Part shown: positions 1 through 64,000 of the stretch, one piece after another | Position numbering within the stretch: position 1 is the stretch's first letter | Layout: each line of letters opens with the position of its first letter | From: Cellulomonas sp. | GTDB lineage: Bacteria; Actinomycetota; Actinomycetes; Actinomycetales; Cellulomonadaceae | Direction: 5' to 3' | Length of the DNA stretch: 64,000 nt | Assembly (NCBI RefSeq): GCF_015234515.1 | Contig: NZ_JADGMY010000017.1 | Span: forward strand, 144,826-208,825 | The notes under the pieces: model-generated | The model's database searches: none | The model's input: only the letters and a program-made list of their open reading frames with translations | What the model was told of the DNA's origin: nothing | Translations under genes and position numbers: made by a program

Positions 1-545
1 GCGTTGCCCCGGTGCCCGGGGTGGGCATCCACCCAGCTGTCGAGGTCGTCCGCGCCGAGGATCCCGCGGGTCCCGACCCAGGCGAGCAGGCGGGCGGCAT
101 CGGCACGGTCCAGCGACCCGAGGCAGTCGACCGCCGTGCGGGCGCGTCCGGTGACGTGCACCCCACGCAGGACGACCCGGTCCTCAGGTGCCAGGACGTG
201 CCGGTGCGGGACCAGTCGGCCGCGCCGCGCGCGGGGTCCCGTGACGACCACGTGCACGCGGCCGTCGTCGGGCACCGGCATGCCGTGCAACAGCGCCGCG
301 CTGGTGAGCGCGAGTGTCGCACCGGGCCAGGTCACGGTGGCGGCGTGCGCGTCGAGCCACGGGTCGCGCCGTGCTGAGGCGAGTGCGAGCCCGGCACCAC
401 AGACCCGCCGCCACGCCCCCGACTCTATGCGGTGGCGCACCTGGTCCTCGGTGAGACCCGCCGCGACGGCCTCGGCACGGGTGAAGACGCCGCATCGCCT
501 GGCTGCGGCGGGCGGGGTCCAGGTGCGGTCGACGGTGGGAGCCAC
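1..545 (-). CDS. AbiEi-type antitoxin-like protein, C-terminus cut by window edge
   Basis: The reading frame runs off the left edge, so only about 181 N-terminal residues are visible. From a GTG at 543-545 the protein contains VFTRAEAVAAGLTEDQVRHR, a winged-helix start with an arginine-rich recognition helix. It is followed by ALTSAALLHGMPVPD and by VDCLGSLDRADAARLLAW. This order is what I know from the type IV toxin-antitoxin AbiEi-like (DUF559-associated) proteins that are abundant in actinobacteria. No toxin partner is visible next to it. The start is uncertain: a GTG 51 bases upstream in the same frame is possible, and neither has a well-spaced ribosome binding site. Most such proteins are orphans of unknown role, so the antitoxin function is inference from the fold. 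Confidence 0.6.
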   Translation of the reverse strand, partial: MAPTVDRTWTPPAAARRCGVFTRAEAVAAGLTEDQVRHRIESGAWRRVCGAGLALASARRDPWLDAHAATVTWPGATLALTSAALLHGMPVPDDGRVHVVVTGPRARRGRLVPHRHVLAPEDRVVLRGVHVTGRARTAVDCLGSLDRADAARLLAWVGTRGILGADDLDSWVDAHPGHRGN

Positions 546-657
546 GGACCCGAACCTGCTGCACCCGGAGGCGACCTGACGGACCACGAGGGCGACCTGT
601 GGGCCGGCGCGACCGCTCCCTTGCCTGTGGACGGTTCACCGCCCATGGGTGAGAGCG

Positions 658-1779
658 TCAGAGGAGGATGCCTGTCGACGGCTCCGGGGTCGTCGAGATC
701 TCGGCGTAGGCGGCTGCCAGGAGGGTCGGGTCCGGGCCCTCGAGGCGGGACGGGCGCGCCAGGCCGTCGAGGACGACGAAGCGCAGCAGGTCCCCCCGCG
801 TCTTCTTGTCGCGGCGCATGGCCGTCAGGAGCTGCTCCCACCGGTCCCCGCGGTACGTCGTCGGGAGCCCCAGGGACGTCAGGACGCTGCGGTGGCGCTC
901 GACGACGTCGTCGTCGAGCCGCCCGGCGAGCCGCGCCAGCTCGGCGACGTAGACCATGCCGACGGACACGGCCGCGCCGTGGCGCCACCGGTAGCGCTCG
1001 ACCTGCTCGACCGCGTGCGCGAACGTGTGCCCGTAGTTGAGGATCTCGCGCAGCCCCGCCTCGCGCAGGTCCTCACCGACGACGCGGGCCTTGGTCCGCA
1101 CGGCCCGCTCGACGAGCTCGGCGAGCACGGGTGAGGACGCGGCTGCCACCGGGTCCTGCAGCAGGGCGGTGTTCTCCTCGACGAGCTCGAGGATCCGCGG
1201 GTCGTCGATGAACCCGCACTTGACGATCTCCGCGAGCCCCGCGACGAAGTCGAAGGGCGCCATGGACTCCACCGACGCGAGGTCGCACAGCACCCCGGCC
1301 GGGGGGTGGAACGCCCCGACGAGGTTCTTGCCCTCGGCCGTGTTGATGCCGGTCTTGCCGCCGACCGCGGCGTCGACCATGCCGAGGACGGTGGTGGGGA
1401 CCTGGACGACCCGCACGCCGCGCAGCCACGTCGCCGCGACGAAGCCCGCGAGGTCGGTCGTCGCTCCCCCGCCGAGCCCGACGACCGCGTCGGACCGCGT
1501 GAAGTCCGCCTGGCCGAGCACGCCCCAGCAGAAGGCCGCGACCTGGGCCGTCTTCTGCTCCTCGGCGTCCGGGACCTGGGCGAGGTAAACGTCGTAGCCG
1601 TGCGCGACGAGGTCCTCGCGGACGGTCTCGGCCGACGTGGCGAGCGCCGCCGGGTGGACGACGAGCACGCGGCGCACCGTGTCGCCGAGCACCGCCGGCA
1701 GGTGGCCGAGCAGGTGACGGCCGATGACGACGTCGTACGGCTGCTCCCCCGCGACCGTGACCACGGACTGGCCGCTCAT
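658..1779 (-). CDS. aroB: 3-dehydroquinate synthase
   Basis: 373 residues, the usual length. It converts DAHP to 3-dehydroquinate, the second step of the shikimate pathway, in the cytoplasm with NAD and a divalent metal. Visible family signatures are [18 protein letters not shown] near the NAD site, [20 protein letters not shown] in the substrate pocket and the metal-ligand stretch [11 protein letters not shown]. The ATG at 1777-1779 overlaps the aroK stop (ATGA), so the two are probably translationally coupled. The frame stays open upstream through aroK, but the aroK gene itself fixes the boundary. It is the last gene of an aroC-aroK-aroB run. No convincing terminator hairpin is seen in the 112 bases that follow. 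Confidence 0.96.
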
Positions 1780-2339
1780 GCGCCGGTCTCCGAGACGCGC
1801 TGGTCGCGGAGCCTCGACTCGATGATCTCGGCGACCTCCACCGGGCGCAGCCCGTCCGTCGACACGTGCACCGTCGCGACCTCCTCGTAGACCGGACGCC
1901 GGGCGTCCATGAGCGCCTGCCACTGCGCGCGCGGGCTGCCGACCAGCAGCGGGCGCGACTGGTTGAGCCCGACGCGCGGTGCGGCGTGCGCGAGGCTCAC
2001 GTCGAGGAACACGACGACGCCGCCGCCCTCGCGGTAGGCCTGCAGCAGCACCCGCGTGCCCGGGTCCAGCACGGCGCCGCCGCCGAGGGCCAGCACGCCG
2101 TCGTGCTCGTCCAGCGCGGCCGCGACGGCCGCGCGCTCGAGCGCGCGGAAGCGCGGCTCGCCGTCCTCGACGAAGACGTCGGCGACGGACTTGCCCGCGG
2201 TGGTCTCCACGTCGGTGTCGGTGTCGCGCGGCGCGAGCTGCCAGCGCTGGGCGAGCGCGGCGGCGACGGTGGACTTGCCCGCGCCGGGCGGGCCGATCAG
2301 CACGACGCGGGGTCCGGAGGCAGGGGTGGGACGGGGCAC
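1776..2339 (-). CDS. aroK: Shikimate kinase
   Basis: 187 residues. It phosphorylates shikimate with ATP to give shikimate 3-phosphate. The P-loop GPPGAGKST lies at about residues 17-25, the shikimate-binding DTDVE follows at about residue 40, and the glycine triad [12 protein letters not shown]-like segment (seen as [11 protein letters not shown]) is at about residues 82-92. The LID-like region contains RPLLVG. It lies between aroC (104 bases upstream) and aroB (4-base overlap). That 104-base gap holds a perfect 16-base palindrome at 2356-2371 but no other feature I can name. Confidence 0.95.
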
Positions 2340-2355
2340 GGCGGCAGCCTAGTCC

Positions 2356-2371
2356 GGCTCCGCGCGGAGCC
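2356..2371 (-). repeat. 16-bp palindrome between aroC and aroK
   Basis: GGCTCCGCGCGGAGCC reads the same on both strands. As RNA it could form a 6-bp stem with a GCGC loop. It lies 17 bases before the aroK start and 72 bases after the aroC stop. It could act as a weak attenuator, a processing site or a protein-binding palindrome; the sequence does not decide between these. Confidence 0.4.
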
Positions 2372-2443
2372 ACGCGCGGTCCACGGGCCGGGCGCTCGAC
2401 GCCGCTCGCTCGACAGCCGACGCTCGACGCCGGACGAGCCGCG

Positions 2444-3661
2444 TCAGGCGAGCAGCTCGGGGACCGCCGCCAGGTACGCCTCGAGGTTGCGGCGCACCTC
2501 GGCCACGCTGTCGCCGCCGGTCTTCTCCAGCAGCGTCTGGGCGACGACGAGCGCGACCATCGCCTCGGCGACGACGGCCGCCGGCGGCACCGCGCACACG
2601 TCCGACCGCTGGTGGTGGGCCGTCACCGGCTCCCCCGTGGCGGTGTCGACGGTGGCCAGCGCGCGGGGCACGGTCGAGATCGGCTTCATCGCGGCGCGGA
2701 CGCGCACGACCTCGCCGTTCGACATGCCGCCCTCGATGCCGCCCGCGCGGTTGGTGCGCCGCACGATGCGCCCCGAGGCGTCCCGCTCGATCTCGTCGTG
2801 CGCCTGCGAGCCGCGGCGGGTCGCGGTGCGGAACCCGTCACCGACCTCGACGCCCTTGATCGCCTGGATGCCCATGAGCGCGGCCGCGAGGCGCGCGTCG
2901 AGGCGCCCGTCGGCCTGCACGTAGGTGCCGATGCCCGACGGCAGCCCGTGCACGAGCACCTCGACGACGCCGCCGAGCGTGTCGCCGTCCTTGTGGCACT
3001 GGTCGATCTCGGCGACCATCGCCGCGCTCGTCGCGGGGTCGAAGCACCGCACCGGGTCGGCGTCGAGCGCCGCGACGTCGTCGGGCGTCGGCGCCGGCGC
3101 CCCGTCCGGCACCGCGACCGGACCGATGGCGACGACGTGCGACACGAGTCGGACACCGGCGACCTGCTCGAGGAACGCCGCCGCGACGGTCCCCAGCGCG
3201 ACGCGCGTGGCGGTCTCGCGTGCGGACGCGCGCTCGAGGACGGGGCGCGCGTCGTCGAAGCCGTACTTGCGCATGCCGATCAGGTCCGCGTGGCCAGGGC
3301 GGGGTCGCGTCAGCGGCCGGTTGCGGGCGATCTCCCGCGCATCACCCGTGCCGGCGTCGACCGTCAACGCCTCGGGCGGCACCGGGTCGGCCGACATCAC
3401 GTCGGCCCACTTGGGCCACTCGGAGTTGGCGACCTCGATCGCGACCGGACCGCCCTGCGTCAGACCGTGCCGCACGCCGCCCAGCAGACGCACCGCGTCC
3501 TGCTCGAACTTCATGCGGGCACCGCGCCCGTACCCGAGACGACGCCGCGCGAGCGCGGCCTGGACGTCGGAGGTCTGCACCTGCACACCGGCGGGCAGAC
3601 CGTCGAGGATGCCGACGAGCGCGGGACCGTGCGACTCACCGGACGTCAACCATCGGAGCAT
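2444..3661 (-). CDS. aroC: Chorismate synthase
   Basis: 405 residues, typical for the FMN-dependent enzyme that makes chorismate from 5-enolpyruvylshikimate 3-phosphate. The signature [15 protein letters not shown] is at residues 7-21. The FMN/EPSP loop residues [17 protein letters not shown] are at about residues 39-55, and [17 protein letters not shown] is near residue 320. It opens the aroC-aroK-aroB run. The pil operon ends 132 bases upstream with a strong hairpin, so aroC probably has its own promoter in the 3662-3737 stretch, although no clear -10 or -35 is visible there. Confidence 0.97.
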
Positions 3662-3737
3662 GGGGGCGATCCTTTCACGGCAGGTCGGCAGGTCGTGCGA
3701 CCGGGTCGGGGTGTGGACGGCGCGCGCCGGGCACGAC

Positions 3738-3771
3738 CGCGCCGCGGGGAGTCGACGCTCCCCGCGGCGCG
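3738..3771 (-). terminator. Intrinsic terminator-like hairpin after pilO
   Basis: Two perfect 14-base arms (3738-3751 and 3758-3771) flank the loop TCGACG. It lies 22 bases after the stop codon of the PilO-like gene on the transcribed minus strand. No long T-run follows, which is usual in high-GC actinobacteria. It separates the pil operon from aroC. Confidence 0.75.
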
Positions 3772-3793
3772 GGCGATCGGTGCGAGGCTGCTG

Positions 3794-4558
3794 TCAGCTG
3801 CTGACGGCCCCTCCGGCGTCCGCCGCGGCCCCGTCGGCGGGGGCGGCTGCGGGGTCCGCCGCTGCGGTCCGGGACGGGAGCACGTAGACCGTCCCACGGA
3901 CGGCAGCCCGCAGGTCGCCCGCGACGACCGCCGCCTGACCGTCCGACGCCCCCTGGGCGTCCTGACGAGACAGGTCGAAGCCCGTCACGAGCAGCAACCG
4001 CGAGGACCCGTCCTGCAGCCCGGTGAAGAAGGCGCCGACGGCGTCAGGGTTCCCCGACACCGTGAGGTTCAGGTCGACACCGACGAGGCCTCGCGGGGCC
4101 GTCGGGCCCGCCGGCGCGGCCGGGACCGGCGCCACGCCGTCCACCGCCTCGTCCGCAGCGCCCTCGACCGGCTCCGTGGGCACCGCGGCGGGCGCGACCG
4201 CACCCGCGGGGACCACCTCCACCGGCGCCATGAACGCGACGTCGAGGAGCTGCACCCCGCTCGCGACGGCGAGCGCGTCGAGCTCCCGCAGCAACGGCGA
4301 CGAGTCGAGCGCACGCGGGACGCCCACCCGCAGCGTCTCGAGCTCGGCCTTGTACTCGGGCAGCTTGGCGAAGTCCGCGCGAAGGCCGGCGACCTGCAGC
4401 TCGAGCAGGTCGTTCTGCTGCTCGGTGGTCTCGACCTGCGCACGCACGCTCGCGGCGTCCTCGCGCAGCGGCGAGAGCAGCAGGAACCACGCGGCGAGCA
4501 GGATCAGGACGGCGACGACCGCTGTCCCGCCGATCCAGGTGGAGAGTCGCGTACCCAT
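3794..4558 (-). CDS. pilO: PilO-like type IV pilus inner-membrane protein
   Basis: 254 residues: a short cytoplasmic start, one membrane segment at about residues 8-28 (GGTAVVAVLILLAAWFLLL), a coiled-coil stretch to about residue 80, then a globular outer domain. In type IV pilus machines PilO pairs with PilN through coiled coils and ferredoxin-like domains to form the alignment complex with PilM. The identification rests on size, topology and position directly after pilM and pilN, not on a strict motif. A proline/alanine-rich linker at about residues 115-155 and an alanine-rich tail make it longer than many PilO proteins. The start codon overlaps the pilN stop by one base. It is the last gene of the pil operon. 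Confidence 0.8.
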   Translation of the reverse strand: MGTRLSTWIGGTAVVAVLILLAAWFLLLSPLREDAASVRAQVETTEQQNDLLELQVAGLRADFAKLPEYKAELETLRVGVPRALDSSPLLRELDALAVASGVQLLDVAFMAPVEVVPAGAVAPAAVPTEPVEGAADEAVDGVAPVPAAPAGPTAPRGLVGVDLNLTVSGNPDAVGAFFTGLQDGSSRLLLVTGFDLSRQDAQGASDGQAAVVAGDLRAAVRGTVYVLPSRTAAADPAAAPADGAAADAGGAVSS

Positions 4559-5259
4559 CAGTCCTCCTCCGTCGCAGCGAACCGGCCGGACAGGGCGGTC
4601 TCGTCGTACTGCATCGTCATCGTGACGGTGTAGCCGCCGGGGCCGGCCTCCGAGCCGCCCTCCTGCGTCACCGTCTGCACGCGGGCGTCGATCAGGCCAC
4701 CGACCGCGCTCAGCGCGTCCGTCCAGTCGGCGGCGTTCGGGACGGTGGGTGTCGTGGCCGTGAGGATGATCTGGCCCATCGCCTGCGATGCCAGCACGTC
4801 CGCCGGCCCCGTCGCGAGCAGCACCGGGGTGGCGCCGCTGACCTGGAGGCCCGACAGCTCGCCACCTTCGGGCAGAGCGGCGCGGATGGCCTCGATGTAG
4901 GGCTTCCAGAGCACCTCGGTCGACGTCGCGAGCTGCCGTGTCGACCGCACGTCCGTGAGCTCACCGAGGACGACCGGCACCTCGCTGTACTGCGCCTGCT
5001 CGGCGGTCAGACGCGCCGTCTGGTCCTGTGCGGTCACCAGGTCGCTGCGGGCCTGCGCCAGCTCGAACGACGACATCGCGTAGACGAGACCGACGGCGAG
5101 CACGACGAGCGCGAGCGCGAGCAGCGCCCAGCGCTTGACCGCCCGCAGACCGTGCGCGGCCGCGACGTCGGGCGGCAGCAGGTTGACCTGCGGCACCCGC
5201 GTGAACGGCTGGGCGTCCTGGACCGTCGACGGGCTGGCCGGGGCGAGGGCGGCGTTCAT
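4558..5259 (-). CDS. pilN: PilN-like type IV pilus inner-membrane protein
   Basis: 233 residues. The short cytoplasmic N-terminus carries VNLLP at residues 25-29, the motif by which PilN docks onto PilM. A membrane helix follows at about residues 45-65 and then a coiled-coil plus outer domain. It is expected to link the cytoplasmic PilM ring to PilO at the membrane. The ATG overlaps the last four bases of pilM, and its own stop overlaps the pilO start. The VNLLP motif together with the pilM-pilN-pilO order makes the call firm even though the outer domain is poorly conserved. Confidence 0.87.
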   Translation of the reverse strand: MNAALAPASPSTVQDAQPFTRVPQVNLLPPDVAAAHGLRAVKRWALLALALVVLAVGLVYAMSSFELAQARSDLVTAQDQTARLTAEQAQYSEVPVVLGELTDVRSTRQLATSTEVLWKPYIEAIRAALPEGGELSGLQVSGATPVLLATGPADVLASQAMGQIILTATTPTVPNAADWTDALSAVGGLIDARVQTVTQEGGSEAGPGGYTVTMTMQYDETALSGRFAATEED

Positions 5260-6314
5260 GCGGCGACTCCGTACGCGAGACCGATCGGCAGCGCGGCCAC
5301 CGAGGCGCCGCCGCTGGTGAGGGGGAGGCTGCCCTTGCGCACCCGCACGCCGGCGAGCACGTCGGCCACCTGGACGGGGAGGCGCACGAGCGTCGCGAGG
5401 TACTGCCCGAAGCCGGGCAGGTCCGCGCCGCCCCCGGTGAGCAGCACGGCTTCCACCGGCGCCTGGCGGTTGCTGTTCGAGTAGAAGCCGATGGTGCCGC
5501 GGACGGCCTCCAGGAGCTTCTGAGCCGACTCGTTGACGGCCTGCGCCGCGACGGTCGCGTCACCGCTGCCGTTGTAGCCGATCCCCAGCGCCCGCTTGGC
5601 GTCCTCGGCCTCAAGACGGCCGATCCCCGCCGCCGCCGACACCGCGTCGGTGACCGCCTGGCCGCCGGCCGGCAGGGTGCGCGCCAGGCGCGGGATCCCG
5701 CCCTGCGACACGACCACGTGCGTCAGGTTGGCACCCACGTCGACCACCGCCACGGTGCGGTGCGCGAGCTCGCCGCGGCACACCGAGCGCAGCAGCGCGA
5801 AGGCGTTGAGGTCGACCATCGTGGGACGCAGTCCTGCGCCGACGACCGCGAGGACGTTCGTGTTGACCGTGTCGCGCTGCGCGGCGACGAGCATGCCCTT
5901 GAGCGTGCGTCCGGAACGGCCCTCGAACTCCGAGATCGGCAGGAAGTCGAGCAGCGCGTCGTCCGTGGACATCGGCAGGACGCCCTGCACGTGGAACGGC
6001 AGCGCCTGCTTGATCTGGTTGTCCGGGAGCCACGGCAGGTCGAACTCACGCACGAGCACCCGCTGGTTGCCGACGCCGATGACGACGTCCTTCGTCCCGA
6101 ACTTCGCCTTGGCCCACAGCTGGCGCAGCGTCGTCGAGACGACCTCGGCCTGCGTCACCTCACCGTCGCGCACCGCGCCTGCCGGCAGCGGCGCCTCGGC
6201 GTACCGCACCAGCGTCGACGGCCTGGCCATGTCCGTGCCCTTGCCGAACTCCATCTCGGCGGCTCGGACCATCGTCGATCCGATGTCCAGCCCGATCACC
6301 CGCGAGGCGGCCAC
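5256..6314 (-). CDS. pilM: PilM, actin-like type IV pilus assembly protein
   Basis: 352 residues, normal for PilM. It begins with the actin-fold phosphate-1 motif GLDIGSTMVRAAE (residues 8-20) and has further ATPase-fold signatures at about residues 188-200 (VAVVDVGANLTHVVV) and 290-300 (VLLTGGGADLPGF). PilM is a cytoplasmic ATP-binding protein that gathers on PilN and links the pilus motor to the membrane complex. It begins at a GTG with the prepilin peptidase 70 bases upstream. Its stop overlaps pilN. Confidence 0.94.
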   Translation of the reverse strand: MAASRVIGLDIGSTMVRAAEMEFGKGTDMARPSTLVRYAEAPLPAGAVRDGEVTQAEVVSTTLRQLWAKAKFGTKDVVIGVGNQRVLVREFDLPWLPDNQIKQALPFHVQGVLPMSTDDALLDFLPISEFEGRSGRTLKGMLVAAQRDTVNTNVLAVVGAGLRPTMVDLNAFALLRSVCRGELAHRTVAVVDVGANLTHVVVSQGGIPRLARTLPAGGQAVTDAVSAAAGIGRLEAEDAKRALGIGYNGSGDATVAAQAVNESAQKLLEAVRGTIGFYSNSNRQAPVEAVLLTGGGADLPGFGQYLATLVRLPVQVADVLAGVRVRKGSLPLTSGGASVAALPIGLAYGVAA

Positions 6315-6384
6315 GTCACAGTCCTTCCGTCGGCGATGCGCACGACTGGACTATCGGCCGGACGGGGGTCCGACTTGAGCGACG

Positions 6385-7179
6385 TCAGAGCGCCAGCGCG
6401 ACGTACCAGTCCGCCACCGGCTGCCCGACGGCGACGCCGACTGCCGCGCCGACCAGCATCCACGGCCCGAACGGCACCTTCGTCTTGCGTCCGGCGCGTC
6501 CCACGAGCATCAGCACGATGCCGAACACCCCACCCAGGAGGAAGGCCGCGAACGCCCCGACGGCGAGCGCACCCCACCCGACCCAGCCGAGGTACATCCC
6601 CAGGACGCCGGCGAGCTTGAGGTCGCCGAGGCCCATGCCCCGCGGGTGGGCCAGCACGAGCGCCAGGTAGAGCACGAACAGCGCGGCGCCGCCCGCGGCG
6701 GCCCGCAGCAGGGCGGCGCCGTCGTAGCCGACGCCCACGTCCCAGGACGCGAGTGCGAGCAGGACGGCCGCGACGGGGTACGACGGCAGGACGATGGCGT
6801 CGGGCAGGCGGTGCACGTCGATGTCGATGGCCGCCAGCGCGACCGAGATCGCCGCGAGGTACAGGAAGGCGGGCAGTGCGAGGTTCCAGCCGATGACCAG
6901 CGCCGTGGCGACGAACAGGAGCCCGGTCACGAGCTCGACGACGAGGTACCGGGCGCTGATCGGCGCCCCGCACCGCCGGCAACGGCCGCGCAGCACGAGC
7001 CACGAGACGACGGGGACGTTGTCGTACCAGGCGATGCGGGCCTCGCACCGCGGGCACGCGCTCGGCGGCGCGACGACCGACTCGCCGCGCGGGACGCGCC
7101 AGACGACGACGTTGAGGAAGGACCCGACGACGAGACCCAGGAGACCGACGAGCGCAAGACCCGCGACGTGCAGCGTCAT
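6385..7179 (-). CDS. pilD: Prepilin peptidase / N-methyltransferase (A24 family)
   Basis: 264 residues with about seven membrane helices. It cleaves the leader of type IV prepilins and methylates the new N-terminus. The N-terminal methylase domain has two CxxC pairs (CPRC and CRRC), as in bifunctional enzymes. The two catalytic aspartates of the A24 family are visible in AIDIDVHRLPD and GLGDLKLAG. It lies 3 bases after the PilX-like gene and before pilM, inside the pil operon, where its substrates are the four pilins encoded just upstream. M. tuberculosis keeps a stand-alone homologue next to aroE, which suggests an ancestral link of this gene with the locus. Confidence 0.94.
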   Translation of the reverse strand: MTLHVAGLALVGLLGLVVGSFLNVVVWRVPRGESVVAPPSACPRCEARIAWYDNVPVVSWLVLRGRCRRCGAPISARYLVVELVTGLLFVATALVIGWNLALPAFLYLAAISVALAAIDIDVHRLPDAIVLPSYPVAAVLLALASWDVGVGYDGAALLRAAAGGAALFVLYLALVLAHPRGMGLGDLKLAGVLGMYLGWVGWGALAVGAFAAFLLGGVFGIVLMLVGRAGRKTKVPFGPWMLVGAAVGVAVGQPVADWYVALAL

Positions 7180-7182
7180 GCG

Positions 7183-9123
7183 CTATCCGTTCTTGACGTT
7201 CTGCGGGGTGGGCACCTCACCGGTGTAGGTGAGGTCCCACTGGGAGTTCGCCCATCGCGGGAAGTACGGCGGGGTCGCGAACTTCAGCCGCCCATCGTAC
7301 TTGTAGAGCTTGGTGTACCCGTTCTGGACGGTCGTCCAGCCGGACGTGCTCTCCTGGCCGACCGCGCCGCGCCAGCGCTGGGCGATCGACCCGTAGACGA
7401 ACAGGGTGCCCTGGTCGCCGCCGACGGTGTACTTCTGCACCAGGAACGAGTGCTGCAGCGTCTGGATCGAGCCGGCGATCTGCACGCCGTGGGCGGGCTC
7501 GTGGGCACCTGTCGTCGGATCGGCGTAGCGCTTGGGCCACTCGCCGGGGTGCTCGGACTCACCGCTGTACGACCACCCCCAGGGACCGCAGGACGAGTAG
7601 CCGCAGCTCCGGGAGGACGTCACCGTCTGCATCCGGGGATGGAAGACCTCGACCGCGTTGGTCGCCACGAGGCCGAGGAGGTCCGGCGAGCCGGCGTCGC
7701 GTCCTCCGGCGAGAACGAGGTCACCGGTGACGATGACGGACTCCTCCGAGGCCAGGGTGACCCGGCCCTTGACGATCCCCTCCGCGTAGAGGTTGCCGCG
7801 CGCGCAGAGCTTCGTGGCCTCGGTCATGTTGGTGTCACGCGTGAACGTGGCGCCGGAGTTGATGGCCTGTCCCGTGTACTCACCCAGCGGCAGCTCGCTG
7901 CCGAGCGGCCCGCCGATCTCCCCCGCGCGGCACTCGCGCATGAGGGCCGAGGACGCGGCGGTGTAGATCACCATCTCGTCCGGGACCTCCAGGTCGGCGC
8001 CTGCGGGGCTGTCGAGCTGCGCCAGGGTGCCGCACGACGGCATCGTGCCGTCCGGGCCCGCCACCGCGACCGGAGGGGTGGCGTTGTTGTTCACGGTCTT
8101 GTTCCACACCGTCATGCGGCCGTTGCTACGGAAGATGACGCGCGTCGAACCGAAGTAGTGGCAGCCCGGGTGTCCCGCGAACTCGGCGGACGTGTCGAGC
8201 AGGTACTCCGGTGTGCCGTACCGGGGTGTCTTGCCGTTGAAGTTGGCGACGCTGTCCGGCCGCAGGCAGTTGTCCTCCCACTGCGTGTTGTTGTTGCCGG
8301 GGTTCTTGCACCGCTCGTCGGCCGTCGTGACGGTGTCGATGAACGACGGCTTGACCGTGCTGCCGGCGCGGTAGTCGCTGTAGATCGTGTCGTTGGTGCG
8401 GACCTCGCCGTACAGGACGTCCCCACCGGCGAAGCGGATCTCCGTGCAGCCGTAGTACTCGCGCGTCCGGTTGGAGGCGTCCTTCTTCCACCAGTAGAGG
8501 GCTCGCTCGTAGCCGTTGATGCCGCAGGCGTTGCGCTTCGCGGTGCTCCACCCGCTGGTGGTCGACGGGGGGTAGAGGTTCACGTTCGCGGGGTCCCCCG
8601 ACTCGAAGTCGGTGTAGTACACGTAGTCGGTCGAGCCGCCCTTGCCGACCGAGGTCTGCACCGTCCGGTACACGCCGTTGACCCGGCCGGTGACCGTCAG
8701 GGTGATCGCGCCCTCGGTGGTCTTGCGGGAGGCGTCGACGGAGTAGTGGAACCAGGCGGCGTCGGGGTCGGTCTGCCCGGGCTCGACCGGCAGCCACCCG
8801 ACGGGCGTCGTGCTGGTCCAGCCGCACGGGTTGGTCGCCGTGGTCGGGCCACGCCACGCGAGGTTGGTGCAGTCGTAGACCGACCCGTACCCGTCCTCGC
8901 GGTTGAGCCGCGAGATGAAGTCCTCCACACCGGCCTGCGCTGCGGCGACCGCTGCCTGGTAGTCCTGCGTGTGGCGGGCGAGCTTGGTGCTCGTGATCGT
9001 GGAGGCCAGCGCGGCGAGCGCGAGCATCGTCAGCACCATCATCGAGCTGATGACCAGGACGAGGGCGGCGCCCTCCTCCCTGTCGGTCGTCGGCAGCCGG
9101 CGGCGTGCGCCGAGTCGTCGCAT
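7183..9123 (-). CDS. PilX-like large pilus assembly protein
   Basis: 646 residues, far longer than ordinary PilX-type minor pilins (usually under 250). It has a basic start, then EEGAALVLVISSMMVLTMLALAALA at about residues 17-41, a pilin-like hydrophobic helix without a classical leader-cleavage glycine and the +5 glutamate in normal register. The rest is a large extracellular region rich in Asn, Thr, Tyr and Trp with many cysteines. Segments such as GGDVLYGEVRTNDTIYSDY resemble surface beta-helix proteins. Its ATG overlaps the stop of the PilW-like gene. I infer a tip or adhesin-like minor pilin component. Its lower GC at some codons (AAC, AAG, TAC) follows from amino-acid content and is not clear evidence of transfer. 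Confidence 0.78.
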   Translation of the reverse strand: MRRLGARRRLPTTDREEGAALVLVISSMMVLTMLALAALASTITSTKLARHTQDYQAAVAAAQAGVEDFISRLNREDGYGSVYDCTNLAWRGPTTATNPCGWTSTTPVGWLPVEPGQTDPDAAWFHYSVDASRKTTEGAITLTVTGRVNGVYRTVQTSVGKGGSTDYVYYTDFESGDPANVNLYPPSTTSGWSTAKRNACGINGYERALYWWKKDASNRTREYYGCTEIRFAGGDVLYGEVRTNDTIYSDYRAGSTVKPSFIDTVTTADERCKNPGNNNTQWEDNCLRPDSVANFNGKTPRYGTPEYLLDTSAEFAGHPGCHYFGSTRVIFRSNGRMTVWNKTVNNNATPPVAVAGPDGTMPSCGTLAQLDSPAGADLEVPDEMVIYTAASSALMRECRAGEIGGPLGSELPLGEYTGQAINSGATFTRDTNMTEATKLCARGNLYAEGIVKGRVTLASEESVIVTGDLVLAGGRDAGSPDLLGLVATNAVEVFHPRMQTVTSSRSCGYSSCGPWGWSYSGESEHPGEWPKRYADPTTGAHEPAHGVQIAGSIQTLQHSFLVQKYTVGGDQGTLFVYGSIAQRWRGAVGQESTSGWTTVQNGYTKLYKYDGRLKFATPPYFPRWANSQWDLTYTGEVPTPQNVKNG

Positions 9124-9869
9124 CACGGGGTCGCTCCGGGGTCGGGACGCAGCAGGGCGTGGGAGTTGGAGAGCAGGACGCGCTGGACGTAGGTCGTCGA
9201 GGCCGGCCGGATCGCACCGGGTGACCCGACCTCGACGGTCAGCTCGATCGACAGGACGCGCTGCAGGTCGTCGGCCGTCAGGCCGGTGCCCGTCACGGGC
9301 AGCGGGGCGCCGTTCTCGTCGTAGTAGCTGAACAGGGCCGTCCCGGTGGTGATGATCCCGGTGGCGAGCCGGCGCACCGTGAGCCGCGCCTTGCAGGCCG
9401 CCGTCGCGGTGGGCGCCTCGGCGTCGCAGTAGTTCCACCCGCTGGTCGTGGGTGTCGCCGAGTCGGGCACCTGGAGCTTCTCGAGCAGGACGCCCTGGAC
9501 CCCGTCGACGGTGCCGACCGTGTAGGTGACGCGACTGGGTCCGACGGCACCGTTGGCGTTGTCGAGGTTGGCGTAGAACTGCACGCCGAACCGGTTCCCG
9601 GAGACGAACGCGTCCGCGACGCACCCCGCGCACGACGCCGAGAGCTGGCTCGGCTTCACGGCGACGCGCAGGTTGCGCGTCATGCGCTCGACGGCGACGC
9701 GGCCCGCGTCGATCTGGTCCTGCCGCTTGACGTTCTCGGCGGTGGTGCGTTCGAAGCCGATCGTCAGCGTCGTGGTCGCGATCACGACGATCGACAGGAT
9801 GACCATGGTCACGACCAGCTCGGTCATGGTCGTCCCGGCGTCGCGTGCACGCCCTCGCAGCAGCCTCAC
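9123..9869 (-). CDS. PilW-like minor prepilin
   Basis: 248 residues. The prepilin signature AGTTMTELVVTMVILSIVVIA is at residues 11-31, with the predicted cleavage after Gly12 and Glu at position +5 (Glu17), followed by the hydrophobic pilin helix. The outer domain has a few cysteines (SCAGC near residue 80, plus YCDAE and AACKA) that may form disulphides. It lies between the large PilV-like and PilX-like genes with overlapping ends, which is the usual order of minor pilin operons that prime pilus assembly. The exact PilW label is by position and topology. Confidence 0.83.
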   Translation of the reverse strand: MRLLRGRARDAGTTMTELVVTMVILSIVVIATTTLTIGFERTTAENVKRQDQIDAGRVAVERMTRNLRVAVKPSQLSASCAGCVADAFVSGNRFGVQFYANLDNANGAVGPSRVTYTVGTVDGVQGVLLEKLQVPDSATPTTSGWNYCDAEAPTATAACKARLTVRRLATGIITTGTALFSYYDENGAPLPVTGTGLTADDLQRVLSIELTVEVGSPGAIRPASTTYVQRVLLSNSHALLRPDPGATP

Positions 9870-11752
9870 GGTGCCGTCACCGCCCCGGTGGTCCAGTCGA
9901 GCGAGTAGGCCGCGGCCGGTCCGGGGAGCACCACGGGGTTGGTCGGGCTGCTGGTGCAGCGATTGCCGCTGCCGCCGGACGTCCGCTGCCGGTACACGTA
10001 GTACGTCCCCTGCTCGAGAGAGCCGGTCACGGTGGCGCTGTCGGCTGCGCCCAGCTGGGTCGCGCCGCCCGGTGTCGTCGTATTGGTGGAGCAGGTCTGG
10101 GGCACGGTCGACACGATGATCCGGTAGGCCCTGCCGAGCGCCGTGCTGCTAGGGACGTTGCGCACCGTGAAGCCGACCGTGGGCCGCTGGTCGGTCCACG
10201 CCAACGTGGTGGCCGCGCCGTGGGCGACGTTGCGGGGGTAGGCGTTGCGCGGCGTCGACAGGCACGTGCCGTTCGCCGGGCCGTCGGTGCGGTAGACGAA
10301 CCAGTCGCCCGCGGCCAGGTCGACGGGCGCGGTGCGGGCCGCGTCGACGTTCACCGCGAGGGCGGCGTACGGGGTGCCTGCGGCGCACGTGCTCAGCCCC
10401 GGGGCCCGCGACGCGTGGACCGCCCAGAGGGTGCCGCCCGCGGGGACGCCCGTCGCCCGCAGGGTCGTCGGTCCGAAGACGACGTCCCCGTTGTCGCCAC
10501 CGACCAGGGACACCGACGCCGGCCCTGCGCTGCAGTCGAAGGCGGGCCCCAAGGCGTAGAACGACCAGGTGCCCGGCATGATCGAGAATCCGCCGACGGG
10601 CACCTCGCGCGCCGCCGCGTCGGTGCAGGCCGCCGTGCCGGGGACCGCGATGACGCGGTCGGCACCCGGGGGCAGGCCGGCGACGGCGCCGGTCGCCATC
10701 GTCAGGACGACGTCGACCTGACCGGTCTGGCCCGGACCAACGTCGACCGTGGGGTAGCCGGCCGCGGGGGCGGCCGACCCGAAGTACGCGCCGTGCCGGG
10801 TGGGCCACAGGTCCGTGACCTCGGTGATCGCTCCCGTGGCGACGACCGAGCGTGACGCCGACGACCCGGCGGACTCGGTGGACACGATCGTGAGCGGCAG
10901 GCCCGCGGCGTCGTAGGGGTTGCCGGCGTCGTCCAGCACGCGGACCCGCAGGGTCGCGGCGCGGTCGTAGGCGAACGTGACGGCCGTGTTGAGCTGGCCG
11001 GGGCGCACGGAGCCCGTGCTCTTCGAGGGGTTCGCGACGCCGGACACGTCGACGTACCCGGTGTCCGTGAGGGTCGCGGTGTACGCCGTGCCAGCCGCTG
11101 CGGGGCTCAGGGCCACGACGGCACAGCCCGCGGCGTCGGTCAGGGCGGACATGGTCCCGCCGGCGCCGGAGAGCCGGACCGTGCGGCCGGGGTTCACCGC
11201 GCCGTCGGAGTCGACGACCTTGACGGCGGCGAAGGCCTGCGTGCTCGAGACGCCCGTGCCCTTGGGCGGCGCGAGCTGGGTGTGCGTCACGACGGGCTTG
11301 GTCGAGCCCATGTGGGGCCACGTGACCGTCACCGAGACCGACAGCGTCGGGTGGTCCACGAGGGACCCTCCCTCGCACGCCGAGGAGCCGGGGCCCGTGA
11401 CGTTCCAGGCGGTGGACCGGCTGACGGTGTACTGCTGGGAGTCGATGCGCAGCGGCTGGCCGGCGGCCTGCCCGGGCAGCGGGTGCTCGTTGACGACGAC
11501 GCCGTCGTCGGCGAGGTCCAGCGGCGCCGTGGTGCTGCTGCCGAACTCCTCGCGGATGAGGTCGATCTCCCGCGCCGCGAGGCTCGCGGCAGCGGTCCGG
11601 GACCGGCTGTCGACGTGCGCCGACTGCGTCTGGACGATGATGCCGAGCACCGAGCTGGCGAGGATGCCGAGGATGACGGCGGCGATGAGGACCTCGACGA
11701 GGCTCATGCCGTCGTCACGACCGTCCCGGGGGGCGGGGCTGCTCGCCATCAA
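9866..11752 (-). CDS. PilV-like minor prepilin with very large ectodomain
   Basis: 628 residues. The leader ends at Gly15; the mature start is MSLVEVLIAAVILGILASS with Glu at position +5 (Glu20), which is the type IV pilin signature. The roughly 580-residue exterior looks like several beta-sandwich repeats. One run of Ig-like or carboxypeptidase-regulatory-like segments includes VKVVDSDGAVNPGRTVRLSG and VRVLDDAGNPYDAAGLPLTI. Further on are Cys-pair segments CTDAA, FDCSAG, STCAAG, GTCLST and QTCSTN. PilV proteins normally have 150-200 residues, so most of this one is an added surface module, probably an adhesive tip. The stop overlaps the start of the PilW-like gene. It follows pilA across a 17-bp hairpin. 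Confidence 0.82.
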   Translation of the reverse strand: MMASSPAPRDGRDDGMSLVEVLIAAVILGILASSVLGIIVQTQSAHVDSRSRTAAASLAAREIDLIREEFGSSTTAPLDLADDGVVVNEHPLPGQAAGQPLRIDSQQYTVSRSTAWNVTGPGSSACEGGSLVDHPTLSVSVTVTWPHMGSTKPVVTHTQLAPPKGTGVSSTQAFAAVKVVDSDGAVNPGRTVRLSGAGGTMSALTDAAGCAVVALSPAAAGTAYTATLTDTGYVDVSGVANPSKSTGSVRPGQLNTAVTFAYDRAATLRVRVLDDAGNPYDAAGLPLTIVSTESAGSSASRSVVATGAITEVTDLWPTRHGAYFGSAAPAAGYPTVDVGPGQTGQVDVVLTMATGAVAGLPPGADRVIAVPGTAACTDAAAREVPVGGFSIMPGTWSFYALGPAFDCSAGPASVSLVGGDNGDVVFGPTTLRATGVPAGGTLWAVHASRAPGLSTCAAGTPYAALAVNVDAARTAPVDLAAGDWFVYRTDGPANGTCLSTPRNAYPRNVAHGAATTLAWTDQRPTVGFTVRNVPSSTALGRAYRIIVSTVPQTCSTNTTTPGGATQLGAADSATVTGSLEQGTYYVYRQRTSGGSGNRCTSSPTNPVVLPGPAAAYSLDWTTGAVTAP

Positions 11753-11789
11753 CGTCTCCTCGGTGCCTGGGGGTCGTGCTGGTCGGACG

Positions 11790-11826
11790 CCGGTGGGGCG
11801 GGGGACGTCGTCCCCCGCCCCACCGG
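11790..11826 (-). terminator. 17-bp perfect hairpin between pilA and minor pilins
   Basis: Arms 11790-11806 and 11810-11826 are exact complements of 17 bases around the 3-base loop GTC (GAC on the transcribed strand). It starts 20 bases after the pilA stop and ends 38 bases before the downstream minor pilin start. This is the usual place for a partial terminator or mRNA-stabilising hairpin that lets the major pilin be made in excess over the genes behind it. The structure is read directly; its role is inferred. Confidence 0.8.
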
Positions 11827-11845
11827 TGCTGCTAGTGACTCAGGG

Positions 11846-12313
11846 TCAGCCGCCGGCGCCGGCCGCCGGCGTCGGGCCGGAGATGCCGGTCGCGGCGTTG
11901 TACGCGATCGTGGCGTCGTCGCCCTCGGTGCCACCGTCGTAGGTCAGCGTCACGGTGTAGTTCGTGCCGTCCTGACCGGTTGCCGGCGTGATCTCAACGG
12001 TGAACTCGTCGTCGCTCATCGGGACGATGATCGGCTCCGACGTCGCGGTGATGTCCGCGCTCGTGAACTTGTACTGACCGGCCGTCGCCACGACGGTGAG
12101 GTCCGCGTCGTTGTCGATGAAGTACGTCGCCGCCTGCTTGGCGATCGCCGACACGTCCGCCTGGGCGGCCTGGTCGACGGCCTTGCGGCTCTGGCTGATG
12201 AACACCGGGATGGCGATCGCGGAGAGGATGCCGATGATGATGATGACGACGAGGAGCTCGATCAGGGTGAAGCCCTGGTCCTTGTCCTTCGCCTGCTGGA
12301 TGCGTGCGAGCAT
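11846..12313 (-). CDS. pilA: Type IV major prepilin
   Basis: 155 residues. The leader MLARIQQAKDKDQG is followed by GFTLIELLVVIIIIGILSAI, the classic prepilin cleavage and assembly motif, with cleavage after Gly14, Phe at +1 and Glu at +5. After a roughly 25-residue helix comes a short globular domain that ends in an Ala/Gly-rich tail. This is the likely main subunit of the pilus. The frame is open 150 bases further upstream, but the ATG at 12311-12313 has a good ribosome binding site (AGGAGC, 5 bases before it) and gives a normal leader length. It is preceded by a 157-base leader and followed by a strong hairpin, both suggestive of high and separately controlled expression. Confidence 0.93.
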   Translation of the reverse strand: MLARIQQAKDKDQGFTLIELLVVIIIIGILSAIAIPVFISQSRKAVDQAAQADVSAIAKQAATYFIDNDADLTVVATAGQYKFTSADITATSEPIIVPMSDDEFTVEITPATGQDGTNYTVTLTYDGGTEGDDATIAYNAATGISGPTPAAGAGG

Positions 12314-12470
12314 GCTGCGCTCCTGATGAGTGGAAGGGTCGAGCGAAATCGGCTGCTGCCGGTTCGGGTACTGCTGCACCTTGGTCATCGGCAGCAGGCC
12401 CACCGGCTTGAGCGCGCGACCTGGACACTTCACCGACTTCACCCGAAGGGCCCAGCGGCTCACCCTGCTG
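12314..12470 (-). promoter_or_regulatory. pilA leader region with inverted repeat
   Basis: This 157-base spacer between pilC and pilA is the only non-coding stretch inside the motor-to-pilin part of the operon. It contains CTGCTGCCG at 12353-12361 and its exact complement CGGCAGCAG at 12389-12397 (9-bp stem, 27-base loop). It also has a ribosome binding site AGGAGC just before pilA. A dedicated pilA promoter or an RNA control element could lie here. No -10/-35 pair is convincing, and I could not fit the cyclic-di-GMP riboswitch consensus. Confidence 0.4.
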
Positions 12471-13700
12471 CTACCCCACGAGGTCGAACATCGAGAAGAT
12501 CGGCAGGTAGAGGGCGATGATCATGCTGCCCACGACGCCACCGATGACGACGATCATCAGCGGCTCGATGAGGCTCGTGAGCTGCTCGGTCGTCGCCTCG
12601 ACCTCCTGGTCGTAGAACTGCGCGACCTTCTCGAGCATCGTGTCCAGCGCACCGGTGTCCTCGCCGACCGCCATCATCTGCACGACCATCGGCGGGAACA
12701 CCGGGTGCATCGACAGCGGCCCCGCGAGGGACTGGCCGGCGCGCACGGACTCCTGGACCGAGTGCGCCGCCTTCTCCAGGACGAGGTTGCCGCTGGTCTC
12801 ACCGACGATGTCGAGCGCCTGCAGGATCGGCACGCCGGAGCGCAGCATCGTGCCGAAGTTGCGCGTGAACCGGGCCACCGCGACCTTCTGGAAGAGCTTG
12901 CCGAAGACCGGGATCTTCAGCTTCAGCGGGTCGACCCTCTGCCGGATCACCTTGTCGTTCTTGTGCTTGCCCCACCACCACGAGAACACGATGAGGCCGG
13001 CGACGACGGGCCCGATGGCCCACTTCAGGCCCTGCGACAGCGTCACGAGGAACTGCGTGGGGGCCGGCAGCTTGCCACCGAGGTCCGAGAACATGCTCTC
13101 GAACACCGGCACGATGAACAGCAGCATCCCGACGGTCGCGAGGATGGCGATGACGAACACGACCACCGGGTAGGTCATGGCGGACTTGATCTGGCCGCGC
13201 AGCTTGACCTCCGCCTCGAAGTTGTCGGCCACCGACACGAGCACCTGGTCGAGGAACCCGCCGACCTCCCCCGCCTTGACCATGTTGATCATCAGCGGCG
13301 GGAACACGTCCGGGTGCTTGGCGAGCGCGACCGAGAACGCCACACCCTGCTCGACGTCGTTGCGCACGTGCACGAGCGTCTTGGCCAGCGGCTTGTTCTC
13401 GGTCTGCTCGGACACGATGCTCAGCGCGCGCAGCAGCGACAGGCCCGAGTCGATCATGGTCGCCATCTGGCGGCCCATGATCGCGAGGTCCTTCTGCTTG
13501 ATCTTCTCCTTGAACCCCGGGATCGTGAACTCGGCGTTCAGCCCGGAGGTCGAGACCTCCTCGATCGAGACGGGCGCGACGCCGATGGACTTCAGCTTGT
13601 TCGCGACGGCCGCCTGGTCGGTGGCCTCGAGCCGGCCCTTGACGATCTTGCCCTCACGGTCGCGGACCGCGTACTCGAAGGTCTTCGTGCCCTCGGCCAT
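12471..13700 (-). CDS. pilC: PilC, type IV pilus polytopic membrane platform protein
   Basis: 409 residues, typical for PilC/GspF. Two T2SSF domains are visible. The first has LAIMGRQMATMIDSGLSLLR at about residues 70-90 and a following membrane helix YPVVVFVIAILATVGMLLFI. The second has ARFTRNFGTMLRSGVPILQA at about residues 275-295 and a terminal helix in IVVIGGVVGSMIIALYLPIF. PilC is the membrane platform on which PilB and PilT act. The ATG at 13698-13700 overlaps the pilT stop (TGATG); a GTG one codon upstream is possible. It is followed by the pilA leader. Confidence 0.94.
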   Translation of the reverse strand: MAEGTKTFEYAVRDREGKIVKGRLEATDQAAVANKLKSIGVAPVSIEEVSTSGLNAEFTIPGFKEKIKQKDLAIMGRQMATMIDSGLSLLRALSIVSEQTENKPLAKTLVHVRNDVEQGVAFSVALAKHPDVFPPLMINMVKAGEVGGFLDQVLVSVADNFEAEVKLRGQIKSAMTYPVVVFVIAILATVGMLLFIVPVFESMFSDLGGKLPAPTQFLVTLSQGLKWAIGPVVAGLIVFSWWWGKHKNDKVIRQRVDPLKLKIPVFGKLFQKVAVARFTRNFGTMLRSGVPILQALDIVGETSGNLVLEKAAHSVQESVRAGQSLAGPLSMHPVFPPMVVQMMAVGEDTGALDTMLEKVAQFYDQEVEATTEQLTSLIEPLMIVVIGGVVGSMIIALYLPIFSMFDLVG

Positions 13701-15334
13701 CACATGCTCCCCATGTCCATGCTCGCGTACGGGTCCATGCCGCCCATGCCGGCCATGCCCTGGCTGCCGCCGGAGAAGCGCCCGGTGAGGCGGTTGTAGT
13801 CCTCGACGTGGTGGCAGGCCTCGAGCCCCGCCTCGTAGGTGACCTTGTTGTCCTTCACCAGGTCGGCCAGGTGCTGGTCGAGCGTGTGCATCCCCTGCTG
13901 GGCGCCGGCCTGCATCGCCGAGTAGATCTGGTGCGTCTTGCCCTCACGGATGAGGTTGCGGATGGCGGGGGTGGCGATCAGCACCTCGGTGGCCACCGCG
14001 CGCCCCGGACCGTCGGCCCGCTTGACGAGGGTCTGGCAGACGACGCCCTGCAGCGCACCCGCGAGCTGCGTGCGCACCTGCGCCTGCTGGTGGGAGGGGA
14101 ACACGTCGATGACGCGGTCGATGGTCTGGGCGGCGTCCTGCGTGTGCAGGGTCGCGAAGACCAGGTGACCGGTCTCGGCCGCCGTCAGCGCGACGGAGAT
14201 CGTCTCGAGGTCGCGCATCTCACCGACGAGGATGATGTCGGGGTCCTGCCGCAGCACGTGCTTGAGCGCGTTCGCGAACGAGTGGGTGTCCGCACCGACC
14301 TCGCGCTGGTTGACGACGCACTTCTTGTGCCGGTGGAGGAACTCGATGGGGTCCTCGACCGTCATGATGTGGTCCTCGCGCGTGCGGTTCGCGAGGTCGA
14401 CGATCGACGCGAGCGTCGTCGACTTGCCGGACCCGGTCGGGCCGGTCACCAGCACCAGGCCGCGCGGCATGCCCGCGAACGTGCCGACGATCGGCGGCAC
14501 GCCGAGGTCCTGGAGCTCCTTGATCTCGTAGGGGATGACGCGGAAGGCCGCGCCGACGGACTCGCGCTGCTGGTACACGTTGACGCGGAACCGCGCCAGG
14601 CCACGGACGGCGTGCGAGATGTCCAGCTCGAGGTTCGCCTCGAACTTCTCGCGGTTCTTCTGCGTGAGCATCGCGTAGATCGAGCGGCGCAGCGGCTCGG
14701 GCATCATCGGCGCGAAGCCGTCGAGCGGCTTCAGGCTCCCGGCGATGCGCACCGTCGGCGGGGCGCCGGCGGTCAGGTGCAGGTCGGACCCGCCCGCGTC
14801 GACCATCGCCCGCAGGACCTCGTCGATGTCGATGTCGTCCGCCTGGCGCTGCGTCCCGTTGCCCGAGCGCTGCTTCTGCGGCGCCGCGGCACGCGGTGCG
14901 ACGGGTGCCGGCGCAGCGGCGGCGGGCATGACGGCCGTCTGCTGCTGCGGGAGGGGCGCCCGCTGCGACGGGGGTACGGGCGGCGGCGCCGGCGTGAACG
15001 TCGCTCCCGGTTGTGCGTGCCGCGCCGGGAACGCCGACGCCGCGGGAGGACGCGCCTCGGCGGGGTGCGACGGAGCGGGCTGGTAGACGCCCGGAGCCGG
15101 AGGACGCGCCTCGGCCGCGTGCGACGGCACCGGCTGGTACGCACCGGGAGCGGCAGGACGCGCCTCGGTGGACTGCGACGGCACGGGCTGGAACACGCCC
15201 GGAGCCGCCGGACGCGCCTCGGTCGACTGCGACGGCACGGGCAGGAACACGGCCGCGGCGGGGGGACGCTCGCCGGTCGCGGGTCGGTAGGGCGGGAGCG
15301 GCCGCGTGGGTCCGCCCGGGTAGCTGTCCGTCAC
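13700..15334 (-). CDS. pilT: PilT, pilus retraction ATPase with repeat-bearing N-terminal extension
   Basis: 544 residues, against about 345-370 for ordinary PilT. The C-terminal 350 residues are a canonical PilT: GPTGSGKSTT (Walker A), DPDIILVGEMRDLETIS (Walker B), a His box ETGHLVFATLHT and the retraction motif AIRNLIREGK. The first roughly 190 residues are a Pro/Ala-rich extension with four 18-residue repeats (residues 29-100), each built on PVPSQSTEARPAAPG, then a Q/P/A-rich linker. Start: GTG at 15332-15334 with GGAGG 7 bases upstream; the frame is open 48 bases further but without support. It powers pilus depolymerisation. The extension may be a flexible tether or partner-binding arm. 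It overlaps pilC. Confidence 0.93.
   Translation of the reverse strand: MTDSYPGGPTRPLPPYRPATGERPPAAAVFLPVPSQSTEARPAAPGVFQPVPSQSTEARPAAPGAYQPVPSHAAEARPPAPGVYQPAPSHPAEARPPAASAFPARHAQPGATFTPAPPPVPPSQRAPLPQQQTAVMPAAAAPAPVAPRAAAPQKQRSGNGTQRQADDIDIDEVLRAMVDAGGSDLHLTAGAPPTVRIAGSLKPLDGFAPMMPEPLRRSIYAMLTQKNREKFEANLELDISHAVRGLARFRVNVYQQRESVGAAFRVIPYEIKELQDLGVPPIVGTFAGMPRGLVLVTGPTGSGKSTTLASIVDLANRTREDHIMTVEDPIEFLHRHKKCVVNQREVGADTHSFANALKHVLRQDPDIILVGEMRDLETISVALTAAETGHLVFATLHTQDAAQTIDRVIDVFPSHQQAQVRTQLAGALQGVVCQTLVKRADGPGRAVATEVLIATPAIRNLIREGKTHQIYSAMQAGAQQGMHTLDQHLADLVKDNKVTYEAGLEACHHVEDYNRLTGRFSGGSQGMAGMGGMDPYASMDMGSM
15035..15250 (-). repeat. Four 54-bp in-frame tandem repeats in pilT
   Basis: The 216 bases encode four consecutive 18-residue units: VFLPVPSQSTEARPAAPG, VFQPVPSQSTEARPAAPG, AYQPVPSHAAEARPPAPG and VYQPAPSHPAEARPPAAS. 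The first two differ by one residue, which points to recent duplication; the last two have drifted. The unit length is a multiple of three, so copy-number change by slippage or recombination would keep the gene in frame. Confidence 0.9.
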
Positions 15335-15428
15335 TGCAGTCCTCCACGCCGGCGAGCGCCACCCGTCCGGTGGCCTTGCCAAGACATCGGCGGCTGCAGG
15401 TCCGCACTTGAGCGTGCGCCAGACTCCC

Positions 15429-17102
15429 TCAGGCCACGACGCGCAGGATCTCCTCGATGGAGGTCAGACCGTCGGCCACCTTCTGCCAGCCGTCCTCGCG
15501 CAGGCCGAGCATCCCCTGCTTGACGGCGGTCGCGTTGATCTCGGCCGCCGACGAGTGCGCGACGGCGTGCCGCTCGATCTCCTCGGTGACCCGCATGACC
15601 TCGTGCAGCGCGAGGCGCCCCTTGTAGCCCGTGCGCGAGCACGCCGTGCATCCTGCGGGACGGAAGAGCTCCGGGATCGGCTCCCCCGGCACCCACGGGA
15701 AGCGCGCGGCCTCCAACTCGTGCTGGGTGGGCGTGTACGGCTCCTTGCACCGCGAGCACAGCCGACGCGCGAGCCGCTGCGCGACCACGCAGTCGAGGGC
15801 CGAGCCGACGAGGAACGGCTCGATGCCCATCTCCGTCAGACGTGTCACGGCGGACGGGGCGTCGTTGGTGTGGAGGGTCGACAGCACGAGGTGGCCGGTG
15901 AGGGCGGCCTCGACCGCGATCTGCGCGGTCTCGTGGTCGCGGATCTCGCCGAGCAGCACGACGTCGGGGTCGGAGCGCAGGATCGAGCGCAGCGCCGCGG
16001 CGAACGTCAGGCCGGCCTTCGGGTTGACCTGCACCTGGTTGATGCCGGGCAGTCGGTACTCCACCGGGTCCTCGACGGTGATCACGTTGATCTCCGGCTT
16101 GGAGACGGCGTTGAGCGTCGCGTACAGGGTCGTCGACTTGCCGGAGCCCGTCGGGCCGGTGACCAGGATCATCCCGTACGGCTTGGTGTACGACTCGCGG
16201 TACGTCGCGTAGTTGTGCTCGAGGAACGACAGGTCGCGCAGGTCGAGACTCGCCGTGGAGTTGTCGAGGATGCGCATGACGATCTTCTCGCCCCACACCG
16301 TCGGCAGCGTCGCCACGCGCAGGTCGATCTTGCGCCCGTTGTGCACGACGGACATGCGACCGTCCTGCGGCTTGCGCTTCTCCGCGATGTCGATGTCGCT
16401 CATGATCTTCACGCGGCTGACGACGCCACCGATGATGTTCTTGGGTGAGCGCTGCGTCTCGTGCAGGACGCCGTCGATGCGGTACCGCACCCGCAGGTCG
16501 TGCTCCGAGGGCTCGATGTGGATGTCGGAGGCCCGGTCGCTGATCGCCTGGGTGACCAGCAGGTTGACGTACCGGACGATCGGCGCGTCGTCGTCGACGG
16601 AGTCACCCAGGCGGCTGAGGTCGACCTCCGGCTCGCGGTTCTCGACCTCGAACGCCTGGCTGAGGTCCTCCATCTCGTCGTCGGCGCGGCAGTACCGGTC
16701 GATGGCGCGCTGGAGGTTGTCGTACGTGGCGACCACCGACACGACGGCCATCTGGGAGACCGTCCGCACGTCGTCCACGGCGACGACGTTGCCGGGGTCG
16801 GCGGTCGCCAGCACGATGGCACCGTCCCGCAGCGCGATCGGCAGCACCGTGTGCATGCGGCACATGACGCCCGGGACGATCGACACCGCCCGGCGGTCCA
16901 CCGGGTACTCGTCGAGGTCCACGAACTCCATGCCGACCTGCTGGGCCAGCGCCTGCACGAGCTGGGACTCCGACAGGATGCCGAGCTCCACGAGCGTGCG
17001 CCCGAGGGACGTCCCGGTCGCGGTCTGCTCGTCCATCGCCGCGAGCAGCTGCGACTCCGTCACCAGACCCCCGGTCAGCAGGATCTCCCCGAGCTGCTTC
17101 AC
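15429..17102 (-). CDS. pilB: PilB/GspE-type pilus assembly ATPase
   Basis: 557 residues, normal for PilB. An N-terminal MshEN/GspE_N domain lies at about residues 1-150, followed by the motor: Walker A TGPTGSGKSTT, Asp box and Walker B DPDVVLLGEIRDHETAQIA, and a His box. The zinc tetracysteine is CSRC (residues near 420) and CTACSRTGYKGR, which is typical of assembly ATPases and absent from PilT. It drives pilus extension against the PilC platform. Start: two in-frame GTG codons; the one at 17100-17102 has GGAGG at 7-base spacing, while the earlier one at 17106-17108 sits almost on that site. It is the first gene of the pil operon, 125 bases after aroE on the minus strand, with a 94-base gap before pilT. 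Confidence 0.94.
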   Translation of the reverse strand: MKQLGEILLTGGLVTESQLLAAMDEQTATGTSLGRTLVELGILSESQLVQALAQQVGMEFVDLDEYPVDRRAVSIVPGVMCRMHTVLPIALRDGAIVLATADPGNVVAVDDVRTVSQMAVVSVVATYDNLQRAIDRYCRADDEMEDLSQAFEVENREPEVDLSRLGDSVDDDAPIVRYVNLLVTQAISDRASDIHIEPSEHDLRVRYRIDGVLHETQRSPKNIIGGVVSRVKIMSDIDIAEKRKPQDGRMSVVHNGRKIDLRVATLPTVWGEKIVMRILDNSTASLDLRDLSFLEHNYATYRESYTKPYGMILVTGPTGSGKSTTLYATLNAVSKPEINVITVEDPVEYRLPGINQVQVNPKAGLTFAAALRSILRSDPDVVLLGEIRDHETAQIAVEAALTGHLVLSTLHTNDAPSAVTRLTEMGIEPFLVGSALDCVVAQRLARRLCSRCKEPYTPTQHELEAARFPWVPGEPIPELFRPAGCTACSRTGYKGRLALHEVMRVTEEIERHAVAHSSAAEINATAVKQGMLGLREDGWQKVADGLTSIEEILRVVA

Positions 17103-17233
17103 GCCCACGCCTCCTCGTCCGGAGACCGCCGTCGACCTCCTCGAAGGTCATCGGCACCCGCCCGCGCACTCTGAAGGACAGGACAGCGAGCGCCGCTGCC
17201 GTGCTCGCGGACGTGCGCCCGGCCGGTGGTCGG

Positions 17234-18085
17234 TCAGGCGCTGACGGAGGTGAGGACCGTGCCCAGCGCCGCGTCCATCGCGGAGGTCGGTGCCGTGCGT
17301 CCCGTCATGAGTCGTACCTGCTCCGCCGCCTGGTGCAGCAGCATGCGCTCGCCGCCGACCACGCGTCCCCCCAGCCGTGCCCACGCGACGGACAGCGCCG
17401 TCGGGCGCGGGTCGTAGCTCACGTCGAGCAGGGCCCCGCGCACCTCGGCGGCCAGGCCGTCGGCCAGCGGGTCCGCGGCGTGCGCCGGCAAGGTGCTGAC
17501 GACGACGTCCAGCCGGCCGATCTCACCGGCCGCGTCGTCGAGCCGGCACAGGCGCGGCTCGACGCCCATGCGGTGCGCAGCGCGCAACAGGCCCCCGGCA
17601 CGTGCCTGCGACCGCACGTAGACCCGGGGCGACGCGCACCCCAGCTGTGCGAGCGCGGCGAGCGTCGACGCCGCCGTCGCGCCCGCACCCAGCACACCGG
17701 CCGAGCGCACCCCACCGGAGACCCCGGCCTCACCGAGTGCCGCGACCAGGCCGTGCACGTCGGTGTTCGCGCCGGTGAGCACGCGCGCGGCGCCCGAGCC
17801 GTGCACGAGCACGGTGTTGACGGCGCCGACGACCTGCGCGAGCGGCTCGACGTGGTCCAGCAGCGGGACGACCGTCTGCTTGAGCGGCATCGTCAGGCTC
17901 AGCCCCGCCCAGGACGCGTCGAGACCCTCGACGAACCCCGGGAGCTGGTCCTCGGTCACGTCGACGGCGTCGTACCGCCACGTGTCCAGCCCCAGCGCGG
18001 CGTACGCCGCACGGTGCAGCACGGGAGACAGCGAGTGCGCGATCGGGTGCCCGAGCACCGCCGCGCGGCGGTGCGCTGCCGTCAC
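17234..18085 (-). CDS. aroE: Shikimate dehydrogenase
   Basis: 283 residues. It reduces 3-dehydroshikimate to shikimate with NADPH. The substrate motif GHPIAHSLSPVLH is near residue 15 and the catalytic lysine is in SLTMPLKQTV. ANTDVHGL is near residue 105, and GVLGAGATAAS is a slightly altered nucleotide-binding loop (the usual form is GAGGAA). The GTG at 18083-18085 overlaps the mltG stop as GTGA. This removes seven residues from the longest open frame but matches the operon pattern. Other shikimate genes lie 13.5 kb away beyond the pil locus, so the aro cluster has been split. Confidence 0.94.
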   Translation of the reverse strand: MTAAHRRAAVLGHPIAHSLSPVLHRAAYAALGLDTWRYDAVDVTEDQLPGFVEGLDASWAGLSLTMPLKQTVVPLLDHVEPLAQVVGAVNTVLVHGSGAARVLTGANTDVHGLVAALGEAGVSGGVRSAGVLGAGATAASTLAALAQLGCASPRVYVRSQARAGGLLRAAHRMGVEPRLCRLDDAAGEIGRLDVVVSTLPAHAADPLADGLAAEVRGALLDVSYDPRPTALSVAWARLGGRVVGGERMLLHQAAEQVRLMTGRTAPTSAMDAALGTVLTSVSA

Positions 18086-19293
18086 CCCCCGTTCTCCTTC
18101 TGCCACTGCCGCAGCAGCGCGACGTTCTCCTGGTGCTCGTCGTGCGTCTCGGCGAAGCGGGTCTCACCGGTCTCCAGGTCGATCGCCACCCAGAACACCC
18201 ACTTGCCCTCGGCCGGGTTGAGCACGGCGTCGATGGAGATCGCCCCGGGCGACGCGATGGGCGTCGGCGGCAGGCCGAGGTGCTTGTACGTGTTGTACGG
18301 GTTGCTCGGGTCCTGCGTGTGCTCGCGCGTCAGAGCCGTCCCGGAGATCCCCAGGCCGTATGCGACGGAGGCGTCGATGTCGAGCGTCATGCCGCGGTCC
18401 AGCCGGTTCTGGATGGCGCGGGCCATGATGGGCCGGTCCGAGTGGAGCTTGGCCTCCTTCTCGATCAGCGACGCCTTCTTCAGCACGTCCTGCCACTGGT
18501 CCTGCGGCACGCCCTTCGAGTTGAGCGTCTCGACGGTCTTGGCGACCATCTGCCCCAGGATCGCCGGCGCCTGCATGCCCGGCTCGATCTGGTAGGTGGA
18601 GGGGAACAGCCACCCCTCGACGCTGCCGCCGGCCTCCGCCGGGAGCCCGATGGCGGCGGGGTCGGCCGTGGCGGCGCGGATGTCCTCGACGCTGATGAGG
18701 GCGACCTTGCTGATGCGCGTGAAGATGTCCTCGGCGGTCAGCCCCTCGGGGATCGTGACCTTCATCGACACCTTGCTCTTGGGGTCGAGCAGCGCCTGGA
18801 CCGCCTTCTCGGCCTTCATCTCCAGCATGAGCTGGTAGGTGCCGGGCTGGATGGAGGCGGCGTCGGGATTCGCGTCGAAGGCCTTGCGGAACGCGTCCTC
18901 GGACGCGACGATGCCGGCGTCGTGCAGGGTCGTGGCGATCGCGGCCCCCGAGTCGCCCGCGTTGATGACGATCGTCGGGGCACCCGGCCGCCCTGACCCG
19001 GGGTAGTCGGTCACCTGCCGCGCGTCGTCCGACCCCCCGAAGAGCGACGCGCCCATCAGGGAGACCACCACGTAGACGGCGCCGACCACCAGCACGAGCG
19101 CCACGATCAGCACGGAGATCGAGCGGCGGCGGCGCTGCTTGCGCATCCGCTCCTCGCGCTTGCGCCCGGACGCCCGGGACCGGCGACGCGGCTCCGGCCC
19201 GCCCGGTGCGGTCGCGACACGGTCACCGCCGAACAGCTCGGTCACGCTCTCGTCCGACTTCACCGGGGCCCACCACTCCGTCTGGTTGCTCAC
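18082..19293 (-). CDS. mltG: Endolytic murein transglycosylase MltG
   Basis: 403 residues. A charged cytoplasmic region (RRRSRASGRKREERMRKQRR) precedes one membrane helix at about residues 59-80 (SISVLIVALVLVVGAVYVVV), then an extracellular YceG domain. The catalytic glutamate lies in the conserved KKASLIEKEA stretch, followed by NPYNTYKHLGLPPTPI and WVFWVAIDLETG. MltG cuts nascent peptidoglycan strands at the membrane and limits glycan length. The GTG at 19291-19293 was chosen because it starts 8 bases after the ruvX stop; the longer frame would run into ruvX. It is coupled to aroE downstream. The ruvX-mltG-aroE order is widely conserved in actinobacteria. Confidence 0.93.
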   Translation of the reverse strand: MSNQTEWWAPVKSDESVTELFGGDRVATAPGGPEPRRRSRASGRKREERMRKQRRRRSISVLIVALVLVVGAVYVVVSLMGASLFGGSDDARQVTDYPGSGRPGAPTIVINAGDSGAAIATTLHDAGIVASEDAFRKAFDANPDAASIQPGTYQLMLEMKAEKAVQALLDPKSKVSMKVTIPEGLTAEDIFTRISKVALISVEDIRAATADPAAIGLPAEAGGSVEGWLFPSTYQIEPGMQAPAILGQMVAKTVETLNSKGVPQDQWQDVLKKASLIEKEAKLHSDRPIMARAIQNRLDRGMTLDIDASVAYGLGISGTALTREHTQDPSNPYNTYKHLGLPPTPIASPGAISIDAVLNPAEGKWVFWVAIDLETGETRFAETHDEHQENVALLRQWQKENGG

Positions 19294-19300
19294 CTGCGCG

Positions 19301-19882
19301 TCACTCCACAGTCGTCGTGCCGTCACCCGCAACGCCCCCGCGCGCCGGTGCGGAGCGGTCCGGGTCCACCTCGACCCGTTCCCCGGGACGACGTCCCGTG
19401 GACCTCTCCACGTCCAACGCGTGCTGCAGGATCACCACCGCGGCTGCCTGGTCGACGACCTGCCGGTGGCGGCGCCCGGATCGGCCGGCCGCCTGAAGCG
19501 CGTGATGTGCGGTCACCGTGCTCATCCGCTCATCCACGAGCCGGACCTGGAGGGGCCCGACCGCGTGCGCCAGTGCGACAGCGTACGCGCGCGCGACCCC
19601 GGCCGACGACCCCTCGGCCCCGGAGAGGTGACGCGGGAGCCCGACGTACACCACTTGCGCACCTCGTTCCCGCGCCTCGTCCGCGATCCTGGCCACGTCG
19701 GCCGCGGCCGACGACGGCTTGCCCGCCGCGCGCGCCAGCGTGTCGACGGGCGTGGCGAGCATCCCGTCCGGGTCGCTCGCTGCCAGACCGACACGCACGG
19801 TGCCGACGTCGACCGCCAGGCGCGCGCCACGCGTCACCGCGTCGACGTCGGACCTGTCGCGGGGCGTCACGGCGTCAGCCAC
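19301..19882 (-). CDS. ruvX: RuvX/YqgF-family RNase H-like putative Holliday junction resolvase
   Basis: 193 residues. It has an RNase H fold with the first catalytic aspartate in RLAVDVGTVRVGLA and conserved VYVGLPRHLSGAEGSSA and VRLVDERMSTVTA segments. M. tuberculosis RuvX and E. coli YqgF work in junction resolution or 16S rRNA 5'-end processing; which of these applies here cannot be told. About 30 extra C-terminal residues (ERSTGRRPGERVEVDPD...) extend beyond the usual 140-160. Start: GTG at 19882 overlaps the alaS stop by 8 bases; a GTG at 19870 is an equally simple alternative. Confidence 0.9.
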   Translation of the reverse strand: MADAVTPRDRSDVDAVTRGARLAVDVGTVRVGLAASDPDGMLATPVDTLARAAGKPSSAAADVARIADEARERGAQVVYVGLPRHLSGAEGSSAGVARAYAVALAHAVGPLQVRLVDERMSTVTAHHALQAAGRSGRRHRQVVDQAAAVVILQHALDVERSTGRRPGERVEVDPDRSAPARGGVAGDGTTTVE

Positions 19883-22568
19883 GGACCGCCGCGACGACCC
19901 CCGCCAGGGCGTCGGGCAGGCGGGTCGCGTCGGTGCCGCCACCCTGCGCGACGTCGTCCTTGCCGCCGCCGCCGCCGCCGAGGACGGCCGAGGCCGCGCG
20001 GACGAGCGCGCCCGCCCGGTGACCGGCCTCGCGCGCCGCGGCGTTGGTCGCCACGACGACGACCGGACGCCCCTTGGCGACGCCGCCGACCGCCACGACG
20101 ACCGGCGAGGACTCCCCCAGCCGGCCGCGCACGTCGAGCGCGAGCGTGCGCAGGTCGTCCGGTGCGGACACCTCACCGGCGTCGTGCGCGACCACGCGGG
20201 CCACGCCGACCTGCTGCGCACCGGCCGCGAGCGACCCGGCCGCCGCCAGCACCTGCGCCTGCCGCAGCGCGGCGAGCTCCTTCTCGGACTCGCGCACCCG
20301 CGTCAGCAGCGAGGACACCCGCTCACCGAGCTCGTCGGGACGCGCACCGAGCAGGCCCGTGAGCTGGCTCACGAGCGCACGCTCCTTGGCCTGGTAGCCG
20401 TACGCCGAGTCCCCCACGAGCGCGTCGACGCGACGGACGCCCGACCCGATGGACGACTCCCCCAGCAGCGTGACCAGGCCGAGCTCGCCCGACCGGCGCA
20501 CGTGCGTGCCGGCGCACAGCTCGCGCGACCAGTCGCCGCCGATGGACACGACGCGCACCTGGCTGCCGTACTTCTCGCCGAAGAGCGCCATGGCGCCGAG
20601 CGCCCGTGCCTCGTCGATCGCCATGGTCCGGTCGGTGACCTCGAGGTCGTCCTGCAGGCGCTCGTTGACGCGCCCCTCGATCTGCGACAGCGACGACGCC
20701 GGCACCGAGGCGCCCGAGCGGAAGTCGAACCGCAGCCGGCTGGGCGCGTTCTCGGACCCGGCCTGCGTCGCGTTGTCCCCGAGCTCCTCCCGGAGCGCCT
20801 TGTGGACCATGTGCGTCGCGGTGTGGGCGCGCGCGATCGCGCGCCGGCGCGCCGTGTCGATCGTCGCGGTGCCCGCGTCACCGAGCGTGAGCGTGCCGTC
20901 GACCAGTCGGCCGTGGTGCACGGACAGGCCCTTGACGGGTGCCTGGACGTCGTCGACCTCGACGATGCCGCCGTTCTCGAGGCTGATCGTGCCCGTGTCG
21001 GCGAGCTGGCCGCCGGCCTCCGCGTAGAACGGCGTCACGTCGAGCACCACCTGCACGTGGGCCGGTGCGGTCGCCGCGGGCGCCGGGACGCCGTCGACGA
21101 GCAGACCCACGACCTTGGCGCGCGCGGTCGTGTCGGTGTAGCCGACGAACGTGACGGCCGCGCCGTGCTCACCCGCGAGCGACTGCTGGAGCTGCTGGTA
21201 GGCGCTGGTGTCGGCGTGGCCCGTCTTCTTCGCCAGCGCGTCGGCACGCGCGCGGTCGCGCTGCGCCTGCATGAGCGTGCGGAACGCCTGCTCGTCGACG
21301 CTGACGCCGTGCTCGGCCGCCATCTCGAGCGTCAGGTCGATGGGGAACCCGTAGGTGTCGTGCAGCGCGAACGCCTGCTCGCCCGTCAGCGCCGCGCCGG
21401 CGTCGCCCGCACCCGCCTTCGCCTTGCTGACCGCACCCTCGAAGATGGTCGTCCCGGCGGTCAGGGTCCGCAGGAACGTCTCCTCCTCGCCGTACGCGAC
21501 CTGCGAGATGCGGTCGAAGTCCCGCGCGACCTCGGGGTAGGACACGCTCATGAGGTCCCGGCTGATCGGCAGCAGCTGGGGCAGCGCCGCCTCCTCCACG
21601 CCGAGCAGCCGCATCGAGCGCACCGCGCGGCGCACGAGCCGCCGCAGGACGTAGCCGCGCCCCTCGTTGGAGGGCGTCACGCCGTCGCTGATGAGCATGA
21701 GCGCGGAGCGGACGTGGTCGCCGACGACCCGCAGCCGCACGTCGTCCTCACCGCCCGCGCCGTAGCGGCGGCCCGCCATCTCGGCGGCGCGCTCGATGAC
21801 GGGGAAGACCTCGTCCGTCTCGTACAGGTTGTTCTTGCCCTGGAGCAGGTAGGCGATGCGCTCCAGTCCCGCCCCGGTGTCGATCGCCTTGCGCTCGAGC
21901 TCGCCCAGCAGCGGGTAGTCCTTGCCGCGGCCCTCGCCGCGCACGAACTGGTCGAAGACCAGGTTCCAGATCTCGAGGTAGCGGTCGCCACCGGGGTCGA
22001 CCGTGCCGCCCACGGCGTCGGGGCCGAACTCGGGGCCACGGTCGTAGTGCCACTCGGCGCACGGGCCGGCGGGGCCGGGCTGGCCGGTGTCCCAGAAGTT
22101 CTCCTCGCGCGGGAGGCGCACGATCTGCCGCGGGTTCACGCCGACGCGCACGAGCGCGTCGGCCGCCTCGGTGTCCTCGTCCCAGATCGTCACCCAGAAC
22201 CGGTCACCGTCGAGCCCGAGCCCGCCCTCGGCCTGCGACCCCGTGAGGAAGCCCCACGCGAGCTCGATCGCGCCCTGCTTGAAGTAGTCACCGAACGAGA
22301 AGTTGCCGAGCATCTGGAAGAACGTGCCGTGGCGCGTCGTGCGGCCGACGTTCTCGATGTCGTTGGTCCGGATGCACTTCTGCGCGTTGGCGACACGCGG
22401 CCAGGGAGCGTCCTGCGTACCGAGGATGTACGGGATGAACGGGACCATGCCGGCGATCGTGAACAGGATCGACGGGTCCGGGGAGATGAGCGGCACGGAC
22501 GGCACGATGGCGTGGTCCTTGCTCGCGAAGTAGTCGAGCCAGCGCTGGCGGATCTCGGCGGTGCGCAT
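19875..22568 (-). CDS. alaS: Alanine-tRNA ligase
   Basis: 897 residues, full length. The N-terminal class II catalytic core starts MRTAEIRQRWLDYFASKDHA. The editing domain has the zinc-binding HTATHMVH (HxxxH) and CAGTHV motifs that clear Ser- and Gly-tRNA(Ala). The C-terminal DHHA1 domain includes GGGGGGKDDVAQGGG and closes the protein. It charges tRNA(Ala) in the cytoplasm. The ATG at 22566-22568 opens the alaS-ruvX-mltG-aroE run, and 89 bases separate it from the DUF6167 gene upstream. No T-box or other leader is seen. Confidence 0.97.
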   Translation of the reverse strand: MRTAEIRQRWLDYFASKDHAIVPSVPLISPDPSILFTIAGMVPFIPYILGTQDAPWPRVANAQKCIRTNDIENVGRTTRHGTFFQMLGNFSFGDYFKQGAIELAWGFLTGSQAEGGLGLDGDRFWVTIWDEDTEAADALVRVGVNPRQIVRLPREENFWDTGQPGPAGPCAEWHYDRGPEFGPDAVGGTVDPGGDRYLEIWNLVFDQFVRGEGRGKDYPLLGELERKAIDTGAGLERIAYLLQGKNNLYETDEVFPVIERAAEMAGRRYGAGGEDDVRLRVVGDHVRSALMLISDGVTPSNEGRGYVLRRLVRRAVRSMRLLGVEEAALPQLLPISRDLMSVSYPEVARDFDRISQVAYGEEETFLRTLTAGTTIFEGAVSKAKAGAGDAGAALTGEQAFALHDTYGFPIDLTLEMAAEHGVSVDEQAFRTLMQAQRDRARADALAKKTGHADTSAYQQLQQSLAGEHGAAVTFVGYTDTTARAKVVGLLVDGVPAPAATAPAHVQVVLDVTPFYAEAGGQLADTGTISLENGGIVEVDDVQAPVKGLSVHHGRLVDGTLTLGDAGTATIDTARRRAIARAHTATHMVHKALREELGDNATQAGSENAPSRLRFDFRSGASVPASSLSQIEGRVNERLQDDLEVTDRTMAIDEARALGAMALFGEKYGSQVRVVSIGGDWSRELCAGTHVRRSGELGLVTLLGESSIGSGVRRVDALVGDSAYGYQAKERALVSQLTGLLGARPDELGERVSSLLTRVRESEKELAALRQAQVLAAAGSLAAGAQQVGVARVVAHDAGEVSAPDDLRTLALDVRGRLGESSPVVVAVGGVAKGRPVVVVATNAAAREAGHRAGALVRAASAVLGGGGGGKDDVAQGGGTDATRLPDALAGVVAAVRG

Positions 22569-22657
22569 GTCGTCCTCGTGGTGTGCGGTCCGCCACGCAG
22601 CGGCGGAAGAATCGGGTGGGTCCGGGCGTGCGAGCCCGGGGTGGAGCGGCGGACCGC

Positions 22658-23041
22658 TCAGAAGAACGGTGCCTGCGCGTCGTCGTCGGGGTCGGTGACG
22701 GGCTCGCGCGCCCAGCCCCGGGCGGACAGGTCCCGCGCGAGGTCGGCACGTGCGGGTCGACCGAACGTCTCGCGCAGCTCGGCGCGGTGCCGCGGCGCGT
22801 TCGCCCGCAGCGTGTCGAGGTCGACGTCACCGACGAGCGCGTCGAGCAGCTCGGCCTCACGCTCGGCGACGCCGGTGCGGAAGTCCTCGCGCGCGGCGCG
22901 CAGCGCACGGCCGATGCGGACGGCGCCGTCGACCGCGTCGCCCGCCCCGGGGGGCGCGTACTGCTCGACGAGGCGACGCCCCTGCCGCACGACGACGACG
23001 GTGACCGCGACGCCGACACCGACCCAGAACAGCCGCCTCAT
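22658..23041 (-). CDS. DUF6167-like small membrane-anchored protein
   Basis: 127 residues. An N-terminal hydrophobic helix MRRLFWVGVGVAVTVVVV anchors the protein. The rest is a charged helical region with RALRAAREDFRTGVAEREAE and ends in an acidic DPDDDAQAPFF. I recognise it as the small protein usually found between alaS and a DUF948 gene in actinobacteria (DUF6167). No function is known. The start overlaps the stop of the DUF948 gene by 4 bases, so the two are co-translated and may act together. Confidence 0.85.
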   Translation of the reverse strand: MRRLFWVGVGVAVTVVVVRQGRRLVEQYAPPGAGDAVDGAVRIGRALRAAREDFRTGVAEREAELLDALVGDVDLDTLRANAPRHRAELRETFGRPARADLARDLSARGWAREPVTDPDDDAQAPFF

Positions 23042-23406
23042 CGCCGTGCCCCGCCCGTGCGCAGCCCGGCCAGGGCCCGCCGCACGCCGTACGAGAACGC
23101 CGCGACCTTGAGGAGCGGCGCACCGACGGTGGCGGTCACCAGGGAGGACAGGGCCGAGACGTTCTCCCCGACCTGCGCCGCGGCGGTCGTGACGGTGTCG
23201 ACCTTGTCCATCTGGGACGCGGACGACGCGACGACCTTGGCGGCCTCGTCGAGCATCGGGAGCGTGTGGTCGGTCAGCTCCTTGACGGAGCTGCGCGTCT
23301 CGTCCAGCACGGCAGCGACCTTCAGGGACACGAACCCGAGGAAGCCGACGAGGCCGACGAAAGCGATTGCGGCGATGAGTCCCGCGACGTCACCGATCGA
23401 CACCAT
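23038..23406 (-). CDS. DUF948 family membrane protein
   Basis: 122 residues: one membrane helix at about residues 4-28 (IGDVAGLIAAIAFVGLVGFL), then an amphipathic coiled-coil-like helix with VLDETRSSVKELTDHTLP, then a second weakly hydrophobic stretch near the C-terminus. DUF948 proteins resemble phage or stress-related YtxG; their role is unknown. Start: ATG at 23404-23406 with AGAGG at suitable spacing; the 6-residue longer GTG form lacks its own binding site. It precedes the DUF6167 gene and alaS, downstream of the rpsD terminator. Confidence 0.87.
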   Translation of the reverse strand: MVSIGDVAGLIAAIAFVGLVGFLGFVSLKVAAVLDETRSSVKELTDHTLPMLDEAAKVVASSASQMDKVDTVTTAAAQVGENVSALSSLVTATVGAPLLKVAAFSYGVRRALAGLRTGGARR

Positions 23407-23508
23407 GCCCGACCTCTCCTCCACGTGCGTGTACGTCCGTGATCGGACCTCGTCACCCTACCGGGGCGCCGGCGTCCGACGACGCGCGTGACGTGCGCGC
23501 CGGACGCG

Positions 23509-23547
23509 CGAACGCCCCGCCGGCAGGGGTGCGCGGCGGGGCGTTCG
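23509..23547 (-). terminator. rpsD terminator hairpin
   Basis: Arms of 14 bases at 23509-23522 and 23534-23547 are exact complements (CGAACGCCCCGCCG and partner) with an 11-base loop. It begins 11 bases after the rpsD stop on the minus strand. The same CGAACGCCC start recurs in the tRNA-Val terminator at 62837-62868. Confidence 0.82.
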
Positions 23548-23558
23548 TGAGGCGTGGG

Positions 23559-24185
23559 TCAGCGGGCGTAGTACTCGACGACCAGCTGGACCTCGCACGT
23601 CACGGGGACCTCGGCGCGCTTGGGGCGACGCACCAGCGTGGCGCTGAGCTTCTCGAGCTGGACCTCGAGGTAGCCCGGCACGGCCGGCAGGACGTCGCGG
23701 TGGGCGCCGGCGGCGGCGACCTGGAACGGCACGGTGGCCTGCGACTTGGGCTTGATCTGCAGCGTCTGGCCCTCCTTCACGCGGAAGGACGGACGGTCGA
23801 CGATCTTGCCGTCGACGAGCACGTGACGGTGCGTGACCGTCTGACGCGCCTGCAGGATCGTGCGGGCGAACCCGGCGCGCAGGACGAGGGCGTCCAGACG
23901 CGTCTCGAGGTCCTCGACGAGGGCCTCACCGGTCAGGCCCGGGGCCTTGCGGGCGTTCTCGTACGCCTTGGCGAGCTGCTTCTCGCGCAGCGCGTACTGG
24001 GCGCGCAGACGCTGCTTCTCGCGCAGACGCACCGCGTAGTCCGACTCGGTGCGGCGACGGGCGCGGCCGTGCTCGCCCGGGGGGTACGGACGCTTCTCGA
24101 AGTGCTTGACGGCCTTGGGCGTCAGGGCCAGGCCGAGCGCGCGGCTCAGGCGGACCTGGCGACGCGAACGGGTCACGCTGCTCAC
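23559..24185 (-). CDS. rpsD: 30S ribosomal protein S4
   Basis: 208 residues, typical length. Binds 16S rRNA early in small-subunit assembly. The N-terminal segment [28 protein letters not shown] lacks the zinc cysteines found in some S4 paralogues. The S4 RNA-binding domain [38 protein letters not shown] spans about residues 95-160. The GTG at 24183-24185 follows AGGAAG at a good distance. It stands alone between its leader and a strong terminator, away from the alpha ribosomal operon, as in several actinobacteria. Confidence 0.96.
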
Positions 24186-24379
24186 AGTGGTACTTCCTGT
24201 CGTGTCGATGGACGAGCACACCCGCGCTCCGGACGAGGTCCGGACGGAAAGGTTTCCGGCGGGCGTGGGGCCGACCACGGTGCGGGCTCCCGGTCGTCGC
24301 GAGACGGCCGGTGCCGCGGGCTAGGGCCCCAGGTGCTGGATGCTGCCGTCCGCACGCGGCGGACGACCGGTCGATACTA
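24186..24379 (-). promoter_or_regulatory. rpsD promoter (-10) and structured 5' leader
   Basis: A -10-like TAGTAT lies at 24374-24379 and implies a leader of about 180 bases; no good -35 is visible. The leader holds two adjacent hairpins near its 3' end: TCCGGAC/GTCCGGA (24228-24234 with 24238-24244, 3-base loop) and CGGAAA/TTTCCG (24245-24250 with 24253-24258). S4 represses its own operon through a leader RNA in several bacteria, so this could be an S4 target. That is inference. Confidence 0.42.
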
Positions 24380-24424
24380 CCCGACGAGCGGGCGACCGAC
24401 GCCATCCGGGCCCGGCGCAGCCGG

Positions 24425-25834
24425 TCAGCCGGGCCCCTCGCCCGCGGCGGAGCCCTCCGACGGGTCGAGGATCGATCGGATGCGTGTCAGCCGCTCCCCC
24501 ACCGAGCGCTCGAAACCCCGGTCCGACGGCTCGTAGTACCGGGTGCCGGCGAGATCGTCCGGCAGGTACTGCTGCGTCGCCACCGCGTGCGGCGCGTCGT
24601 GGGCGTAGCGGTAGCCCTTGCCGTGCCCCAGTGCCTGCGCGCCCCCGTAGTGCGCGTCGCGCAGGTGGGGCGGCACCGTACCGATGCGCCCGGCGCGCAC
24701 GTCCGCGAGCGCGCGGTCGATCCCGACGTAGGCCGCGTTGGACTTGGGTGCGGTCGCCACGTGCACGACGGCCTCGGCGAGGATGATCCGCGCCTCCGGC
24801 ATCCCGATGAGCGCGACGGCCTGGGCGGCGGCGACGGCGGTCTGCAGCGCGCTCGGGTCGGCCATCCCGACCTCCTCGGCCGCGGCGATGACGACGCGGC
24901 GGGCGATGAACCGGGGGTCCTCCCCCGCCGCGACCATCCGCGCGAGGTAGTGCAGGGAGGCGTCGACGTCCGAGCCGCGCATCGACTTGATGAAGGCGCT
25001 GATGACGTCGTAGTGCTGGTCGCCGTCGCGGTCGTAGCGGACCGCCGCGACGTCGATCGCACGCTCCACGGTGGCGAGGTCGACCGTGACGGGCGCCTCG
25101 GCGTCCAGGCCGGGGCCCCGGTCGGACAGCCCGGCGCCCGCGGCCGCCTCGAGGATGGTCAGCGCCTTGCGCGCGTCCCCGCCGGCGAGCCGCAGCAGGT
25201 GCTCCAGCGCGTCGTCGGCGAGCGTGACGGAGCCGGCGAGGCCCCGCTCGTCACGGACCGCGCGTTCGACGAGGACGCGCACGTCCTCCGTGGTCAGCGG
25301 CTGCAGGGTCAGCAGCAGGGACCGGGACAGCAGCGGGGAGTTGACGGAGAAGGAGGGGTTCTCGGTGGTCGCGGCCACGAGGGTGACCCAGCGGTTCTCG
25401 ACGCTCGGCAGCAGGGCGTCCTGCTGCGCCTTGGTGAAGCGGTGCACCTCGTCGATGAACAGCACCGTCTCGGACCCGTCGGCGGCGAGGCGCCGGCGGG
25501 CGTCGTCGACGACCGCGCGGACGTCCTTGACGCCCGCGGTGACCGCGGAGAGCTCGACGAACCGGCGCCCGGAGGTGCTGGCCACGAGGTACGCGAGCGT
25601 CGTCTTGCCCGTGCCCGGCGGGCCCCACAGCACGACCGACGACGGGACGGCGCGACGGGCGCCCTCCTCGGCGGGCTCGACGAGCCTGCGCAGGGGGGAT
25701 CCGGGCACGAGCAGGTGACCCTGGCCGGCCACCTCGGCGAGGGTGCGGGGCCGCATGCGCACGGCGAGCGGGGCGCCGGCAGCGGGCGCGGGCAGCCCCT
25801 GCGCGGTCGAGGAGACCGCGTCGAACAGGTCCAT
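24425..25834 (-). CDS. rarA: Replication-associated recombination protein A (RarA/MgsA)
   Basis: 469 residues. AAA+ ATPase that acts at stalled replication forks. Walker A is [15 protein letters not shown], Walker B is LFIDEVHRF and sensor 1 is [21 protein letters not shown]-terminal MgsA domain follows with [23 protein letters not shown] and [23 protein letters not shown]. The ATG at 25832-25834 (MDLFDAV) is preferred to an upstream GTG because it fits homologue starts. It is transcribed away from the MMPL gene, with 108 bases between the two starts. I see no LexA box there. Confidence 0.94.
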
Positions 25835-25942
25835 GCCTGCGAGCCTACGCACCGGCGGGGAGTGCCCGTCGCGCGGTCACGGCGGCACGCGACACCGCCG
25901 ACCGGTCCCGTGACATGCGCCGGTACCCGGCGACCTGCGAGC

Positions 25943-28174
25943 ATGGCCCGCGTGTTCGCACGCCTGGGTCGCTCCGTCGCCCACCACCCGCGTCTGACGG
26001 TCGTCGTCTGGTTGGTGCTCACGGCACTGGGCTATGCCCTCGCCGTGCAGGGCCTGCACGGCGAGAACCTGTTCGACCGCGTCGCGACCGGTGCGCCGGG
26101 CGTGCCGGGGACCGAGTCGACCCGCGGGCAGCAGATCCTCGCCGACGAGCGGACGACCGGTCCGAGCGTGAACCTCGTCCTGTCCGGCCTCGACCCGGCG
26201 GACCCGGAGCTGGGACCGGCGCTCGAACCCGTGCGCGCCGACCTGGCGGCGGTCGACGGGGTCGTGTCCGTCATCGACCCCCTCGTCCTGCCCGGTGGTG
26301 TCGAGAACCCGGCGGCGGCCCCGTTGCTCGCGCGTGACGGCGAGGGGTTCCTCGTGGTCGTCGAGCTGGAGCCGGACCTCTCCGCCGATGCACAGGCCGC
26401 CGCGCTCGACGCCGTCGAGCAGCGCCTGCGCGACGTGCCCGACGAGCTGCGCCCCGTGGCGCCCGACGTCGAGGGGGTCGTCGGTGCCGAGCACCTGATC
26501 GTCGACGAGATCACGGAGCAGGTCGAGCAGGACCTGCGCACGGGTGAGGTCGTGGCCCTGCCGATCGCGCTGCTCATCATGGTGGTCGTGTTCGGCGGGT
26601 TCCTGGCCGCGGCGATGCCGATGGCGGGCGCCCTCGCGTCGATCGCGGGCGGGCTGGGTGCGCTGCTCGGGCTCACGTACGTCATGGACGTCGACGCGTC
26701 CGTCGTGAACGTCGTCACGGTGCTCGGGCTCGGGCTGTCCATCGACTACGGCCTGCTGATCGTCTCGCGCTTCCGGGAGGAGCTGCACCGGACGGTCGGC
26801 ACGGACGACGGTGCGGGCAGCCGCCGGCGGCGCGGTGACGGTGCGGTGCTGGCCGCGGTCGAGCGGACGATGGCGACCGCGGGCCGCACCGTGGTGTTCT
26901 CCGCCGTGACGGTCGCGGTGTCCATCGCGGGCCTGCTGGTGTTCCGCCCGGACATCCTGCGGGCCGTCGGGGCGGGCGGTGTGGCGGTCGTGCTCGTCGC
27001 GGTCGCGACGGCCGTGACGCTGGTCCCCGCGCTGCTGACGATGACGGGCCGTCGGCTCGCGAAGCCGGGTCTGCTCGCGCGTGTCCCCGGTCTGCGACGC
27101 GCCTCGGACGTGCGGCACGACGAGGGCGCGTTCTCCGCGCTCGCGGGGCGCGTGCAGCGCCACCCGTGGTGGGTGATGCTCGGGTCGGTCGCCCTGCTGG
27201 GGGTGCTGGCGGCACCGGCTCTGGGCATGGAGCTGCGGATCAGCGGCCTGGAGCTGCTCCCGACGGGCACGACGCAGCGCGAGTACGTGTCGGACCTCGA
27301 GGAGAACTACCCGGCGGCGGCGTCGCCGGCCGTCACGGTCGTCGCGGAGGCCTCGCTCGCGGAGGCCACCGCGTGGGCGGACGAGATCGCCGAGCTCCCG
27401 GACGTCGCGTCCGTCGACCCACCGGCTCCGCTGGGCGCCTACGTCGTCATCGGCGTGCGGGCCGACACGGCCGACCCGGGCGGTGCGGTGGCCGCGGACG
27501 TCGTACGGGAGGTCCGTGGTCTCGACGCGCCGTTCGACCGGTGGGTCGTGGGTCAGGCCGCGTCCCAGATCGACTTCACCGACGCGCTCGTGGCGCGCGC
27601 GCCGCTCGCGCTCGGGATCGTGGGTGCCGCCACGCTCGTGCTGCTGTTCCTCATGACCGGGTCGGTCGTCATCCCCGTCAAGGCGCTGGTCACCAACGCG
27701 CTGTCGATCGTGGCCTCCCTGGGCGTGCTGGTGTGGGCCTTCCAGGACGGCCACCTGGAGGGGCTGCTCGGGTTCACGTCGACCGGCGGCATCGAGACGT
27801 ACGTGCTCGCGCTCGTCATCGCGTTCGCGTTCGGGTTGGCGATGGACTACGAGGTGTTCCTGCTCTCGCGGGTCAAGGAGCTGCACGACGAGGGCCTGCC
27901 GACGGACGAGGCGGTCCGGCTCGGGCTCCAGCGGTCGGGACGGATCATCACGTCGGCGGCGGCGATCATCATCGTCGTGTTCTCCGGCTTCGTCGCGGGC
28001 GACCTGGTCGTCATCAAGCAGGTCGGGTTCGCGCTGGCGTTCGCCGTGCTGGTCGACGCGACGGTCGTGCGCCTGTTCCTCGTGCCGGCGACGATGACCA
28101 TCCTCGACCGTGCGAACTGGTGGGCGCCCCGGCCGCTGCGCCGCCTGTACCAGCGGTTCGCGATCCTCCACTGA
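25943..28174 (+). CDS. MMPL-family RND transporter
   Basis: 743 residues with two repeated halves of about six membrane helices, each preceded by an outer domain. The conserved family segments GLGLSIDYGLLIVSRFREEL (first half, about residue 262) and AFAFGLAMDYEVFLLSRVKEL (second half, about residue 636) carry the Asp-Tyr proton-relay pairs. MMPL proteins export lipids or small hydrophobic compounds using the proton gradient; the substrate here is unknown. The ATG at 25943 sits after a GCGAGC stretch with a poor ribosome binding site; no better start fits. It is followed within 21 bases by a small membrane gene, so the two probably share a transcript. Confidence 0.93.
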   Translation: MARVFARLGRSVAHHPRLTVVVWLVLTALGYALAVQGLHGENLFDRVATGAPGVPGTESTRGQQILADERTTGPSVNLVLSGLDPADPELGPALEPVRADLAAVDGVVSVIDPLVLPGGVENPAAAPLLARDGEGFLVVVELEPDLSADAQAAALDAVEQRLRDVPDELRPVAPDVEGVVGAEHLIVDEITEQVEQDLRTGEVVALPIALLIMVVVFGGFLAAAMPMAGALASIAGGLGALLGLTYVMDVDASVVNVVTVLGLGLSIDYGLLIVSRFREELHRTVGTDDGAGSRRRRGDGAVLAAVERTMATAGRTVVFSAVTVAVSIAGLLVFRPDILRAVGAGGVAVVLVAVATAVTLVPALLTMTGRRLAKPGLLARVPGLRRASDVRHDEGAFSALAGRVQRHPWWVMLGSVALLGVLAAPALGMELRISGLELLPTGTTQREYVSDLEENYPAAASPAVTVVAEASLAEATAWADEIAELPDVASVDPPAPLGAYVVIGVRADTADPGGAVAADVVREVRGLDAPFDRWVVGQAASQIDFTDALVARAPLALGIVGAATLVLLFLMTGSVVIPVKALVTNALSIVASLGVLVWAFQDGHLEGLLGFTSTGGIETYVLALVIAFAFGLAMDYEVFLLSRVKELHDEGLPTDEAVRLGLQRSGRIITSAAAIIIVVFSGFVAGDLVVIKQVGFALAFAVLVDATVVRLFLVPATMTILDRANWWAPRPLRRLYQRFAILH

Positions 28175-28194
28175 GCCCGGCGGACCGTCCCGAC

Positions 28195-28620
28195 GTGCCC
28201 GCGTCGCCGCCGCCCGGCGCGCCGCCTGCACGACGCCCCGCGCGCCTTCGGACGCGCCCGGCGGCTGCCGCGCTGGTGGTGCTCGTCGTGGGACTCGTCG
28301 TCTCGAGGGGCGACGGCCTCGCCCCGGACCTGGCCGGCGGCGCGCTGTACGCGGCGCTCGTGCAGCTGCTGGTCCTCGTGGTGGCGCCGTCGGCGCGCAC
28401 GGAGGTCGCCGCCGCGACGGCCCTGGGCACGTGCCTCGCCGTGGAGCTCGCCCAGCTCACGCCCGTGCCCGCGGCCGTCGTGGCGGCGTGGCCTCCGGCC
28501 GCGTACGTCCTGGGCTCGACGTTCGTCGCGACCGACCTGCTCGCGTACGCCGCAGGGGTCGCTGCCGTGACGGCCGGGGACGTCCTGCTGCGTCCACGTC
28601 CCCGCGCGGCAGGCGGCTGA
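28195..28620 (+). CDS. DUF2809 family small membrane protein
   Basis: 141 residues, with four hydrophobic helices after a proline-rich start: AAALVVLVVGLVVS, LYAALVQLLVLVV, ALGTCLAVELAQL and LLAYAAGVAAVTAG. The motif order and the TCLAVELAQ plus GSTFVATDLLAY pair fit DUF2809 (YjgA-like) proteins of unknown function. It starts with GTG 20 bases after the MMPL stop. The codon pattern (GC-rich third positions) supports it as a real gene. It may help the neighbouring transporter or envelope, but nothing in the sequence proves this. Confidence 0.82.
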   Translation: MPASPPPGAPPARRPARLRTRPAAAALVVLVVGLVVSRGDGLAPDLAGGALYAALVQLLVLVVAPSARTEVAAATALGTCLAVELAQLTPVPAAVVAAWPPAAYVLGSTFVATDLLAYAAGVAAVTAGDVLLRPRPRAAGG

Positions 28621-28729
28621 CCCCGGCCGGCCGACGGGCGCCGGGTGCCGCGGTGGACCACCCTGGACGAGGTGCAGACGGCCTGGACGAGGTGCGGACG
28701 CGCTGGCGTGCGGGGAGGTGCACGGGCGG

Positions 28730-30184
28730 GTGGAGTGGTTCGACGCCGAGGGGTACACCGTCGCGCGGGACGTGGTGCAGCGCGGCGTCGCGGCGGTCTA
28801 CGTCGTGGCGTTCGTGGCGGTGCTGCGCCAGTTCCGCCCGCTGCTGGGCGAGCACGGCCTGCTGCCCGTGCCGGCGTTCACCGCACGTGTCCCGTTCCGT
28901 GCGGCCCCCAGCCTGTTCCACCGGTGGTACACGGACCGGCTCGTCGCCGGCGTGGGGTGGGTCGGGGTCGTCGTCGCCCTGACGCTCGTGGCGGGGCTGC
29001 CGCAGCAGGGTCCGCCGTGGCTGCCGCTGCTCGCGTTCGGGATCCTGTGGGTGCTGTACCTGTCGGTCGTCAACGTCGGGCAGGTGTTCTACGGCTTCGG
29101 CTGGGAGTCGCTGCTGCTCGAGGCCGGGTTCCTCGTGGCGTTCCTCGGCTCCGACGAGGTCGCGCCGCCCGTGCCGGTGCTGGTGCTGCTGTGGTGGCTG
29201 GTCCTGCGGCTCGAGCTCGGCGCCGGGCTCATCAAGCTCCGCGGTGACCCGGCCTGGCGGGACCTGACCGCGCTGTACCACCACCACGAGACGCAGCCGA
29301 TGCCGGGGCCGCTCAGCCGCCTGTTCCACCTGCTGCCACGCCCGGTGCACCGCCTCGAGGTGATCGCCAACCACGTCACGCAGCTCGTCGTGCCGTTCGG
29401 TCTGCTCGTGCCCGGGCCCGTGGCGTCGACGGCCGCAGGGATCATGGTGGTCACGCAGCTGTGGCTCGTGCTCTCGGGCAACTTCGCGTGGCTCAACTGG
29501 CTCACGATCGTGCTGGCGTGCTCCGCGATCGACGACGACGCCTGGGCGTGGCTGCTCGGGCTCGTCGGCCTGGACCGGGCTGCGGGCGTGCCGACGGGCG
29601 CCCCACCGCTCTGGTACGTCGTCGTCGTGCTGGCCGTGGGTGCGGTGTGCCTGTGGCTGAGCCGTCACCCGCTGCGCAACCTGCTCTCGCGCCACCAGGC
29701 GATGAACGCGTCGTTCAACCCCCTGCACCTGGTCAACGCCTACGGGGCGTTCGGCACGGTGACCCGCCGGCGCACCGAGGTCGTCGTCGAGGGGACGCTG
29801 GACGCCGACCCGGCCACGGCCAGGTGGCGGGAGTACGAGTTCCGCGGCAAGCCGACCGACCTGCGGCGCCTGCCCCGCCAGTACGCGCCCTACCACCTGC
29901 GCCTGGACTGGGGCATGTGGTTCCTGGCGCTCGGCTCGTCCTCGCAGCTGCGCTGGTTCGTGCCGTTCCTGGGTCGGCTGCTCGAGGCCGACGGGCCGAC
30001 CCTGCGGCTGCTGGCGCGCGACCCGTTCGACGGCGCGGCACCGCGGTGGGTGCGTGCGCGCCTGTACCGCTACCGGTTCACGACGCCCGCCGAGCGGCGC
30101 ACGACCGGGCAGCGGTGGGTGCGCCAGGACGAGGGGCTGCTGACCGGCGCGACGGACCGTGACCGGATCGCCCGCATGCGGTGA
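28730..30184 (+). CDS. Lipase maturation factor family protein (membrane)
   Basis: 484 residues. Multiple N-terminal membrane helices (about residues 13-330) lead into a soluble C-terminal domain of about 130 residues. That domain contains YEFRGKPTDLRRLPRQYAPYHLRLDWGMWF and VRARLYRYRFTTPAERR, both characteristic of the lipase maturation factor (LMF1) superfamily. In animals LMF1 folds lipases in the ER; the bacterial proteins have no established role. Start: GTG at 28730 has GGGGAGG 11 bases upstream; a GTG at 28718 overlaps that site and is less likely. It converges on the SDR gene with an 11-base gap and no terminator hairpin between them. Confidence 0.9.
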   Translation: MEWFDAEGYTVARDVVQRGVAAVYVVAFVAVLRQFRPLLGEHGLLPVPAFTARVPFRAAPSLFHRWYTDRLVAGVGWVGVVVALTLVAGLPQQGPPWLPLLAFGILWVLYLSVVNVGQVFYGFGWESLLLEAGFLVAFLGSDEVAPPVPVLVLLWWLVLRLELGAGLIKLRGDPAWRDLTALYHHHETQPMPGPLSRLFHLLPRPVHRLEVIANHVTQLVVPFGLLVPGPVASTAAGIMVVTQLWLVLSGNFAWLNWLTIVLACSAIDDDAWAWLLGLVGLDRAAGVPTGAPPLWYVVVVLAVGAVCLWLSRHPLRNLLSRHQAMNASFNPLHLVNAYGAFGTVTRRRTEVVVEGTLDADPATARWREYEFRGKPTDLRRLPRQYAPYHLRLDWGMWFLALGSSSQLRWFVPFLGRLLEADGPTLRLLARDPFDGAAPRWVRARLYRYRFTTPAERRTTGQRWVRQDEGLLTGATDRDRIARMR

Positions 30185-30195
30185 CCGTGCCGCCG

Positions 30196-30975
30196 TCACG
30201 CGACGAGCGACTGGCCCCCGTCGACGAACACCTCGGTGCCGGTGACGTGGCTCGCGCCGTCCGACACGAGGAAGGCGATCACGTCCGCGACCTGCGCCGA
30301 GGACCCCGACTCCTCGCCCGTGAGGGGGATCTGCCCCTGCGGGTACTCGGCCGGCACCCCGAGGTCCTGCGTGCCGCGGACCTCGGTGTTGTCCATGATG
30401 TCGGTGTCGATGGCGCCGGGGCACACGGTGTTGACCCGCACCCCGCGCGGCCCGAGCTCGACGGCCGCCATGCGCGCGAACGCGACCTGTCCCGCCTTGC
30501 TCGTCGAGTACGCGGACGCGCCGGCCGTGGTGAAGGTCCGGGTGCCGTTCATCGACGACACGACGACGACCGCACCCCCCTGCCGCACGAGGAGCGGCAC
30601 CGCGTAGCGCACGGTGAGGAACGTGCCGGTGAGGTTGGTGGCGAGCGTGGCCTGCCACTCCTGCGGCTCGAGCTCCTCGAGCGGCGCCCACACCCCGTTC
30701 ACCCCGGCGTTGGCCACGACCACGTCGAGGCGCCCGAGCTCACGCTCCACGCGCGCGTAGACCTCGCGCACCGCGGCGGCGTCCCCGACGTCCGCGGCCA
30801 CGGGGAGCGCCGTGCCGCCCGCACGGCGGATCTCCGCGGCGACGTCGTCCGCGCTGTCCTGGCTGTGACCGAGCGCGACCACCGCGGCGCCGTCCCGCGC
30901 CAGGCGCACCGCCGTCGCCCGGCCGATCCCCGACCCTGCGCCGGTGACCAGCGCGACCTTGCCCTGCAGCGTCAT
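30196..30975 (-). CDS. SDR family oxidoreductase
   Basis: 259 residues. Classical short-chain dehydrogenase: TGAGSGIG (residues 11-18) binds NAD(P), NAG is near residue 88, the catalytic Ser is in VVVVSSMNG, and the YSTSK pair follows. The C-terminal EVFVDGGQSLVA closes the family pattern. Substrate cannot be told; polyol, sugar or ketone reductases share this layout. It does not overlap neighbours: an 11-base convergent gap lies on one side and 74 bases separate its start from the GNAT gene. Confidence 0.9.
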   Translation of the reverse strand: MTLQGKVALVTGAGSGIGRATAVRLARDGAAVVALGHSQDSADDVAAEIRRAGGTALPVAADVGDAAAVREVYARVERELGRLDVVVANAGVNGVWAPLEELEPQEWQATLATNLTGTFLTVRYAVPLLVRQGGAVVVVSSMNGTRTFTTAGASAYSTSKAGQVAFARMAAVELGPRGVRVNTVCPGAIDTDIMDNTEVRGTQDLGVPAEYPQGQIPLTGEESGSSAQVADVIAFLVSDGASHVTGTEVFVDGGQSLVA

Positions 30976-31049
30976 CCCGTTGCCTCCCGTAGCCGAGGAC
31001 GTCGACGCTAGCCAGGCTGGGGGCGGACCGCCCGGCGAACGGGCCGGGG

Positions 31050-31817
31050 TCAGGGACGCGCCGTCCCCGGCGGGCCGTAGCCGACGTTCTCGACGTCCAC
31101 CCGGAAGCCCAGCGCGTCGTAGACGCGACGGGCGTGCACGTTGTCGGCGTACATGCTCAGGGACACCCAGGGCGCACCGGCGGACAGCGCACGGCGCGTG
31201 GCTGCCGCGGCGAGCGCGGCGCCGATGCCGCGGCCGCGCGCCGCGGGGACGACGCCCAGTCCGTGCAGGTGGACCGTCGGGGCCGTCGGACCGGGCCGCG
31301 TCGCAGCGGCGAGCACGCCGACGAGGCCGTGACCGTCACGCACGCCCCACCACGCCTCGTCGGCGGCGGCGCCCGGTCGCGCGTGCGTGCCGGGGTTCGC
31401 GAGCTCGAGGCAGACGCCGATCGCGTCACCGTCACGCACCGGGTCCAGGGCGACCACGGCGTCCTCGCCCGGCTGCTCCCTGGGCGCGACGTCGGCCGTG
31501 AACCGGTCCCAGGCGGTGCGCCTCTCCACGCCGGCTGACGCGAGGGCGTCGTCGGGCAGCCGCACGGCGCGGGGCACCGTGGCCCACCGCAGGCCCGGCC
31601 CGTGCCCGACGAGCACGTCGGGCACGAGCCGCTCGAGCTGGTCGACGTCCCCCAGGGCCCACAGGAGGCCACCGGACGAGGAGGCCATGACCACCACGGC
31701 CGCCTCGTCGGCGGTGGCCCGCACCGACGCTGCGGCCCACCGGTCCAGGCCCTCGAAGACGTCGCGCCGGGTCCGCAGTGCAGCAGGAAGCTGCCGCGTC
31801 AGGGGTCCTGCGCCCAC
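31050..31817 (-). CDS. GNAT family N-acetyltransferase
   Basis: 255 residues. The C-terminal half holds a GNAT fold with acetyl-CoA motif VVPAARGRGIGAALAAAATRRAL at about residues 190-212 and motif B MYADNVHARRVYDALGFR near the end. The N-terminal half (about residues 1-110) looks like a degenerate first GNAT-like domain or substrate domain (LVGHGPGLRWATVPRAVRLP). The acceptor is unknown. The GTG start lies 12 bases after the aspS stop, so it is probably read through from aspS. Confidence 0.86.
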   Translation of the reverse strand: MGAGPLTRQLPAALRTRRDVFEGLDRWAAASVRATADEAAVVVMASSSGGLLWALGDVDQLERLVPDVLVGHGPGLRWATVPRAVRLPDDALASAGVERRTAWDRFTADVAPREQPGEDAVVALDPVRDGDAIGVCLELANPGTHARPGAAADEAWWGVRDGHGLVGVLAAATRPGPTAPTVHLHGLGVVPAARGRGIGAALAAAATRRALSAGAPWVSLSMYADNVHARRVYDALGFRVDVENVGYGPPGTARP

Positions 31818-31829
31818 CGCGACCCCCGG

Positions 31830-33608
31830 TCAGCCCTGCGCTGCGGAGCTCGCCGGCTTCGGCTTGGCGTCGACACCCGTGTCGCGGCGCTGCTCCGGCG
31901 AGATCGGGGCGGGCGCACCGGTCAGCGGGTCGTAGCCGCCGCCGGACTTGGGGAACGCGATGACCTCGCGGATCGAGTCCGAGCGCGTCAGGAGGGTGAC
32001 GATGCGGTCCCAGCCGAACGCGATGCCGCCGTGCGGCGGCGCGCCGAACGCGAAGGCGTCGAGCAGGAAGCCGAACTTCTCCTGGGCCTCCTCCTGCCCG
32101 ATGCCCATGACCTCGAACACGCGCTGCTGGACGTCGCGGCGGTGGATACGGATCGATCCGCCACCGATCTCGTTGCCGTTGCAGACGATGTCGTACGCGT
32201 ACGCCAGCGCCGCGCCCGGGTCCTCCTCGAAGCGGTCGATCCACTCGGGCGTCGGCGACGTGAAGGCGTGGTGCACGGCGGTCCACGCGCCGCCGCCGAC
32301 GGCGACGTCGTCATCCTCGCCGGTCGGCTTGAACAGCGGGGCGTCGACGACCCAGACGAACGACCACGCGTCCTCGTCGATCAGCCCGCCGCGGCGACCG
32401 ATCTCGAGGCGTGCTGCGCCGAGCAGCGCCCGCGCCTCGGTCTGCTTGCCGGCGGCGAAGAAGACCGCGTCACCGGGCTTCGCACCCACGGCGGCCGCGA
32501 GGCCCGCGCGCTCGGCGTCGGTGATGTTCTTGGCGACCGGGCCGCCGAGCTCGCCGTCCTCGCCGACGGTCACGTACGCCAGGCCCTTGGCGCCGCGCTG
32601 CTTGGCCCACTCCTGCCACGCGTCGAAACCGCGGCGCGGCGTGCTCGCGCCGCCGGGCTGCACGACTGCCCCGACGTACGGCGCCTGGAACACCCGGAAC
32701 GGGGTGTCGGCGAAGTACTCGGTGAGGTCCGTCAGCTCGAGGCCGAACCGCAGGTCCGGCTTGTCGGTGCCGTACCGGCGCATGGCGTCGGCGTACGTCA
32801 TGCGCGGGATCGGGGTCGGGATCGTGTACCCGATGAGCTCCCACAGCGACGTCAGGACGGCCTCGGCGAGCTCGATGACGTCGTCCTGGTCGACGAAGCT
32901 GGCCTCGACGTCCAGCTGCGTGAACTCGGGCTGCCGGTCGGCGCGGAAGTCCTCGTCGCGGTAGCAGCGGGCGATCTGGTAGTACTTCTCGAGCCCGCCG
33001 ACCATGAGCAGCTGCTTGAAGAGCTGCGGGGACTGCGGCAGCGCGTACCAGCTGCCGGGTGCCAGGCGGGCCGGGACGACGAAGTCGCGCGCACCCTCGG
33101 GCGTGGACCGCGTCAGGGTCGGGGTCTCGACCTCGACGAAGCCGCGCTCGTCGAGCACCGTGCGCGCGGCGCGGTTGACCTGCGCGCGCAGCCGCATCGC
33201 GTGCGCCGGCGCCGGACGGCGCAGGTCGAGGTAGCGGTAGCGCAGCCGCGCCTCCTCGCCCACGGGCTCGTCGACGGACGCCGAGACCTGGAACGGCAGC
33301 GGTGCGGACTCGTTGAGCACGACCACCTCGTGCGCGACGACCTCGACCTCACCGGTCGCGAGGTTCGGGTTCTCGTTGCCCGCCGGGCGGCGGCCGACCT
33401 CGCCGGTCACCTGCAGGACGTACTCGGCGCGCAGGCCGTGCGCGACGGACTCGTCGCGGATGACGACCTGGGCGATGCCCGAGGCGTCCCGCAGGTCGAC
33501 GAACGCGACCCCGCCGTGATCGCGACGCCGGTCCACCCAGCCCGTGAGGGTGACGGTGGTGCCGATGTCCTCGGCACGCAGCGAGCCGGCGGTGTGGGTG
33601 CGCAGCAC
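31830..33608 (-). CDS. aspS: Aspartate-tRNA ligase
   Basis: 592 residues, the bacterial-length enzyme with an N-terminal OB-fold, a class II core and a GAD insertion. Motif 2 is [19 protein letters not shown], and motif 3 is [14 protein letters not shown]. Flipping-loop segments [13 protein letters not shown] and [10 protein letters not shown] are intact. It charges tRNA(Asp); many actinobacterial enzymes are non-discriminating, which cannot be judged here. The GTG at 33606-33608 has AAGGA 7 bases upstream; the longer open frame reads into unrelated sequence. The C-terminus carries a 20-residue Lys/Pro/Ala tail. Confidence 0.97.
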
Positions 33609-33656
33609 GGAAGGTCCTTCAGGTCGGGGATCCGCGCCCGGTCGGGCGTCCCCCCG

Positions 33657-33662
33657 ATCATA
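33657..33662 (-). promoter_or_regulatory. Candidate aspS -10 element
   Basis: TATGAT stands out in a GC-rich gap 49 bases upstream of the aspS start. It would give a leader of about 42 bases. No convincing -35 is found at 16-18 bases distance, so support is limited to the -10 match and its position. No T-box stem or specifier pattern is visible in the leader. Confidence 0.42.
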
Positions 33663-33696
33663 GGTGCGGGCGCGCCTACGGCCCACGCCGGTCCCC

Positions 33697-33722
33697 CGGC
33701 GCACCGCACCCGTCGTGCGCCG
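33697..33722 (-). terminator. Possible terminator of the radical SAM gene
   Basis: Arms CGGCGCAC (33697-33704) and GTGCGCCG (33715-33722) form an 8-bp stem with a 10-base loop. It begins 26 bases after the stop of the radical SAM gene and just before the candidate aspS promoter. A run of T is lacking. Confidence 0.42.
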
Positions 33723-33748
33723 CGCCGCGGGCCCCGAGCGTCGTGGTC

Positions 33749-35839
33749 TCAGAAGAGGCTGGGCTGCAGCTGCGCCGCGACCGCGTGGGTGGCTGCCTCG
33801 CCGGGGCCCCATCGCACGCCGCCGTCGTCCGTCGACGCCCTGGCCAGTCCGTGCTTCGCCAGCAGCGGCCGGACGCGGGCCTCCAGCCACCCGCGGTAGT
33901 CCGCGTGCGCGTACGACCCGCCGCGGTACACGCGGCCGTACCCGGCGACGAGGTCCGGTCGCTCGCGCCCGAGCCACGCGAGGAACCACTCGCGCGCACC
34001 GGGGCGCAGGTGCAGGGCCATGACCGTCGCACGCTGCGCGCCGGCGTCCGCGATCGCGCCCAGCAGCCCGTCGAGGTGGTCGGTCGAGTCCGTGAGCCAC
34101 GGCAGCACGGGCGCGACCATGACGTGCACGGGCAGCCCGACGTCCCGGATCGCGCGGACCAGGGACAGCCGTGCCCGTGCGTTCGGCGTCCCGGGTTCGA
34201 GCTGCTGCTGGAGGTCGTCGTCCAGGACCGCGATCGACACCGCGAGCGACACGGGCACGTCGTGCGACGCCGCGGCCAGCAGCGGCAGGTCCCGCCGCAG
34301 CAGCGTGCCCTTGGTGAGCACGGACAGCGGCGTCCCCGACCCCGCGAGCGCCTCGATGATCCCCGGCATGAGCGTGTAGCGCCCCTCGGGCCGCTGGTAG
34401 GGGTCCGTGTTGGTGCCGAGCGCCACGTGCTCGCGCGCCCACGACCGGCGGGCGACCTCGGCGCGCAGCACCTCCGCGACGTTGGTCTTCACCACGATCT
34501 GCGTGTCGAAGTCCTTGCCTGCGTCCAGGTCGAGGTAGCGGTGCGTGCCGCGGGCGAAGCAGTTGTGCGCGATGACACCGTTGGCCACGAAGTCCCCCGT
34601 ACCTGTGGTGATGTCGAGCAGCGGCACCGGTGCGCCCAAGGGTTCGATCTCGACGACGCGGAGGTCTGCGGTGCTCTCGACGGCCCGCCCGACGACCTGC
34701 AGCGTGCGTGTGATGGCCGGTTGCACCGCGGCGAAGAACTGACGGACCACGGGACGACCGCCACGGAGCCGGACCTGCTGGACACCGATCGGGTCGGGGC
34801 CCTCACGCACCGTCTCGACATCGAGAGAGGCGAACGCTGCCTCGACCGCAGCCAGGTACGTCTCGTCCTCGTTGCTGATCCGCACGACGCCGCCCGAGCA
34901 GCCCCCTTCCGCGTCGAACGCGCCGGAGAGGAATCCCGCGTGCCACGCGCAGGGCGGGTCGTCCGGGAGCTCGATGAGATCGAGGATCCGCTCGACGTTG
35001 GCGGCGCGTGACGTGAAGATCGCGTCGAGAGCACGTCGCGTGGGCGTCGCCGCAGTGAACGGACGTCGGTGGGTCGCCACCCCGAAGTGCTCCAGGTAGT
35101 CGCGGGACCTGTCGAGAGCCTCGACGTCGGCGAGCGCCAGCCGGAACGTCGTGACGTCGTCCGCCGCGCCGGGCCTTCGGCGGTACGTACGCCGGAGCAT
35201 CGTCCCGTCGCCCCGGATCATGCCCGCGAGGTACCCGCGGCGGTAGTCGTCATGCGACTCCCGCGGGTCCCACGCGCCGTCGACGATGCCGCGGCCGAAG
35301 CCCATCAGGGAGTCGTTCCCCGTCAGGTAGGGCCGCTGCAGGGCGCCGTGAAGGGGCCCGGTGACATGCTTCCAGCCACGCTCGGTGAGGAAGCGGTGCT
35401 CACCGCTGGCGATGATCTCGGTCCCGTCCGCCAGGCGGACGCGGTAGGCCGGCTTGACCGACTCGATGCGGCCGAGCACCTCGGTGGCCACGTACCGGCG
35501 AGAGCGACCGACGAGACGCGTCCCGACGATCTGGTCACCGACACGGAGGTCAGCGAGCGCCCGCTGACGCCCGTCCGCCATGAGGATCGACGTGCTCGGG
35601 TCGAGGCAGTAGGTGCACGCGTGCAGGCAGCCGCGCATGGGGTTGACCGTCCACCGGAAGGGCACGGCCGACGCGTCGGGGACACGGTTGAGCGCGGTGC
35701 GTGAGAGCACCTCGTGAAAGGTGACCCCGGCGAAGTCCGGGGTGCGCACGCTGCGGACCAGGCCCGGCAGGGTGCGCAGGTCGAGCCCGGGCAGGGCGTC
35801 GCCCTCCCCCGCGTCGATCTTCTGCCCGTCCCAGCGCAC
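33749..35839 (-). CDS. Intein-containing Rv2578c-family radical SAM protein
   Basis: The 696-residue precursor consists of a 347-residue host protein split by a 349-residue intein (residues 78-426). The host matches the M. tuberculosis Rv2578c family from its start MRW to its end LQPSLF. The radical SAM cluster motif CLHACTYC would bind a [4Fe-4S] cluster and S-adenosylmethionine. Cys71 and Cys75 lie before the intein; the third cysteine of the mature motif is the first residue after it (CFARG). Downstream are [19 protein letters not shown] and [12 protein letters not shown], as in SplB-like proteins. The substrate is unknown; DNA-damage control suggests a repair role. The GTG at 35837-35839 is preferred because residue 1-3 MRW fits homologues; it has no ribosome binding site and may be leaderless. 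Confidence 0.95.
34562..35608 (-). mobile_element. Intein with LAGLIDADG homing endonuclease
   Basis: 349 codons in frame. Block A is [13 protein letters not shown] with Cys1. Block B reads [16 protein letters not shown], with Ser where most inteins have the Thr of TxxH. Two endonuclease motifs are intact: LAGMIRGDG (intein residues 127-135) and [11 protein letters not shown] (226-236), with both catalytic acids present. Block F is [16 protein letters not shown], and block G is VIAHN followed by Cys+1, so penultimate His, terminal Asn and the nucleophile are all there. Everything needed for splicing and for homing is seen. It lies exactly before the third cluster cysteine of the host enzyme. 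Confidence 0.96.
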
Positions 35840-35846
35840 CGCACGA

Positions 35847-35864
35847 TTCGAACACGTGTTCGAA
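35847..35864 (-). promoter_or_regulatory. LexA (SOS) box, perfect 18-bp palindrome
   Basis: TTCGAACACGTGTTCGAA is fully palindromic and contains the actinobacterial SOS consensus TCGAAC-N4-GTTCGA without mismatch. It lies 7 bases upstream of the GTG of the radical SAM gene and 6 bases after the stop of the gene before it, so it serves only the radical SAM gene. TCGAAT on the transcribed strand at 35846-35851 overlaps the box and is at -10 distance if the transcript starts at the GTG. LexA bound here would block RNA polymerase directly. Confidence 0.87.
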
Positions 35865-35870
35865 CGATGG

Positions 35871-36503
35871 TCAAGGGGGTGGGCCGATCGCGACGCGCAC
35901 GGCCGTGACGCTCGGGGACGCGGGTACCGAGGAGAAGCCGAAACGCACGGGCGGCTCGACGCGGCGCAGCCCGCCGAGGTCCTTGTCGCCCCACCGGGCG
36001 GCGAGGCCGACGACGGCGTGCTGGTCCCGCGCCGCGTAGACCTCCCACGAGCCGTCCGCCCCACGGCCACGCGTGCGGACGCCCGGGACCAGCGTCCGGG
36101 CGACGGCGTCGACCAGACCGGCGCTCGCCCGTGCGCCGACGACCGCGGCGGGCACGAGGCCGAGGAGCGCGCCGACCCGGGTCCGGCGGCCGAGCACGAG
36201 GCGCGCGTGCAGCGGACCGGCCACGACGCTCCAGGTCCGGGTCGCGGCGTCGGCGACCACGCGCACGTCCACGACGTGCACCGTGTCGAACGTGTACAGG
36301 CGGGTGACGAGGTCCACGACGTCGTCACGGCCGGCCAGCAGGGTGCGGGTCCCGTCGGCCCTCTCCACCATGACGTCGGTGAACCCGCCCAGCGGTGAGC
36401 GGCGCCACCGACCGACCACGAGGCGCGTCCCCTGCGCCGTCCCGACGCCCGCGATGTGGCCGTCGAGGACCACGGTGGGCACGCGCGGCGCTGCAGGGGT
36501 CAC
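35871..36503 (-). CDS. Conserved hypothetical protein
   Basis: 210 residues, not recognised. Sequence features are a beta-rich N-terminal part with GRWRRSPLGGFTDVMVERADGTRTLLAG and YTFDTVHVVDVRVV, then LVPAAVVGARASAGLVDAVARTLVPG, then YAARDQHAVVGLAARWGDKDLGGLRRVEPPVRFGFSSVPASPSV. No signal peptide or clear catalytic motif is visible. Homologues in related actinomycetes are likely because codon usage is normal and the gene lies in a conserved region, but no function can be assigned. It starts with GTG, 81 bases after hisS on the same strand, and its stop lies just before the LexA box. Confidence 0.75.
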   Translation of the reverse strand: MTPAAPRVPTVVLDGHIAGVGTAQGTRLVVGRWRRSPLGGFTDVMVERADGTRTLLAGRDDVVDLVTRLYTFDTVHVVDVRVVADAATRTWSVVAGPLHARLVLGRRTRVGALLGLVPAAVVGARASAGLVDAVARTLVPGVRTRGRGADGSWEVYAARDQHAVVGLAARWGDKDLGGLRRVEPPVRFGFSSVPASPSVTAVRVAIGPPP

Positions 36504-36543
36504 GGCGCCACGCTAGGCACGCCCGCCGCGGAGCGCACGACCA

Positions 36544-36579
36544 GCGGGCCGCCCGACGCGTGCGCCGCGGGCGGCCCGC
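36544..36579 (-). terminator. hisS terminator hairpin
   Basis: GCGGGCCGCCCG (36544-36555) pairs exactly with CGGGCGGCCCGC (36568-36579); the loop is 12 bases. It starts 5 bases after the hisS stop codon. It separates hisS from the hypothetical gene downstream on the minus strand. Confidence 0.7.
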
Positions 36580-36584
36580 GCCGG

Positions 36585-37964
36585 TCAGCCCGCCGCGACG
36601 ACCCGCGGCAGCAGGTCCTCGGCCGGGGGGCTCCACGTCGCGGCGTCGGCCGCCGTCTGCTCCCCCGAGCGGATGTCCTTGACCTCGTCCTGCGCGGGAG
36701 CGCCGTCGTCGGTCTCGTCGCCCACGAACCACACGAACGGGATGCCGCGACGGTCGGCGTGCTTGATCTGCTTGCCGAACTTGGCGGCGCTGGGTGCGAC
36801 CTCCGTGGGGATCCCCCGCGCGCGCAGGGCCGCGGCGACGGCGTCGGACCGCGAGCGCCGCTCCTCGGACGTCACCGCGACCAGCACGGCGGTGGGCACC
36901 GACCGGGTCGCGCGCACCAGGCCCGCCGACAGCAGGCGCGAGACGAGCCGGGACACGCCGATCGACAGCCCGACGCCCGGGTAGGTCTGGCTGCCGTCGG
37001 ACGCGAGGGTGTCGTACCGCCCACCCGAGCAGATGGACCCGAGGTCCTCGTGACCGACGAGCACCGTCTCGTAGACCGAGCCCGTGTAGTAGTCGAGCCC
37101 GCGTGCGATCTTCAGGTCGGCCACCAGGACGCCGGGCGCCCGCTCGGCTGCGGCGCTCACGAGCGCACCGAGCTCGCCGAGGCCCTCCTCGAGCAGCTCG
37201 GTCGACGCGCCGTGGCGCTCGGCGAGCTCGCGCACGCGGTCGACGACGGACGCGTCCTCGCCCCGCACGGCCGCGAGCTCGAGGCACGCGGCGGCCTGCT
37301 CCGGCGTGGCGCCGGCCTCGCCGACCAGGAGCCCGGCGACCCCGTCAGGGCCGATCTTGTCGAGCTTGTCGATGCCCCGCAGCACGGCCTCGACGTCGTC
37401 CAGGCCGAGGCCGCGGTAGAAGCCCTCCGCGACCTTGCGGTTGTTGACGAGGATGCGCACGGGCGGGACGCCGAGGTCCCGCAGGGCGCCCAGCGCGTCG
37501 GCCATGACCAGCGGCAGCTCGACCTCGTAGTGGTACGGCAGCGCGCCGGCGCCGACGACGTCGATGTCGGCCTGGACGAACTCGCGGAACCGGCCGTCCT
37601 GGGGGCGCTCGCCGCGCCAGACCTTCTGGATCTGGTAGCGCCGGAACGGGAAGGCGAGGTGCCCCGCGTTCTCCAGCACGTACCGCGCGAACGGCACCGT
37701 GAGGTCGAAGTGCAGCCCGAGCTGGCCGGCGCGGTCCGCGTCACCTGCCTGCGGGTCCTCCTGCAGCCGGCGCAGGACGTAGACCTCCTTCGAGGTCTCC
37801 CCCTTGCGCAGGAGCTGGTCGAGCGGCTCGACGGCACGCGTCTCGATCCCCGCGAACCCGTGCAGCTCGAAGGTGCGGCGCAGGACGTCGAGCACGTGCT
37901 GCTCGACGATGCGCCCGTCGGGCAGCCACTCGGGGAATCCGGACAGGGGTGTGGGACGCGCCAT
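36585..37964 (-). CDS. hisS: Histidine-tRNA ligase
   Basis: 459 residues, class II synthetase. Motif 1 region FPEWLPDGRIVEQHVLDVLRRTFE is present, with the LRKGETSKEVYVLRR-type substrate loop in place of the more common LRPEGT form. Motif 2 is VWRGERPQDGRFREFVQADID, and the histidine signature SGGRYDTLAS is followed by GLSIGVSRLVSRL (motif 3). The C-terminal anticodon domain has VAVTSEERRSRSDAVAAALR. It charges tRNA(His). In many actinobacteria it sits near aspS, as here with two genes between. The ATG start is clear. Confidence 0.96.
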   Translation of the reverse strand: MARPTPLSGFPEWLPDGRIVEQHVLDVLRRTFELHGFAGIETRAVEPLDQLLRKGETSKEVYVLRRLQEDPQAGDADRAGQLGLHFDLTVPFARYVLENAGHLAFPFRRYQIQKVWRGERPQDGRFREFVQADIDVVGAGALPYHYEVELPLVMADALGALRDLGVPPVRILVNNRKVAEGFYRGLGLDDVEAVLRGIDKLDKIGPDGVAGLLVGEAGATPEQAAACLELAAVRGEDASVVDRVRELAERHGASTELLEEGLGELGALVSAAAERAPGVLVADLKIARGLDYYTGSVYETVLVGHEDLGSICSGGRYDTLASDGSQTYPGVGLSIGVSRLVSRLLSAGLVRATRSVPTAVLVAVTSEERRSRSDAVAAALRARGIPTEVAPSAAKFGKQIKHADRRGIPFVWFVGDETDDGAPAQDEVKDIRSGEQTAADAATWSPPAEDLLPRVVAAG

Positions 37965-38039
37965 GGTGTCGATGATCCCAGACCGGGGCGGACGTCCTGC
38001 ACGCCTTCCACGCCCGGGCGCCGCGGAGGCGGCCCGCGC

Positions 38040-38762
38040 TCAGCGGGCGCGGGGCAGGTACGGGTTCGTCGCCAGCTCGGTGGCGACGTCCGTCGCGGGA
38101 CCGTGGCCGGGCAGCACGCGCGACGCCGGCGGCAGGGTCGCGACGACGTCACGCAGCGTCTGCGCCATCGCTGCGGGGTCTCCACCCGGCAGGTCGGTGC
38201 GCCCGATCCCGCCCGCGAACAGCACGTCGCCGGACAGCACGACCGGGTCGGGGTCGCCCCCGTCGAACAGGTACAGCGTGGAGCCCTCGGTGTGCCCCGG
38301 CGCGTGCCGCGCGAGGACCCGGACGCCGCCGAGGTCCAGCTCGACGTCGGGCGTGCGTCCGACGCCGGCGGTGCCGAACGGCTCGACGCGCTCCGGGGCG
38401 CGCCACGACCCGAGGTCGACGCCGGCGGCCCGCAGCGCCTGCGCGAGGGGGCCGGACGGGTCGTGCCGCGGGTCCAGGACACCGAGCGTGCCGAACGGGT
38501 CGTCGAGCCGGTAGGCGTCACCCGCGTGCAGCAGCACCGGCACGTCCAGGTCCCTCGACAGGCCCGGGGCGTCCCAGGTGTGATCGGCGTGGCCGTGCGT
38601 GACGAGCACGGCGCGAGGCGTCAGCCCACGCGCCGCGACCAGAGCCCTGACCTGCACACCTGCACCGGCTCCGGGGTCCACGACGACGCACGCGCCGTCC
38701 TGCGCGACGAGCACGGAGCACCGGGCGGCGAAGACGGGCGCGACGACCGTGAGAACCTCCAT
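38040..38762 (-). CDS. MBL-fold metallo-hydrolase (glyoxalase II-like)
   Basis: 240 residues. Metal-binding HGHADH (HxHxDH) is near residue 58. The later His and Asp ligands are in HAPGHTEGSTLYLFDGG, VLSGDVLF and RVLPGHGP. These are the full set for a binuclear-metal beta-lactamase-fold hydrolase of the glyoxalase II type. The ORF order hisS-MBL-cyclophilin matches the M. tuberculosis region near Rv2581c. A substrate cannot be stated; thioester hydrolysis is likely. The ATG at 38760-38762 (MEVLTVVAPV) fits family starts better than a GTG 9 bases upstream. Confidence 0.9.
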   Translation of the reverse strand: MEVLTVVAPVFAARCSVLVAQDGACVVVDPGAGAGVQVRALVAARGLTPRAVLVTHGHADHTWDAPGLSRDLDVPVLLHAGDAYRLDDPFGTLGVLDPRHDPSGPLAQALRAAGVDLGSWRAPERVEPFGTAGVGRTPDVELDLGGVRVLARHAPGHTEGSTLYLFDGGDPDPVVLSGDVLFAGGIGRTDLPGGDPAAMAQTLRDVVATLPPASRVLPGHGPATDVATELATNPYLPRAR

Positions 38763-38865
38763 GCACCGCACGCTAGACGAGCGCGCGCACCGGTGCGCGC
38801 GCCGCGTGCCGCGCCACGCGGCGCGCGCCCGTGCCGTACGTGCGCGACGACGCCCCCGCCTTGCC

Positions 38866-38871
38866 TAGACT
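38866..38871 (+). promoter_or_regulatory. Candidate -10 for the cyclophilin gene
   Basis: TAGACT lies about 100 bases upstream of the plus-strand cyclophilin gene, inside the 208-base gap between the two divergent starts. This is the only AT-containing hexamer of that kind nearby. No good -35 is seen. The remainder of the gap shows no clear repeat or structure. Confidence 0.3.
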
Positions 38872-38970
38872 GTCCGGGGTCCGGCACGTGTCCGCCGGTC
38901 GCAGGCCTGACGGCGGCGGTGCTCAGCACGACGGAGCCGCACGCCCGGGCACGACGAGACGAGGAGAGCG

Positions 38971-39753
38971 GTGTCTTCGAAGCGCGAGCGCGAGTACGAG
39001 CGCCGTCGGTACGAGAAGCTGCACGAACGTCAGCTCCAGGCGCAGCGCGCGCGGCAGAGGCGCACGCGCGTCGTGGCCGGCGGCGTCGTCGCGGTGCTCG
39101 CGCTGGGACTGTGCGCGGTCGCGGTCGTGAACCTGTCACGTGACGGGGAGCCGTCAGCGGCCTCCCCGACCGACGGCTCCGCGCCGGCCCCGGCGCCGCT
39201 GGCCACGTACCCGCCGCGCACCGGCAACGGCGGCGTGGTCCCGGACGCGGCGCTGGCCGAGGACCGGACGTGGAGCGGCACCATCTCGACGTCCGCGGGC
39301 GACGTGGGCATCGAGCTCGACGGGCAGGCCGCCCCGCAGGCGGTCGCGAACTTCGTGACTCTCGCAGCCGAGGGGTACTTCGACGACACGATCTGCCACC
39401 GGCTCGTGCCCGAGGGCATCTACGTGCTGCAGTGCGGTGACCCCACCGCCACCGGCACCGGCGGCCCGGGGTACTCGTGGGGCCCGGTCGAGAACGCGCC
39501 GGCCGACGACGTCTACCCCGCCGGCACCATCGCCATGGCCCGCATCGGCGGCGACGCCGAGTCGATGGGCTCCCAGTTCTTCCTCGTCTACGAGGACTCG
39601 CAGATCCCGTCAGACGCGGCGGGCGGTTACACCGTGTTCGGCCACATCACGTCCGGTCTGGACGTCGTGAAGGCCATCGCTGACGCGGGGACCCAGGACG
39701 GCAACGAACGTCCGGTCACCGACGTCACCATCGAGGGAGTGGAGATCCAGTGA
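38971..39753 (+). CDS. Membrane-anchored peptidyl-prolyl cis-trans isomerase (cyclophilin)
   Basis: 260 residues. A highly charged cytoplasmic segment (SSKREREYERRRYEKLHERQ) precedes one membrane helix at about residues 35-54 (VAGGVVAVLALGLCAVAVV). A Pro/Ala-rich linker follows, then an extracellular cyclophilin domain with VANFVTLAAEGYFDDTICHR and AMARIGGDAESMGSQFFLVY. It folds exported proteins by isomerising Xaa-Pro bonds. The GTG at 38971 has GAGGAGAG just upstream. It overlaps the DUF349 gene by GTGA. In M. tuberculosis the ppiB gene (Rv2582) sits in the same place. Confidence 0.93.
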   Translation: MSSKREREYERRRYEKLHERQLQAQRARQRRTRVVAGGVVAVLALGLCAVAVVNLSRDGEPSAASPTDGSAPAPAPLATYPPRTGNGGVVPDAALAEDRTWSGTISTSAGDVGIELDGQAAPQAVANFVTLAAEGYFDDTICHRLVPEGIYVLQCGDPTATGTGGPGYSWGPVENAPADDVYPAGTIAMARIGGDAESMGSQFFLVYEDSQIPSDAAGGYTVFGHITSGLDVVKAIADAGTQDGNERPVTDVTIEGVEIQ

Positions 39754-41585
39754 CCGAGCACCCGACGACGTCGTCCCCGGACGACGCCGAGCAGGCTCCC
39801 CCCCTCGCGGGCGACCCGGCGGACACGTCCGCCGGCGTCACCGACGCGCCCGCACCCGAGGCGGCGGCTGACGTCGCCGACGTCGCACCGCCCGCCGAGG
39901 ACGCCGCGCACGAGTCCGACGCCTCGCCCGCGGAGGTCCCCACGGACGCTGCGGCCCAGGGCGCGGAGACCGACGACGCAACCGTCACGGACGTCGCACC
40001 GACGCAGGACGCGGCGCAGGCGCCGGCCGCGGACGCCACCGAGGCACCCGCGCCGGAGACGGCCCAGGCGCCCGCACCGGACGCACCCGAGGCACCCGCA
40101 CCGGAGACGCCCGAGGCACCCGCAGCCGAGGTCGCGGACACGCCGTCGTCGGACGACGCCCCCAGCGCCGCTGCGTCTGCCGGCTCGCCGGCGCCCGCGA
40201 CGCCCGCACCGCGCCCGTCGCCGTCGGCGATGCGTCCGCTCCCCCGTCCGGTGCCGCGACCGTCCGCGGTGACGACGTCCCCGACCGGACCCGTCGTGCC
40301 GGTCCCGACCCCGGACGAGGAGGCCGCCGCCGCGCACGCCGCGACCTTCGGGCGCGTCGACGAGGACGGCACCGTGCACGTCGTCGAGGCCGCGGGCGAG
40401 CGCGTCGTGGGGCAGTTCCCCGGCGCGAGCGCCCCGGAGGCGCTCGCGCTGTACGTGCGGCGCTTCCTGGACCTGCAGGCGAAGGTCGCGCTGTTCGACG
40501 CGCGGCTGTCCGCGACGGACCTGTCGGTCAAGGAGATCGACCAGACGCTCACGCGCCTCACCGAGGAGCTCGCCGAGCCCGCCGCGGTCGGCGACCTGGA
40601 CGCGCTGCGTGCGCGGCTGGAGGGGCTGCGGGCCCGTGCCGCCGAGCGTCGCGCGCAGGCGGACGCCGAGCGTGCCGCGGCCCGCGAGGCCGCCGTCGCC
40701 GCGCGCACGCAGATCGTCGAGCAGGCCGAGAAGATCGCGGCGACCGACCCGTCCCGCATCCAGTGGCGTCCGGCCGGTGAGCAGCTGCGCACGCTGCTGG
40801 ACCAGTGGAAGGACGCCCAGCGGTCCGGTCCGCGCATCGACCGCCCCACGGAGGAGTCGCTCTGGAAGCGGTTCAGCCACGCGCGCACGACGTTCGACCG
40901 CGAGCGTCGGCACTTCTTCGCCGAGCTCGAGTCGCGCAACTCCGAGGCCAAGGCCGTCAAGGAGCAGCTCGTCGCCGACGCCGAGAGGCTCGCGACGAGC
41001 ACCGACTGGGGTGCCACGTCCGCGGCGTTCCGCGACCTCATGACGCGCTGGAAGGCGGCCGGGCGGGCGAACCGCCAGGTCGACGACGCCCTCTGGGCCC
41101 GGTTCCGGGCCGCGCAGGACGCGTTCTTCGCAGCCCGCGACGCCGCGAACCAGGCCATCGACGAGGAGTTCCGCGCGAACCTCGAGGTCAAGGAGGCGCT
41201 GCTCGTCGAGGCGGAGGCGCTGCTGCCGATCCGTGACCTGGGCGCCGCCAAGGCCGCGCTGCGCTCCCTGCAGGACCGGTGGGACGCCGCGGGCAAGGTG
41301 CCGCGCGCCGACGTGCAGCGCGTCGAGGGCCGGATGCGCGCCGTCGAGAGCGCGGTGCGCGACGCCGACTCGGCGCAGTGGCGTCGCAGCAACCCCGAGA
41401 CGCGTGCGCGCGCCGAGGGCGCGGCCGCCCAGCTCGAGCAGGCCATCGCCGGGCTCGAGGCCGACCTCGCAGCCGCGCAGGCGGCCGGGGACCAGCGCCG
41501 GGTGAAGGAGGCGCAGGCGGCGCTCGACGCACGTCGCGCCTGGCTCGAGCAGGTGCAGCGGGCCGCTCAGGACGCGCGCGGCTGA
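39750..41585 (+). CDS. DUF349 domain protein with long Ala/Pro-rich N-terminus
   Basis: 611 residues. The first roughly 185 residues are a disordered acidic Ala/Pro/Asp-rich arm. Residues 98-129 contain four 8-residue repeats (EAPAPETA, QAPAPDAP, EAPAPETP, EAPAAEVA). The remainder is helical and contains the repeated DUF349 pattern, e.g. LRTLLDQWKDAQRSGPRIDRPTEESLWKRF and RDLMTRWKAAGRANRQVDDALWARF, with Trp every 75 residues or so. DUF349 proteins are thought to be RNA- or ribosome-related factors (a ProQ-like RNA chaperone has been proposed for one group), with no settled role. It begins with GTG, overlapping the cyclophilin stop. Confidence 0.9.
   Translation: MTEHPTTSSPDDAEQAPPLAGDPADTSAGVTDAPAPEAAADVADVAPPAEDAAHESDASPAEVPTDAAAQGAETDDATVTDVAPTQDAAQAPAADATEAPAPETAQAPAPDAPEAPAPETPEAPAAEVADTPSSDDAPSAAASAGSPAPATPAPRPSPSAMRPLPRPVPRPSAVTTSPTGPVVPVPTPDEEAAAAHAATFGRVDEDGTVHVVEAAGERVVGQFPGASAPEALALYVRRFLDLQAKVALFDARLSATDLSVKEIDQTLTRLTEELAEPAAVGDLDALRARLEGLRARAAERRAQADAERAAAREAAVAARTQIVEQAEKIAATDPSRIQWRPAGEQLRTLLDQWKDAQRSGPRIDRPTEESLWKRFSHARTTFDRERRHFFAELESRNSEAKAVKEQLVADAERLATSTDWGATSAAFRDLMTRWKAAGRANRQVDDALWARFRAAQDAFFAARDAANQAIDEEFRANLEVKEALLVEAEALLPIRDLGAAKAALRSLQDRWDAAGKVPRADVQRVEGRMRAVESAVRDADSAQWRRSNPETRARAEGAAAQLEQAIAGLEADLAAAQAAGDQRRVKEAQAALDARRAWLEQVQRAAQDARG
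40041..40136 (+). repeat. Four 24-bp in-frame repeats in the DUF349 gene
   Basis: 32 codons encode four 8-residue units of the pattern EAPAPETx. The region sits in the predicted disordered N-terminal arm. The unit is a multiple of three, so length change would keep the frame. Confidence 0.75.
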
Positions 41586-41605
41586 CGCCGGGACCCGTCC
41601 GTCCA

Positions 41606-41652
41606 CAGGATGCCCGTCCGCTCCCCGCAGGGGGATGCGGGCGGGCATCCTG
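41606..41652 (+). terminator. Terminator hairpin after the DUF349 gene
   Basis: CAGGATGCCCG (41606-41616) pairs with CGGGCATCCTG (41642-41652), 11 bp. The loop contains a second stem CCCGCA/TGCGGG. It begins 20 bases after the DUF349 stop. The next gene starts 7 bases beyond it, so read-through or a second promoter must feed that gene. Confidence 0.6.
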
Positions 41653-41658
41653 GCGTCC

Positions 41659-42246
41659 ATGACGCTCTGCGACCCGGGCCCGGCCCCGGCGGCCCTGCAC
41701 CGGCTGCGTCCACGCGTCGGCGCACCGGGACCGGACGTCGTCCGGCGTGACGACGTCCCGCCCTGGGCGTGGACCGGTCTTCACCTCGACGGCGCCCTCG
41801 TGCACCTGTGGCGGGACACGTCACGCGTCACCGGCACACCCGAGAGCCCGACGCTGCGTGCGTGCGCCTTCGCGCCGCTCGTCCCCCGGCGCGGTGCGGT
41901 CGGGCGCCTCGCGGCCGCGTGGGTCCACGCCGGCGGGAGCCCACCCGACCGTGTGACGGTGCTCGTGCGCTCCGGTGCGCGCCGCCCCGGGCCGCATCCG
42001 GACCGCGTGTCCGCGGAGGCGGACCTCACCGACGACGACCTGCAGACCGTCGGCGGCGTGCTCGTCACCACCGTGGCTCGCACGGGGGTGGACGTCGCCC
42101 GCTGGCTGCCCGCTCACACGGCCGTGCCGGTGCTGCGCGCGCTCGTCACGCACGGGCTGGACCCCGACGGCACGCTGCGTCGTCTCGAGGCGCACGCGGG
42201 GGGCCGCGGTCTGCGCGCGGCGCGTGCGACGCTCCGCCAGGTGTGA
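41659..42246 (+). CDS. Hypothetical protein
   Basis: 195 residues, not recognised. The protein has no signal peptide or clear membrane helix. The sequence is Arg/Ala/Pro-rich with ALVHLWRDTSRVTGTPESP and VLVTTVARTGVDVARWLPAHTAVPVLRALVTHGL, the latter looking like the C-terminal half of helix-rich AbiEi-like proteins, but the match is too weak for a call. Codon usage has the high-GC third positions of a real gene. The ATG at 41659 has no strong ribosome binding site; an ATG at 41635 would lie within the terminator hairpin loop. It converges on rel with a 38-base gap. Confidence 0.65.
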   Translation: MTLCDPGPAPAALHRLRPRVGAPGPDVVRRDDVPPWAWTGLHLDGALVHLWRDTSRVTGTPESPTLRACAFAPLVPRRGAVGRLAAAWVHAGGSPPDRVTVLVRSGARRPGPHPDRVSAEADLTDDDLQTVGGVLVTTVARTGVDVARWLPAHTAVPVLRALVTHGLDPDGTLRRLEAHAGGRGLRAARATLRQV

Positions 42247-42284
42247 ACCGCCCCCGCCGGGTCGCAGCAGACGCCCGGGACTGA

Positions 42285-44675
42285 TCAGGCTCGGATCGCG
42301 GGCTCCTCGGCGCCCCGTGACCCGGTGACCCGGTAGACGTCGAACACGCCCTCGACCTTGCGGACCGCGCTGAGCACCGACGTCAGGTGCGAGGGTTCGG
42401 CCATCTCGAACACGAAGCGCGACAGCGCCACCCGGTCCCGCGACGTGGAGACCGACGCCGACAGGATGTTCACGTGGTGGTCCGACAGGACGCGCGTCAC
42501 GTCCGAGAGCAGACGACTGCGGTCGAGCGCCTCCACCTGGATCTGCACCAGGAACAGCTGCGAGCTGGTGTGCGTCCACTCCACCTCGACGATCCGCTCG
42601 GGCTGACGGCGCAGTGCGTCGACGTTGAGGCAGTCCGTGCGGTGCACCGAGACGCCCGCGCCACGCGTGACGAACCCGATGATGTCGTCGCCCGGAACAG
42701 GGGTGCAGCACTTCGCGAGCTTCACCCACACGTCGGCCACGCCCTTGACGACGACACCCGGGTCGCCGGTCCGCACGCGGCGCCCCGTGGCCCCCGGGCG
42801 CGCAGCCTCGGCGAGGTCCTCCTCCTGGGCCGGCTCTCCCCCCAGCGAGTGCACCAGGCGCTGCACGACGGACGCGGCCGAGGCCTGGCCCTCCCCGACA
42901 GCCGCGTACAGGGCCGACACGTCCGCGAAGCGCATCTCGTTCGCCAGCGCGACGAGCGCCTCGTGCGACATCAGGCGCTGGATCGGCAGGTTCTGCTTGC
43001 GCATCGCCTTGGCGATCGCGTCCTTGCCGTGCTCGATCGCCTCCTCGCGGCGCTCCTTGGTGAACCACTGGCGGATCTTGTTGCGCGCGCGGGGGCTCTT
43101 GACGAACGCGAGCCAGTCACGGCTGGGCCCCGCCGTCTCGGACTTCGACGTGAAGACCTCGACGACGTCACCGTTCTCGAGCGTCGAGTCCAGGGGCACG
43201 AGCCGGCCGTTGACGCGCGCGCCCATGGTCCGGTGCCCGACCTCGGTGTGCACCGCGTAGGCGAAGTCCACGGGCGTGGAGCCCGCCGGGAGCGCCTGCA
43301 CGTCGCCCTTGGGGGTGAACACGTAGACCTCGGCGCCCGCGATCTCGTCACGCAGCAGGTCGAGGAACTCGGCGGGGTCGGCGGTCTCGCGCTGCCAGTC
43401 GACGAGCTGGCGCAGCCAGGTCATGTCGTTGCCGGCGGCGTCCTGCGGCCCGTTGCTCTTGGTCGTCTCCTTGTACTTCCAGTGCGCCGCGACCCCGTAC
43501 TCCGCGCGGCGGTGCATGTCGTGCGTCCGGATCTGGATCTCGACGGGCTTGCCGCCCGGACCGATCACCGTCGTGTGCAGCGACTGGTAGAGGTTGAACT
43601 TCGGCATCGCGATGTAGTCCTTGAACCGGCCGGGGACCGGGTTCCACCGCGCATGCAGCGCACCGAGCGCCGCGTAGCAGTCGCGCACCGTGTCGACCAG
43701 GACGCGCACGCCCACGAGGTCGTAGATGTCCGTGAAGTCACGGCCGCGCACGATCATCTTCTGGTAGATCGAGTAGTAGTGCTTGGGCCGGCCGGTGACG
43801 GTCGCCTTGATCTTGGCGGTCCGCAGGTCGGCACCGACCTGGTCACTCACCGTGGCCAGGTACTCCTCGCGTGCCGGTGCCCGCTCGGCCACGAGGTGGA
43901 CGATCTCGTCGTAGACCTTGGGGTAGAGGGTCGCGAACGACAGGTCCTCGAGCTCCCACTTGATGGTGTTCATGCCGAGCCGGTGCGCCAGGGGCGCGTA
44001 GATCTCGAGCGTCTCGCGCGCCTTCTTCTCCGCCGAGGCGGCCGAGACGAACTTCCACGTGCGGGCGTTGTGCAGGCGGTCGGCCAGCTTGATGACGAGG
44101 ACCCGGATGTCGCGGGACATCGCGACGACCATCTTGCGGACGGTCTCGGACTGCGCCGCGTCGCCGTAGGCGACCTTGTCGAGCTTGGTGACGCCGTCGA
44201 CGAGCATCGCGACCTCGGGACCGAAGTCGCTGCGCAGCTGGTCGAGCGAGTACTCGGTGTCCTCGACCGTGTCGTGCAGCAGCGCCGCGACGATCGTGGA
44301 CGGTGTCATGCCGAGCTCGGCGAGGATCGTCGCGACCGCGACCGGGTGGGTGATGTACGGGTCGCCGCTCTTGCGGAGCTGACCACGGTGGGCGTGCTCC
44401 GCGACGACGTAGGCCTGCTCGATCACCGACAGGTCGGCCTTGGGGTGGTTGGTGCGCACCGCCTGCAGCACCGGCTCGAGCGCCGGGTAGGCCGGTGAGG
44501 AGCGACCCGAGAGCCGCGCGAGGCGTGCCCGGACGCGGCCCGTGGATCCCGTCGGGTGCTCGTTCTCGTGCGATCCGTTGGCACCGGCGCCGGAGGTCTG
44601 CGCCTCGGCGGGCGCGGGCGTGACGGGCACGGGTGACGTCACCGCGTCCGTCCCTGCTCCGAGCTTGTCCGCCAT
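42285..44675 (-). CDS. rel: Bifunctional (p)ppGpp synthetase/hydrolase RelA/SpoT (Rel)
   Basis: 796 residues, with the full Rel layout. The HD hydrolase domain at about residues 90-200 has [11 protein letters not shown] and [12 protein letters not shown]. The synthetase domain at about residues 280-400 has [13 protein letters not shown] and [24 protein letters not shown] follows at about 455-520 ([18 protein letters not shown]), then a helical region, a Cys-rich [17 protein letters not shown] segment and a C-terminal ACT domain. Both activities look intact. It makes and degrades the stringent alarmone. The ATG at 44673-44675 follows a GGAGGGG stretch. The order rel-apt-secF-secD is conserved among actinobacteria. 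Confidence 0.96.
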
Positions 44676-44784
44676 CGGCGCGCATCCCCTCCCGTCGTCC
44701 GGACGAGTCTACGACCGCGTCCCGTCCGGTCCGACATCGGCACGTCTCACCACGACCCGGTGGGCCACCTGCGACGCTCCGACG

Positions 44785-45363
44785 TCAGGGCAGCGTCAGC
44801 AGGGCGTCGACGTACCGGCCCGGCAGCATCGCGCGCCCGCCGAGGCCCTCGAGCTCGACGAGGAAGCTGAGCCCGACCACGGTCGCCCCGCAGCTCTCGA
44901 GCAGCTCCACGGTGGCCGCGGCGGTCCCGCCGGTCGCCAGCACGTCGTCGATCACCAGGACCCGCGCGCCGTCGGGGACGGTGAACGGCTGCACCTCGAC
45001 GGCCGCCGACCCGTACTCCAGCGCGTAGGACCGGGACGCGACGGGCCCGGGCAGCTTCCCGGCCTTGCGCACAGGCACCACGCCCGCGCCGAGCGCGACC
45101 GCGACGGGCGCCGCGAGCAGGAAGCCCCGCGCCTCCATACCGGCGACCAGGTCGACGGGGCCGTGCGCGTGGTCGGCGAGTGCCGCCACCACCTGCGCGA
45201 ACGCGTCACCGTCCGCGAGCAGCGGCGTGATGTCCCGGAACTGGATCCCCGGCCCGGGGTAGTCGGGCACGGTGCGCATCAGGCCGTCGACGAGGCGTGC
45301 CACCGCGGTGGGGTCGCCCGACGGGCCGGGCACTGCGCCCGGCCCGCCCGTACGCCCGTTCAT
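44785..45363 (-). CDS. apt: Adenine phosphoribosyltransferase
   Basis: 192 residues. The type I PRTase motif VLVIDDVLATGGTAAA binds PRPP. The adenine-enzyme segments YPGPGIQFRDITPLLADG and VDLVAGMEARGFLLAAPVA are present. It salvages adenine to AMP, which links to the (p)ppGpp gene in many actinobacteria through shared purine metabolism. The ATG at 45361-45363 overlaps the secF stop as ATGA. The open frame before it runs in secF and is not coding for this protein. An N-terminal extension of about 20 residues precedes the family core. Confidence 0.95.
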   Translation of the reverse strand: MNGRTGGPGAVPGPSGDPTAVARLVDGLMRTVPDYPGPGIQFRDITPLLADGDAFAQVVAALADHAHGPVDLVAGMEARGFLLAAPVAVALGAGVVPVRKAGKLPGPVASRSYALEYGSAAVEVQPFTVPDGARVLVIDDVLATGGTAAATVELLESCGATVVGLSFLVELEGLGGRAMLPGRYVDALLTLP

Positions 45364-46445
45364 CGGCCCTTGCGCTTCGGCTGGGCCGCCGTGCCCAGGT
45401 GGCTCCCGGGCCGCAGCGCGGCCGCGGCGCGGGGCGCCGCAGCGACGGTCTCGCCGTCGGCACCGGTCACGCCCGCACGTGCCGCCAGCACCTTCGCGGT
45501 GTGCTCGCGGATGCGCGGCTCGCGCTCCCGGAGCGTCACCTCCAGCGGCGTCGCGAGGAACACCGACGAGAAGGTCCCGACGAACATGCCGACGAACAGC
45601 GCCAGGGCGATGTCGCGCAGGGTCCCCGCGCCCAGGATGAACGCGCCGACGACGAGGATCGACGCGACGGGCAGCAGGGCCACCACGGACGTGTTGATCG
45701 AGCGGACGAGCGTCTGGTTGACCGCGAGGTTCGCCCGCTCGGCGTACGTGAACCGCGTCTGGTCCAGCACGTCGGCGGTGTTCTCGCGCACCTTGTCGAA
45801 GACGACGACCGTGTCGTAGATCGAGTACCCGAGGATCGTGAGGAACCCGATCACGGTCGCCGGGGTGACCTCCCACCCGACCGCGGCGTACACCCCGACG
45901 GTGAGGATCAGGTCGTGGAACAGCGCGAGCATCGCGGCCGCGGCCATCCGCCAGTTGCGGAAGTACACGGTCATGACGACGGAGACGAACAGCAGGAAGA
46001 CGACGAGGCCCGTGACCGCCTTCTCGGAGACGTCCTGGCCCCAGGTCGGGCCGATGAACGTGCTGGTGACCTGGTCCCCGTCGACGTCGAAGGCCGCGAT
46101 GAGGCCGTTGGTGACCTCCGTGACCTCGTCGCTCGTGAGCTCCGCGGTCTGGATGCGCAGCGACGAGCCGCCGACCGTCGTGACGCGCGGCGCCTCCTCC
46201 GGCGCGACCGCCAGCACCGTGTCGGTCGCGAGCTGCTGGTCGGCCGTGTCGATCCCGGACACGACGAACTCCGAGCCCCCGCGGAACTCGATGCCGGGGT
46301 TCAGCCCCGGCACGATCAGCAGGACGCCGGAGATGGCGACGAGGACCGCCGAGATCAGGTACCAGGTGCGCCGGCGTCCGACGATGTCGTACGAGCGGCG
46401 CCCCGTGTAGAGGTCGTTGCCCCACTGGGCGAATCCCGTGGCCAT
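45360..46445 (-). CDS. secF: Protein translocase subunit SecF
   Basis: 361 residues with six membrane helices. The first (about residues 27-47, YLISAVLVAISGVLLIVPGL) is followed by an outer domain with GIEFRGGSEFVVS. The C-terminal helix bundle includes YFRNWRMAAAAMLALFHDLI, GYSIYDTVVVFDKVREN and INTSVVALLPVAS. With SecD and YajC it uses the proton gradient to pull exported proteins through the Sec channel. The ATG overlaps the secD stop by one base (TGATG). It overlaps apt downstream. A basic tail (QPKRKGR) ends the protein. Confidence 0.96.
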   Translation of the reverse strand: MATGFAQWGNDLYTGRRSYDIVGRRRTWYLISAVLVAISGVLLIVPGLNPGIEFRGGSEFVVSGIDTADQQLATDTVLAVAPEEAPRVTTVGGSSLRIQTAELTSDEVTEVTNGLIAAFDVDGDQVTSTFIGPTWGQDVSEKAVTGLVVFLLFVSVVMTVYFRNWRMAAAAMLALFHDLILTVGVYAAVGWEVTPATVIGFLTILGYSIYDTVVVFDKVRENTADVLDQTRFTYAERANLAVNQTLVRSINTSVVALLPVASILVVGAFILGAGTLRDIALALFVGMFVGTFSSVFLATPLEVTLREREPRIREHTAKVLAARAGVTGADGETVAAAPRAAAALRPGSHLGTAAQPKRKGR

Positions 46446-48232
46446 CAGCGGTCGCTCCCCTCGGGACGGCCGGTGGTGGGCTCGTCGTCAGTGGTCGTGG
46501 GTGGGTCCTGCGGTGGTGCGGAGGCCGTGCCGGCCGCACGCGCGGCAGCGCGCCGCTCGGCGATGGTCAGCCCGGGCGCACCGACGGCGACCGGCTCGCG
46601 CGAGGCCGCGGAACCTGCGCGCTGCTCGACACCCTGCTTGACGCGACCGCGTCCGGCGTAGCGCGCCACGTCGACGCCGAGCCGGCGCGGGTCGAGACCC
46701 GAGGCCGGGTGCCCCTCGGCGAAGAAGCGGGTCCGGCCGAGCAGCACCATGAGCGGGTGCGTGAACATGAAGACCACGATGATGTCGACGAGCGTCGTGA
46801 GTCCCAGCGTGAAGGCGAAGCCGCGAACACCGCCGACGGCCAGCAGGTAGAGCACGATCGCCGCGGTGAAGTTGACCGCGTCGGACGCCAGGATCGTGCG
46901 GCGCGCACGCTCCCAGCCCTTGTCGATGGCCGCGCCCAACGACCTGCCGTCGCGCAGCTCGTCACGGATCCGTTCGAAGTACACGATGAACGAGTCCGCG
47001 GTGATGCCGATCGCGACGATGATGCCCGCGACACCTGGCAGGGACAGGCGGTAGCCCTGGACCCACGACAGCAGGGCGATGACCCCGTACGTGATGACCG
47101 CCGCGACGAGCAGCGAGGCGACCGTGACCAGCCCGAGCGTGCGGTACTGGAACAGCGAGTAGACGACGACCAGCAGCAGGCCGAACACACCGGCGAGCAG
47201 GCCCTTCTGGAGCTGCTCCGACCCGAGGGTCGCCGAGATCTGCTGGACGCTCTGCTCCTCGAAGCTGATCGGGAGCGAGCCGAAGTTCAGCTGGTTCGCG
47301 AGGGTCGCCGCCGTCTCACGCGTGAACGAGCCGGAGATCTGTGCCTGGCCGTTGGGGATGACCTCGTCGACCGAGGGCGCCGAGATCACGAGCGCGTCGA
47401 GAACGACCGCGAACTGGTTCAGCGGCGCGCCCTGGCTCGCCAGGCGGGTGGTCACCTCGGTGAACTTCGGCGTCCCCGCGCCGGTGAACTCCAGGTTGAC
47501 GACCCACTGGCCCGTCGACGCACCCGAGGACGTCGTACCCGTGCCGGAGGTGGCGCTCTTGATGTCGGCACCGGGGATCTCGACGGGGCCGAGGATGAAC
47601 TTCGCCGTGCCCTCGACGTCGCACGCGACGACGGCCTTGTCCGGGTCCCCCGGCACGCCACCCGTCCGGTTCTCCGGCAGCGTGCAGTCCAGCGCCTCGA
47701 ACTCCTTCTGCACGGCAGGTGTCACGTAGTACTCGATGTCGCTGGGGCTGTCCGGCGCCGCCTTGGTCGGCTGGTCCGACGGCGCGGCGTCGTCCGCAGC
47801 CGCGTCGTCCGCGGCGGGGTCGGCGGTCGGTGCCGCGGCGCCCATCACCAGGACGGGGCGGAACTCCATCTGGGCCGACGTGCGGACCAGGTCGAGCGTC
47901 TCCTCGCTGGGTCGGCCCGGCAGGCCGACGACGATCTTGTTCCCACCCTGGCTCGTGATCTCGGCCTCGGCGACACCGGAGGCGTCGACGCGCTGCCGGA
48001 TGACCGCGATCGCCTGGTTGATCGTCTCGGGCGTGACGTCGCCCTGCGCCTCGGGCACGGGCTCGAGGATGATCTGCGTCCCGCCCTCGAGGTCGAGCGC
48101 GAGGTTCGGCGTGAGGGAGGCGTCACCCCAGCGGGTACCGGCGAAGATCGACGCGAACAGCGCGACGATCAGCACCGCGAGGGTGACGAGCGTGCGGACC
48201 GGCCGTTCACGGCGGCGGGGAGGAGGAGCCAA
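46445..48232 (-). CDS. secD: Protein translocase subunit SecD
   Basis: 595 residues. N-terminal helix LVTLAVLIVALFASIFAG, then NLALDLEGGTQIILEP, then a large outer domain. C-terminal helices contain VVVYSLFQYRTLGLVTVASLLV, GIIVAIGITADSFIVYFERIRDELRDG and LTTLVDIIVVFMFTHPLMVLLG. An Ala/Asp-rich insertion at about residues 140-170 (DPAADDAAADDAAPSDQ) lies in the outer domain. The start appears to be TTG at 48230-48232, 8 bases after AGAGAAGAA; no GTG or ATG gives a better length, so the exact start is uncertain. The C-terminal 80 residues form a soluble Ala/Pro-rich tail. Confidence 0.94.
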   Translation of the reverse strand: MAPPPRRRERPVRTLVTLAVLIVALFASIFAGTRWGDASLTPNLALDLEGGTQIILEPVPEAQGDVTPETINQAIAVIRQRVDASGVAEAEITSQGGNKIVVGLPGRPSEETLDLVRTSAQMEFRPVLVMGAAAPTADPAADDAAADDAAPSDQPTKAAPDSPSDIEYYVTPAVQKEFEALDCTLPENRTGGVPGDPDKAVVACDVEGTAKFILGPVEIPGADIKSATSGTGTTSSGASTGQWVVNLEFTGAGTPKFTEVTTRLASQGAPLNQFAVVLDALVISAPSVDEVIPNGQAQISGSFTRETAATLANQLNFGSLPISFEEQSVQQISATLGSEQLQKGLLAGVFGLLLVVVYSLFQYRTLGLVTVASLLVAAVITYGVIALLSWVQGYRLSLPGVAGIIVAIGITADSFIVYFERIRDELRDGRSLGAAIDKGWERARRTILASDAVNFTAAIVLYLLAVGGVRGFAFTLGLTTLVDIIVVFMFTHPLMVLLGRTRFFAEGHPASGLDPRRLGVDVARYAGRGRVKQGVEQRAGSAASREPVAVGAPGLTIAERRAAARAAGTASAPPQDPPTTTDDEPTTGRPEGSDR

Positions 48233-48254
48233 CGGAGTTCTTCTCTCGTGCGCG

Positions 48255-48309
48255 CACCGGTCGCCGGGACGACCGGTGGGGTCGGGGCCCGGGCGTCATC
48301 GCCCGGGCC
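48255..48309 (-). other. Two tandem hairpins between yajC and secD
   Basis: Stem 1: CACCGGTCG/CGACCGGTG (48255-48263 with 48270-48278). Stem 2: GGCCCGGGCG/CGCCCGGGCC (48286-48295 with 48300-48309). Both are perfect. On the minus strand stem 2 comes 6 bases after the yajC stop and stem 1 comes 22 bases before the secD start. Together they resemble an attenuator or partial terminator that sets secD/F lower than yajC. The function is inferred. Confidence 0.6.
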
Positions 48310-48315
48310 AGGGAG

Positions 48316-48711
48316 TCACTTGCTGTCGCGGTCGCTGTCCCCGTCTGCGGGCGCCGGCGGCTCCGGCGGCAGGGAGGACAGGTCGTCGGGCACGTCCACC
48401 ACGGGCGTGTTCTCGACCACGGCGGGCGCGTCGTCCGCCCCGTCGTCGACGACGACGGGCTCGGACCTGCGGGCGATCGCCGCGCGCAGCCACCGGGTCG
48501 AGCTGCCGGGCGTCGACTCGAGCGTCACCACGTCACCGTCGATCGCGGTCACGGTGCCGAAGAGGCCGGAGCCCGTCATCACCTCGTCGCCGACCGCGAG
48601 GTTGTTGCGGAAGTCCGCAGCCTCGCGCTGCTGCTTGCGCGAGCGGCTCGACATGAACCACAGCGCGCCGAAGGCGAGCAGCATGATGATGAGGAAGGAG
48701 ATGTCAGGCAT
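48316..48711 (-). CDS. yajC: Preprotein translocase subunit YajC
   Basis: 131 residues. One N-terminal membrane helix (MPDISFLIIMLLAFGALWFM) precedes the family RKQQREAADFRNNLAVGDEVMTGSGLFGTV. The C-terminal 50 residues are acidic and low in complexity. YajC associates with SecD and SecF. The ATG at 48709-48711 is chosen because the membrane helix starts right after it; a frame extension of 23 residues lacks support. Confidence 0.93.
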   Translation of the reverse strand: MPDISFLIIMLLAFGALWFMSSRSRKQQREAADFRNNLAVGDEVMTGSGLFGTVTAIDGDVVTLESTPGSSTRWLRAAIARRSEPVVVDDGADDAPAVVENTPVVDVPDDLSSLPPEPPAPADGDSDRDSK

Positions 48712-48824
48712 GGGGTCGTGGTGCTCCGTAATCGAGTCGGACGTCCGCCGCAGTCTAGGCGCCGCGGCCCGCCCCTCCAACGCCCGTCCGTGCCCGAGGG
48801 TTCCCGCGGCACGCAGCCGCGCCC

Positions 48825-48856
48825 CGTCGACGCCGCGTCGACGCCGCGTCGACGCC
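48825..48856. repeat. Three direct repeats of an 11-bp unit
   Basis: CGTCGACGCCG occurs at 48825 and 48836, and CGTCGACGCC at 48847, head to tail in the gap between ruvB and yajC. No protein-coding frame or hairpin uses it. It lies 9-40 bases after the ruvB stop on the minus strand. Confidence 0.8.
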
Positions 48857-48864
48857 CCCGGTGG

Positions 48865-49947
48865 TCAGCCGAACAGCGTGTCGGAGGGCGTCGGCACCGG
48901 CAGGCCGAGGTGCTCCCACGCGGGCGGCAGCGCGACCCGCCCGCGCGAGGTGCGCCCGATGAGGCCCTCGCGGACCAGGAACGGCTCGGCGACCGTCTCC
49001 ACGGTCTCGGGCTCCTCCCCCACGGCGACCGCGAGCGTCGTCAGACCCACGGGACCACCGCCGAAGCGGCGGCACAGCGCGTCGAGGACCGACCGGTCGA
49101 GCCGGTCCAGGCCCCGCTCGTCGACCTCGTACACCTCGAGGGCCGACCGCGCGGCGGCGAGCGAGAGCATGCCGTCGCCGCGGACCTGCGCCCAGTCCCG
49201 GACACGACGCAGCAGGCGGTTGGCGATGCGGGGCGTCCCGCGCGAGCGCGACGCGATCTCGGCCGCCGCCGTGGCGTCCAGCGGCACACCGAGGAGCCCG
49301 GCGGACCTGACCAGGACCCGCTCGAGCTCGTCGTCCGCGTAGAAGTCGAGGTGGCCGGTGAAGCCGAACCGGTCGCGCAGCGGCGCAGGCAGCAGCCCGG
49401 CCCGGGTCGTCGCGCCGACGACGGTGAACGGCGGCAGCGACAGCGGGATCGCGCTCGCGCCCGCCCCCTTGCCGACGATGACGTCGACCCGGAAGTCCTC
49501 CATCGCCACGTAGAGCAGCTCCTCGGCAGGGCGGGCGAGGCGGTGGATCTCGTCGATGAAGAGCACCTCACCCTCCTCCAGGGAGGACAGGACCGCGGCG
49601 AGGTCGCCCGCGTGCTGGATGGCCGGGCCGCTCGTGACCCGCAGCGAGGCACCGAGCTCGGCCGCGATGATCATCGCGAGCGTCGTCTTGCCCAGGCCCG
49701 GCGGGCCCGACAGCAGCACGTGGTCCGGCGCGCGTCCCCGCCCCATCGCCGCCTCCAGGACCAGCGAGAGCTGGTCCCGCACGACGCGCTGCCCGACGAA
49801 CTCCTCCAGGCGCCGGGGGCGCAGCGCGGCCTCCGCGGCGCGCTCCGGCTCGTCCGCGGCAGGCCGCACCAACGACTCGGCGCCGTACGGCTCGCCCTCG
49901 TCGTCGCCCACGCCCACCTCGATGCGCGGCGCTCCCGCGTCACGCAC
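48865..49947 (-). CDS. ruvB: Holliday junction branch migration ATPase RuvB
   Basis: 360 residues. AAA+ motor. Walker A is [16 protein letters not shown], Walker B is [18 protein letters not shown], sensor 1 is [20 protein letters not shown] and the sensor 2 arginine is in [18 protein letters not shown]. The RuvB C-terminal winged helix has [17 protein letters not shown]. It drives branch migration with RuvA. The GTG at 49945-49947 has GGGGAG at 5-base spacing and overlaps the ruvA stop. The longer open frame is ruvA read in another phase. Confidence 0.96.
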
Positions 49948-50551
49948 GCGCGCTCCCCAGCGAGCGCAGAGCCGCGCGCAGGACGCCCGGGACCTCCTCG
50001 GCACCGACCGGCGCCGGCGAGCCGTCGAGCACCGAGCCGACCGCGTCCTGCGCCGCGCGCAGCGGCCAGCCCAGTCCCACGAGCGCCTCGACGACCTGCT
50101 CGCGGTGGTCCGCCGACGACGCCGCGGCGGCAGCACCCGCCGTGGGCGCCGGTGCGCCCAGTCGCTCCCCCAGCTCGAGCACGATGCGCTGGGCGCCCTT
50201 GCGCCCGATGCCGGGCACCCGCATGAGGGCCGCGAGGTCCTCGTGCGCGACGGCGCGACGCAGCCCGTCGGGCGTGTGGACGGCCAGCATGGCCAGGGCG
50301 AGACGCGGGCCGACGCCCGAGACGGTCTGCACGGTCTCGAACACGTCGCGCTCGTCGTCGTCGGCGAAGCCGAAGAGCGTCAGCGCGTCCTCCCGCACGA
50401 CGAGCGACGTGAACAGCCGGCCGGGCTGCCCGACGCGCAGACCCGCGAGCGTGGCCGGGGTCGCCTGCACGAGCAGGCCCACGCCCCCGACCTCCACGAC
50501 GGCGGCGTCCAGCCGCACCGCCAGCACCGTGCCGTGTACCGACGCGATCAC
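49940..50551 (-). CDS. ruvA: Holliday junction branch migration protein RuvA
   Basis: 203 residues. N-terminal OB fold begins [25 protein letters not shown]. The helix-hairpin-helix domain includes [13 protein letters not shown] and [17 protein letters not shown] flexible alanine-rich linker ([16 protein letters not shown]) leads to domain III, which contacts RuvB. The GTG at 50549-50551 has GGGAGGAG 6 bases upstream. A LexA-like box lies 45 bases before it. ruvA overlaps ruvB and is separated from ruvC by 70 bases. Confidence 0.95.
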
Positions 50552-50595
50552 CGCGCACTCCTCCCGTCGACGACGGCCACACTGTGCCACACCAG

Positions 50596-50611
50596 GCGAA
50601 CACGTGTACGA
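50596..50611 (-). promoter_or_regulatory. Imperfect LexA box upstream of ruvA
   Basis: On the plus strand GCGAAC-ACGT-GTACGA matches the consensus TCGAAC-N4-GTTCGA at 10 of 12 positions and shares the central ACACGTGT of the perfect box at 35847-35864. It sits in the 70-base ruvC-ruvA gap, 45 bases before the ruvA start, so ruvAB could be induced by DNA damage separately from ruvC. One half-site mismatch on each side predicts weaker LexA binding. Confidence 0.65.
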
Positions 50612-50621
50612 ACGACACGCG

Positions 50622-51188
50622 TCACGCGCGTCGCCGCGCCGCCTGCTCGGCCGCGGCCCACTGCCGCTGCGCGGTCGTCAGCCCACCCGGCTCCCGCTGG
50701 GGCGCACCGAGCGTCCCGGCGGGCCGCCACAGGTGGCAGATCGCCAGGGCGAGGGCGTCCGCGGCGTCCGCCGGCCGCGGCACCTCGGACAGGCCGAGCA
50801 GCCGCGCGACCATGGTCTGGACCTGCGCCTTGTCGGCGCGTCCCGATCCGGTGACCGCCGCCTTGACCTCGCTCGGGGTGTGCAGCGCGACCGGGATCCG
50901 TCGCCGCGCGGCCGCCACCATGGCCAGGCCGGCGACCTGGGCCGTGCCCATCACCGTGCTGACGTTGTGCTGGGCGAAGACGCGCTCCACCGCGACGGTG
51001 TCGGGCGCGTGCTCCTCGAGGCACTCCTCGAGCGCGCGCTCGATGAGCAGCAGACGCTGGTCGACGTCGAGCGCGGGGTCCGAGCGGGCGACCGACACGT
51101 GGACCAGGCGCGCGCGCCGCCCGGGCAGGGCGTCGACGACGCCCAGGCCGCAGCGGGTCAGGCCGGGGTCCACTCCGAGCACGCGCAC
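50622..51188 (-). CDS. ruvC: Crossover junction endodeoxyribonuclease RuvC
   Basis: 188 residues. Catalytic acids can be placed in [12 protein letters not shown] (Asp7), [13 protein letters not shown] (Glu) and [17 protein letters not shown] (Asp pair). It cuts Holliday junctions symmetrically. The GTG at 51186-51188 gives VRVLGVDPG, the normal start; no ribosome binding site is visible and the frame is open upstream, so a leaderless or weakly initiated message is possible. The C-terminus has a short [25 protein letters not shown] tail. A terminator hairpin lies 33 bases upstream, after yebC. Confidence 0.95.
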
Positions 51189-51220
51189 CGGGTCATCGTC
51201 GCAGCAGCCCGGCACGCGAG

Positions 51221-51248
51221 GGGCCCCGCCACACCGGTGGCGGGGCCC
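51221..51248 (-). terminator. yebC terminator hairpin
   Basis: Arms GGGCCCCGCCAC (51221-51232) and GTGGCGGGGCCC (51237-51248) are exact complements with a 4-base loop. The structure starts 28 bases after the yebC stop and separates it from ruvC. Confidence 0.75.
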
Positions 51249-51276
51249 GTCGGCACGCGCGGGCGCGTGCGGTACG

Positions 51277-52032
51277 TCACTCGGCGTCGAGCTCGGCCAT
51301 GACCTCGTCGGACGCGTCGAAGTTCGCGAAGACGTTCTGCACGTCGTCGGAGTCCTCGAGCGCGTCGATGAGCCGCAGCACCTTGCGCGCGCCGTCGGCG
51401 TCGACCTCGACCTGCGTCGAGGGCCACCACACGACGTCGGCCGAGTCGTAGTCGATGCCGGCCGCCTGCAGCGCCGAACGCACCGGGACCAGGTCCGTGG
51501 CGGCGCTGATGACCTCGAACGACTCGCCGAGGTCGTTGACCTCCTCGCCGCCCGCGTCGAGCACCGCCTCCATGACGGCCTCCTCGTCCGTGCCCTCCTT
51601 GGGCACCATGACGACACCGCGGCGGCTGAAGATGTACGCGACCGATCCCGGGTCGGCCATCTGGCCGCCGTTGCGCGTGAACGCGACGCGCACGTCGGAC
51701 GCCGCCCGGTTGCGGTTGTCGGTCAGGCACTCGACCAGCACGGCGACGCCGCCGGGGCCGTACCCCTCGTACGTGATCGACTGGTAGTCGGCGCCGCCGG
51801 CCTCCTGGCCCGACCCGCGCTTGACGGCCCGGTCGATGTTGTCGTTCGGGACGGACGACTTCTTGGCCTTCTGGATGGCGTCGAAGAGCGTCGGGTTGCC
51901 CGCGGGGTCACCACCGCCCGTGCGGGCGGCCACCTCCACGTTCTTCACGAGCTTGGCGAAGAGCTTGCCGCGCTTCGCGTCGATGACGGCCTTCTTGTGC
52001 TTGGTGGTGGCCCACTTGGAGTGACCCGACAT
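51277..52032 (-). CDS. yebC: YebC/PmpR family DNA-binding protein
   Basis: 251 residues. Signature start [25 protein letters not shown] and the family segments [23 protein letters not shown] and [19 protein letters not shown] are intact. YebC proteins were long listed as transcriptional regulators; recent work on related proteins connects some of them to ribosome stalling. Which applies here is open. It sits between pdxT and ruvC, as in M. tuberculosis (Rv2603c), with 85 bases upstream to pdxT and a terminator after it. Confidence 0.95.
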
Positions 52033-52117
52033 GACTCGTTACCCCTTCGTCTCCGCTGGTCCGCCCGCGTCGCTCCCCGCCGCACCGTCCCGAGGACGGG
52101 TCGGGGTCGCCGCGACG

Positions 52118-52729
52118 TCAGAGGCTGTCGCGGACGATCTGCACGAACAGTCGGTGCACCCGCGGGTCCCCGGTCACCTCGGGATGGAACGAGGTCACGA
52201 GCGCCGGGCCCTGGCGTACCGCGACGATCCTACCGGCGGCGGGGCCGTCCGCGACGCGGCCCACGACCGTGGCCGCCGGGCCGACCTCCTCGACCCAGGG
52301 CGCCCGGATGAACACGGCGTGGACGGGCTCCTGGGCGCTGTCGTCGATGCCGTCGATCACGAGGTCCGTCTCGAACGAGTCGACCTGGCGGCCGAAGGCG
52401 TTGCGGCGCACCGTGATGTCGACCCCGCCGAGCGTGCGCTGACCCTCGATCCCGCCGATGATCCGGTCGGCCAGGAGGATCATGCCCGCGCACGAGCCGT
52501 AGGCCGGCATGCCTGCCCGCAACCGCTCACGCACCGGCTGATCGAGCTCGAACGCGCGCAGCAGCTTGTCGATGGTGGTCGACTCCCCGCCGGGGATCAC
52601 GAGCGCGTCGACGGCGTCGAGCTCGGCCGGACGGCGCACGCCCACCGCGTCGACACCGAGCGAGGTCAGGACGGCGACGTGCTCACGCACGTCGCCCTGC
52701 AGTGCCAGGACACCGATGGTGGGACTCAC
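52118..52729 (-). CDS. pdxT: Pyridoxal 5'-phosphate synthase glutaminase subunit PdxT
   Basis: 203 residues. Class I glutaminase with the nucleophile in [13 protein letters not shown], the partner His-x-Glu in SFHPEVTGD, and the family motif VIPGGESTT near residue 47. It supplies ammonia from glutamine to PdxS for pyridoxal-phosphate synthesis. The GTG at 52727-52729 ([12 protein letters not shown]) sets the normal start. The Nudix gene lies between it and pdxS in this window, 68 bases upstream. Confidence 0.95.
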
Positions 52730-52797
52730 GGTCGCCGATCCTAGGCGGCGACGGCCGGCAGACCGCGACACTTCCGGCGTGAGGCGGTCGGGACGTG

Positions 52798-53412
52798 TCA
52801 CTCGCGCGCGAGGCCGAGGTGCCGGATCGCGCCGTCCCACACCAGGACGTCGCGGACGAGCCCGGCCAGTCCGGCCGGGAAGACCTCGATCTCGACGCGC
52901 TCCAGCTCCTCGAGGTCCCACCACCGCAGCTCGTCGATGACGTCCCGCTCGACGTCGGTCCAGCCGTCGCGGGTCAGCGCGAGATCGGTGCTGCGCACGC
53001 GGGCCAGGAACAGCTCCTCGTGCTGGCGGCACGTGCGGGCCGCGAAGTCGAACAGCGCCGAGCGCGTGTAGACGGGCCCGACCAGCTCACCGGCGTCGAG
53101 CAGGATGCCGGTCTCCTCCCGGACCTCGCGCACGGCGGCGGACCGCCCGTCCTCGCCGGCGTCGATGCCGCCGCCCACGGTGAACCACCACGACCGGTCC
53201 GGGGCGTCCACGTCGTGCCCACGCACGAGGAGCACCCGGTCGTCCTCGTCGAGCAGGATGACGCGCGCCGCGTCGCGGGTCAGCACGCCGTCGGGCCCCG
53301 GCTGCCACTCCGGCCCCAGGACGAGAGCGGGGCCGCCGCCGTCGGCGCCTGCGCGCTCGACGGGGGCGGCCCCGGTGCCCTGCGGGTCCGGCTGCGGGTC
53401 GGGCGTGGTCAC
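52798..53412 (-). CDS. Nudix hydrolase
   Basis: 204 residues. The Nudix box [24 protein letters not shown] has every required residue (GX5EX7REUXEEXGU). The rest of the fold surrounds it: [19 protein letters not shown] before and a [20 protein letters not shown] segment after. A 30-residue Pro/Gly-rich N-terminal arm is unusual. It hydrolyses a nucleoside-diphosphate-linked compound of unknown identity. The GTG overlaps the pdxS stop by 4 bases, so it is probably translated with pdxS. Confidence 0.92.
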
Positions 53413-54320
53413 CAGCCCCGCTCGGCGAGGCGGTGCGGGACGGGCACGTCCTCGACGTTGATGCCGACCATGGCCTCGCCGAGGCCCCGCGAGACCTTCG
53501 CGATGACGTCCGGGTCGTCGTAGAACGTCGTGGCCTTGACGATCGCGGCCGCGCGCTCGGCGGGGTTGCCCGACTTGAAGATGCCGGAGCCGACGAACAC
53601 GCCCTCGGCGCCGAGCTGCATCATCATCGCGGCGTCCGCGGGGGTCGCGATGCCGCCGGCGGTGAACAGCACGACGGGCAGCTTGCCGGCCGTCGCGACC
53701 TCCTTGACCAGCTCGTACGGCGCCTGCAGCTCCTTGGCGGCCAGGTACAGCTCGTCCTCGGGCAGCGACGTCAGGCGGCGGATCTCGTCGCGCAGCGTGC
53801 GCATGTGGGTCGTCGCGTTCGAGACGTCGCCCGTGCCGGCCTCACCCTTCGAGCGGATCATCGCCGCACCCTCGGTGATGCGGCGCAGCGCCTCCCCCAG
53901 GTTGGTCGCACCGCAGACGAACGGCACCGTGAACGCCCACTTGTCGATGTGGTGCGCGAAGTCGGCCGGCGTCAGCACCTCGGACTCGTCGACGTAGTCG
54001 ACACCCAGGGACTGCAGCACCTGCGCCTCGACGAAGTGCCCGATGCGGGCCTTCGCCATCACGGGGATGGACACCGTGGAGATGATCCCGTCGATCAGGT
54101 CCGGGTCGCTCATGCGCGCGACGCCGCCCTGGGCACGGATGTCGGCGGGCACCCGCTCGAGCGCCATGACGGCGACCGCACCGGCGTCCTCGGCGATCTT
54201 CGCCTGCTCCGGGGTGACGACGTCCATGATGACGCCGCCCTTGAGCATCTCGGCCATGCCGCGCTTGACCCGCGCGGTTCCGACCTCGCCGGCAGCGCCG
54301 GGCTGGGGGTTCTCGGTCAC
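53409..54320 (-). CDS. pdxS: Pyridoxal 5'-phosphate synthase lyase subunit PdxS
   Basis: 303 residues. Highly conserved (beta/alpha)8 barrel that builds pyridoxal phosphate from ribose 5-phosphate and glyceraldehyde 3-phosphate. Visible signatures are [37 protein letters not shown] and [14 protein letters not shown], including the catalytic lysine in MAKARIGH. The GTG at 54318-54320 was kept because the acidic N-terminal stretch fits homologues. It heads a pdxS-Nudix-pdxT run. A 172-base gap upstream holds a 7-bp stem (54462-54468 with 54480-54486) just after the LemA-like gene; otherwise I see nothing there. Confidence 0.97.
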
Positions 54321-54461
54321 GTCAGACCTCTTCGATCCGTGGTTTCGGGACGCCCGGCGCCTGCGGGGTCGTCCGCTGCAGGCGGGACCGACCGCGCCGA
54401 CCGCCGTGGTCGGGGCTCCCTCATCCTAGGTCGTGGGTGCCGGGACGCGGCTGGGGTGCCC

Positions 54462-54486
54462 GTCACGCGGACGCCTGGTGCGTGAC
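54462..54486 (-). terminator. Weak hairpin after the LemA-like gene
   Basis: GTCACGC (54462-54468) pairs with GCGTGAC (54480-54486) across an 11-base loop. It begins 6 bases after the stop of the LemA-like gene and precedes pdxS on the same strand. Short stem and no T-run, so support is modest. Confidence 0.4.
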
Positions 54487-54492
54487 GTCCCC

Positions 54493-55170
54493 TCAGGCGT
54501 CGACGCCCGCCGTGCCCGGACGGGCCCGGCGCGAGCCCTCCCCCGGCCGCGGGAGCCCCTGCGGCCAGGCGTCGTCGAGCTCGAGCGTGCGCGGCTCCGG
54601 TGCGTGGCCGGCCAGGCGCAGGAGCCGCACGATCGCGCCACGGCGGACCCGCTGGGTCTGCGCGACCGCCTCGTTGTGGAACCGCCGCGCGAGCTGGACC
54701 CGGTACCACGCGGCCGCGAGCTCCTCGAGCAGCCCAGCACCCAACGGGTCCTCCGCCAGCGCCGCGACCTCGTCGGGGTCGTCGAGGATCTCCCGCAGCG
54801 CCGCCGTCAGGTCGCTCTCCACCTGTTCGCGGTCCACGGCGCCGGGGTCCGGCGCCGTGGAGTCCAGCTGCTCGCGCAGGTCCGCGGGCAGCAGCCCGGC
54901 GGGCACGTCACCCGCGCGACCGAACGTCAACGACTGCCAGACGGCCTCGCCGACCACGAGCGAGCTCGCCGGGTCCAGCAGGCCGCTCGTGGCGAGCTCG
55001 GCGGCCACGGAGGCGCGCCGCACGAGCTGGGCGTCGACGACCGCGCGCGACGCGCCGACCTTGCGGTGCAGCCGGTCCAGGCGGCTCGCGCGGACCCACA
55101 CGAGCCACAGCAGCAGCGCCACCACACCGACGACGACGAGCACGTAGGTACCGTCCGACCACCCGCTCAC
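54493..55170 (-). CDS. LemA-like membrane-anchored hypothetical protein
   Basis: 225 residues. One N-terminal membrane helix (TYVLVVVGVVALLLWLVWV) then a long helical cytoplasmic region. ASRLDRLHRKVGASRAVVDAQLVRRA echoes the N-terminal helix of LemA proteins, and LARRFHNEAVAQTQRVR follows the same fold pattern. The last 30 residues are Arg/Gly/Pro-rich. Function unknown; a membrane or stress role is possible. The GTG overlaps the pimA stop by 4 bases, and it forms the end of the pgsA-PatA-pimA run, so an envelope-linked role is suggested by context only. Confidence 0.8.
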   Translation of the reverse strand: MSGWSDGTYVLVVVGVVALLLWLVWVRASRLDRLHRKVGASRAVVDAQLVRRASVAAELATSGLLDPASSLVVGEAVWQSLTFGRAGDVPAGLLPADLREQLDSTAPDPGAVDREQVESDLTAALREILDDPDEVAALAEDPLGAGLLEELAAAWYRVQLARRFHNEAVAQTQRVRRGAIVRLLRLAGHAPEPRTLELDDAWPQGLPRPGEGSRRARPGTAGVDA

Positions 55171-56372
55171 GCCCGACCCCTCCGGAGCTCGATCAACCGG
55201 GCGCCGCGCAGCGACGACGGGTCCTCCCCGACGGGCGCGTCACCGCCCGCGACGGCCATCTCGTAGACGGCCAGCACCTGGTCGGTGACGGCCGACCAGT
55301 CGTAGCGGCGCACGACGCGCGAGGCGTGCGCGCTGACGCGGGCACGCAGCTGCGGGTCACCCAGGACGCGGACCAGCGTCGCACCGAGGTCGGCTGCGTC
55401 GCCGTTGCGGAACAGGACACCGGCCTCGCCGTGCTCGAGCACGCGCGAGAAGGCCCCGAGGTCGCTCGCGACCACGGTCGTCCCCGCGCTCATCGCCTCC
55501 ACGAGGACGATGCCGAAGCTCTCGCCGCCGGTCTGCGGCGCGCAGTACACGTCCACCGACGCGAGGAGCCTGGCCTTGTCCTCCTCGCTCACGCCGCCGA
55601 GGAACTCGACGGCCCCGGCGCGGGGGCCGAGCACGTCGCGCGCCTGCTCCTGCCCCGTCTCGCCGCTGCCCGCCACCAGGACCCGCGCCCCCGGGTAGGC
55701 CTCGAGCACGGTCCCCACGGCGCGCAGCAGGACGGCCAGTCCCTTGCGCGGCTCGTCGAGCCGTCCGAGGAACGCGATCGTGGGCGCCTGCGGCGTGCCC
55801 GTCCAGCGCGAGTCGGTCCCCGCGCCGGCGAACGTGTCGACCCACACGCCGTTCGGGATCACGACCGCGTCGCCGCCCAGGTGCTCGACGAGCGTGCGTC
55901 GCGCGTCCTCGGACACGGCGATCCGCAGCGAGATCTTCTCCAGCGACTGCCGGACCAGCGGGTACGCCATCTGCAGCGGACGAGACCGCACCAGCGACGT
56001 GTGGAACGTCGCGACGACGGGACCGTCCGCGATCCACAGCGCGAGCATCCCGAGGCTCGGCGTGACCGGCTCGTGCAGGTGCAGCACGTCGAACTGCCCG
56101 GCGGCGAGCCAGCGCCGCACGCGACCGGCCGTGACGGGCCCGAAGGTCATGCGCGCGACCGAGCCGTTGTAGTGCACCGGCACCGCCCGGCCGGCCGCGA
56201 CGAGGTAGGGCGGCACGGGTGTGTCGTCGGCCGCCGGAGCGAGCACGGACACCTCGTGGCCGCGCTCGATGAGCGACTCGGCGAGGTCCCGGACGTGGAA
56301 CTGCACACCGCCCGGCACGTCGAACGAGTACGGGCACACGATGCCGACGCGCAGCGGACGTCCCCCGGTCAC
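55167..56372 (-). CDS. pimA: Phosphatidyl-myo-inositol alpha-mannosyltransferase PimA
   Basis: 401 residues. GT4 retaining glycosyltransferase with N-terminal VGIVCPYSFDVPGGVQFHV and C-terminal GRLDEPRKGLAVLLRA and GESFGIVLVEAMSAGTTVV (the nucleotide-sugar EX7E motif). It adds mannose from GDP-mannose to phosphatidylinositol on the inner face of the membrane, the first step of phosphatidylinositol mannosides. The gene order acyltransferase-pimA in the same overlapping run, with pgsA before them, supports the PimA identity over other GT4 members. It starts by overlapping the acyltransferase stop. Confidence 0.92.
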   Translation of the reverse strand: MTGGRPLRVGIVCPYSFDVPGGVQFHVRDLAESLIERGHEVSVLAPAADDTPVPPYLVAAGRAVPVHYNGSVARMTFGPVTAGRVRRWLAAGQFDVLHLHEPVTPSLGMLALWIADGPVVATFHTSLVRSRPLQMAYPLVRQSLEKISLRIAVSEDARRTLVEHLGGDAVVIPNGVWVDTFAGAGTDSRWTGTPQAPTIAFLGRLDEPRKGLAVLLRAVGTVLEAYPGARVLVAGSGETGQEQARDVLGPRAGAVEFLGGVSEEDKARLLASVDVYCAPQTGGESFGIVLVEAMSAGTTVVASDLGAFSRVLEHGEAGVLFRNGDAADLGATLVRVLGDPQLRARVSAHASRVVRRYDWSAVTDQVLAVYEMAVAGGDAPVGEDPSSLRGARLIELRRGRA

Positions 56373-57391
56373 GACGCGCTCCCGACGTCCAGGACGTCGC
56401 CGCCCGACGCGGCCCGGTCGGGGTCCTCGGCACCGGGAGCGGTGGCCTCGGCGCGCCGCGCGGCGTCCCGCGCCGGGTCCAGGTCGGCGACGAACACGCG
56501 CTGCAGCATGTGCCAGTCCTGCGGGTGGGCGTGGATCTCACCGGCGAGGACGTCGACCCACCCCTGTGTCATCGCGGCGACGCGTGCGCCACGCGGGAGG
56601 TCGGCGTCGGCCGCGACGGGCGCGTGGAACCGGATCACGATCCCCCACGGCCCACCGGCCGCGCGACGCCGCTCGCTGCGCAGCCGCTCGTAGTAGATCG
56701 AGGCGGGGACCAGCGTCGCACCGGTCGTCGCCGCGAGCGCCGCGGGACCCGCGGCGACGCGGGCACGGTGCCCGAACAGGTCGACCTCGAGCCCCTTGGC
56801 CGTCAGGTCCCGGTCCGCCAGGAGCGGCAGCAGGCCCGGGCCGGTGCGCGCGACGCGCACGAGCCGGCGGAAGACGTCGCCCGACCCGCTCAGGGGGATG
56901 ATCCGCAGGCCGATGCTCTCGCGGAAGGCGGTGAACTCCTGGTACAGCTCCTCGGGCCGCAGCCGCTCCGCGACCGTGGTGACCGGGGCCACGTGGCTGG
57001 TGGCCCAGGCACCGGCCATGTCCCAGTTGCCCATGTGGCCGAGTGCGAGGACGACCTGGCGACCCGCGTCGAGGTCCGGGAGCAGGTGCTCCATGCCCTC
57101 GACGCGCACGCGCGCCGCGAGCTGCCCGGCGCTCAGACCGCGCAGCGTGAAGGCCTCGCCGAAGTACCGCAGGTAGGAGCGCATGCCGGACCGGGACAGC
57201 CGCCGCAGCGCGCGCGCGTCGAGCTCGGGGCGCACGCGCGCGAGGTTGGCCTCGAGCCGGCGCACGCCGTCCCCGTGCCGCCACCAGGCGACGTCGGCAG
57301 CGGTCGTCGTCGCGGCGCGCACGAGCCACCCGGGCAGCCGGTGACCGACGCGCCAGGCCAGGTGGTAGGCGCGCGCGACGTCGAGGCTCAC
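56369..57391 (-). CDS. Phosphatidylinositol mannoside acyltransferase (PatA-like)
   Basis: 340 residues. LpxL/HtrB-type acyltransferase with catalytic LGHMGNWDMAG (HX4D, about residues 118-128). LLPLLADRDLTAKGLEVDLFGHRARVAAG follows, along with the IYYERLRSERR segment. In M. tuberculosis PatA acylates the mannose of PIM1/PIM2. The last 35 residues are an acidic Ala/Asp-rich tail. The GTG at 57389-57391 overlaps the pgsA stop as GTGA, and the stop overlaps pimA, so the three steps are translated together. Confidence 0.92.
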   Translation of the reverse strand: MSLDVARAYHLAWRVGHRLPGWLVRAATTTAADVAWWRHGDGVRRLEANLARVRPELDARALRRLSRSGMRSYLRYFGEAFTLRGLSAGQLAARVRVEGMEHLLPDLDAGRQVVLALGHMGNWDMAGAWATSHVAPVTTVAERLRPEELYQEFTAFRESIGLRIIPLSGSGDVFRRLVRVARTGPGLLPLLADRDLTAKGLEVDLFGHRARVAAGPAALAATTGATLVPASIYYERLRSERRRAAGGPWGIVIRFHAPVAADADLPRGARVAAMTQGWVDVLAGEIHAHPQDWHMLQRVFVADLDPARDAARRAEATAPGAEDPDRAASGGDVLDVGSAS

Positions 57392-57999
57392 GGCGCCGCC
57401 TGCCGGACCTGATGCCGCACGGTTGCCATGCGCTGCACGACGGTGACGGCCGAGGCGACGGTCAGCAGCGCGAGCACGACCGTCATGACGGTGTCGGGGA
57501 GCCCGGCGCCGACCAGGACGGTGGCGGTCAGGACGGCGAAGAGCCGGTCCGCGCGCTCGGCGATCCCGACGGTGGCCGTCATGCCGAGACCCTCGGCGCG
57601 CGCGCGGGCGTAGGGCACGATCGAGCCGAGCACGAGGCACGCCAGTGCGAGCACGGCGTTGGGGCGGGAGGCCCCCGCGCCGGTGTACCAGAGCACGAGA
57701 CCGGCGAAGATCGCGCCGTCGCCGAACCGGTCGAGCGTGGAGTCGAGGAACGCCCCCCACGGCCCGCTGCGGCCCGAGCGCCGCGCCATGACGCCGTCGA
57801 TCGAGTCGGTGAGGGTGAAGACCGCGATGAGCAGCCCGCCGAGCAACAGGTGCCCGGTCGGGAACGCCCACAGCGCGGTGACCACGACGACGAGCGTCCC
57901 GGTGATCGTCACGGCGTCCGGGGAGACCCCGGCCCGCAGGAGCGCGTCGGCGAGCGGTGTCCACAGCCGCGTCATCACGCCGCGCAGTCGGCTCAGCAC
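57388..57999 (-). CDS. pgsA: Phosphatidylinositol phosphate synthase (CDP-alcohol phosphotransferase)
   Basis: 203 residues with about six membrane helices. The CDP-alcohol motif DGVMARRSGRSGPWGAFLDSTLD has all four acidic residues and the spacing of the family. In the actinobacterial context (upstream of PatA and pimA) it joins CDP-diacylglycerol with inositol 1-phosphate to give phosphatidylinositol phosphate. Enzymes making phosphatidylglycerol phosphate share the motif, so the name depends on context. The GTG at 57997-57999 overlaps the HIT stop; an internal ATG is a possible alternative. Confidence 0.9.
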   Translation of the reverse strand: MLSRLRGVMTRLWTPLADALLRAGVSPDAVTITGTLVVVVTALWAFPTGHLLLGGLLIAVFTLTDSIDGVMARRSGRSGPWGAFLDSTLDRFGDGAIFAGLVLWYTGAGASRPNAVLALACLVLGSIVPYARARAEGLGMTATVGIAERADRLFAVLTATVLVGAGLPDTVMTVVLALLTVASAVTVVQRMATVRHQVRQAAP

Positions 58000-58577
58000 G
58001 GGTCGGTCGTCCCTTCGGTGGCGGGCCAGGCGGCGGCGAGCGCCGCCCGGGTGTCGCCGAGCAACGCCGGCAGCGCCCGGGTGCGCGCGACGATCGGCAG
58101 GAAGTTGGCGTCGCCGCCCCAGCGTGGCACGACGTGCTGGTGCAGGTGCGCCTGGATGCCCGCACCGGCGACCTGGCCCTGGTTCATGCCGAGGTTGAAG
58201 CCGTCGGGCGCCATGACGTCGCGCACGACGCGCATGGCCGTGCGGGTGAGCGACGCGACCTCCGCCACCTCGTCGTCCGTGAGGTCGGTGTAGTCGGCGA
58301 CGTGCCGGTACGGGCACACGAGCAGGTGCCCGGAGTTGTACGGGTACAGGTTCATGACGACGAACGCGACCTCGCCGCGACGCACGACCAGACCCTGCTC
58401 GTCGTCCAGCGTGGGGATGCGGCAGAACGGGCAGCCGTCACCCGGCGCGTCGTCGGCGGGCTTGTCCTGCCCGCCGATGTACACCATGCGGTGCGGCGTC
58501 CAGAGCCGGTCGAGCCCGTCCGGCGTGCCGGCGAAGGCACCGGCGGGCTCGACCTGCGGGTCGTCGGGCAGGTCCAC
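57993..58577 (-). CDS. HIT domain protein
   Basis: 194 residues. A zinc-ribbon-like CPFCRIP near residue 51 begins the HIT fold, and the nucleotide-binding triad is QAHLHQHVVPRW (HxHxHxx). Such enzymes are Ap4A or adenosine-phosphoramidate hydrolases. Homologues sit between thrS and pgsA in M. tuberculosis (Rv2613c), where the protein was described as an Ap4A phosphorylase; I cannot tell which activity this one has. It begins 4 bases after the thrS stop with a GTG, so it is in the same transcript as thrS and the PIM genes. Confidence 0.93.
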   Translation of the reverse strand: MDLPDDPQVEPAGAFAGTPDGLDRLWTPHRMVYIGGQDKPADDAPGDGCPFCRIPTLDDEQGLVVRRGEVAFVVMNLYPYNSGHLLVCPYRHVADYTDLTDDEVAEVASLTRTAMRVVRDVMAPDGFNLGMNQGQVAGAGIQAHLHQHVVPRWGGDANFLPIVARTRALPALLGDTRAALAAAWPATEGTTDPC

Positions 58578-58580
58578 GGA

Positions 58581-60593
58581 TCAGACCTGGACCCGGTCGC
58601 GGACGGCCGACACGATCCGCTCGACGGCCTCGTCGACGGGCACCCCGTTGTCCTGCCGGCCGTCGCGGTAGCGGAACGACACGGCACCGGCCTCGGCGTC
58701 CTCGCCGCCCGCGATGAGCACGAACGGGATCTTCTGGGTCGAGGCGTTGCGGATCTTCTTGCCGAAGCGGTCGTCGGAGCGGTCGACCTCGGCCCGGATC
58801 CCCTGGTCCCGCAGCCGCTGGACGACCTCGTCGAGGTACGGCTCGAAGGGCTCCGCGACGGGGACGGCCAGCACCTGCACGGGTGCGAGCCACGCCGGGA
58901 ACGCGCCGGCGTAGTGCTCGGTGAGCACCGCGAAGAAGCGCTCGATCGAGCCGAAGAGCGCGCGGTGGATCATCACGGGGCGCTGGCGGGTGCCGTCGGG
59001 CGCGGTGTACTCGAGCTCGAAGCGCTCGGGCAGATTGAAGTCGAGCTGGATAGTCGACATCTGCCAGGTGCGGCCGATCGCGTCCTTGGCCTGCACGGAG
59101 ATCTTGGGGCCGTAGAACGCGGCGCCGCCCGGGTCAGGCACGAGGTCGAGGCCCGAGGCCTCGGCGACCTCGCGCAGGGTCTCGGTGGCCTCCTCCCAGA
59201 CCTCCTCCGAGCCCACGGACTTCTCCGGGTTGCGGGTCGACAGCTCGAGGTAGAAGTCGTCGAGGCCGTAGTCCTTGAGCAGGTCGAGGACGAAGGTGAG
59301 CAGGCTGGTGAGCTCGTCCTTCATCTGGTCGCGGGTGCAGTAGATGTGGGCGTCGTCCTGGGTGAAGCCACGCGCGCGGGTCATGCCGTGCACGACCCCG
59401 GACTTCTCGTACCGGTAGACGGTGCCGAACTCGAACAGCCGCAGCGGCAGCTCACGGTACGACCGGCCGCGCGACGCGAAGATGAGGTTGTGCATCGGGC
59501 AGTTCATCGGCTTGAGGTAGTAGTTCTGCCCCTCGCGCCGGATCGTGCCGTCCTCGTGGTACTCCGCGTCGAGCTGCATGGGCGGGTACATGCCGTCGGC
59601 GTACCAGTCCAGGTGCCCGGAGATCTGGAAGAGCTGCTCCTTGGTGATGTGCGGCGAGTTGACGAACGAGTACCCGGCCTGCACGTGCCGGCGCCGCGAG
59701 TACTCCTCCATCTCCATGCGGATGATGCCGCCCTTGGGGTGGAACACCGCCAGGCCGGAGCCGATCTCCTCGGGGAAGGAGAACAGGTCCAGCTCGTTGC
59801 CGAGCTTGCGGTGGTCGCGACGCTCGGCCTCGGCGATGCGCTCGAGGTACGCCTTGAGCTCGTCCTTCGTGGGCCACGCGGTGCCGTACACGCGCTGCAG
59901 CTGCGGGTTCTTCTCCGAGCCGCGCCAGTAGGCGGCAGCCGACCGGGTGAGCTGGAAGCCGTTGCCGATGAGGCGGGTGCTCGGCAGGTGCGGGCCGCGG
60001 CACAGGTCCTGCCACACGACGGCCTCGGACTCCCGCCCGGCGCCACGCACGTTCTGGTAGATCGACAGCCCACCCAGCCCGACCTCGACCGACGCGCCGT
60101 CGGTGCTGCCGGCGTCGCCCTTGAGGCCGATGAGCTCGAGCTTGTAGGGCTCGGCCGCGAGCTCCTCGCGGGCCTGCGCCTCGGTGACGTCCCACCGCCG
60201 GAAGGTCTGCCCCTCCTTGACGATGCGGCCCATGACCTTCTCGATCGCCTTGAGGTCCTCCGGGGTGAACGGGGTCTCGACGTCGAAGTCGTAGTAGAAG
60301 CCGTCGGTGATCGGCGGGCCGATGCCGAGGCGCGCCGCGGGGTTGACCTCCTGCACGGCCTGCGCGAGGACGTGCGCGGCCGAGTGCCGCAGCACCGCCA
60401 GGCCGTCCGGGGAGTCGATGGTGACGGCCTCGACGGTCGCACCGGCGGGCAGCGGCAGCGCGAGGTCCTTCAGCTCGCCGTCGACGCGCACGACGACGAC
60501 GTCGCGGCGGTCGGCGAACAGCTCCGTGCCCGTCGTGCCCTGCGCGACCGGGGTCTCGACGCCGTCGACGGTCAGGGTGATCTGCTCGGGCAC
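58581..60593 (-). CDS. thrS: Threonine-tRNA ligase
   Basis: 670 residues. N-terminal TGS domain (about residues 3-62), editing domain with [15 protein letters not shown], and the class II core with motif 2 [23 protein letters not shown] and zinc ligands in [11 protein letters not shown]. The anticodon domain starts near [19 protein letters not shown]. The GTG at 60591-60593 has GAGGAG 10 bases upstream. It leads the HIT-pgsA-acyltransferase-pimA-LemA-like chain, all within 4-base gaps or overlaps. No T-box or other leader control is visible in the 131 bases upstream. Confidence 0.97.
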
Positions 60594-60724
60594 GCTTCGC
60601 CAGCTCCTCGGGTCTGCCCGCTCCGCGTGTCGCGGCGGGTCGGCGGTCGCCGACACGGGCCAGGTCGATGCTACCGACCACCGCGTCCCCGGCCGCACCG
60701 TCGCGCCCGGCACGGCAGGCCGGA

Positions 60725-62794
60725 TCAGCCGGACGTGGGCGCGCCCGGCAGGTCGTGCGGCACGTGCGCGTTGAGCTCGGCGAGCCAGGCGGCCACCGAC
60801 GCGTCGGACGGCATCCGCCAGTCACCGCGCGGCGACATCGTGCCGCCCGCGCTGACCTTGGGCCCGTTGGGCAGCGCCGAGCGCTTGAACTGGCTGGCGA
60901 AGAACCGCCGCAGGAACACCTCGAGCCAGCGGCGGACCGTCGGCAGGTCGTACGCGGGGCGACGGTCGTCGGGCCAGGCCGGGGGCCAGGCGCCCGCCTG
61001 CGCGTCGTGCCACGCGTGCCACGCGAGGAACGCGATCTTGCTGGGGCGCAGGCCGTACCGCAGCAGCTGGAAGAGCGCGAAGTCGTGCAGCGCGTACGGA
61101 CCGATGGTGTCCTCGGTGGACTGGATCCGCTCGCCCTCGCGGGTCGGCACGAGCTCCGGGGAGATCTCCTGGTCCAGGACCCGGAGCAGCACGGTGTTGG
61201 TGGCGTCGTCGAAGTGCCGCTGCGACACGACCCACCGGATGAGGTGCTGGATCAGCGTCTTGGGCACGCCCGCGTTGACCGCGTAGTGCGACATCTGGTC
61301 GCCGACCCCGTACGTGCACCACCCCAGCGCGAGCTCCGACAGGTCGCCCGTGCCCAGGACGATGCCCCCGCGCTGGTTGGCCGCGCGGAACAGGTAGTCG
61401 GTGCGCAGCCCGGCCTGGACGTTCTCGAACGTGACGTCGTAGACCTCCTCGCCCGCGCCCGCGGGGTGCCCCAGGTCCGCCAGCATCTGGCGCGCCGCGG
61501 GGCGGATGTCGAGGGTCTCGGCGGTCGTGCCGAGCGACTCCATCAGCGCCAGCGCGCTCGCCTTGGTGCTCTCGCCCGTCGCGAAGCCCGGCATGGTGAA
61601 CGCGAGGATGTCGCTGCGCGGCCGGCCGAGGCGGTCCATCGCGTTCGCGGCGACGATCAGCGCGTGCGTGGAGTCCAGGCCGCCGGACACCCCGATGACC
61701 ACCTTCGCGTCACCGATCGCGCGCAGCCGCTGCTCCAGGCCGCTGACCTGGATGTTGTAGGCCTCGTAGCAGTCCAGCGCCAGGCGCTGCGGGTCGTCGG
61801 GGACGAAGGGGAACCGGTCGACGGCACGCCGCAGCCCCACGTCGCCCGTCGGCGGCTCGAGCGTGAAGGTGACCGTCCGGTGCGACGCCCCGGCGGGCGG
61901 CATCCCCAGTCCGCGGCGGTTGTCGTCGAACGTGCCCGTGCGCAGGCGCTCCTGCCGCACGCGGTCGAGGTCGACGTCGCCCACCGTCAGGACGGTGCCG
62001 TCGACGAACCGCTCGCCCTCGGCGATCAGCTCCCCGAGCTCGTACAGCAGCGTCTGCCCGTCCCACGACAGGTCGGTCGTCGACTCCCCCTCGCCCGCGG
62101 CGGCATAGACGTAGGCGGCCAGGCACCGGGAGGACGCCGAGCGCACCAGCAGCCGCCGGTCCTCGGCGCGTCCGACGGTGATCGGGCTGGACGACAGGTT
62201 GACCAGGACGGTCGCGCCCGCCAGCGCGGCGGTCGCACTCGGCGGCACGGGCACCCAGAGGTCCTCGCAGACCTCGACGTGCATGACCAGGCCGGGCACG
62301 TCGGTCGCGGCGAACAGCAGGTCAGGCCCGATGGGCGCGTCCTGGCCCGCGATGGTGACCGTGCCACGCACGTCGTCACCGGGCGCGAACCAGCGCCGCT
62401 CGTAGAACTCCCGGTACGTCGGCACGTAGGACTTGGGGGCGACGCCCAGGACGCGTCCGCGGTGCACGACGACCGCCGTGTTCAGGACGCGGTTGCCGTG
62501 CGCGAGAGGCGCTCCGACGACGATCACGGGGCGCAGGTCCCGGGACGCCTCGACGACCTGCACCAGCGCCGCCTGCACGGCGTCGAGCAGCACGTCCTGC
62601 AGGAACAGGTCGTCGATGGCGTACCCGGACAGGCACAGCTCGGGCAGGACGGCGACCGCCACCGCGTCGTCATGGCAGGCGCGGGCGGCGGCGATGACGG
62701 CGGCGGCGTTGCGCGCCGGGTCCGCGACGGTCACCGGCACGGAGCACGCGGCGACCCGGGCGAACCCGTGGGAGTAGGCCGAGAGGAAGTCCAC
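60725..62794 (-). CDS. nadE: Glutamine-dependent NAD+ synthase
   Basis: 689 residues, two-domain form. The N-terminal nitrilase-fold glutaminase has its triad in [11 protein letters not shown] (Glu), VAPKSYVP (Lys) and [11 protein letters not shown] (Cys). The C-terminal synthetase has the ATP loop [16 protein letters not shown] and later [17 protein letters not shown]. It makes NAD from deamido-NAD with ammonia from glutamine. The GTG at 62792-62794 ([15 protein letters not shown]) fits homologues; 11 more residues are possible. The gene stands apart from thrS (131-base gap) with a tRNA terminator upstream. Confidence 0.96.
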
Positions 62795-62836
62795 AGCGCG
62801 AGTCTGGCACGGTGGCGACGACACCACCTGCGACGA

Positions 62837-62868
62837 CGAACGCCCCCGGCATGAGCCGGGGGCGTTCG
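62837..62868 (-). terminator. tRNA-Val terminator hairpin
   Basis: CGAACGCCCCCGGC (62837-62850) pairs exactly with GCCGGGGGCGTTCG (62855-62868), loop ATGA. It begins 7 bases after the tRNA 3' end on the minus strand. Confidence 0.82.
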
Positions 62869-62875
62869 GAGCGGG

Positions 62876-62947
62876 TGGGCGATACTGGGTTCGAACCAGT
62901 GACCTCCTCGGTGTGAACGAGGCGCTCTACCACTGAGCCAATCGCCC
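62876..62947 (-). tRNA. tRNA-Val (anticodon CAC)
   Basis: 72 bases fold as a full cloverleaf: acceptor GGGCGAT/ATCGCCC, D stem GCTC/GAGC, anticodon stem CCTCG/CGAGG with loop TTCACAC, T stem ACTGG/CCAGT with loop TTCGAAC, and discriminator A. Anticodon CAC reads GUG, a major valine codon here. The 3' CCA is not encoded. It has its own terminator on the 3' side. A TAGCAT at 62983-62988 is a possible -10 about 29 bases before the transcript start. Confidence 0.95.
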
Positions 62948-62982
62948 GCTGCGCGCGCCACCCGGGGGCGGCACGGGAGACG

Positions 62983-62988
62983 ATGCTA
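62983..62988 (-). promoter_or_regulatory. Candidate tRNA-Val -10
   Basis: TAGCAT on the minus strand, 36 bases before the tRNA 5' end. No good -35 is found at the expected distance. It lies in the 307-base gap between tRNA-Val and the ssgB-like gene, which otherwise holds only the plus-strand promoter candidate near 63126. Confidence 0.32.
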
Positions 62989-63125
62989 GCGGACGCCGGG
63001 CCGATCTCCGAACCGACCTGCCGACGCGCGCTGCCGGGCCCGCCGGCGGCCCCCCGCGGGCGCGATGGCGCGGGCGAACGGGGGGCGAATTGTCGGGTTC
63101 TGCACCCGCCAGGGCGATGCGCAAC

Positions 63126-63149
63126 GTTTTCCACCCGAACTGAAAGGGT
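63126..63149 (+). promoter_or_regulatory. Sigma-B/sigma-H-like promoter candidate for the ssgB-like gene
   Basis: GTTT (63126-63129) and GGGT (63146-63149) are separated by 16 bases, close to the GNNT-N14-16-GGGTA form used by stress sigma factors of Streptomyces. It lies 106 bases before the ATG. The -10 reads GGGTCC, so it is not a full match. No standard -10/-35 pair competes with it clearly. Confidence 0.4.
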
Positions 63150-63254
63150 CCGGGCGGGTGAACTGTGGTCCCGCATCGGTCCAATAGGACATCCGTCCTG
63201 CCATGATGTGACTTCACGGGCCGGCCGGGCCTCATCATGCGACAGGAGAACCCG

Positions 63255-63683
63255 ATGGCGGATTCGTCGTACGACGTCATCGAGGTCGTGGCCATGCAGC
63301 TCATCGGGTCCGATGCCAGCGTCATCCCGGTATCCGCAGAGATGTGCTTCCGCACCACCGACCCGTACACGGTGCGCGCCGTCTTCACCGGCGCCCACAC
63401 GATGTCGACGTGGCTCCTCGGCCGCGAGCTGCTCGCGCAGGGCGTCCAGGCGGTCGCGGACGCGCCCGCCGGCACCGGCGACGTGCAGGTGTGGCGCGAT
63501 GACGACCCGGACTACACCCTCGTGTCGCTCTCGGGCGTCGAGGGCAGCGCGCTCCTGGCCGCGCCGACGGAGCCGCTGCTGCGGTTCCTCGCCGCGACCG
63601 AGTCCCTCGTCCCCATCGGGGCCGAGTCGGACAAGATGGAGGGCGAGATCACCGCGCTCATCGCGGCCCTCCTCACGGCCTGA
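63255..63683 (+). CDS. SsgA/SsgB-family sporulation and cell-division regulator
   Basis: 142 residues, normal for the family. The core CFRTTDPYTVRAVFTG and TGDVQVWRDDDP, with LSGVEGSALLAAPTEPLLRFL, follow SsgB of Streptomyces closely. Those proteins help place FtsZ and control septation during sporulation. Organisms like Cellulomonas do not form aerial spores, so a role in ordinary division or cell shape is more likely here. The ATG at 63255 has AGGAG 8 bases upstream; a frame six residues longer lacks a ribosome binding site. The gene is divergent from tRNA-Val and ends at a clear hairpin. Confidence 0.93.
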   Translation: MADSSYDVIEVVAMQLIGSDASVIPVSAEMCFRTTDPYTVRAVFTGAHTMSTWLLGRELLAQGVQAVADAPAGTGDVQVWRDDDPDYTLVSLSGVEGSALLAAPTEPLLRFLAATESLVPIGAESDKMEGEITALIAALLTA

Positions 63684-63710
63684 CACGCGGCACCCTCACC
63701 GTTACCCACC

Positions 63711-63737
63711 AGCCGGTCCCGCCACGCGGGGCCGGCT
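63711..63737 (+). terminator. Terminator of the ssgB-like gene
   Basis: AGCCGGTCCCGC (63711-63722) pairs with GCGGGGCCGGCT (63726-63737), 12 bp with one G-U and a 3-base loop. It begins 28 bases after the stop codon and is followed by GTCGTGCGT. Confidence 0.72.
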
Positions 63738-63834
63738 GTCGTGCGTCCGGGCGTCCGATCCGACGCCCGGTGCCACCCGAGGCGCACTCAGGCCATGAGA
63801 CGCGCCCAGGGACCCCTCAGTGGGTCCGCAGGGC

Positions 63835-64000
63835 TCAGCTGGGGTTCCGCGGCCCTGCCGCCCCCTGCCCTGCGCCCGAGGACCCTGCACGGGACCTCGT
63901 GCTCCCTGACGCCGCGCGACCAGCGGAGACGTCGCGCGCGACCTGCGCAAGGACCGTCGGAACCCCCGTGAGAGCGCCCCACGCCACGCCCGGACGGGGC
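63835..64000 (-). CDS. Possible C-terminal end of a gene cut by the window edge
   Basis: One minus-strand frame stays open from the right edge to a TGA at 63835-63837. The last residues read ALTGVPTVLAQVARDVSAGR, then an Arg/Gly/Ala-rich tail ending PRNPS. Third positions are mostly G or C and the frame makes better protein sense than the other two. Only about 55 residues are visible and no family can be named. It would converge on the ssgB-like gene, whose terminator lies between them. A short stem at 63809-63827 (GGACCC/GGGTCC) follows the stop. Low certainty. Confidence 0.35.
   Translation of the reverse strand, partial: PRPGVAWGALTGVPTVLAQVARDVSAGRAASGSTRSRAGSSGAGQGAAGPRNPS

Follow-up and report, generated by a model that had tools for sequence, protein, structure and literature searches.

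Why does an intein interrupt a radical SAM enzyme immediately before the third cysteine of its cluster motif? The case lies in a 64,000-nucleotide stretch of Cellulomonas sp. DNA (hereafter the window, to which all positions refer). The minus-strand gene at 33749–35839, stop included, encodes an Rv2578c-family radical SAM protein with an in-frame intein, and its reading frame is uninterrupted across host and insert. The start was placed at GTG 35839–35837, which is residue 164 of the long open frame and corresponds to position 1 of the NCBIfam model NF038136. The host part matches the Rv2578c-family radical SAM model NF038135 (502.9 bits, cutoff 430), and the whole gene matches NF038136, "intein-containing Rv2578c family radical SAM protein" (802.7 bits, cutoff 700, model positions 1–573 of 574). 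Pfam assigns Radical_SAM (43.7, cutoff 29.5) and LAGLIDADG_3 (25.7, cutoff 22.5); the Pfam intein-splicing match is weak (21.6, under the cutoff of 35.8). Compared by sequence with solved structures, the C-extein gave no match at E 0.1.

The intein spans 349 residues (34562–35608, minus strand) and splits the host between CLHACTY and CFARG, exactly at the coordinates given in the preliminary description. The N-extein segment CLHACTY (35609–35629, minus) holds cluster cysteines one and two, hereafter C-7 and C-3. The intein starts CLDPST, its Cys1 codon (35606–35608, minus) specifying the splicing nucleophile at third-ligand spacing, and finishes VIAHN, with the C-terminal splice residues His348-Asn349 encoded at 34562–34567 (minus). 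The C-extein picks up at CFARG. Its first residue, Cys+1 (34559–34561, minus), is the second nucleophile and, after splicing, the third cluster ligand, a double role that the preliminary description had also recognized. We aligned the window copy with 25 relatives that are 44–89% identical to it. All 26 rows share C1, H71, D134, D332, H348, and N349, and nearly all share S68 and E234. Block B reads SGEH, with Ser68, nearly invariant in the relatives, where Thr is usual (TxxH). The element, with C1, H348, N349, and C+1 in place, is a class 1 intein for which self-excision and ligation of the exteins are predicted.

The insert also contains a LAGLIDADG endonuclease, recognized by two motifs, both acids, and a matching predicted fold. 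Motif 1 (35204–35233, minus) keeps D134 and motif 2 (34904–34933, minus) keeps E234, as had been noted before. The predicted fold of the intein has a mean pLDDT of 88.2 and a pTM of 0.62. Its best Foldseek matches are inteins with endonucleases (TliVMA, PI-PfuI, and PI-SceI), with poor superposition over the whole intein (TM by query 0.31–0.38, rmsd 16–20 Å); the endonuclease part matches I-DmoI with a TM by target of 0.68–0.76. By sequence, the nearest solved relatives are the gp41-1 and DnaB inteins (E 5e-4 to 1e-2). The window genome has intein sequence in its replicative helicase DnaB too (L100, G000:C23:292042-293289). In the predicted precursor (mean pLDDT 72.4), the N-extein is poorly modelled, at 38–61 in the first eight blocks of ten. 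Therefore, no geometry was taken from this model.

The position of the insert has a consequence for the cluster motif. The precursor reads CLHACTYC, in which C-7, C-3, and the Cys1 of the intein have CX3CX2C spacing; once the intein is spliced out, Cys+1 takes the third place. The motif in the precursor is duplicated, not broken, because Cys1 doubles the third ligand. Of the earlier account, the part that has the motif whole after splicing stands, and the part that has it absent before splicing does not; that the precursor cannot hold a cluster can be read only as conjecture.

A perfect LexA/SOS box, TCGAACACGTGTTCGA, lies at 35848–35863 (no strand assigned), 8 bases before the GTG start. One box of the TCGAACACGTGTTCGA type was found in the window versus 0.01 expected, and six such perfect boxes occur in the 4.2 Mb of the genome. 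Elsewhere in the genome, the box sits where an impB/mucB/samB polymerase frame starts (L186), within a polA-like frame (L187, by reading), inside the frame of a SAV_6107-like HEPN protein (L188, G000:C33), and next to two frames without a Pfam match, namely L183 and L185 (imuA-like by reading). Scoring at least 10 of 12 letters at the same position relative to the motif, with 2 of 155 rows cut off, we found the box conserved in 118 of 146 Rv2578c rows (28 misses): 69 of 96 full, 21 of 21 mini, and 28 of 29 empty. At the matching position it occurs in none of 7 PA0069 rows and in 9 of 3060 shuffles. Because empty genes carry the box too, it belongs to the host gene and not to the intein, and the idea that the intein brings about SOS control is rejected. 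The earlier suggestion of a damage-induced host enzyme gains support from a box that is both perfect and conserved, so that such control is probable. The intein would thus ride on the damage response of its host gene and would not create such a response. A sigma-70-like promoter seen by eye around the box (TTGACC-N17-TCGAAT) is not claimed; a promoter scan found none.

In Streptomyces venezuelae, the radical SAM gene vnz_31145 is bound by LexA and goes up about 20-fold with mitomycin C (PMC9380542). The minus-strand neighbours of the window gene are a 210-residue ORF (35871–36503) and a histidyl-tRNA synthetase-like ORF (36585–37964), and downstream of 33749 on the same strand lies an aspartyl-tRNA synthetase-like frame (names by reading). 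Streptomyces phage Samy uses an Rv2578c-family gene for its attachment (PMC12924846); the gene family is thus the target of a second kind of mobile element.

An intein unique to the window genome is rejected, since 471 related stretches were found in genome contigs, 80 of which were kept. Among 200 genomes of the same taxonomic family, 157 have a match at E 1e-3, a number that also counts other radical SAM genes, and 46 score above the cutoff of the intein model. Among 396 genomes of the phylum, the corresponding numbers are 115 (at 1e-60) and 14. We examined 175 of 182 loci, leaving out two duplicates, one broken gene present twice, and three further loci. An insert is present in 146 of the 175, a number that includes duplicates and seven PA0069-family genes, and it is always at the third-cysteine site (142 sorted by motif with a script, 4 by eye). 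The site is therefore not a matter of chance. The script sorted 171 loci into 119 with inserts longer than 230 residues, 23 with mini-inteins, and 29 with empty sites, which is what the proposed survey for empty sites had sought; with 80 named loci picked by intein similarity and the family loci chosen by hand, the share of empty sites carries no meaning. Mini-inteins measure 154–214 residues, and the longer ones 288–355 residues. The four loci missed by the script are three with a variant host motif and L129 of Cryobacterium algoritolerans, a broken copy in which Ser replaces Cys1 and the C-extein, by reading, runs out of frame. A second broken copy, L029 (G085), has a host frame discontinuous with the start of the intein.

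In a host tree of 155 distinct rows built by a quick method (104 full, 22 mini, and 29 empty), the presence of the intein changes 17 times, and full, mini, and empty genes are interleaved among close relatives. The intein is thus patchily distributed, with a full-length form that has the LAGLIDADG endonuclease and mini-inteins that lack it. The locus L149 (JACEFY010000027.1), titled Stenotrophomonas maltophilia P13, groups with L181 of Microbacterium and is likely a contaminant or mislabelled contig.

Comparisons within the genus bear on how the intein moves. The intein of the window and that of the same-genus locus L014 are 93% identical in DNA, with a dS of 0.12 versus 0.35 for the host (one pair, simple method). 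The lower value of the intein suggests transfer after the hosts parted, and this one pair indicates that the intein probably moved between Cellulomonas species more recently than the host genes diverged. L014, which has the intein, and L060, which is empty, have host DNA that is 97.5 and 98.8% identical on the two sides of the site (dS 0.04). We looked for co-conversion of the flanks; identity near the site is raised against the empty L060 as well. Between the window and L014, dN/dS is 0.49 in the endonuclease region and 0.09 in the host, and dN is 0 over the final 34 residues of the intein. Among columns with 85% conservation or more across 24 other rows, the window intein departs on its own at five (Y36S, S236G, R290Q, K302T, and K311E), L014 on its own at none, and both deviate at eight further ones. 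The endonuclease of the window copy is therefore probably decaying. The preliminary description had the element possibly still mobile; this holds for the family, which is patchy and shows signs of transfer, and is doubtful for the window copy.

The same site is used in other radical SAM families. In the search of the phylum, PA0069-family genes (L090–L096) carry the same intein at the same cysteine. Against the PA0069 model NF033668 (cutoff 360), L090 scores 357.2, L095 363.2, and the gene of L093 377 bits; empty homologues occur in the same taxonomic family (L189–L192). When viral contigs were scanned with the intein alignment, 18 relatives came up. Sixteen are readable at both ends, and all 16 inteins directly precede the third cysteine of a motif that is CX3CX2C or, in DUF5131, CX6CX2C. 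Fourteen of these matches run from end to end; L204 and L205, which have the same flanks, match from residue 16, and their start was placed by eye. Three more viral cases (L254–L256) precede the third cysteine, as do the inteins of a Streptomyces plasmid (L212) and of a QueE gene in an actinobacterial genome (L245, G297). The QueE intein has Ser1 instead of Cys1, and the intein of L256 seems to end in Asp, not Asn. In L209 and L210, only the endonuclease part matches the family of the window intein. Near the start of the endonuclease frame these two loci have MN(K/R)TKIEW, as in DUF5131 proteins, and no splicing blocks were seen; they may be endonucleases borne by introns within that same gene.

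The hosts are diverse. QueE is assigned above its cutoff of 206.1 in L208 (221.5) and L245 (309.2), DUF5131 in L206, L207, L212, L254, and L255 (169–321 bits, cutoff 28.9), and DUF1848 in L200 (89.4, cutoff 30.5). Radical_SAM is above the Pfam cutoff in L195, L196, L198, L199, L204, and L256, and below it in L193, L194, L201, L202, L203, L208, and L245. DUF5131 and DUF1848 we take to be radical SAM-like, with the cysteine motif and weak matches to TIGR04471 (36–68 bits in L206, L207, and L212, cutoff 355) as further basis. The name SplB-like for L193, L194, and L196 is our own label, based on the weak matches that L193 gives to PA0069 and Rv2578c. In the host frame of L197, which is cut by the contig end, the model scan saw no domain. 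We rejected phage Rctr197k (L211, KX853510.1, Rctr197k_024) as a radical SAM case; its host frame matches an SNF2-related family (21.7 bits, below the cutoff of 24.9), and its intein is 26% identical. Its GenBank name, "radical SAM protein-like", probably derives from the similarity of the intein.

We consider it about 80% probable that the window carries a mobile intein of class 1 and that the lineage to which it belongs is enriched at the third cysteine of the radical SAM cluster motif. By established class 1 chemistry, an N-S acyl shift at Cys1 would be followed by transfer of the N-extein to Cys+1, the future third ligand, and cyclisation of Asn349 would then release an enzyme with an ordinary CX3CX2C motif. 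The site may be favoured because an aromatic residue, the cysteine, and a Tyr or Phe form a context that is common to radical SAM families, suits splicing, and can hardly drift in its DNA. Among 23 host contexts, which were chosen with Cys at -3 and +1, position -1 is Tyr, Phe, or Trp in 18, Asn in 3, and His in 2, and position +2 is Tyr or Phe in 19. The intein thus appears adapted to an aromatic-Cys context, and we are most likely dealing with a lineage of homing inteins suited to it.

An alternative that gives the site a function is a switch, in which oxidation of C-3 and Cys1, or a metal or Fe-S cluster held by C-7, C-3, and Cys1, would block splicing until the cell is reducing, so that the SOS-controlled enzyme would be freed only under conditions in which its cluster lasts. 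In the precursor, C-3 and Cys1 make up a CXXC pair (CTY/C, the slash marking the splice junction), as needed for a redox trap of the MoaA type, and Cys1 is present in 145 of the 146 insert-bearing loci, duplicates included. In the Pyrococcus abyssi MoaA intein, a native disulfide between Cys-3 and Cys1 blocks splicing (Callahan 2011, as reviewed in PMC3922620 and PMC10663303), and the Mycobacterium smegmatis intein DnaBi1 is inhibited via its catalytic cysteine (PMC6195587). However, the pair follows automatically from the site and class 1 chemistry, and its conservation is therefore no evidence of regulation. The hosts L014 and L060 are near-twins and one of them is empty, indicating that the gene does not need a switch, and empty genes sit among intein-bearing ones in the host tree. 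Moreover, the Ser1 relatives, namely the QueE intein and the broken L129, cannot form the disulfide, and the class 1 intein DnaBi2 is unresponsive, so cysteine oxidation is not a general switch (PMC6195587). A switch therefore seems unlikely.

It could also be that the site is nothing special, inteins occupying conserved residues of any protein. Insertion beside conserved motifs and active sites is a recurring theme (PMC5050341), and an intein with Cys+1 requires a conserved Cys anyway. Four phage inteins in other hosts (L257, L263, L265, and L267) nest beside the DUF5131 group (99/97), and they too have Tyr at -1. The host of L257 is DNA adenine methylase-like; those of L265 and L267 are, by reading, ThyX and an HNH protein, one of each standing in the scan list. 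The next relatives are inteins of helicase-like hosts, L211 and L294 (L294 by reading). Against this reading, the 16 viral loci were not selected by site, and their hosts differ greatly, with QueE, DUF5131, DUF1848, and SPASM-type proteins among them; yet all 16 inteins precede the third Cys and none the first or second.

Control viral loci argue in the same direction. They were taken by similarity search and a splicing-block pattern beside GIFDAEG; the pattern kept 80 of 84 loci, earlier viral relatives among them, and the control left out three loci on contigs already counted. Only 3 of the 81 newly taken loci have a radical SAM flank, all of them of the lineage of the window intein (L254–L256), while at least four of the 81 (L258, L264, L270, and L271) match short of the intein start. 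The 59 control host frames scanned comprise terminases, helicases, polymerases, and others, and the 25 families listed for them, of 37 in all, do not include Radical_SAM. In a tree of 30 inteins from the radical SAM site and 20 others, the site label needs 2 changes versus a shuffled mean of 15.9, and with 23 bacterial inteins added it needs 4 versus 23.3; none of 500 shuffles was as low in either case. An exclusive clade of radical SAM-site inteins is rejected (p-AU 0.003). Because several branches are long and the sample, drawn from similarity searches and a few peptide patterns, is biased, we limit the claim to a lineage enriched at this site. We regard an indifferent site as decidedly unlikely.

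Somewhat bolder is the idea of metal-site mimicry, in which the CX3CX2C-type site completed by Cys1 would bind a cluster or zinc or form a disulfide and so tie up the nucleophile, and splicing would report on the redox or Fe-S state of the cell; in this way a single lineage would have been able to settle at the third cysteine in several radical SAM families of phages and bacteria. If it were true, the SOS-controlled enzyme would appear only after a damage signal, in a reduced and iron-sulfur competent cell. We hold it to be improbable.

That the insert is dead, with splicing and the host gene lost, is very improbable; although its endonuclease part evolves fast with private changes at conserved columns, and broken copies are known (L129 and L029), the splicing ends are unaltered, the catalytic residues are kept, and both exteins are open and constrained.

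A mobile lineage enriched at one cysteine turns an odd insertion into a testable rule, namely that one intein lineage has its niche at the cysteine that supplies the third cluster ligand in radical SAM enzymes. QueE, DUF5131, SPASM types, SplB-like proteins, and Rv2578c proteins, with both Cys1 and Ser1, offer natural replicates for the question of regulator versus parasite in metalloproteins. The system also supplies an intein suited to the CxY/C context and a LexA-box radical SAM gene of unknown reaction whose activation could be traced by splicing. Taken alone, the window copy belongs to a family for which NCBI already has a model.

In MoaA, another radical SAM enzyme, the P. abyssi intein has Cys at -3 and Cys1, as in the window; the host is archaeal. 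This intein with its redox trap is known in print, and intein-bearing Rv2578c proteins are known from NCBIfam, where NF038136 bears out the earlier remark on family members with inteins in other actinomycetes. NF038136 shares the host family, the site, and the intein family with the window gene, which differs in its own endonuclease changes. The model has 574 positions versus 317 for the intein-free model, and its insert is therefore shorter than the 349 residues in the window. The M. smegmatis DnaB and Mycobacterium tuberculosis SufB inteins, like that of the window, lie in replication or Fe-S proteins and are proposed as stress sensors (PMC6195587), but they have other hosts and other sites, and DnaBi1 belongs to class 3. 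The LexA-bound radical SAM gene vnz_31145 recalls the window host with its LexA box; the available text of PMC9380542 mentions no intein. A literature search that reached few subscription journals, and its sources in part, found no description of inteins that recur at the third cysteine from one radical SAM family to another. What is new, as read from the sequences, is that relatives of the window intein are placed before cluster cysteine three in a wide variety of radical SAM and similar proteins (SplB-like, PA0069, QueE, SPASM types, DUF5131, and DUF1848) of phages, a plasmid, and chromosomes.
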